Shown: positions 1-21,488 of the stretch, in pieces
How positions within the stretch are numbered: position 1 is the first letter of the stretch
How the letters are laid out: each line of letters begins with the position of its first letter
DNA from: a virus
Direction: 5' to 3' (one strand)
Length of the DNA: 21,488 nt
IMG/VR virus record: IMGVR_UViG_3300044613_001740
Span: 1-21,488 of that record
Position numbers and translations under genes: made by a program
The notes under the pieces: model-generated
The model's input: only the letters and a program-made list of their open reading frames with translations
What the model was told of the DNA's origin: nothing
Databases searched by the model: none

Positions 1-807
1 GCCCGTAGCACCAGTAGGACTTGAACCTTGAGCACCTTGAGAACCTTGAGGACCTTGAGCACCTTGAGCGCCCGTAGCACCAGTAGGACTTGAACCTTGA
101 GCACCTTGAGAACCTTGAGCTCCAGCTGGACCGGTATTACCTTTATCACCTTGAGGACTTGCACCTTGAGCACCTTGAGCACCGGTAGCACCTTGTGGGC
201 CAGTAGCACCTTGTGGACTTGCACCTTGAGCACCTTGAGCACCTTGAGGACCTTGAGCACCTTGAGCGCCAGTAGCACCTTGTGGACTTGCACCTTGAGC
301 TCCAGTAGCACCTTGAGGACCTTGAGCGCCTTGAGCTCCCGTAGCGCCGGTAGGACTTGCACCTTGAGGACCTTGAGGACCTTGAGGACCTTGAGCACCT
401 TGAGCGCCCGTAGCACCTTGTGGACTTGCACCTTGAGCACCTTGAGCACCTTGATTACCTTGAGGACCGGTAGCACCTTGAGGACTTGAACCTTGAGCAC
501 CTTGAGAACCTTGAGGACCTTGAGCACCTTGAGCGCCCGTAGCACCAGTAGGACTTGAACCTTGAGCACCTTGAGAACCTTGAGCTCCAGCCGGGCCGGT
601 ATTACCTTTATCACCTTGAGGACTTGCACCTTGAGCGCCTTGAGAACCCACAGCACCTTGAGCACCTTGAGCACCTGTAATACTTGAACCTTGTGGACCT
701 TTAGCACCTTGAGCACCTTGAGAACCTTGAGCACCTTGATTATTAACACCTTGAGCACCTTGAGCACCTTGAGCGCCGGTTGGACCTTGAGGACCAGTTG
801 GGCCTGT
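1..807 (-). repeat. Gly-X-Y coding repeat tract
   Basis: The tract is built of 9-bp units (accttgagc and variants on the plus strand, encoding GAQ/GPQ/GSQ triplets). It contains a longer-range duplication: positions 16-171 and 481-636 are the same 156-bp block with two mismatches by eye, offset 465 bp (155 codons, so in frame). This points to recent expansion by slippage or unequal recombination. Plus-strand open frames here are by-products of the repeat. Confidence 0.9.
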
Positions 808-1203
808 ATTATGAAAAACTAACTGACCTACATAGTAATTGTGGTCATGTTCTACTTCTATTGAAAGAAATTCAGTTGGTTCTTCTACCAATAAAATAGA
901 AAGTATTTCTACTCTATTATGAAGAATTGTTTTATTAGAATATGCATTAATTGGTGAAACCCACTCACCCATTAAGGTAAGTAGTTTAGAATCTATGGAT
1001 GTTTTTATTTCAGTTCCATCTGAAAGTTGTAAAACAATATGATTCTCTAAAATTCGTTTGTAGGAAGATATAACTTTATTATCTCTATCATAACCTGTTG
1101 ATAAATTATAACCTCTTACAATATCACCAACTTTTATGTTAGAAATAGGAGCAATAACTTCATTTATTTCAAGTAAAGTATCTTTATGTAAACCATGTAT
1201 CAT
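1..1203 (-). CDS. Collagen-like tail fibre with N-terminal Hint (intein-like) domain, partial at left edge
   Basis: The frame is open from an ATG at 1203 to the window edge (about 401 residues visible). Residues 4-132 form a Hint domain (separate entry). From Thr133 onward the protein is almost pure Gly-X-Y ([12 protein letters not shown]), broken at intervals by five-residue units such as GASPQ and GSSPT, as in phage collagen-like fibres that form trimeric rods. I chose ATG 1203 because AGGA lies 7 nt upstream; an in-frame ATG at 1209 has no room for that site. The upstream gene stops at 1220, so the two are probably co-transcribed. The role in host contact is inferred from the repeat type and from neighbouring fibre genes. 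The receptor-binding end is outside the window. Confidence 0.85.
808..1194 (-). other. Hint/intein-like autoprocessing domain, N-terminal half degenerate
   Basis: About 129 residues at the N-terminus of the collagen-like protein. Hint features visible: [10 protein letters not shown] followed by [13 protein letters not shown] (block A region), [15 protein letters not shown] then GEWVSPINA (block B region), and [15 protein letters not shown] plus LVFHN-T (blocks F and G). The first residue, normally Cys or Ser, is Gly4, and the block B TxxH His appears to be Asp. The block F His, the penultimate His131, terminal Asn132 and +1 Thr133 are all present. Known chemistry: Asn cyclisation cuts at the C-terminal junction. 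Inference: the domain cannot splice but could cut itself off and leave a fibre starting with Thr. There is no homing endonuclease insertion. Confidence 0.75.
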
Positions 1204-1219
1204 TTCCATATCCTAACTA

Positions 1220-2221
1220 TTAATTTTGTAATCTAAATACAACTTGAACAGCATAAAAATCAGAGTCATTTGTATTTTTGTTCAAATATAAAGAAATTCT
1301 ATCATTTGCTGAAAATGCTCCACTTACAGCTCCAAATGTAAATACAACATTTGTACCGGGAGCACCCATTGCTTGAGTTTTAGTATTTGAGGATACACCA
1401 TTTTTATATAATTCTATATCAAAATCATCAGTAGTTGCATTTGGATTTTCAGGAGATACATAAATTTTTTCAATAAATCCATTTGTTGGAGCAGTCCAAA
1501 CTCCCATCGATGCGTCTATTGGCATCAAGTCAGTAGTAGAACTCCAAGGTAAACTACCTTGTGTTAGTGATTTAAAATCAACATAAGTTTGTATAGGAGT
1601 TACAATTCCTTGAGCAACATTAAAACTTCCGGTAATATTAAGATTACCAAGCATAACAACATTAGGCCCAATTCTTAAAGTATTAGTTGGTCCTGGTGAT
1701 ATAAATCTACCAATTGAATATCCATCCGTATAAAAATTAGATAATCTAATAGCCGATTTTGTTTCACCAGTATCTCCAGAAAAAAGTATTCCTTCATTTG
1801 AATCTGCAGTTATTCCTATACGACTTGATGAGTTGGATGAACTCCCACTTATGGATACAAATCCATTTAAACCAACTGAACCTGTTGAATGAAATACACC
1901 ATCTAATACTAAAATACGAGTGGGGGTTCCTGAACCTGATAATTTAAAATTAGGTGAACCTTGAATAGTATTAGAATCACTAAAGAATGCAATTTGAGTG
2001 TTAGATGGCGTTCCGGTTGTATCAACATAACCAGCTCCTTCTAAAGCAGCAATGTCACTTGCGATAGAACTTGAGAATGTAGTAAATCCTGTGGTTGAAC
2101 TAATTACTACTTGTGCGGATGATGTAATAACACCATCACCGATGGTTCTTAAATAGACACCATCATTATTTAATTGAGAGACATTACTGCCACTAACTAT
2201 GACTTTTTTCCAATTCGGCAT
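1220..2221 (-). CDS. Fibre-like virion protein with C1q/jelly-roll-like C-terminus
   Basis: 333 residues. The first 20 or so residues (WKKVIVSGSNVSQLNNDG) closely match the N-terminus of the 301-residue product of 2596-3501, suggesting a shared attachment tag. Next come VITSSAQ and a short helix (SSSIASDIAALEG), also shared with the 301-residue protein. The middle is Ser/Gly-rich beta repeat. The last 120 residues, from about QTYVDF, look like a compact beta sandwich with the alternation typical of C1q/TNF-like fibre heads; this is a fold impression, not a proven family. The gene has its own upstream gap with a candidate promoter and a structured leader. Function in adsorption is inferred. 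Confidence 0.75.
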   Translation of the reverse strand: MPNWKKVIVSGSNVSQLNNDGVYLRTIGDGVITSSAQVVISSTTGFTTFSSSIASDIAALEGAGYVDTTGTPSNTQIAFFSDSNTIQGSPNFKLSGSGTPTRILVLDGVFHSTGSVGLNGFVSISGSSSNSSSRIGITADSNEGILFSGDTGETKSAIRLSNFYTDGYSIGRFISPGPTNTLRIGPNVVMLGNLNITGSFNVAQGIVTPIQTYVDFKSLTQGSLPWSSTTDLMPIDASMGVWTAPTNGFIEKIYVSPENPNATTDDFDIELYKNGVSSNTKTQAMGAPGTNVVFTFGAVSGAFSANDRISLYLNKNTNDSDFYAVQVVFRLQN

Positions 2222-2239
2222 ACTTTACATCCATCATTG

Positions 2240-2286
2240 TGGTTGGTAACACTTTCGTGCCCACTTCCCGTTAGGGCCTACAACCA
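2240..2286 (-). promoter_or_regulatory. Foldable 5' leader of the fibre gene
   Basis: On the minus strand, TGGTTG (2286-2281) pairs with CAACCA (2245-2240). The enclosed segment can form GCCC/GGGC or CCC-TAAC-GGG, plus CAC-GAAA-GTG with a GNRA-type loop, giving a three-way-junction-like fold 20 to 65 nt upstream of the start codon. No known riboswitch or ribozyme class was recognised. Confidence 0.35.
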
Positions 2287-2309
2287 GAGTTTAACTTGAA
2301 TATTCGTTA

Positions 2310-2317
2310 TATAAATA
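2310..2317 (-). promoter_or_regulatory. Candidate late promoter element
   Basis: TATTTATA on the coding strand (TATAAATA on plus), 88 nt before the start of the 333-residue fibre gene and just downstream of the terminator at 2327-2356. It is one of five exact copies, all in gaps between minus-strand genes. Confidence 0.45.
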
Positions 2318-2326
2318 GTTTTATAG

Positions 2327-2356
2327 AAATAAAAAACCCCACCTTTTGGCGGGGTT
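2327..2356 (-). terminator. Rho-independent terminator after the 65-residue gene
   Basis: On the minus strand, AACCCCGCC-AAAA-GGTGGGGTT forms a 9-bp stem (one G-T wobble) followed by a TTTTTTATTT run. On the plus strand the same position is an A-C mismatch, which supports minus-strand use. It lies about 20 nt after the stop at 2376. Confidence 0.85.
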
Positions 2357-2375
2357 CTTTTATCAGTTAAAAAGA

Positions 2376-2573
2376 TTATTGTAACTTTCGTAACTCATCT
2401 TGTAACTTTACGGCTAGTTTAAAAACAGATTCGACTTGCTTTCCTTTAAAAGTAGCCTCACCCAATCCTATAATAAGAGCCTCAAGTTCACCTTTAGTTA
2501 ATTTGAGGGTTGCTTCATTTGGATTGTTGGTTGGTTCTTCTTTTTTTAAACCTAACTTTTGTGCTAATCCCAT
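2376..2573 (-). CDS. Small conserved hypothetical phage protein
   Basis: 65 residues: a lysine-rich N-terminus (MGLAQKLGLKKEEP) and a helical C-terminal half (LTKGELEALIIGLGEATFKGKQVESVFKL in outline, ending in a charged helix). No enzymatic motif is visible. It sits between two fibre-like genes and is directly followed by a terminator, so it closes the transcript from the upstream fibre gene. Its start lies 22 nt after the stop of the 301-residue gene, with no clear Shine-Dalgarno sequence. Function unknown; a fibre-assembly helper is possible but unsupported. Confidence 0.7.
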   Translation of the reverse strand: MGLAQKLGLKKEEPTNNPNEATLKLTKGELEALIIGLGEATFKGKQVESVFKLAVKLQDELRKLQ

Positions 2574-2595
2574 ATGTAAATAATTTTAGTTATTA

Positions 2596-3501
2596 TTATA
2601 CATAAATGAAAATATCACCACCATCAATACTGATGTTACCAGCTTTAGCATAGGCAGTAGAACCAGTTGTTACAACAGCCGCAGCGTAAGCGTCAAATGT
2701 TACACTATTTGTTGTAGCATCGGCGCCAGCAGCGTCAAAACCAAAGCGACCTTCGGATTGGTCCCAACCAAACGCAGAACCTACACCAACAGCACTTTGT
2801 TCAATGATGATACCAGCGTCACCAGCAGCGGTAGATGAACCAGAAGCCAAAAGAATAAACTTGTCTTCAACATTTAAATTAGTAGTATTTACGTTTGTAA
2901 CATTACCATCTACGAATAAATCACCAGTTAAAGTTAAATTTGTAAATGTTGGCGAATCGTTAGTTCCTAAGTTGTTTATATCAACATTAACGCCGTTGAG
3001 TTTAATTTGACCTTGAGCATCACCTTCTGCTGATGATGAAATCAATGTTCCACCTGCACCAACAGAAGCCTCAAGAGCTGCAATGTCTACTGCAATTGAT
3101 GATGATACTGATGTAAACGCACCACTAATATCGGTCTTTAAAGCGTAAGATGCTGTAGCAGCTGTAAGTGTTCCAATATTAGTTTCATTGGTTGTAATAC
3201 GTCCTGCTAATCCACCGGATACTTCGGTAAATGCACCACTAATATCAGTCTTTAACGCGTAAGATGCTGTAGCGCCTGTGAGTGTTCCAATGTTAGTTGT
3301 ATTGGTTGTAATATTAGTTTCATTGGTTGTAATTCTTGTTGAGAATCCACCAGATACTTCAGTAAATGCGCCTGAAATATCAGTTGCGATTTGAGCTGAT
3401 GATGATACGATGCCTGCTCCCGTGGAGCTTACATAATTTGCGTCATTATCTAATTGGCTTATCGCCGAACCGGATACGACTACTTTTTTCCATGTTGCCA
3501 T
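2596..3501 (-). CDS. Fibre-like virion protein with internal repeats
   Basis: 301 residues. The N-terminus WKKVVVSGSAISQLDNDANYV is a paralogue of the 333-residue protein's start. It is followed by GIVSSSAQIATDISGAFTEV and repeated units of TDISGAFTEVSGG...RITTNETNIGTLTxATASYALK, which look like trimeric beta/coil fibre repeats. The C-terminal third (EDKFILLASGS, then GIIIEQS and a Gly/Ala-rich end) resembles sequences in fibre-like proteins of marine T4-like phages. The start has AAGGA 8 nt upstream. Probably a tail- or head-fibre component; assignment to a specific fibre is not possible. Confidence 0.75.
   Translation of the reverse strand: MATWKKVVVSGSAISQLDNDANYVSSTGAGIVSSSAQIATDISGAFTEVSGGFSTRITTNETNITTNTTNIGTLTGATASYALKTDISGAFTEVSGGLAGRITTNETNIGTLTAATASYALKTDISGAFTSVSSSIAVDIAALEASVGAGGTLISSSAEGDAQGQIKLNGVNVDINNLGTNDSPTFTNLTLTGDLFVDGNVTNVNTTNLNVEDKFILLASGSSTAAGDAGIIIEQSAVGVGSAFGWDQSEGRFGFDAAGADATTNSVTFDAYAAAVVTTGSTAYAKAGNISIDGGDIFIYV
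3119..3367 (-). repeat. In-frame direct repeat inside the 301-residue fibre gene
   Basis: Two long similar units, 3119-3232 (114 bp) and 3233-3367 (135 bp), each encode TDISGAF...ATASYALK-type sequence; a third partial unit starts at 3368. The longer unit carries an extra TTNTTNI insertion. Lengths are multiples of three, so copy number can change without breaking the frame. Confidence 0.8.
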
Positions 3502-3563
3502 TTTTTTTCCTTTTTTTGTGTTAACACTAGTTTATTTGATATATCAATCGAAACTTGTTTATA

Positions 3564-3582
3564 ATACCACTAAATATGGTAT
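3564..3582. other. Inverted repeat in the gap before the 301-residue gene
   Basis: ATACCA ... TGGTAT with a 7-base loop in the 102-bp gap 3502-3603, next to an A/T tract. On the plus strand it is followed by a T run; on the minus strand it is preceded by A residues. It could be a weak terminator or leader hairpin. The rest of the gap shows no gene. Confidence 0.35.
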
Positions 3583-3603
3583 ATTTTTTTTAAAATTTAT
3601 TTA

Positions 3604-4302
3604 TTATTCAATTCCAAAATAAAAATTTGAAGATGAATAAAATATACCACCAGCAATGGGTGATGGGGTTATACTACTATCTGAAAGAACAATCTTTGAG
3701 CCACTAAATGCAGATGCAGTTATAGCGTTAGTTGTTACAGAACCCAAGTCAGTAGTTTGTTGTAAATTAATACCACCAAATCCAGCAGCAGCTACAGATG
3801 CTGATATAAATGTTGGACTAATATACGAAGCAGTCACAGCACTCAACACACTCATTGATGATGTTTGAGATACTAATATATATGAACTTGTTTCTTGAGT
3901 TAAATTGTCAACTTGTGTTTGGATTGATGATGTAAATATGTTTAAAACAAAAAGTTGATTAGAACTACTAATAGTTCCCGGAGGAACAGTGCCTGATACT
4001 GCGGCTTGAACTTGGCCAGATAACGTATTTACACTACTTTCAAGAAAGGTTAACTCCGTAGAAATAGATTGTGAATACGATGGAAATGTAACTTCTCTAA
4101 AATTTGTATTTGCTATAATACTATTTTTTTGAAATACAGATATTGTTATTGGCTTATTTTGTAAGCTTATGTAATCTACTTGCGTAGAAGATGATATTAA
4201 TCCAACCGGCAATTGCGCTGAAGATGAAATTACACCATTGGTTGATGTTAAGTCCCCTGTAAATGAACCGCTAAATGATCCCGTGTAATCAAACAATGAC
4301 AT
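3604..4302 (-). CDS. Fibre-like virion protein
   Basis: 232 residues. Begins MSLFDYTGSFSGSFTGDLTS and continues VISSSAQLPVGLISSSTQVDY, carrying the ISSSAQ-type motif seen in the two neighbouring fibre genes. The middle is predicted coil/beta (LTFLESSVNTLSGQ, SSIQTQVDNLTQETSSYI). The C-terminus (GGIFYSSSNFYFGIE) is a short beta end. GGAG lies 9 nt upstream of the ATG, and a candidate promoter octamer lies 33 nt upstream. Probably a short fibre or fibre-base subunit; no enzymatic function is visible. Confidence 0.7.
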   Translation of the reverse strand: MSLFDYTGSFSGSFTGDLTSTNGVISSSAQLPVGLISSSTQVDYISLQNKPITISVFQKNSIIANTNFREVTFPSYSQSISTELTFLESSVNTLSGQVQAAVSGTVPPGTISSSNQLFVLNIFTSSIQTQVDNLTQETSSYILVSQTSSMSVLSAVTASYISPTFISASVAAAGFGGINLQQTTDLGSVTTNAITASAFSGSKIVLSDSSITPSPIAGGIFYSSSNFYFGIE

Positions 4303-4335
4303 TAAATTCTCCGATATTAATATGGTGTCTCAATA

Positions 4336-4343
4336 TATAAATA
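4336..4343 (-). promoter_or_regulatory. Candidate late promoter element
   Basis: Exact TATTTATA on the coding strand in the 59-bp gap between the PhoH-like gene and the 232-residue fibre gene, 33 nt before the start codon. Confidence 0.45.
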
Positions 4344-4361
4344 GTGATATTTAATTTGAAG

Positions 4362-5027
4362 TTATTGATATGAATATAATAATTTCAAAACATCATCCAA
4401 AGCCTCATGCCGATGATTATCTTTAAGTGTTACATTATATACATATCTTGAATCTTTAATTTTCGGAACTTCATGAATCGCAGAATCATTTGAGAATTTT
4501 AAATCAATTTGTTGAGGGTCGCCTGTTAAAATCATTCGAGAACCTTTACCTAACCTACCAAGAACCATTGCAAGTTGTTGTTTTGTTAAATTTTGGAATT
4601 CATCAACAATACAAATAGCATTATCAAACGTTCTACCTCTAAAATGTGTTAATGATACCAACTCAATGTTTTGTTCTTTTTCTAACTTTTCTAAAATAAT
4701 AGGTTTGTCATAAACCTTTCTCATATTTGAACGAATTGGAACTAACCATGGTTCTAATTTTTCTTCTAATGAGCCAGGAAGAAATCCGTTGTCTTCATTT
4801 GATACAGTAGGTCGTGTAATTATGATTTTATTGATTTCTCTTTTAAAATATACATCCAATGCTATTTGAACTGCTAATAAGGTTTTACCACTACCTGCTT
4901 TTCCTAATATAAAATTAAATGGGTGTTTAAGAATTTCTGATTTTGCAACTTTTTGTTCTTCTGATAACGATATTGAAAATTTAATATCACTTTTTGGTGT
5001 TCTTTTTTCTACATTTTCCATAGCCAT
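4362..5027 (-). CDS. phoH: PhoH-like ATPase
   Basis: 221 residues, a near-complete PhoH domain. Walker A is GKAGSGKT at 42-49, Walker B is ICIVDE at 138-143, and ILTGDPQQ at about 166-173 is the conserved sensor/loop. TRPTVSNEDNGFLPG after the first strand is also typical. PhoH-family proteins are P-loop NTPases related to the helicase core and are common in marine T4-like phages, but their phage role is unsettled. Placement just after the capsid gene, behind its terminator and with its own promoter-like octamer, suggests separate control. ATG 5027 or ATG 5021 could be used. Confidence 0.95.
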   Translation of the reverse strand: MAMENVEKRTPKSDIKFSISLSEEQKVAKSEILKHPFNFILGKAGSGKTLLAVQIALDVYFKREINKIIITRPTVSNEDNGFLPGSLEEKLEPWLVPIRSNMRKVYDKPIILEKLEKEQNIELVSLTHFRGRTFDNAICIVDEFQNLTKQQLAMVLGRLGKGSRMILTGDPQQIDLKFSNDSAIHEVPKIKDSRYVYNVTLKDNHRHEALDDVLKLLYSYQ

Positions 5028-5056
5028 ATGTATCCTTTTTTATATGTAACATTTTA

Positions 5057-5064
5057 TATAAATA
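5057..5064 (-). promoter_or_regulatory. Candidate late promoter element
   Basis: Exact TATTTATA on the coding strand, 29 nt before the PhoH start and directly downstream of the capsid-gene terminator, where a new promoter is expected. Confidence 0.5.
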
Positions 5065-5073
5065 TCATATGGA

Positions 5074-5105
5074 TAAAAAAAAAGGGGTGACCGAAGCCAC
5101 CCCTT
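5074..5105 (-). terminator. Strong Rho-independent terminator after the major capsid gene
   Basis: On the minus strand, AAGGGGTGGC-TTCG-GTCACCCCTT forms a 10-bp stem with a cUUCGg tetraloop followed by eight T residues. It lies 25 nt after the gp23 stop. The plus strand would have a mismatch and a poorer loop. Confidence 0.92.
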
Positions 5106-5130
5106 AGTAAGGTTTATGTTAATCTTTCAA

Positions 5131-6771
5131 TTAAGAAAAGATTTCCAAACCATGAACGAATACTTTACCGTAGAATTCTCCACGAACCATTTGTTTTGCG
5201 TAACGAGTCATTACACCTTTTCTTGGTTGGAAGTTTTTCGGGTCGTATACTAACGGAGTCATAATCAACGGAATGTAAGGAGCGTAAACAGCACCAGTTT
5301 CCAAGAATTGTGAACCTTTGAAGCCCATAAGGATTACATTTTCCTGCATATATGGGTTCTTGTAAACAGTGTAGCGGTTAGCGAATGAACCTACTTGAGA
5401 TACACCCATTGCGAACTGCATTTCGTTACCAGTACCAGAGGCTGCGAATCCAGGAATTGATTCCAAGATTGTAGCAACATCAGGAGAAACTACCATAAAG
5501 TTAGCTCCACCTCTCATAGTTTTGGTATGAATTTGGTTAGAAACTCTCTGAATTGCAGTGCCTAATGTTTGGAACCACTGCTGTTGAGTGTAACGCTCAA
5601 TTGCGGCGTTTACACCACTTGAAGAGAAACTACTACCGTTCCAAGAGAAACCGATACGAGCTGACCAATAACCTTCAGTTAAAGCGTTTTCCATCAACAT
5701 ATCTAAGATTTCGAGGTCGATTTCTTGAGAGATATACTCTGACAACATTGAAGTCAATTCAGCTTCAGCATCGATTGAGTGGTAAGCGTTCAAATCTTGA
5801 GCGAATTCAGGAGTCCATTGTGCCTTTAACTTACGAGTCTTAGCAACGATTGGTACAGAGCGAAGCTCTACGTTCAATTCAGGAATACCTAAATCAGTTT
5901 CAGGGTTTTGACCAAAACCAGCAGCAGTTTGTTCGAAGTCACCACGAGTGATGTCAGTCGGTTGCTTTTGGTATCTTACAACGTAGTTAGTTACTAAATA
6001 AGCAGCACCAATAGAACCAGCAGCTCTTACTACGAAACGAACATTAGAACCAACAATTTTAGTGTATTGTGGGTAGTAATCAAGAATACCTGAACCAGAG
6101 ATTGAAAATGCTCTAACACCTTCAGTATCAAGAGATGTGAGTGATGACACAGGAACTGATACAGTTGAAAGGTTAAAGTTAGCAGTTGTAGCAGATGCAG
6201 AGAATACGGTATCGTAATCTACAATAGCTAAACCAGCAGCACTACCAAGGTCGATTGACGCAGATGTGTGGTTAGTCAATGTAGCAGTAGCCACATCGTT
6301 GATAGAGTAACCAAAACGACCAGCACCATAAAGACCACCTGAAGCTTGGTCTGCAGTTTCGGTAACACCGAATACAGAGTCAGATTGTGAATCTTTACCA
6401 GCACCAGTAGTGAAACCTGGCTGAGCCGTACCATACTTGAAATCCAAGTAGAATACAAGACCCGAAGGTAAGTTCATTGGTTGAACAGAGACGAATTCTT
6501 TTGCAGCGATTTCGCTGAAAATGCGTCTTACGAGAGGAAGAGCGACACCAGCCCACTCTTCGGAGTTTGCAGAAGTACCAGTAGCAGAAGCTTCAGATAC
6601 TAACTGACGTGCTTGGTTTTCCAACAATGTAGCGATTCCAGCTCTTTCGAAGTCGGTACTAGTACCTTCCAAAAGACCTGTCGGTTCCCATTTAGAAACG
6701 AGTCCTTTAGACTCTTCGCTCATTTTTTTGTTGAAACCAGCAGATTCATTTAATAGAGAATTTGTGTTCAT
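5131..6771 (-). CDS. 23: Major capsid protein, gp23-like
   Basis: 546 residues, compared with about 521 for T4 gp23. It carries the typical N-terminal region (FERAGIATLLENQARQLVSEA, in two blocks here) and a C-terminal half rich in conserved T4-like capsid motifs (LKAQWTPEFAQDLNAYH, EYISQEIDLEIL, GANFMVVSP). In T4 about 65 N-terminal residues are removed by gp21; here the VSE/A step at Glu60-Ala61 is the obvious equivalent. It lies directly after the scaffold gene, as in T4. AAGGA precedes the start. Base composition is visibly less AT-rich than the neighbours, as expected for a very highly expressed gene. No separate gp24-like vertex gene is seen. Confidence 0.97.
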   Translation of the reverse strand: MNTNSLLNESAGFNKKMSEESKGLVSKWEPTGLLEGTSTDFERAGIATLLENQARQLVSEASATGTSANSEEWAGVALPLVRRIFSEIAAKEFVSVQPMNLPSGLVFYLDFKYGTAQPGFTTGAGKDSQSDSVFGVTETADQASGGLYGAGRFGYSINDVATATLTNHTSASIDLGSAAGLAIVDYDTVFSASATTANFNLSTVSVPVSSLTSLDTEGVRAFSISGSGILDYYPQYTKIVGSNVRFVVRAAGSIGAAYLVTNYVVRYQKQPTDITRGDFEQTAAGFGQNPETDLGIPELNVELRSVPIVAKTRKLKAQWTPEFAQDLNAYHSIDAEAELTSMLSEYISQEIDLEILDMLMENALTEGYWSARIGFSWNGSSFSSSGVNAAIERYTQQQWFQTLGTAIQRVSNQIHTKTMRGGANFMVVSPDVATILESIPGFAASGTGNEMQFAMGVSQVGSFANRYTVYKNPYMQENVILMGFKGSQFLETGAVYAPYIPLIMTPLVYDPKNFQPRKGVMTRYAKQMVRGEFYGKVFVHGLEIFS

Positions 6772-6802
6772 CTTATTAATCCTTTTCTTTAGGTTTTTAA
6801 AT

Positions 6803-7783
6803 TTACTTAATTAAACCAGCTAACTTCTTAAATCTATTAGCCACTTGAGTTCCTTCAGAAATAATTGATTTCTTCGGAGCACTTGACTTTGTAGGTTTAG
6901 AAGCGAGTGATTCTTTTACAATAGTTTTAGGTTTTTTAGCAACATTCAAGTTTTCACCCAATGTAGCGTAAACCAATTTTACTTCTCTTAAAGATGCAGC
7001 TCTATCGAAATTTTCGATAACTTTCATCTTTTGACCTTCGTTGAGGTCGAAAGTTCTGAACAACTTGTTAGTGTAAAGAAGTTTTGCATTTAACAAATTT
7101 ACTTCGTTAATAGTTTTTTTCAAAGATTCAATAACTTGATAAGCTTCTTCAAGCGCATCATTATTTTCTTCTTCTTTCATTTCTTCTTCAGACATTTCTT
7201 CATCATCAGCCATTTCTTTTAAGGTTCTGATAATTTCGTTAATATCTAATTCTTCCTCTTCTTCGGTCATTTCGTCTGAATCGTAAGCCTCATAAGCTTC
7301 TTCATCTTTGGTCATTTCCTCGTCTTCGGCTTCTTCAGACATTTCTTCGTCATCACCCTCAAGGGCAGCTTCTAATTCAGCAATAATTGATTCAAGGTCA
7401 AGTTCGTCTTCTTCGGTGTCTTCTTCTTCGTCACCTGTTAAGTCGTAGTCTTCACCTTCTTCAGAATCCATGTCAAGTTCCATGTCAACATCCATGTTAG
7501 AATCCATGTCAGAATCCATTTCAGAATTCATTTCATCACCCATTTCAGAATCCATTTCATTAGACATCTCGTCTTTTTCCATTTCGGTCGTTGTAGCAGC
7601 CATTTCCTCTTCTTCTTCAGTCATCTCTTCGTCATCTTCTAACTCTTCAGCAAGTTTATGAGAAAGCATTGATTGTAGTTTTGGAGCAAAAGCTTCTTCA
7701 AGAGCCATTTTAGCGTTAGCTAATGCAGTTTCTTTAACAGCTTTAGCATCAGCGATTGCTTCTTTTAACAAATCTGATTTCAT
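6803..7783 (-). CDS. 22: Prohead core scaffolding protein, gp22-like
   Basis: 326 residues. The N-terminal helix (MKSDLLKEAIADAKAVKET) and the C-terminal helical region (EEAYQVIESLKKTINEVNLL, then a segment with LYTNKLFRTFDLNEGQKM) are typical of gp22-like scaffolds. The centre is an extreme acidic stretch of Glu/Asp/Met (runs of EMDSEM and EEEE). It sits immediately before gp23. In T4, gp22 forms the inner core and is degraded to peptides by gp21; LKE/A at residue 8 and the INE tripeptides are candidate cuts. AGGAG lies 7 nt before the ATG. Larger than T4 gp22 (about 269 residues) because of the acidic expansion. Confidence 0.93.
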   Translation of the reverse strand: MKSDLLKEAIADAKAVKETALANAKMALEEAFAPKLQSMLSHKLAEELEDDEEMTEEEEEMAATTTEMEKDEMSNEMDSEMGDEMNSEMDSDMDSNMDVDMELDMDSEEGEDYDLTGDEEEDTEEDELDLESIIAELEAALEGDDEEMSEEAEDEEMTKDEEAYEAYDSDEMTEEEEELDINEIIRTLKEMADDEEMSEEEMKEEENNDALEEAYQVIESLKKTINEVNLLNAKLLYTNKLFRTFDLNEGQKMKVIENFDRAASLREVKLVYATLGENLNVAKKPKTIVKESLASKPTKSSAPKKSIISEGTQVANRFKKLAGLIK

Positions 7784-7813
7784 TTGTTATCTCCTAAATT
7801 AATTTTTGGATAA

Positions 7814-7881
7814 TAAGATTATTAAGAATCTTAATAGAATATAATACTTTTAAATAAGTAAACCACTCATTAGAAAGTGGT
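7814..7881. other. Two hairpins in the 150-bp leader before the scaffold gene
   Basis: The gap 7784-7933 holds TAAGATT/AATCTTA (7814-7833) and ACCACT/AGTGGT (7862-7881). Neither has a good minus-strand T run, so they may be leader structures or a weak terminator for the bS21 transcript. No small gene was found in the gap. Confidence 0.35.
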
Positions 7882-7889
7882 ATTTTTGT

Positions 7890-7897
7890 AATAAATA
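7890..7897 (-). promoter_or_regulatory. Candidate late promoter element (one mismatch)
   Basis: TATTTATT on the coding strand, 106 nt before the scaffold start, in the longest gap of the head cluster. It differs from the octamer only at the last base. Confidence 0.35.
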
Positions 7898-7933
7898 TAG
7901 AAATTATTTTTAAAACGTTAAAGTGTTTACTAT

Positions 7934-8230
7934 TTACCCTTCACGGCGTCTACGAACCCACTCCGCTCTTATAGCAGCGTTTCGTTTTTCTCTTTTTACT
8001 GTGGTTGGTTTTTTGTATTCTTTATTATCACGAATATCGTCTAAAACTCCACTATCTTTCATAATGCGTTTCCACGCTCTAAGAGCAGCTTCTACATTTC
8101 CATTAATAACTTTTACACCATGTGCGTGCCCATAAAGATACATTTCTTGGCGTGGTGGTTTTTTCTTTTTATCGTTGTTACGATTATTTCTATCGTTGTT
8201 ACGATTTTGGTTTTTATTGTTTTCTTGCAT
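7934..8230 (-). CDS. bS21-like ribosomal protein
   Basis: 98 residues. Residues from about 38 onward match bacterial ribosomal protein bS21 closely: VEAALRAWKRIMKDSGVL, then an acidic/basic step, YKKPTTVKREKRNAA, and an Arg-rich end. The KPTT-K block is the family hallmark. The N-terminal 36 residues are an Asn/Lys-rich low-complexity extension absent from cellular bS21 (about 64-71 residues). Phage-encoded bS21 is known in several large phages and is thought to enter host ribosomes. In Flavobacteriia, bS21 helps mask the anti-Shine-Dalgarno sequence, so a phage version could alter translation preference; that is inference. It lies between the 128-residue gene and gp22. Confidence 0.88.
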   Translation of the reverse strand: MQENNKNQNRNNDRNNRNNDKKKKPPRQEMYLYGHAHGVKVINGNVEAALRAWKRIMKDSGVLDDIRDNKEYKKPTTVKREKRNAAIRAEWVRRRREG

Positions 8231-8239
8231 AACTTTTAA

Positions 8240-8626
8240 TTAATATATAGGCCCTCTATTTCCTTTTTTCATAGAAATTGCCCATTTTTGTAACATTTTT
8301 TTTATATCAGATGGAAGTTGTTTATCATGAATTTTTATATCACCATTATTACTAATGTGTGCAATGGTTTTATAAGAATCGTTTTCTTCTTCGGCTCTAT
8401 TCCAAACAGTTAACCCATTACCCATATATCCAGAACCAATATCATATTTTTTACCTTCATATATATTTGATTCCGTTAAAATATCCAATCCATCTTTAAA
8501 GTCAGACATTAAGTTACCCAATTGTCTTTGTTTTGATGGTGAAATTTTTTTTATTCTATTCAAGTTTTTTTTAATTAAACTACTAAACTCGAAAGAAATG
8601 CTTTGTATAATGTCATTTTCGTTCAT
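8240..8626 (-). CDS. Conserved hypothetical protein in the prohead core cluster
   Basis: 128 residues. The first half is helical and charged (SFEFSSLIKKNLNRIKKISP). The second half begins YDIGSGYMGNGLTVWNRAEE and continues with IAHISNNGDIKIHDKQLP, a compact alpha/beta module of the sort that recurs in T4-like phage virion proteins. The start codon overlaps the stop of the 553-residue gene as TAATG, implying translational coupling. No catalytic motif. Its place in the gp21-to-gp22 interval suggests a core or internal head protein, but this is inference. Confidence 0.75.
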   Translation of the reverse strand: MNENDIIQSISFEFSSLIKKNLNRIKKISPSKQRQLGNLMSDFKDGLDILTESNIYEGKKYDIGSGYMGNGLTVWNRAEEENDSYKTIAHISNNGDIKIHDKQLPSDIKKMLQKWAISMKKGNRGPIY

Positions 8627-10287
8627 TACTTACCCATTAAAGTTTTTAACAACATTGAAGTTTTATTAATTTTTGACTCAACAAGTTTAAGTTCATTGGG
8701 AGCGTGTTTCATTACATCACCATTTGGTAATTCTATGTTGTAGTATTTTTCATCATCAGCACCATCTTCTTTGTCTAATGATTTAACAACACCAACACCG
8801 CCATGAGACATTTCTACTTTATCACCAACTTTAAAGTGAGATTCGTTTACTGATTCATAAAAAAGATTAGACATCATATCTTTAAGTTTTGGATTTCTAA
8901 AATCACCCTTAAACTTTTCTAATGCTCTTTTTGCTTTTAATGCATTTTTAACAGAAACTACAAAGTATCCAGATTGAACACCACCTTTTTTCTTAGCTGC
9001 TAACATAACTTGTGTTCTTTCACCAGCTCCCATTTGATTACCCATTGGGTCAATTATGGTGTATTTTTCTTCGTTTAGTGATGAAACTGATTCTTTCACA
9101 TATTTCATAGATGAATTAGAACCATCGGTAAAGAATACATTCTCACCATCAATCATTTTTACTTTTCTTTTGAATGGTCCTTTTTTACCTAAAGCTGCTT
9201 CCCAATGAGGGTTATTAACAACCTTAACCATTTTACCAACTTCAATTTCTTCGTTTACTGATTCAAATTTCATATCTTTTGATTGTCCCGGTCTAGCACT
9301 ATGTGTATTGAATAGAACATATTTACCATTATCCAAAATAACAGCAAATCCAAAATCACTATCATACGCCACATTTGTAACTTTTCTACCCTTCATTATG
9401 TAATTAAGGTTTTTATTATCACTAAATACTTCGTTTACTGATTCAAGTTTTAAATTTCTTTGTGCATTAACTAATCCATTAATAATAGATTTTAAACCAC
9501 CTTTAACTCCATCAGTATCTTTAGCTTGAACTCTTTTATCCAAAATTTTGGTGTTCATCTTTAAGAAGTTGATGATTGCGTTTTCAACAGCGTTCCACTT
9601 AATTTCTTCTTCGTTTACTGATTCATCTTTTTTTGCTCTCAATGCAGCCAAGTCAGATGCTTCAATTTCACCATCACCATCAACATCAAGTTTGTGTTGG
9701 TCACCTTTAAGTTCTTCTCTTTTTAACAAAGAAGTTAACTTCATAGATTCGTTAGCAAACTTTTTAGCATTTTCTTTATCTTCAGCATCAACACCGGTTA
9801 CTTTGAATGATTTACCATCAACTTCAAATGAATCTTTATTAGCAGCAATTGCTCTAGCTCTTTCTGCTCCAAACTCATTACCTTCTTTGATTTCGTAATA
9901 TTTACCAAGAACTTCTCCAATTTCATCATAAGCTGATTCTAATCGTTGTTGCAATTGAACTACTTCGTTTATAGAATTTGAGAATACTTTGTAAGATTCG
10001 TTCATTGATTTCATATGTCTTTGAACAGTTACTCTATCAAACCAATCACCAGTTTCTTTAATAGTTAAAGAGCTTGCGCTTTCAACAATATTTTTGATAT
10101 TTTCGTGAATTTCAGACAAATTTCCTTTGTGAGAAATCATTTCACCTAGCTGATGATATGAAGCAACGGCTTCAAGAAATGCTCGTTTTTCTTCGTTGGT
10201 CATTCCTTTTTCATTCTCTTTCTCACCGATGTTCATTCTACGGTAGTCGAGATTTTGAGATTCTTTAATTAAGTTTTTTAATTTCAT
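8626..10287 (-). CDS. Modular ESVNE-punctuated protein, putative prohead-core polyprotein (short form)
   Basis: 553 residues. Begins MKLKNLIKE, short and ending in I-x-E like a capsid-targeting leader. Modules in order: helical region 10-108 ending SINE; helix to 135 (IKE); EGNEF module 136 to about 185 (FEVDGKSFKVTG); an EF-hand/dockerin-like loop DVDGDGEIEASD at 201-212; then segments ending at Glu226, Glu286, Glu346, Glu406 and Glu482, each closed by ESVNE or ESVSSLNE. The segments 227-286, 287-346 and 347-406 are each exactly 60 residues, without obvious mutual similarity. Residues 347-406 and 483-553 look like small KOW/SH3-type barrels (VGKMVKVV, VGDKVEMSHGGVGVV). ATGA overlap with gp21 implies coupled expression with the protease. 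GGAG precedes the start. Function inferred: processed internal head proteins. Confidence 0.85.
   Translation of the reverse strand: MKLKNLIKESQNLDYRRMNIGEKENEKGMTNEEKRAFLEAVASYHQLGEMISHKGNLSEIHENIKNIVESASSLTIKETGDWFDRVTVQRHMKSMNESYKVFSNSINEVVQLQQRLESAYDEIGEVLGKYYEIKEGNEFGAERARAIAANKDSFEVDGKSFKVTGVDAEDKENAKKFANESMKLTSLLKREELKGDQHKLDVDGDGEIEASDLAALRAKKDESVNEEEIKWNAVENAIINFLKMNTKILDKRVQAKDTDGVKGGLKSIINGLVNAQRNLKLESVNEVFSDNKNLNYIMKGRKVTNVAYDSDFGFAVILDNGKYVLFNTHSARPGQSKDMKFESVNEEIEVGKMVKVVNNPHWEAALGKKGPFKRKVKMIDGENVFFTDGSNSSMKYVKESVSSLNEEKYTIIDPMGNQMGAGERTQVMLAAKKKGGVQSGYFVVSVKNALKAKRALEKFKGDFRNPKLKDMMSNLFYESVNESHFKVGDKVEMSHGGVGVVKSLDKEDGADDEKYYNIELPNGDVMKHAPNELKLVESKINKTSMLLKTLMGK
8842..9624 (-). 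repeat. ESVNE-encoding 15-bp joints, short polyprotein
   Basis: Exact GAATCAGTAAACGAA (coding strand) at plus positions 8842-8856, 9250-9264, 9430-9444 and 9610-9624, plus an expanded version at 9070-9093 (ESVSSLNE). The start points 9070, 9250, 9430 and 9610 are exactly 180 bp apart. The codons are identical in all exact copies, including AAC for Asn in an AT-rich genome. Confidence 0.92.
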
Positions 10288-10928
10288 GATTTTACTCCAA
10301 AGTCACATTCACAATATCCACCAACTTCACAAATAATGTCTCTCATGATTGTGTTGGCTTTTATGTATTTATAAGTATTTAATTTTTTAGTAACACCTTC
10401 TTTGATGATACCTTCATTTGTTGGCGATAAGAAAGCGCCATGGGTAGATGGGTTAGAGACAAAATCCCAGCAAATCAAATCAAAATCATTTTCAACTGCT
10501 ACAGTATCTTCGCCAATTTGTTTTACTGACCCCATACCTCTTGATGAGATACCAACAGTACATCCCGCTTTAATAATTTCTTTAAGAATATTTCCAGCTG
10601 GAGTATTTAATATTTCAACCGTACCTACAACATCATCACCATTCCAATATACTTCACGAACAATATGCGATGTGTTTTTTAATTCTACAACAGCAGATTC
10701 AGGATGGTCTAATTCACCATATGCACGATTTTGTTTAATTTCTCTACCTTTGTATTTTTCAACTTCTCTTTCAAGAATGTTTTTAGGATATACTCTACCA
10801 TTTTGGTTTTTAGCGTTTGCTCTTTGCAATACACCCTTTACCAAAAAACGACCTGACTTATCCTCAGCCTCTTTAAGCATAGTCGGTGTTACTTCAAACA
10901 CCATTACATCCATGAGTAATTGCTTCAT
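10284..10928 (-). CDS. 21: Prohead core protease, gp21-like
   Basis: 214 residues from ATG 10928. Herpesvirus-assemblin-like serine protease of T4 prohead type: RANAKNQNGRVYP near the N-terminus, the GELDHPES box with catalytic His75, and GISSRGMGS with the nucleophile at Ser128 or Ser129, followed by FDLICWDFVSNPSTHGA. In T4 this enzyme digests the scaffold and trims head proteins after hydrophobic-x-Glu. The C-terminal tail contains IIKE/G at Glu177, a possible self-cleavage point. I preferred the ATG overlapping the upstream stop (TAATG, GGGAG upstream) over an in-frame TTG at 10940. The downstream polyprotein overlaps by 4 nt. Confidence 0.95.
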   Translation of the reverse strand: MKQLLMDVMVFEVTPTMLKEAEDKSGRFLVKGVLQRANAKNQNGRVYPKNILEREVEKYKGREIKQNRAYGELDHPESAVVELKNTSHIVREVYWNGDDVVGTVEILNTPAGNILKEIIKAGCTVGISSRGMGSVKQIGEDTVAVENDFDLICWDFVSNPSTHGAFLSPTNEGIIKEGVTKKLNTYKYIKANTIMRDIICEVGGYCECDFGVKS

Positions 10929-11068
10929 TATTTCTCCCAAACTTGTCTTTTACGGTATAAATCAAAAAAAATTCGTGCTATTTCTCTACGAATCATTAAT
11001 CTGATAGTCTCAAGGTCATTAACCTCAAGAGACTCATTAATATTTTTTTTGTTACAACCACAACCCAT
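10928..11068 (-). CDS. Small protein between core genes and the protease
   Basis: 46 residues: starts MGCGCNKKNINESLEV, then a helix (LETIRLMIRREIARIFFDLY) and a basic end RKRQVWEK. It fits tightly: its ATG is 1 nt after the stop of the 166-residue gene, and its stop overlaps the gp21 ATG as TAATG, which supports it as real. It carries two Cys in CGC and an INE/S tripeptide at residue 12 that matches the suspected protease site. Position resembles T4 gene 68, but size and sequence do not let me claim homology. Confidence 0.72.
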   Translation of the reverse strand: MGCGCNKKNINESLEVNDLETIRLMIRREIARIFFDLYRKRQVWEK

Positions 11069-11069
11069 A

Positions 11070-11570
11070 TTATGCACCTAATTCTTTAATGTTACGAGAA
11101 ATTTTTAACATTCTTTCAGAAATTTTTCCAAAACGAATTTTTGTTGATTCCCAAAAATGTCCTTGGCTTACTCCCATTTCTGTTTTTAATTTAGAATTTT
11201 GGTTTATAAGTTGTTCTACTTCGTATAATTTACGATTGATTTCTTTAATAGCCAAATTAACCTTTTTCTTGGCCGACATTGACTCATCTTTTTTGTATGC
11301 TCTATAAGTAGCCTCAATCAAACTCTCTAATTTAGATTCTAATTTAGAAACTGATTCAAAATGTTGTTTTGATTTTTTAGATTTTTTATAACCTAATACT
11401 TCAATATGGTCATTGTCCATATCATCTTCACTTTTAGCAAAAGCTCGTGGAGTTCTTGGTGGACCAGCACCACCATCAAGGTTTGCTGTTACATTTGCTT
11501 CTTCAATTTCTTTTTCGGATTCCAATTGTTTAAATTTAGATTCCAATTGTTCCATTAAAAATTTAGACAT
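11070..11570 (-). CDS. Coiled-coil protein, putative prohead core component
   Basis: 166 residues. Starts MSKFLMEQLESKFKQLESEK, then a conserved loop TANLDGGAGPPRTPRAFA, then long charged helices (FESVSKLESKLESLIEATYR; YEVEQLINQNSKL) to the end. High Lys/Glu content and predicted coiled coil fit a core or scaffold partner. It lies between gp20 and gp21, where T4 encodes the small core proteins gp67 and gp68. No sequence match to them can be claimed by eye. One nucleotide separates it from the upstream stop. Confidence 0.75.
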   Translation of the reverse strand: MSKFLMEQLESKFKQLESEKEIEEANVTANLDGGAGPPRTPRAFAKSEDDMDNDHIEVLGYKKSKKSKQHFESVSKLESKLESLIEATYRAYKKDESMSAKKKVNLAIKEINRKLYEVEQLINQNSKLKTEMGVSQGHFWESTKIRFGKISERMLKISRNIKELGA

Positions 11571-11571
11571 T

Positions 11572-12408
11572 TTAACCCTTTTTTAATTCGTGTAAAAGCT
11601 CGTGGTATCTTAACAACGAAAGAACTTGATTTTCGCTGATAACTTTTGATGATGTAATATTATCCATAAGGTTTATCGTTTCATTTAATTTGATTTGTGT
11701 AACCTTATCGCTAATTTTTAATTTATTAAATTCAGTTTTTAATTTTTTAACCTCTAACAATACAAACTTTCTTAATTTATCAGAATTGTCTACATTATTG
11801 ATATAATTACGAAGAATTGTTTTTTGAGATTCTGAAAGAATTGTATATTTTGAGTTAAATGAATCAATTAAAAACTTATATGCTAGCATACGCACTTCTT
11901 TAGGTTGTGATAAGTATTCTTTATCAGAAGTTTCAGTTACAATTTCAACATCATTTTTAGTGATAATTTCCAAAATCACATTTTTGCATTCAACATATTC
12001 TTTAGGTGATACTGATTGAGTATGTTCAAACATTTTATAAACGGATGCCATTTCGCGATAATTTGATACGCGATATTTAAAAAAATCTTCCATGACAAAC
12101 GACTCTTTAATTGATTTAATTAAATTATACTTTTGTCTACGGAGGATTCCATCATTTAAATTTGTTCTTTCGTGAAGAATAATATTTACAAATTCTTGAG
12201 CTTTATATTGCGTATCAAAATTTTCTTTTGTTAAAGCTTGATACATTTTTAACTCTTTAGAAAGCTCAGTTCCTCTTTTAAAGTGTTTTTTAATAACTTC
12301 TAACGCGAGAGAATCCTTTCCGGCCAAAGTATCCGATGCAATTTGTCTTACAAGTAATTCAAATAAAATACCTGTATTTTTAAACTTGCTGTGTTTAAGT
12401 TTATTCAT
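11572..12408 (-). CDS. Conserved hypothetical protein downstream of the portal gene
   Basis: 278 residues, mostly alpha-helical. Starts MNKLKHSKFKNTGILFELLV, then RQIASDTLAGKDS and many Lys/Glu helices (KKLKTEFNKLKISDKVTQIK). The KFKNTGILFELLVRQ block is the sort of N-terminus I associate with conserved T4-like marine phage head-cluster proteins, but no function is known to me. It has no signal peptide or membrane segment. It begins 28 nt after a candidate promoter octamer and opens the transcript of core genes and protease, so a role in prohead assembly is likely but inferred. Confidence 0.78.
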   Translation of the reverse strand: MNKLKHSKFKNTGILFELLVRQIASDTLAGKDSLALEVIKKHFKRGTELSKELKMYQALTKENFDTQYKAQEFVNIILHERTNLNDGILRRQKYNLIKSIKESFVMEDFFKYRVSNYREMASVYKMFEHTQSVSPKEYVECKNVILEIITKNDVEIVTETSDKEYLSQPKEVRMLAYKFLIDSFNSKYTILSESQKTILRNYINNVDNSDKLRKFVLLEVKKLKTEFNKLKISDKVTQIKLNETINLMDNITSSKVISENQVLSLLRYHELLHELKKG

Positions 12409-12436
12409 TCCAAACTTTCTAATTATTGTTCTACTT

Positions 12437-12444
12437 TATAAATA
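12437..12444 (-). promoter_or_regulatory. Candidate late promoter element
   Basis: Exact TATTTATA on the coding strand (within CTATATTTATAAAG) in the 39-bp gap between gp20 and the 278-residue gene, 28 nt before the start. Confidence 0.48.
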
Positions 12445-12447
12445 TAG

Positions 12448-14301
12448 TTAAATTACATCATCCAATAACTTTGACTCATCCATCATACCAACTTCTTGTT
12501 TGAAATTATCGTCTTTCAACGATTCAAGTATAATTGAAGATGATTTAAGTTTTTTGTTTCTTAAAGATACTTTTAAAGCATTGCTAGATTCGGTAGCAAA
12601 TGCTGAATTTTTAAATTTATGAAAAGTAGAATCCCTACCAATATCAGTTTTTGCACCCAACGGGTCTCTACCAAAATTATTTTCATCAGTTCCAAATGTT
12701 CCACCTTCAGTAGGCCGACCAGCGCCAGGCTGACCCCCTTCTTCAGACCCACCCTCCTGTTCATCTTGGAGATTAAGAGCAGCAAGGTCATGTGGTGTTC
12801 CAAACGATTCTCCTGTCTTAACAGGATCATTACCCTCATTGGTAATTTGCTCTTGTCTAAACGTAAGTTTAAGGTCGTTAATAACTTTACCTTGTTCTAT
12901 CTTCCATTCATCATCTGACATATTAAAAATGTTTTTATACATCCATTCTTGAGATATCATTTTAAGGTCTTTCATATCACGAACTAAAGTAACTTTTTCC
13001 GACCACAAGGCGGCTTTCTCTTGTTCGTAGATAATAGATGGATTTGTAAGTTCTAACTCAAAATTAACAAGGTCTTCATTTTCATATCCTTGTGAGTAAA
13101 GATGAACAATTGCAATTTTTGTAAGTTCTGATAAAACAATCCTTTGCACTCTTTCAACAGTTCTTGCAAATCTGATGTCTTGTTGAGCAAGTGTTGCCTT
13201 ACCTTCCACACCCTCTTCATATCCGATAAATGCTTTAGGAACCTTTAAAGCAGCCATCATTCTATTTTTTAGGTATTCAATATCATCAATACCACCAAAT
13301 TCCATACCACTTAAAGAATCAATTTCAGTTCCACTTTGACCACCACGAACTGGTAGGTAGTAATCCTCCAGCATATTCATCAAGTTAAATTTAAGATTGT
13401 AATCGCCTGTATTTTGGTCAAGATATGGAATCTTTTTCATTTGGTCAATGATGGCTCGCATATGATTATCAACCTCGGATGGTGGGATATTACCTACATC
13501 AATTTTAAATACTCGTTTTTCAGGCGCTCTCATGATTCGATGAATCATCATAGCATCTTCCATAAGAGTTAATTGTTTCCAAGTTTTTCTAGCACCTTCT
13601 AACAAAGAACGACCATATGGTAGGAAATTCGTATCAGCCATTAAACGAAAATGCGCAATCTGATAGAATTCAAAGTAATGTCCAGAGCTTTTTGTATTAG
13701 CTGAATAAGGACTTGACATGGATGATAACTTAAACCGAACTTCATATGGATTTTCTTCATTAAAACCCTCTTCTCGTTCAATTTCGTATGCTGATAATGG
13801 TGACACATTTACAATACCAATTCCTTCTTCAATGTCAAGATGTAAATAATAATCACCATACTTGTTCATACCACGAATCCAAGACCAAAGGTTGAATTCA
13901 ATGTTTAATACATCGTAAAATAAGTTGTGAAGAATTTTTTTAATGTTTTCATCGGAAGATTTAATACGAATTACATCACCCATGTCGTTTTTCAAAGTGC
14001 ACTCATCCGAATAAATATCTAAAATAGATGCGATAATAGAATCTTTATCCATCGCCTCATAATCCGTATATAATTCTAATTTGTTTGAGTGGTAATTGAA
14101 TTGGTTATTATAAGTTTCCCAATTTCTACGAGATGTGTGCATACGACCATATCTATCGTAATATGATGTGCCACGAATATTACCAGATGATTGTAGTCTC
14201 TGCGTATCTATGGCTTGTGTCCTACCCTTACCAATTCGTCTTACAACGACTTGGGTAGCGAATAGTTTTCTAAGCCTTCCAAATAATGATGTATCTGCCA
14301 T
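12448..14301 (-). CDS. 20: Portal vertex protein, gp20-like
   Basis: 617 residues (T4 gp20 is about 524). Typical blocks: IIASILDIYSDECTLKND near residue 90, FRLMADTNFLPYGRSLLEGA, YYLPVRGGQSGTEIDSL, and GIDDIEYLKNRMMAALKVPK followed by FIGYEEG and ARTVERVQRIVLSEL. The portal is a dodecameric ring at one vertex that docks terminase and starts prohead assembly. The extra length is at the C-terminus: a Gly/Glu-rich flexible tail (DEQEGGSEEGGQPGAG) and a final charged helix ending LLDDVI. It follows gp17 directly, whereas T4 has tail genes 18 and 19 between them. No clear SD; AAAAAAAAT precedes the ATG. Confidence 0.96.
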   Translation of the reverse strand: MADTSLFGRLRKLFATQVVVRRIGKGRTQAIDTQRLQSSGNIRGTSYYDRYGRMHTSRRNWETYNNQFNYHSNKLELYTDYEAMDKDSIIASILDIYSDECTLKNDMGDVIRIKSSDENIKKILHNLFYDVLNIEFNLWSWIRGMNKYGDYYLHLDIEEGIGIVNVSPLSAYEIEREEGFNEENPYEVRFKLSSMSSPYSANTKSSGHYFEFYQIAHFRLMADTNFLPYGRSLLEGARKTWKQLTLMEDAMMIHRIMRAPEKRVFKIDVGNIPPSEVDNHMRAIIDQMKKIPYLDQNTGDYNLKFNLMNMLEDYYLPVRGGQSGTEIDSLSGMEFGGIDDIEYLKNRMMAALKVPKAFIGYEEGVEGKATLAQQDIRFARTVERVQRIVLSELTKIAIVHLYSQGYENEDLVNFELELTNPSIIYEQEKAALWSEKVTLVRDMKDLKMISQEWMYKNIFNMSDDEWKIEQGKVINDLKLTFRQEQITNEGNDPVKTGESFGTPHDLAALNLQDEQEGGSEEGGQPGAGRPTEGGTFGTDENNFGRDPLGAKTDIGRDSTFHKFKNSAFATESSNALKVSLRNKKLKSSSIILESLKDDNFKQEVGMMDESKLLDDVI

Positions 14302-14338
14302 ATTTTTTTTCTAAATGAAAATGTGTCCTTTTACAAAG

Positions 14339-14346
14339 TATAAATA
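14339..14346 (-). promoter_or_regulatory. Candidate late promoter element
   Basis: Exact TATTTATA (within GTATATTTATACTT, itself nearly palindromic) in the 71-bp gap between gp17 and gp20, 37 nt before the gp20 start. Confidence 0.48.
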
Positions 14347-14372
14347 TACAAAAAATAAAGTTAAATACCAAA

Positions 14373-15950
14373 TTAAAGTAACCAAGTCAAATCCATGTCT
14401 TGACCATGGCTGTCTTTTTGTAACCATGGGTTTCTATTACCCATATTTGAATTATACACACCACCACTTGTTTTTGTGATATGATTTAATGCGGTTCTGC
14501 TTAAATCAATACCTTGTTGTCTTAATTTTAATGCAGTATCACGAACCCAAAGACCAGTAGAAAATGACATTACCAAATCATCATTATATCCTCGTTGAGC
14601 TTCAGCTCGTGACCCATTCCAGATAAATACAAATAACTCTTCAATTAATCGTTTTGAGTGTATAATTGGAGTTCGTTCTCTCATGTAGGTATCAAGTTTA
14701 GAAACAACAAGAGGTCGTGTTCTTGATGTCATTGAAAAGCCAGGAACCATATCTTCTTTTCGTTTTAAATCCCAACCTTTACGAAGATGAATATCATCAT
14801 CAATGTATCCAACTTCTCTATAAGAGTAATATAAATTTTGATAGTTTCTGTCAATTACTTCTTGAATTACAGCCCATCCAATATTTGCGTTTTCAATCAC
14901 CAACATTGCATTATTCCATTCAGCAGCAATTGATGTAAGCATTGCACCAAACTGTTTGGTTTCAATCTTACCTTTATATTCTGCAACTTGCTCTACCGAT
15001 TCAATATCAATAACATGAAATGCGGAATAGTCACTAGAATCTCCACGAGATACATCCGCTACAACAACATAATCACGAGAATAATTTGGATAATCCCATA
15101 ACCAATAGTTACCATCAAACCCTCTTTTTTCTAATGGGTCTTTTACATAAGTTTGTTCATACCATTCTAAAGTAGGACCTTCAACTACCGTATAACCTGA
15201 ACTAATAAAGTCACAATCACATTCTTGAGCTGCTCCCTTTTCGCCAAGTAATTTTGTTTGTTCTTCTCGCCATTTTTTATTTCTATCGGGGTGAACAGTC
15301 CAATGAAGTTTAATGGGGTTCCATTGTTCCCCACTCATTGCCTGAACCCATACCTTATGAAACCAATTACCTACGCCATTCGGAGTAGAAAGAACAATAG
15401 CACCACCACCTGTTGAAAGAGTCGATTGAGCAGATGTCCAAATATCTTCAATGTTATCAATGAATGCAGCTTCGTCAATAATTAACATAGATAAGGCTTC
15501 AGAACGACCAGCATCGCCTGCAGCTGAAGTTGCTTTAATTTGAGACCCGTTCTTTAACCGAAGTGATAGTTTATTGTCTTCTTCAGTTTGCCCCTTTAAC
15601 CATGATGGTAAGTTTTGGTGCATGAATCGAACTTTCGTTACAAGATTTTTAGCTACTTCTTGTTTAGTTGCGATTACCAATACGTTCTTGTCTTCATGAA
15701 ACAACATTAGCCAGAGTGAATACCCGGCTGAAAGAGTTGAGATACCTAATTGTCTTGATTTTAATATTACATTGAAACGATTTTTTTCAACATCATGCAT
15801 TAAATTTTCTTGAAAATCGTAAAGATTAAAAAGAATTTTTCCTCGTGATGGGTGTTGAATGTAACAATACTTTTTAAAAAAATATACAGGATCTTTAGCG
15901 CATTTAATATATTCTTCCCTAATTAGGTCTTTGAGTGATTTTTGACTCAT
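14373..15950 (-). CDS. 17: Terminase large subunit, gp17-like
   Basis: 525 residues (T4 gp17 is about 610). The ATPase part has an SRQLGIST Walker-A-like loop at 65-72, MLIIDEA Walker B at 155-161, and the STPNGVGN coupling region near 188. The RNase-H-like nuclease starts at VVVADVSRGDSSDYS with Asp299 as the first metal ligand; VIENANIGW carries a further acidic residue. It pumps DNA into the prohead through gp20 and cuts concatemers. The N-terminus LKDLIREEYIK closely resembles that of the 245-residue protein (LKKLIKEEYHK). Ten bases separate it from the upstream gene. No small terminase gene was recognised in the window. Confidence 0.96.
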   Translation of the reverse strand: MSQKSLKDLIREEYIKCAKDPVYFFKKYCYIQHPSRGKILFNLYDFQENLMHDVEKNRFNVILKSRQLGISTLSAGYSLWLMLFHEDKNVLVIATKQEVAKNLVTKVRFMHQNLPSWLKGQTEEDNKLSLRLKNGSQIKATSAAGDAGRSEALSMLIIDEAAFIDNIEDIWTSAQSTLSTGGGAIVLSTPNGVGNWFHKVWVQAMSGEQWNPIKLHWTVHPDRNKKWREEQTKLLGEKGAAQECDCDFISSGYTVVEGPTLEWYEQTYVKDPLEKRGFDGNYWLWDYPNYSRDYVVVADVSRGDSSDYSAFHVIDIESVEQVAEYKGKIETKQFGAMLTSIAAEWNNAMLVIENANIGWAVIQEVIDRNYQNLYYSYREVGYIDDDIHLRKGWDLKRKEDMVPGFSMTSRTRPLVVSKLDTYMRERTPIIHSKRLIEELFVFIWNGSRAEAQRGYNDDLVMSFSTGLWVRDTALKLRQQGIDLSRTALNHITKTSGGVYNSNMGNRNPWLQKDSHGQDMDLTWLL

Positions 15951-15960
15951 ATATTTTCAT

Positions 15961-16362
15961 TTATAGTGCTAATAAGATAACCGCTACAGCGATACCAACT
16001 GAACTACCAAGACCCACACCGTTCCAAAACTTTGAACGTTTTTGTTTTTTAAGAATTTCGATTTGTTCTTCTTTTATTGTAATTATTTTATCTTTTTCAA
16101 CAATTACAGCGTCTTTGTTTGTAATGATTTTATTTAAATTTAAAATCAATTGGTTTTGTTTGTCGGACTTATCTTCCAACAACACAATTTTTTCTTGTGT
16201 AATAGTAAGAACAACATGGCAGGTATCATGTTGTTGTTTTACGATGAGAGCGTTTTTAACTGCCCGAGTTGGAACTACAATCGAATCACTTAAAAGTGTT
16301 TGCGAATGTAGTGGCGAGCTCATCATCAGACATATCATCAAGCTTATTAACTTGTTCTGCAT
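15961..16362 (-). CDS. Secreted coiled-coil protein with C-terminal membrane anchor, putative spanin-type lysis protein
   Basis: 133 residues. An N-terminal signal-like segment MQNKLISLMICLMMSSPLHSQ ends in HSQ as many Bacteroidetes signal peptides do. A coiled coil follows (IITNKDAVIVEKDKIITIKE), then a C-terminal hydrophobic helix (about 113-133, VGLGSSVGIAVAVILLAL). The gene overlaps the 3' end of the upstream i-spanin-like gene by 77 bp in another frame, an arrangement reminiscent of Rz/Rz1. It lacks a convincing lipobox: Cys11 is preceded by LMI. So it is not a standard outer-membrane spanin; a secreted, inner-membrane-tethered coiled coil fits better. The lysis role is inferred. Confidence 0.7.
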   Translation of the reverse strand: MQNKLISLMICLMMSSPLHSQTLLSDSIVVPTRAVKNALIVKQQHDTCHVVLTITQEKIVLLEDKSDKQNQLILNLNKIITNKDAVIVEKDKIITIKEEQIEILKKQKRSKFWNGVGLGSSVGIAVAVILLAL

Positions 16363-16630
16363 ATTTTATTCTCAAATTAGCTAATTGTTTATTTTTTTCA
16401 TCAATCTTATCATCAATAACATCAATGTCTTTAATGAGTTCACTATTAAAAGTAAATAAAGAATCATTAACTTCGTTTAATCTTTCGATTTCTACTTTAT
16501 ATGAATCTTCTTTTTCTTTCAACATCTTTTCATATTGTTTTTTATAACCATCGGTTTTAAAAAATTGTTGATAAATAAGAACACCTATCAAACATACAAT
16601 AATCCATTGAGATGTATTTAGTTTTTTCAT
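16286..16630 (-). CDS. i-spanin-like (Rz-like) membrane protein
   Basis: 114 residues. One N-terminal transmembrane helix at about 9-25 (WIIVCLIGVLIYQQFF) with a short positive cytoplasmic start, then a charged coiled coil (KKQYEKMLKEKEDSYKVEIE, IDDKIDEKNKQLANLR). This is the layout of inner-membrane spanins that link inner and outer membranes at lysis. It starts right after the stop of the 100-residue gene (TAAATG) and overlaps the next gene. No endolysin or holin is visible nearby, which weakens the assignment. A different membrane-tethered coiled-coil function remains possible. Confidence 0.7.
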   Translation of the reverse strand: MKKLNTSQWIIVCLIGVLIYQQFFKTDGYKKQYEKMLKEKEDSYKVEIERLNEVNDSLFTFNSELIKDIDVIDDKIDEKNKQLANLRIKYAEQVNKLDDMSDDELATTFANTFK

Positions 16631-16933
16631 TTATTTCTTAACCGTTGGCTTTTTGTAATAACGCTTTTTTGTATTTGGCTTTGGAGTTAAATTTCCAGCA
16701 GAAGCACTACCACTTGTAGATGAGTTTGATGTATTTTTTTTAGTGGTAGATTTGGATGTATTTTTTTTAGAAGTATCCGTTACTACATCTTTAACATCTT
16801 CAGTAAATTTCTTAGTGCGAACCTTGATAACTTCAATGTCTTTTTTTACTTCTTTAATTACTTCGACAACTTTTTCATCTACTGTAGTTTTACCAAGTAG
16901 CCAGTTCCAAGTTTTCTTTAACCAATTTTTCAT
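16631..16933 (-). CDS. Small basic protein with amphipathic N-terminus
   Basis: 100 residues. MKNWLKKTWNWLLGK is an amphipathic Trp/Lys helix, followed by a charged helix (VVEVIKEVKKDIEVIKVRTK) and a Ser/Thr/Lys low-complexity tail ending KKRYYKKPTVKK. No catalytic motif or full membrane segment. It heads the transcript containing the two spanin-like genes and gp17, 34 nt after a promoter-like octamer with one mismatch. A membrane-surface or nucleic-acid-binding role is conceivable. I do not recognise the family. Confidence 0.65.
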   Translation of the reverse strand: MKNWLKKTWNWLLGKTTVDEKVVEVIKEVKKDIEVIKVRTKKFTEDVKDVVTDTSKKNTSKSTTKKNTSNSSTSGSASAGNLTPKPNTKKRYYKKPTVKK

Positions 16934-16967
16934 AATTTTTTCTTTTGTATTAAACAGAGTATTTAAC

Positions 16968-16975
16968 TATAAGTA
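16968..16975 (-). promoter_or_regulatory. Candidate late promoter element (one mismatch)
   Basis: TACTTATA on the coding strand, 34 nt before the 100-residue gene, the same spacing as the exact copies. Confidence 0.35.
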
Positions 16976-16986
16976 TGTAAATAAAA

Positions 16987-17934
16987 TTAATTATTATAGT
17001 TTGGAACTTTTAGTTTAGATTTTAAGGTATTAAATATAAGTTTGGATGAGTCCCACATTCCAAACGATTGTAATAATGATTTTCCGTTTTCAGTTATTTG
17101 GTGATATGCATCTTTATAAAAGTGATTATCAACTTCATTTACATAATTTTTTGCACCCCAAAGATGATAAACATATTCGTCAAGATTTGTGTCTAATTCA
17201 GAGTCGAGGTTTTTGTAATTATAGAATTTACTAAAACTAAATACGGATTTGGATATACAATTAGAAATAAAATTTGGATTCATTTCTTCTTTATATTTTA
17301 AAATTAAAGCTGATAAAAGGTATTGTTCTGCAAATGTCTGCATTCCGCTATTTGCTATGTATGTCGAATCTTCAAATGTATAATCACCACTATTATTTAA
17401 AACAAAATCAAAATATGTATCTGCATAATAATTTTTAAACTGCATATCATTAAATGATATAACAGAGACATTTATAGGTAATGCTGATTTGAAATATATT
17501 TTTAAATTACCCCAATCCCAATTTGGTGGTAAAGTAACTTCGTGTGGTCTTAAATATCCAGCTTGAAATTCTTTATGTAAATATGATATAGAATTATTTG
17601 AAAATTCAGATATGGGTGTATGTAAAACTAAATCGGTATCAATTATGGTAAATGGGGTATTTATTTTTTTCATTAACCATAATTTAGGACTTGCCCAAAA
17701 GTTTTTAGATATCATATCACTTGGATAATCATCAAAAACATCAGTAATGACATCATCATAAAATTTTAAAATTCCTATTTTTTTATAAAAAGAAAGACTT
17801 TCGTTATTGGTGGCAAATGTAATTGGAATTTTTGGATTTCTATATTTGTGATTTAATACAGAAATTAATTGAACTAATAATTCAAGTTCACTTGGAGGCG
17901 TTTCTCCAATAATGTATGTATGATACAATTTCAT
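16987..17934 (-). CDS. Glycosyltransferase-like protein (GT-A type, DxD)
   Basis: 315 residues. MKLYHTYIIGETPPSELELL opens a Rossmann-like N-terminus. FTIIDTDLVLHTP has a DxD motif (Asp99, Asp101) expected to hold the metal and sugar nucleotide. The C-terminal YVYHLWGAKNY resembles the His-containing end of bacterial and viral GT-A enzymes. There is no signal peptide. It interrupts a cluster of virion genes and is even more AT-rich than its neighbours, suggesting separate acquisition. Possible targets are virion proteins, modified DNA bases or host surface glycans; the sequence does not decide. Family membership is by motif, not by a search. Confidence 0.68.
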   Translation of the reverse strand: MKLYHTYIIGETPPSELELLVQLISVLNHKYRNPKIPITFATNNESLSFYKKIGILKFYDDVITDVFDDYPSDMISKNFWASPKLWLMKKINTPFTIIDTDLVLHTPISEFSNNSISYLHKEFQAGYLRPHEVTLPPNWDWGNLKIYFKSALPINVSVISFNDMQFKNYYADTYFDFVLNNSGDYTFEDSTYIANSGMQTFAEQYLLSALILKYKEEMNPNFISNCISKSVFSFSKFYNYKNLDSELDTNLDEYVYHLWGAKNYVNEVDNHFYKDAYHQITENGKSLLQSFGMWDSSKLIFNTLKSKLKVPNYNN

Positions 17935-17958
17935 AACTTATTTTTTTTATAATTTTAT

Positions 17959-18696
17959 TTACCACTTTCTACAAGACCAATATCTTGCTTTCCACCTTGG
18001 ACCAGGATTATCACAATTGTGTCTAGCTCTAAATGATGCTCTTGCTTTAGGATTATTTTTACGAATTCGCATCGTTCCACCTTTAGCATCACCACCTTGA
18101 CCAAAGTTTACCTTAACAACATTACCTTTGTCATTTCTAACATATACTTTGAATTTTTTAACATCACCTTGCATAATCTTACCAAGTTTTACTTTTCTAC
18201 CTTGGTATTCTGCTTCATTGATTTGACTTTTATATTCAGCCATAAATTGAGCAAATTCTCTTAGGTCTTGGTAATTTTCTACATCATACTCGTTAACTTC
18301 ACTATAATCCGATACTGTTGAGATGTAATCTTCTGCTTTTGTAATTAGTGATTGAACCCAAGGTTCTAAATTACCCTTACCACGAAGTTTTGTAATTAAT
18401 TCTTGTGCTTTTTTAATTGATATTTCCAATTGGTCTACTGCCATGTCAGAGTCAGATTCACCACCTTCGTTTTTTTTCTCTTCAGGACTTTTACCAAATG
18501 TTTTGTGAACTAATTTATCAAGTTTAGTATGAAATTCTTTTTCTTCACTATCACTCGCTTCATTTTTAAATGAGTTAACATATGGGTTACCATACACCTT
18601 ACCTAATTCAGGAGTAAATCCATATTGAGTTTCCATAAAATTCTTTACTTTATGGTATTCTTCTTTGATTAATTTTTTAAGATTGTTAGTTTTCAT
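17959..18696 (-). CDS. Modular prohead-core-like protein with Cys/His/Trp-rich C-terminal module
   Basis: 245 residues. The leader MKTNNLKKLIKE ends in I-x-E at residue 12. A charged helical middle ends with SEVNE (Glu136) and QINE (Glu161). The last 84 residues, from AEYQGRKVKLGK, form a module: a GDVKKFKVYVRNDKGNVVKV sheet, MRIRKNNP, then SFRARHNCDNPGPRWKARYW and a terminal SCRKW with His226, Cys228 and Cys242. I recognise this C-terminal block as widespread in T4-like phage proteins, with no assigned function; the residues could bind metal. Its start is 1 nt after the stop of the 840-residue gene. Likely a processed internal or core protein. Confidence 0.78.
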   Translation of the reverse strand: MKTNNLKKLIKEEYHKVKNFMETQYGFTPELGKVYGNPYVNSFKNEASDSEEKEFHTKLDKLVHKTFGKSPEEKKNEGGESDSDMAVDQLEISIKKAQELITKLRGKGNLEPWVQSLITKAEDYISTVSDYSEVNEYDVENYQDLREFAQFMAEYKSQINEAEYQGRKVKLGKIMQGDVKKFKVYVRNDKGNVVKVNFGQGGDAKGGTMRIRKNNPKARASFRARHNCDNPGPRWKARYWSCRKW

Positions 18697-18697
18697 T

Positions 18698-21220
18698 TTA
18701 TTTCAAACCTTCCATCTTACTTCTATTTTTATAGACACCAGCTAACCACTTCATTGATTCTTTAGTTTTTGGAAAATCTTTGTATTCTTTATAAAATTGA
18801 ATTACAAAATCTTTAAAATCTTTTGCTTCTTGTGCAATAATATCAATATCACTCAATGAAGCTTCGTTTACTGATTCAAATTTGAGTTTATTAAGGTTTA
18901 TATTACCGATAGTTCTTTGGAATAAGTATCCATTTTGAAATTCAGCATGGCTTCCACCTCTAAAGAAAAACTCACCCTTACCGTATGCAGTATCCAAACT
19001 TTTTTGTATATGATTTACTATTTTGTTAGTTCCTATTTTTCTAACTGCAATACTTGCTGCCTTTTTATCCTTAAAAGAAAACAATATTTTTCCATTTGTC
19101 TCACTTATATCAAAATCTATACCTAATATATTTGCACGATTAGTATTTTCGTTTACTGATTCAACTAAATCACTTTTGTAATTTTTATTTACAAACTGAA
19201 CTAAACTTTGTGCATATTTGCCAGTAATTTTACCTACCATCTTAACTCCATTTGGAGTATGGGTATACATTTCTTGTGAACCAATTCCGGCAGTTTTTAA
19301 TACCTTACCATCCGTATTTAAGTTTCTACCTTCTAAAGGTTTTTTATCAAAAAATGCCTTAACTACTTTCGTATCGGCTGGAAGTAGAGCTTCGTTTACT
19401 GATTCTCCGATTGTGGTCACTTTCCAATAGTATCCTTTATTCTTTTCTGATGCTGATAATCTTTTATTTAGAGTTTCAACTTCTTTTTCAGCTTCTCTGT
19501 AATTTCTGTCAACCGATAATGTTTTTAAAATTTTATTTTTGTTAGGGTCAAATAATGAAATTTTAACACCTTCGTTTACTGATTCTTTCATTCCAAACTT
19601 GGAAATAATCATTTTTTGGATTTTGTTACCAGGATTCCCAACCATTGCAGTTACAAAATCCATTTTATCTGAAAGTTTACCTTTTTTTAGATATGAGTAT
19701 AGTTTTGTAGAATCTAAATTATTATCATCAATAAACTTTTGAACTCCTTCAGGTCTTGTTGCAGTTAATGAAGCAATTGCTACTGCCCATTTTGTTTGGC
19801 TTGGCACTGCTTCGTTTACGGATTCTTTAATACCACCCTTGTTGATATTTGATATCCAACCATTTTTAATGAACCAATCCATTTTTTCTTCAAATGATGG
19901 GTTAGTCTTTTTAGCCCACATATTATACTCAACTTTTTTGTTGAATTGTTTTTGATTTTTAAGAATAGCACTTACTACTTTGTCTTTGTTAGTATCACCT
20001 TTAGATACATCTTTCATACCTAACTTTGCCCAAGTTTTGTAATCTACAAAATAAGCTGAATCATCTTCTTTATAGTATCCAAAGTGAAGTTTACCTTTAC
20101 CATCAGAAAATACAGTTTTACCAACAACTGATTTAAAATCTTCGTTTACTGATGGAATTACTTCGTCTTGGTAAAGAACTTTTACATCTTTAAGATTACC
20201 ATTAAATTCACCCTTCATGGTCATAATCGTAACCGTATCACCACTAATTTTTTTTACCATTCCGGTTTTATTTGCAGATTTAAAATGAACAAAATCACCT
20301 ATTTCAAAATCACCTTTGTTGGCTTCGTTTACTTTATTTTCCATCACACCCACAGCAGTATCGCCTACTACGAAATCAGGTTTGGTTGCATATTTTTTAT
20401 TTACAATACCAACTCTATTACCACTCTTATCTTGCACTATATAAATTGGCATTGGTGATGTGGCGAAGATGTATCGTATGCCTGTTTTTTTCAACTCTGA
20501 CCCAATATTCATAAACGAAGACGCTGATTGAACTGCTGACTTAATGGCTTCCATATCCTTTGGTGAAATACGCTCATTCATTGATTTTTTCATTTTAATT
20601 ACCTCTGCAATCGTTTCATCATTTGCCTCTTTAACAGGATACATTTTTCCGTTAAATTCAAATTCGGTTAAACCTTCTTTTCGTGCGTTAAACAAAGCAC
20701 CGGTAAAAGCATTACCCTCTTTAACACTATAAATTTCTTGTTCGTTTTTCATCAAACGATTTTTTGCTAACAAAGAAAGAAACTTAATATCAGCGTCTGC
20801 AATTTGTTGTAATTCATCTTTAGGCAACTTGTCCAACATCGTAATTAAACGATTATACGCTGGACTATTTGGGTTGATTTTATTAATGTCGTTATATGCC
20901 TGCTTTAACATATCAAGGTGGGTTTTATCAAATCTTTCGCTTACTGATTCTGACTTAGTTTTCCAAGTTCCACCTTTTTCTTTATACCACTTAGATGCAA
21001 ATGCGTTAGCATATGCTGATGGGTAAACATCGTATTTAGCTTTTGCAGCTGATTTTGCTCTACTCCAAAGTGCGGGATTAGTTGGTTCGTTTTCTTCGTT
21101 CATTTCAACTGATTCAGGAACACAATTAGGAACTTCCCTACCACTTTTCATTTTCATTCCTACTTGTTTATACCCATCCCAACATGGACCATTTTCGTTT
21201 ACGAATTTTTTTTTATTCAT
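18698..21220 (-). CDS. Large modular ESVNE-punctuated protein, putative prohead-core polyprotein (long form)
   Basis: 840 residues. Candidate joints end at Glu9 (FVNE), 42 (SVEMNE), 95 (ESVSE), 299 (NKVNE), 360 (PSVNE), 470, 550, 610, 691 and 786 (all ESVNE), giving segments of 33, 53, 204, 61, 110, 80, 60, 81, 95 and 54 residues. Modules include CWDGYKQVGMKMKSG...VPNCVP (10-42), YPSAYANAFASKWYKEKGG (43-95), an EGNAF module flanked by VKE at 168 and 198, and a KOW-like barrel (FEIGDFVHFKSANKTGMVKK, 300-360). The rest are small alpha/beta or helical units I do not recognise. No enzyme motif spans modules. Inference: gp21 cuts after the Glu residues, releasing small proteins inside the head. 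Confidence 0.85.
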   Translation of the reverse strand: MNKKKFVNENGPCWDGYKQVGMKMKSGREVPNCVPESVEMNEENEPTNPALWSRAKSAAKAKYDVYPSAYANAFASKWYKEKGGTWKTKSESVSERFDKTHLDMLKQAYNDINKINPNSPAYNRLITMLDKLPKDELQQIADADIKFLSLLAKNRLMKNEQEIYSVKEGNAFTGALFNARKEGLTEFEFNGKMYPVKEANDETIAEVIKMKKSMNERISPKDMEAIKSAVQSASSFMNIGSELKKTGIRYIFATSPMPIYIVQDKSGNRVGIVNKKYATKPDFVVGDTAVGVMENKVNEANKGDFEIGDFVHFKSANKTGMVKKISGDTVTIMTMKGEFNGNLKDVKVLYQDEVIPSVNEDFKSVVGKTVFSDGKGKLHFGYYKEDDSAYFVDYKTWAKLGMKDVSKGDTNKDKVVSAILKNQKQFNKKVEYNMWAKKTNPSFEEKMDWFIKNGWISNINKGGIKESVNEAVPSQTKWAVAIASLTATRPEGVQKFIDDNNLDSTKLYSYLKKGKLSDKMDFVTAMVGNPGNKIQKMIISKFGMKESVNEGVKISLFDPNKNKILKTLSVDRNYREAEKEVETLNKRLSASEKNKGYYWKVTTIGESVNEALLPADTKVVKAFFDKKPLEGRNLNTDGKVLKTAGIGSQEMYTHTPNGVKMVGKITGKYAQSLVQFVNKNYKSDLVESVNENTNRANILGIDFDISETNGKILFSFKDKKAASIAVRKIGTNKIVNHIQKSLDTAYGKGEFFFRGGSHAEFQNGYLFQRTIGNINLNKLKFESVNEASLSDIDIIAQEAKDFKDFVIQFYKEYKDFPKTKESMKWLAGVYKNRSKMEGLK
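18863..20950 (-). repeat. ESVNE-encoding 15-bp joints, long polyprotein
   Basis: Exact GAATCAGTAAACGAA on the coding strand at plus positions 18863-18877, 19148-19162, 19391-19405 and 19571-19585. Near copies are at 19811-19825 (one mismatch), 20141-20153 (PSVNE), 20324-20338 (NKVNE) and 20936-20950 (ESVSE). The same 15-mer occurs four times in the distant gene at 8626-10287. Confidence 0.92.
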
Positions 21221-21229
21221 AATAATTCC

Positions 21230-21488
21230 TTAATTAATATAAGCGGTTAATTCAAAATTACCACTTTCCATTCCATAAACGGAAAAATTTAAACCTTTTC
21301 TTTGTGGTTTATCATTTTTAAGAAGTCCAACCGTAAATGAATGAGTTTTACCTATACCAGGTCTTGAACGTGAATATTTTCCACCGAGTGCAACTTGTGT
21401 TTGCCAATCATCTTCATCAATTTTAAATCCTTTTTTCTCGGCATATGTTCTAGCTGCGTCTGCGGCTGATGAAAATGATTTATGATAT
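21230..21488 (-). CDS. Conserved hypothetical phage protein, C-terminal part only
   Basis: The last 85 residues are visible; the start lies beyond the right edge. The sequence runs KSFSSAADAARTYAEKKGF, DDWQTQVALGGKYSRSRPG, GKTHSFTVGLLKNDKPQRK and ends VYGMESGNFELTAYIN. It reads as a small alpha/beta domain with an N-terminal helix and several strands. It resembles short conserved proteins seen in T4-like phages, with no function known to me. Its stop is 9 nt before the start of the 840-residue gene, so they are probably co-transcribed. Confidence 0.75.
   Translation of the reverse strand, partial: YHKSFSSAADAARTYAEKKGFKIDEDDWQTQVALGGKYSRSRPGIGKTHSFTVGLLKNDKPQRKGLNFSVYGMESGNFELTAYIN

Follow-up and report, generated by a model that had tools for sequence, protein, structure and literature searches.

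A Hint domain without Cys1 at the head of a collagen-like fibre family in uncultured T4-like phages

Described Hint domains and their relation to collagen and fibre proteins

In inteins, the His residues at F:13 and G:6 assist the cyclisation of Asn, which breaks the C-terminal bond, and when this cyclisation takes place before the branched intermediate has formed, the outcome is C-terminal cleavage without splicing (PMC4031507). Class 1 inteins are recognised by Cys or Ser at position 1 together with a block B His, and by a His-Asn end that is followed by Cys, Ser or Thr at +1. Class 2 inteins combine Ala1, Cys+1, a B:10 His, an F:4 Asp and a Ser at G:6 (PMC4031507), and class 3 inteins carry a Trp-Cys-Thr triad at B:12, F:4 and G:5. 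BIL domains, including BIL2 of Tetrahymena (T. thermophila BUBL1; 6y75, 6tmm) and the C. thermocellum BIL (2lwy), have no homing endonuclease, end in His-Asn and are expected to cleave rather than to splice; type A BIL domains, as described, have an N-terminal thioester and no nucleophile at +1.

Other Hint domains stand next to parts that they could release. Pretoxin HINT (PF07591) lies ahead of such a part, and in several jumbo phage tail proteins (Erwinia phage Y3_110, Yersinia phage fHe-Yen9-02, Alcaligenes phage Afa-NA1 and Erwinia phage pEa_SNUABM_32; our loci L037, L038, L039 and L075) collagen and Hint share one protein, encoded beside tail fibre genes. Because these four jumbo phages carry the combination separately from the family described below, Hint and collagen recur together in phage tails. 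The two cases differ in domain order and in likely chemistry, however, as the jumbo phage Hint is C-terminal, retains Cys1 and ends in His-Asn plus a tail of ~10 residues. The S74-family intramolecular chaperones of phage tail spikes and fibres are likewise self-removing, but the analogy is functional only: their fold is unrelated, their chemistry is Ser-Lys, and they act on domains upstream of themselves (PMC12403621, PMC7824862). No published Hint-capped collagen fibre was found in the open-licence literature.

Location, fold and family of the phage domain

The window, i.e., the whole stretch analysed, comprises the 21,488 nucleotides of IMG/VR record IMGVR_UViG_3300044613_001740. A complete Hint (hedgehog/intein) domain of 132 residues, joined to collagen repeats, is encoded at 808-1203 on the minus strand, exactly where a preliminary description had placed it: His131-Asn132 ends at 808, and Thr133 and the GXY repeats then extend to the window edge (Table 1). 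An AGGA lies 7 nt upstream of the ATG at 1203, and the alternative ATG at 1209 is ATA in the closest relative (L010, on the same contig as L002); the fibre therefore likely starts at 1203.

Table 1. Features of the Hint-headed fibre gene in the window (residues counted from the Met at 1203)
Feature	Positions	Strand	Remark
Hint domain with N-terminal stub, M1 to N132	808..1203	-	Gly4 is intein position 1; Asn132 is the last intein residue
N-terminal stub Met-Ile-His	1195..1203	-	Ile-His at -2/-1 invariant, 18/18 rows
Gly4, at the intein Cys1 position	1192..1194	-	Gly, Ala or Ser in all rows; Cys in none
Ser72, where the block B catalytic His (B:10) would stand	988..990	-	S/A/V/I/L across the family
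Ser114, position 4 of block F (F:4; Asp as a rule, Cys in class 3 inteins)	862..864	-	invariant Ser (PMC4031507)
His121, block F His (F:13)	841..843	-	invariant
His131-Asn132, block G His-Asn, the pair that cuts the C-terminal bond in inteins	808..813	-	invariant
Thr133 (+1), predicted new fibre N-terminus	805..807	-	invariant
Collagen-like GXY repeats of the fibre, running off the window edge	1..807	-	Pfam Collagen 3.7e-24
Upstream structural (fibre-like) gene, 10 bp ahead	1220..2221	-	relatives have a gene with a comparable C-terminal end ahead of the fibre

The proposal that a Hint domain forms the N-terminus of a collagen-like fibre was borne out by several comparisons. As a single sequence, the window protein matched PT-HINT (7.7e-4) and Intein_splicing (2e-3) in Pfam below their curated cut-offs; Pretoxin HINT, its best single Pfam match, reached 20.2-20.4 bits against a gathering cut-off of 27.7, and a collagen fibre rather than a toxin lies behind the Hint domain. 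No match to the Hint domain was found in PHROGs. Intein_splicing was matched by 12 of 16 family members, and a profile of 16 family rows recovered inteins and BIL domains among PDB sequences, namely BIL2 (4e-8), the gp41-1 intein (9e-8) and CthBIL (2e-6). The AlphaFold2 model of the domain (pLDDT 91.4, pTM 0.84) had the T. thermophila BIL2 intein-like domain as its best solved structural match (TM 0.86, Z 19.8), with the C. thermocellum BIL at Z 18.2 and with inteins and hedgehog ranking below BIL2 (1at0, Z 15.8). Modelled fold and family profile both indicate, beyond chance, that the domain belongs to the Hint superfamily. A split-intein half was ruled out, the modelled fold being complete.

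Counting the window, 18 distinct homologues were collected from viral contigs, down to 35% identity. Viral-contig scans gave 16 distinct rows (window included), while the two more distant ones were reached via the upstream gene (L082-L084) and via a scan for HNTGPTG (L157), neither of these routes using the Hint N-terminus; the other new contigs from the latter scan were chance matches. All 18 rows share one architecture, in which a stub of 3-5 residues ending in Ile-His is followed by a complete Hint domain and then by collagen; in the window this negligible N-extein is Met-Ile-His. Complete fibres in the first set of relatives are 942-1502 aa long and end in a related C-terminal domain of ~40 residues. 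With dN/dS of 0.12-0.23 in five pairs of members, the coding sequences indicate purifying selection on the family. Homologues with Cys1 or a longer N-extein, which the preliminary description had proposed to look for, did not emerge: none of the 18 rows has either (two have Ser1), no row has a longer conserved N-extein, and in the relatives read the start codon and ribosome-binding site lie at the stub. No bacterial homologue or donor was found among bacterial genome contigs at the patterns used, and the isolated phages searched yielded only inteins in enzymes or terminases and the C-terminal Hint of the jumbo phage tail proteins. L019, L020, L022, L023, L025, L027 and L029 have a Cys-rich insert in the Hint domain (e.g., CASDDCKC, CGCGDCKC), possibly a metal-binding loop.

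The family belongs to uncultured T4-like phages with very long collagen-like fibres. The genome sampled by the window is that of a T4-like myovirus, with a gp23-like major capsid protein, portal, prohead protease, terminase and PhoH, and the isolated phages whose capsid proteins come closest to its own are Microcystis phage Mel-JY01 (58%) and Flavobacterium phage immuto (54%). Elsewhere in the window, a phage-borne gene for ribosomal protein bS21 lies at 7934-8230 on the minus strand (Pfam 7e-12), and the related phage Mel-JY01 also has an annotated S21. Large proteins at 18698-21220 and at 8626-10287 (minus strand) contain 6 and 4 copies, respectively, of ESVNE-type motifs between unlike segments, and at these motifs the prohead protease perhaps cuts a polyprotein. 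The protein at 16987-17934 (minus strand) has a weak match to DUF6734 (2.1e-5, under the cut-off) and is possibly glycosyltransferase-like.

Lost and retained catalytic residues and their interpretation

The catalytic residues of the domain divide into a lost and a retained set. The reported change of Cys1 to Gly is correct (Gly4), and Cys is absent at position 1 throughout the family, which has Gly in 13 rows, Ala in three and Ser in two (L082 and L157); the Ala rows and the Ser rows each form a supported group, and all three groups retain the C-side residues. The block B His, described earlier as changed to Asp, is indeed missing in every row, but alignments to 2lwy, 6y75 and gp41-1 put Ser72 in its place, Asp71 standing one residue ahead as in the Asp-His of CthBIL. 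At F:4, where Asp is usual, all rows have Ser (Ser114, a residue that the preliminary description did not mention). The remaining block F His and His-Asn-Thr that it did report are invariant, F:13 His, G:6 His, G:7 Asn and +1 Thr being found in 18/18 rows, while G:5 is F/L/M/V/I and Trp is absent from B:12. Because none of the patterns that retrieved the first 16 rows contained His-Asn-Thr, the invariance of this motif is not a search artefact (L157, the only row found through it, excepted), whereas Ile-His and Asp-His were in the patterns, so that their invariance weighs less, except in L082. Thr occupies +1 in 18/18 rows but only 21% of the positions ahead of Gly in the rest of the collagen, an excess that is an indication and not a probability because the rows are related.

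Judged on these residues, the window domain lacks defining features of class 1, 2 and 3 inteins and of BIL domains as described. It has the class 1 end (HN|T in 18/18), but position 1 is Gly or Ala in 16 of 18 rows and the B:10 His is present in 0/18. With class 2 and class 3 inteins (MchDnaB, MsmDnaB) it shares the fold and the absence of Cys1, and some rows have Ala at position 1 as in class 2, but the N-extein is only 3-5 residues long; Thr+1, the missing B:10 His, Ser at F:4 and His at G:6 differ from class 2, and the class 3 triad is lacking. Like BIL domains it has no homing endonuclease and ends in His-Asn, with cleavage expected over splicing, but the type A arrangement is reversed, Cys1 being absent and a +1 Thr invariant.

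Since Cys1, the block B His and the block F Asp have all been replaced, neither N-terminal activation nor splicing would be expected, and with the C-terminal active site intact, C-terminal self-cleavage is the natural prediction. The retained set is C-terminal and the lost set N-terminal, which makes removal of the cap by itself the most economical reading. We therefore lean, by a narrow measure, towards a self-processing Hint domain adapted to C-terminal cleavage alone, which would remove itself as an N-terminal cap; that cleavage occurs, and what it serves, we infer. After folding of the chain, His121 and His131 would promote cyclisation of Asn132, breaking the Asn132-Thr133 bond; the freed cap would carry the 3-residue stub and a C-terminal succinimide, and the released collagen-like fibre would start with Thr-Gly-Pro. 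Until then, the cap would likely keep the fibre chains soluble or in register, or block premature assembly. One precedent counts against this reading, as mutation of the F:4 Asp and B:10 His of a class 2 intein reduced C-terminal cleavage as well (PMC4031507).

The gene next door bears on whether any chemistry takes place. Wherever the sequence of a relative extends beyond the fibre gene, a second collagen fibre is encoded directly after it (L041-L044, L049-L052, L057, L058, L060-L062, L152, L157). The first 160-210 residues of this second protein close with His-Asn, after which comes P, A, F, V, S or N, and they have Asp in place of the block F His. Profile comparison of this N-terminus with the Hint family gave 69%, and its model had Hint proteins as best matches (E 9e-3); since model confidence is low (pLDDT 62), we term it Hint-like only, although the data suggest a sister Hint more decayed than the first. 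A Hint-like domain can thus persist without the block F His, and the second fibre, in this respect and in the residues after its His-Asn, favours a structural cap, i.e., a stable Hint fold that serves the collagen fibre as an N-terminal anchor or nucleus and remains attached in the virion, with His and Asn kept for packing. The loss of the N-side catalytic residues agrees with such a cap, as does the fact that the fibre has no other N-terminal attachment domain; a cleaved fibre would have no folded one at all, which counts against cleavage. Yet across the 18 rows, with identities as low as 35% and differences at many other positions, it is exactly the C-side catalytic set and the +1 Thr that are invariant, and His-Asn is retained in the neighbouring family too, and we consider a cap without chemistry unlikely, if a serious contender.

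C-terminal cleavage alone leaves two features unexplained, the invariant Ile-His before the domain and the invariant Thr after it. Together with the invariant Ser at F:4 and the small residue at position 1 (including Ser in L082 and L157), these are what an unusual form of splicing would draw upon: Ser F:4 (class-3-like) or Thr+1 (class-2-like) would attack the His-Gly/Ala/Ser bond, and MxxIH would be ligated to Thr+1, giving MxxIH-TGP fibres. Class 2 and class 3 inteins do splice without Cys1 (PMC4031507), but the triad of the latter (Trp B:12, Cys F:4, Thr G:5) is absent here, the +1 residue used by known class 2 inteins is Cys, there is no B:10 His, and an extein of 3-5 residues offers little reason to splice; we regard this reading as distinctly improbable. 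Marginally more doubtful is a new splicing or processing class, in which Ser F:4, Thr+1 and Asn would process both ends without Cys1 or a block B His, grafting the MxxIH stub onto each collagen chain, in one member of a tandem pair of Hint-headed fibres.

The preliminary description also entertained the remnant of an intein that had lost its N-extein gene, for which the missing Cys1 and block B His could speak. Such a broken-intein relic, now without function, is contradicted by the 18 conserved rows, which share start, end and fusion, and by the dN/dS values that point to purifying selection; we reject it as very improbable indeed.

Implications for fibre assembly in T4-like phages

If C-terminal cleavage does occur, the family would represent a conserved, naturally occurring Hint domain that gave up the splicing half of its chemistry and retained C-terminal cleavage alone. 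Such forms are otherwise laboratory products, obtained by mutation of Cys1, and members of the family would be ready-made C-cleaving domains. The family would also provide a collagen fibre with an N-terminal cap that removes itself, in contrast to the C-terminal chaperones that are the self-removing caps known from phage fibres. It makes the question of how phages build collagen fibres of >1000 residues inside bacteria directly testable.

Follow-up and report, generated by a model that had tools for sequence, protein, structure and literature searches.

The window analysed here, a 21.5-kb IMG/VR virus contig, carries on its minus strand a gene (18698..21220) whose product, p840 (P0001), is best understood, with a probability that we put at roughly 0.6, as a modular internal-head polyprotein of a T4-like phage that is cut by gp21 into small, mostly basic proteins. 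A leader that resembles a capsid-targeting sequence would carry the precursor into the prohead core, where gp21 would cleave the chain behind the Glu of some 12 [VILM]-x-E joints, most of them ESVNE, yielding about 12 small, mostly basic proteins of 4–13 kDa. Most of these products would remain in the head and would probably be ejected with the DNA like the T4 internal proteins. The modules would be gained, lost and swapped among head-core genes (p840, p553, p166-like genes, p245 and others) because a nearly identical 15-bp sequence encodes the joints.

The p840 protein and its modules

The gene starts with ATG and encodes 840 amino acids, with a computed mass of 94.8 kDa and a computed pI of 9.4. 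The first-pass annotation had listed ten ESVNE-like ends (residues 9, 42, 95, 299, 360, 470, 550, 610, 691 and 786), and all of them are present, the exact pentapeptide being found only at the last five, while the others read KFVNE (9), VEMNE (42), ESVSE (95), NKVNE (299) and PSVNE (360). The count was nevertheless incomplete, since homology adds joints after residues 168 (YSVKE) and 216 (KSMNE), which brings the number in p840 to about 12 instead of 10. Composition-preserving shuffles predict 0.003 copies of ESVNE (maximum 1 in 2000 shuffles) where five are observed, and 0.36 copies of VNE where eight are observed. The caution that a bare [VIL]xE tripeptide is frequent was right, as this pattern occurs 19 times against 10.7 expected, about a twofold excess. 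A chance origin of the ESVNE joints is ruled out by the shuffles together with the excess of a joint-encoding 15-mer in the window, described below. In agreement with the first-pass annotation, a comparison of the pieces with one another revealed no convincing similarity (best self-hit E=0.011). They measure 3.7–12.7 kDa, and 8 of the 12 have a pI of 8.9–9.7, modules A, D and F being acidic to neutral.

The leader MNKKKFVNE (21194..21220, minus strand, as are all features of the window given below) resembles the T4 capsid-targeting sequence MKTYQEFIAE. Behind it lies module A (residues 10–42, GPCWDGYKQVGMK..VPNCVP; 21095..21193), which has cyanophage and IMG/VR relatives with differing neighbours; except for J, the modules that follow were recognized by homology. 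Module B (residues 43–95; 20936..21094) ends in ESVSE and has a weak DUF5872 match. Module C (residues 96–168; 20717..20935), ending in YSVKE, recurs in Rhizobium phage RHph_N46, where a 229-aa protein has it as its N-terminus, from Met1 on. In that protein (locus L001, 6013-6702; L-numbers label the related phage loci and contigs that were compared) the peptide PLKALMVE is repeated, possibly as the joint of another lineage. Next come the GNAF.. module D (residues 169–216; 20573..20716) and module E (residues 217–299; 20324..20572), which has differing partners in L009, L014, L017 and L019, those in L009, L014 and L019 being in p553-type genes. Module F (residues 300–360; 20141..20323) is weakly KOW-like and is followed by module G (residues 361–470; 19811..20140). 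Module H (residues 471–550; 19571..19810) stands near the N-terminus of a head-cluster protein of 276–289 aa in L013, L017 and L021, and module I (residues 551–610; 19391..19570) has a 93% identical copy within the p553-type gene of L009. For module J (residues 611–691; 19148..19390) a search for relatives found none. Module K (residues 692–786; 18863..19147) is inserted into the p166-like core gene in L048 and L089–L093, and the C-terminal module L (residues 787–840; 18701..18862) has no joint behind it.

The PHROG matches of p840 are families of unknown function, and the Pfam matches, to KOW (module F), DUF5872 (module B) and CarD (the last module of p553), all lie below the curated cut-offs. 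A sequence search of the PDB gave no match for p840 and no credible one for p553, and a single-sequence structure model of p840 (pLDDT 39.9) is too poor for comparing domains with joints.

Exchange of modules among relatives

Relatives were gathered by searching with p840, with p553 and with single modules, and 42 non-redundant proteins from IMG/VR with at least two joints were kept. Cutting these at their joints produced 234 segments that fall into 97 clusters, 35 of them recurring. At least two different left neighbours were found for 27 of the 35 recurring families and at least two different right neighbours for 30, with the reservation that the neighbour counts of cluster 0 are inflated, this being an over-large cluster formed by chained merging via the GN-module. 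When the joints were masked, 58% of local alignments still ended at a joint and 54% started at one; random positions gave 16%. Modules are swapped as intact units at 70–97% identity, several of them also occur in stand-alone small proteins, and a module that closes a protein lacks the trailing joint (LKLK* versus LKLESVNE). The joints are therefore real module boundaries, and the modules are evolutionarily exchangeable.

Close pairs of loci illustrate the exchange. The p166-like core genes of L089 and L093 differ by one extra 98-aa module placed exactly at a joint, with flanks that are 97.4% and 97.3% identical. Two modules that are present in L091 are missing in L090 (flanks 97.8% and 96.2% identical), and in this natural mutant (3782-4750) the joint itself is deleted too, so that two modules are left fused (..KLKFES^LDPKAQ..). 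Since L090 reads through the lost joint, not all joints are indispensable.

The joint as candidate cut site and as DNA seam

At boundaries defined by homology, without use of the motif, [VILM]xE was found in 107 of 118 cases (91%), compared with 33% of random windows; boundaries lacking a clear site occur, for example, after module B in L014 and L021 and after module C in L109. Across the joints Glu is constant at P1, P3 is hydrophobic and P2 is free (N, K, S, A, T). T4 gp21 cleaves after L/I-x-E (PMC9026906). Whereas T4 prefers L or I at P3, most joints have V at this position and the strict L/I rule is followed by a minority. The gp23-type major capsid protein of the window (5131..6771) has its predicted maturation site at QLVSE60/A (codon 6592-6594), and the capsid proteins of this phage and its relatives carry QLVSE/A, QLVKE/A or QLLDE/A aligned with FLTE65/A of T4 gp23, which makes V at P3 plausible for this clade. 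The site QLVSE/A agrees with the joints ESVNE/A/E/G/S. In a 168-kb relative the motif has eight matches, all of them within the polyprotein gene, a 276-aa gene next to it and the homologue of p553, whereas a control pattern has none. Within the modules [VIL]xE is not depleted (306 observed versus 292 expected), so specificity would need accessibility or extended context.

The joints are also conspicuous as DNA. The 15-mer GAATCAGTAAACGAA occurs in the window in 8 exact copies, and in 11 when up to two mismatches are allowed, against 0.11 expected, and all copies fall in the genes for p840 and p553. In p840 a 15-mer search located seams, exact or near copies, at 18863, 19148, 19391, 19571, 19811 and 20141 (range 18863..20155) and at 20936-20950; in p553 it located four exact ones at 8842, 9250, 9430 and 9610 (range 8842..9624). 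For 79 ESVNE joints, Val is encoded by GTA in 79/79 (genome usage 45%) and Asn by AAC in 67/79 (genome usage 40%). The commonest joint 15-mer, again GAATCAGTAAACGAA, accounts for 57% where codon usage predicts 4.4%, a comparison that yields no formal probability because the joint copies are related and non-independent. Such abnormally uniform codons indicate that each joint doubles as a seam in the DNA, and the simplest reading is that a short common seam may have been the route by which joints spread and modules were exchanged.

Head genes, neighbours and leaders

The window encodes the terminase, portal, gp21 protease, scaffold candidate and major capsid protein of a T4-like phage, and the closest cultured relatives of the capsid protein are found in Microcystis phage Mel-JY01 (58%) and Flavobacterium phages immuto (54%). 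The gene order portal, p278, p166, gp21, p553, p128, p98, scaffold candidate, major capsid protein can be set beside the order 20-67-68-21-22-23 in T4, p278/p166-gp21-p553 matching the corresponding T4 positions. The p840 gene lies outside this gp20-gp23 block, a few kb past the gene for terminase. The protease gene (10284..10940) was identified by a Peptidase_S77 match (E=1.6e-32). In an uncultured huge phage (LR756508; L055, 6481-8205) the gp21 open reading frame is split by an intein-like insert, placed between GELDHPD and SSVVNLKN beside a conserved His.

Adjoining the gp21 gene is that of a second polyprotein, p553 (8626..10287), recognized by homology and joints, which consists of the leader MKLKNLIKE, a conserved helical core domain and, behind it, modules; its joints lie at 226, 286, 346, 406 and 482, plus 135. 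Its structure model, built with 11 relatives, has a pLDDT of 45.8 and is better resolved only in q6 (~408-478, pLDDT 74–80) and in the GN-module (~140-178). Both regions of the model lie between joints, which lends weak support to joints as domain borders. A PDB fold search with the p553 model gave no significant match.

Several smaller genes share modules with these polyproteins. The C-terminal part of p128 (128 aa; 8240..8626) is, by sequence comparison, a polyprotein module in L040 and L043, and relatives of p166 (166 aa; 11070..11570), placed by its relatives and the T4 gene order as a core protein at the gp67/gp68 position, have modules inserted mid-protein. The 245-aa neighbour of p840, p245 (17959..18696; found by homology, leader MKTNNLKKLIKEE), is a gene of its own in the window, but in L014 and L021 its modules are fused into an 840-type polyprotein. 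An acidic protein with the leader MKSDLLKE (6803..7783) is, judging by its location between the genes for gp21 and gp23, a gp22-like scaffold candidate. In the scaffold-like gene of immuto (L053, 17583-18824) the GFEQWLDSVSAQMDKFGKNNPTIQAIEKAV module is tandemly duplicated behind GVNE and LEE sites, which suggests that modules may enter the scaffold gene too.

Upstream of p840, the identical phage contig L004 carries the gene of a cytidylyltransferase-like protein and that of a 240-aa protein in which a leader, MKLTELLNED, lies internally. A 961-aa open reading frame in L041 (2-2884) has joints (ESINE, ESVNE) and modules, and its C-terminal part resembles this cytidylyltransferase-like neighbour. 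Elsewhere in the window (~90-1230) a fibre protein with collagen-like Gly-x-y repeats is cut off by the contig end; directly in front of the repeats lies a Hint/intein-like stretch that ends in GQLVFHN. Three fibre-like open reading frames (1220-4302) have SGS..SQL and SSSAQ repeats in common.

The leaders of p840, p553 and gp23 (MNTNSLLNE) all resemble MKTYQEFIAE of T4 IPIII; the T4 ipII and ipIII leaders were read from NC_000866, and a 10-residue leader of this kind acts as capsid-targeting sequence in T4 (PMC9026906). The pattern M..[LI][LI]xE, with Glu mostly at position 8–12, is also found in the gp22 and gp23 proteins that these phages encode. It was present in 56 of 151 module-bearing proteins versus 60 of 391 others, the latter including gp22-like proteins and gp23, both substrates in T4. 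Leaders also occur internally: the p245 leader MKTNNLKKLIKEEYH has a counterpart, KLTKDSLKKIIKEEYH, inside the L014 protein, and the L043 protein contains MIKLRDILNE. Some joints thus look like former N-terminal leaders trapped by gene fusion.

Alternative explanations

The earlier proposal of a gp21-cut polyprotein agrees with the exchangeable modules, a gp21-type rule at the joints, the match with the capsid protein site, the leader, and a module pool common with head-core genes, although cleavage of p840 and retention of the pieces in the head are points that we infer. An unlikely alternative is that p840 is a prohead core protein that gp21 does cut at the joints, but whose pieces are expelled or degraded and have no function after maturation. 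In T4, cleavage of the core proteins does yield several fragments, most of which leave the head (PMC9026906, PMC5694885), and module-carrying genes include core-protein relatives at the gp67/68 position and beside gp21. The modules, on the other hand, are conserved, globular-looking and mostly basic (pI around 9 in 8 of 12), unlike the acidic gp22 and gp67, and their exchange as intact units together with the stand-alone forms points to modules that function as individual proteins.

We consider it rather improbable that p840 stays uncut and acts in the head as one long chain, its joints serving only as flexible linkers or recombination seams. The uniformity of the joints at the DNA level could alone spread one linker, [VIL]xE is undepleted in the modules, and one joint was lost in L090. 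Yet degenerate joints retain the hydrophobic P3 and the Glu at P1, which a mere linker does not need, and the joints match the gp23 maturation site; moreover, fusion and fission with neighbouring genes, together with the stand-alone forms, imply that covalent linkage of the modules is dispensable. Very small is the chance that p840 belongs to the tail, to DNA metabolism or to the early proteins, as a multidomain protein that shares modules with head genes fortuitously. It does lie outside the gp20-gp23 block, behind the cytidylyltransferase-like gene, but leader and modules are common to the genes flanking gp21, and a putative cyanophage cytidylyltransferase, T4-GC190, a possible counterpart of the p840 neighbour, was detected in S-SM1 virions (PMC3037559). 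Practically no weight is left for random low-complexity repeats or an assembly artefact: no points in favour were found, many relatives have a similar architecture, and an artefact of assembly is ruled out by full-length p840 being 100% identical in three other metagenome contigs and by 571 residues in a fourth.

Comparison with known systems

The T4 internal proteins IPI, IPII and IPIII (and Alt) share with p840 a short leader that ends in hydrophobic-x-Glu near residue 10; they are small, basic and variable between related phages, like the p840 pieces, and combine a common leader with unrelated bodies (PMC9026906, PMC12373910). Each of them has its own gene and is cut once near the N-terminus, Alt also losing a C-terminal piece (PMC5694885), whereas p840 has many modules behind one leader, with a predicted cut site between each. 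Homology to IPI-III or Alt was not detected, a tblastn search of the phage collection giving no T4 match.

A gp21 substrate with multiple cuts had been considered new. This holds only in part, since T4 gp22, gp67 and gp68 undergo several gp21 cuts, as predicted for p840, and yield several fragments, but these are mostly removed scaffold and not exchangeable modules (PMC9026906, PMC5694885). The T4 core scaffold is, furthermore, acidic and encoded in the block, while p840 is basic and encoded outside it, p166 and p553 being inside. In phiKZ and SPN3US many packaged proteins are matured by a gp21-like protease, a situation like the one proposed here; the enzyme cuts after S/A-x-E, and some propeptides have more than one such site (PMC5694885, PMC10052503). 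In these phages it is the propeptides that hold the additional sites, and each gene gives one mature chain, unlike p840, and no module shuffling is reported in these two papers.

The hypothetical protein T4-GC_119 of T4-like cyanophages and its relatives (S-BM3, P-SSM2) contain modules A and B, but only one or two modules each, in Synechococcus phage S-BM3 in reversed order, and with SESFSE as joint for ESVNE. A cultured relative is Flavobacterium phage vB_FspM_immuto, of which gene 191 (841 aa, hypothetical) has the joints NESVNE and KESLNE and the seam GAATCAGTAAATGAA at 115408, but mostly other modules and fewer joints than p840. No precedent for a phage polyprotein with prohead protease, or for such module exchange, was found in the open-access papers searched. 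The polyprotein reading thus has good, though indirect, support. Seen in this way, p840 would join the leader and cargo logic of the T4 internal proteins to the multi-cut logic of their core counterparts, with module exchange as an addition.

Implications

Exchangeable modules joined by peptides that resemble cut sites suggest that many small head proteins are probably loaded from one gene. A more tentative idea, to which we give somewhat less than even odds, is that of a cassette system for virion cargo. The identical 15-bp seams would then be protease site and recombination handle at once, any small gene could slot into the head-core polyproteins, and the repertoire delivered to the host could change cassette by cassette, with no need for a further promoter, start codon or targeting signal.

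Internal head proteins serve as first-wave weapons, as illustrated by T4 IP1-3, which, once injected, inhibit type IV restriction enzymes (PMC12373910); injection of the p840 modules, and a role in anti-defence or take-over, is speculative. The 97 module clusters, including the 35 recurring ones, form a catalogue of candidate injected proteins, and the joint signature can be used for finding more such proteins. If the proposed polyprotein is real, one targeting signal would suffice to load a dozen distinct proteins with a fixed stoichiometry, a natural design for packing several proteins into phage heads, and the repertoires would evolve through cassette exchange at the protease site.
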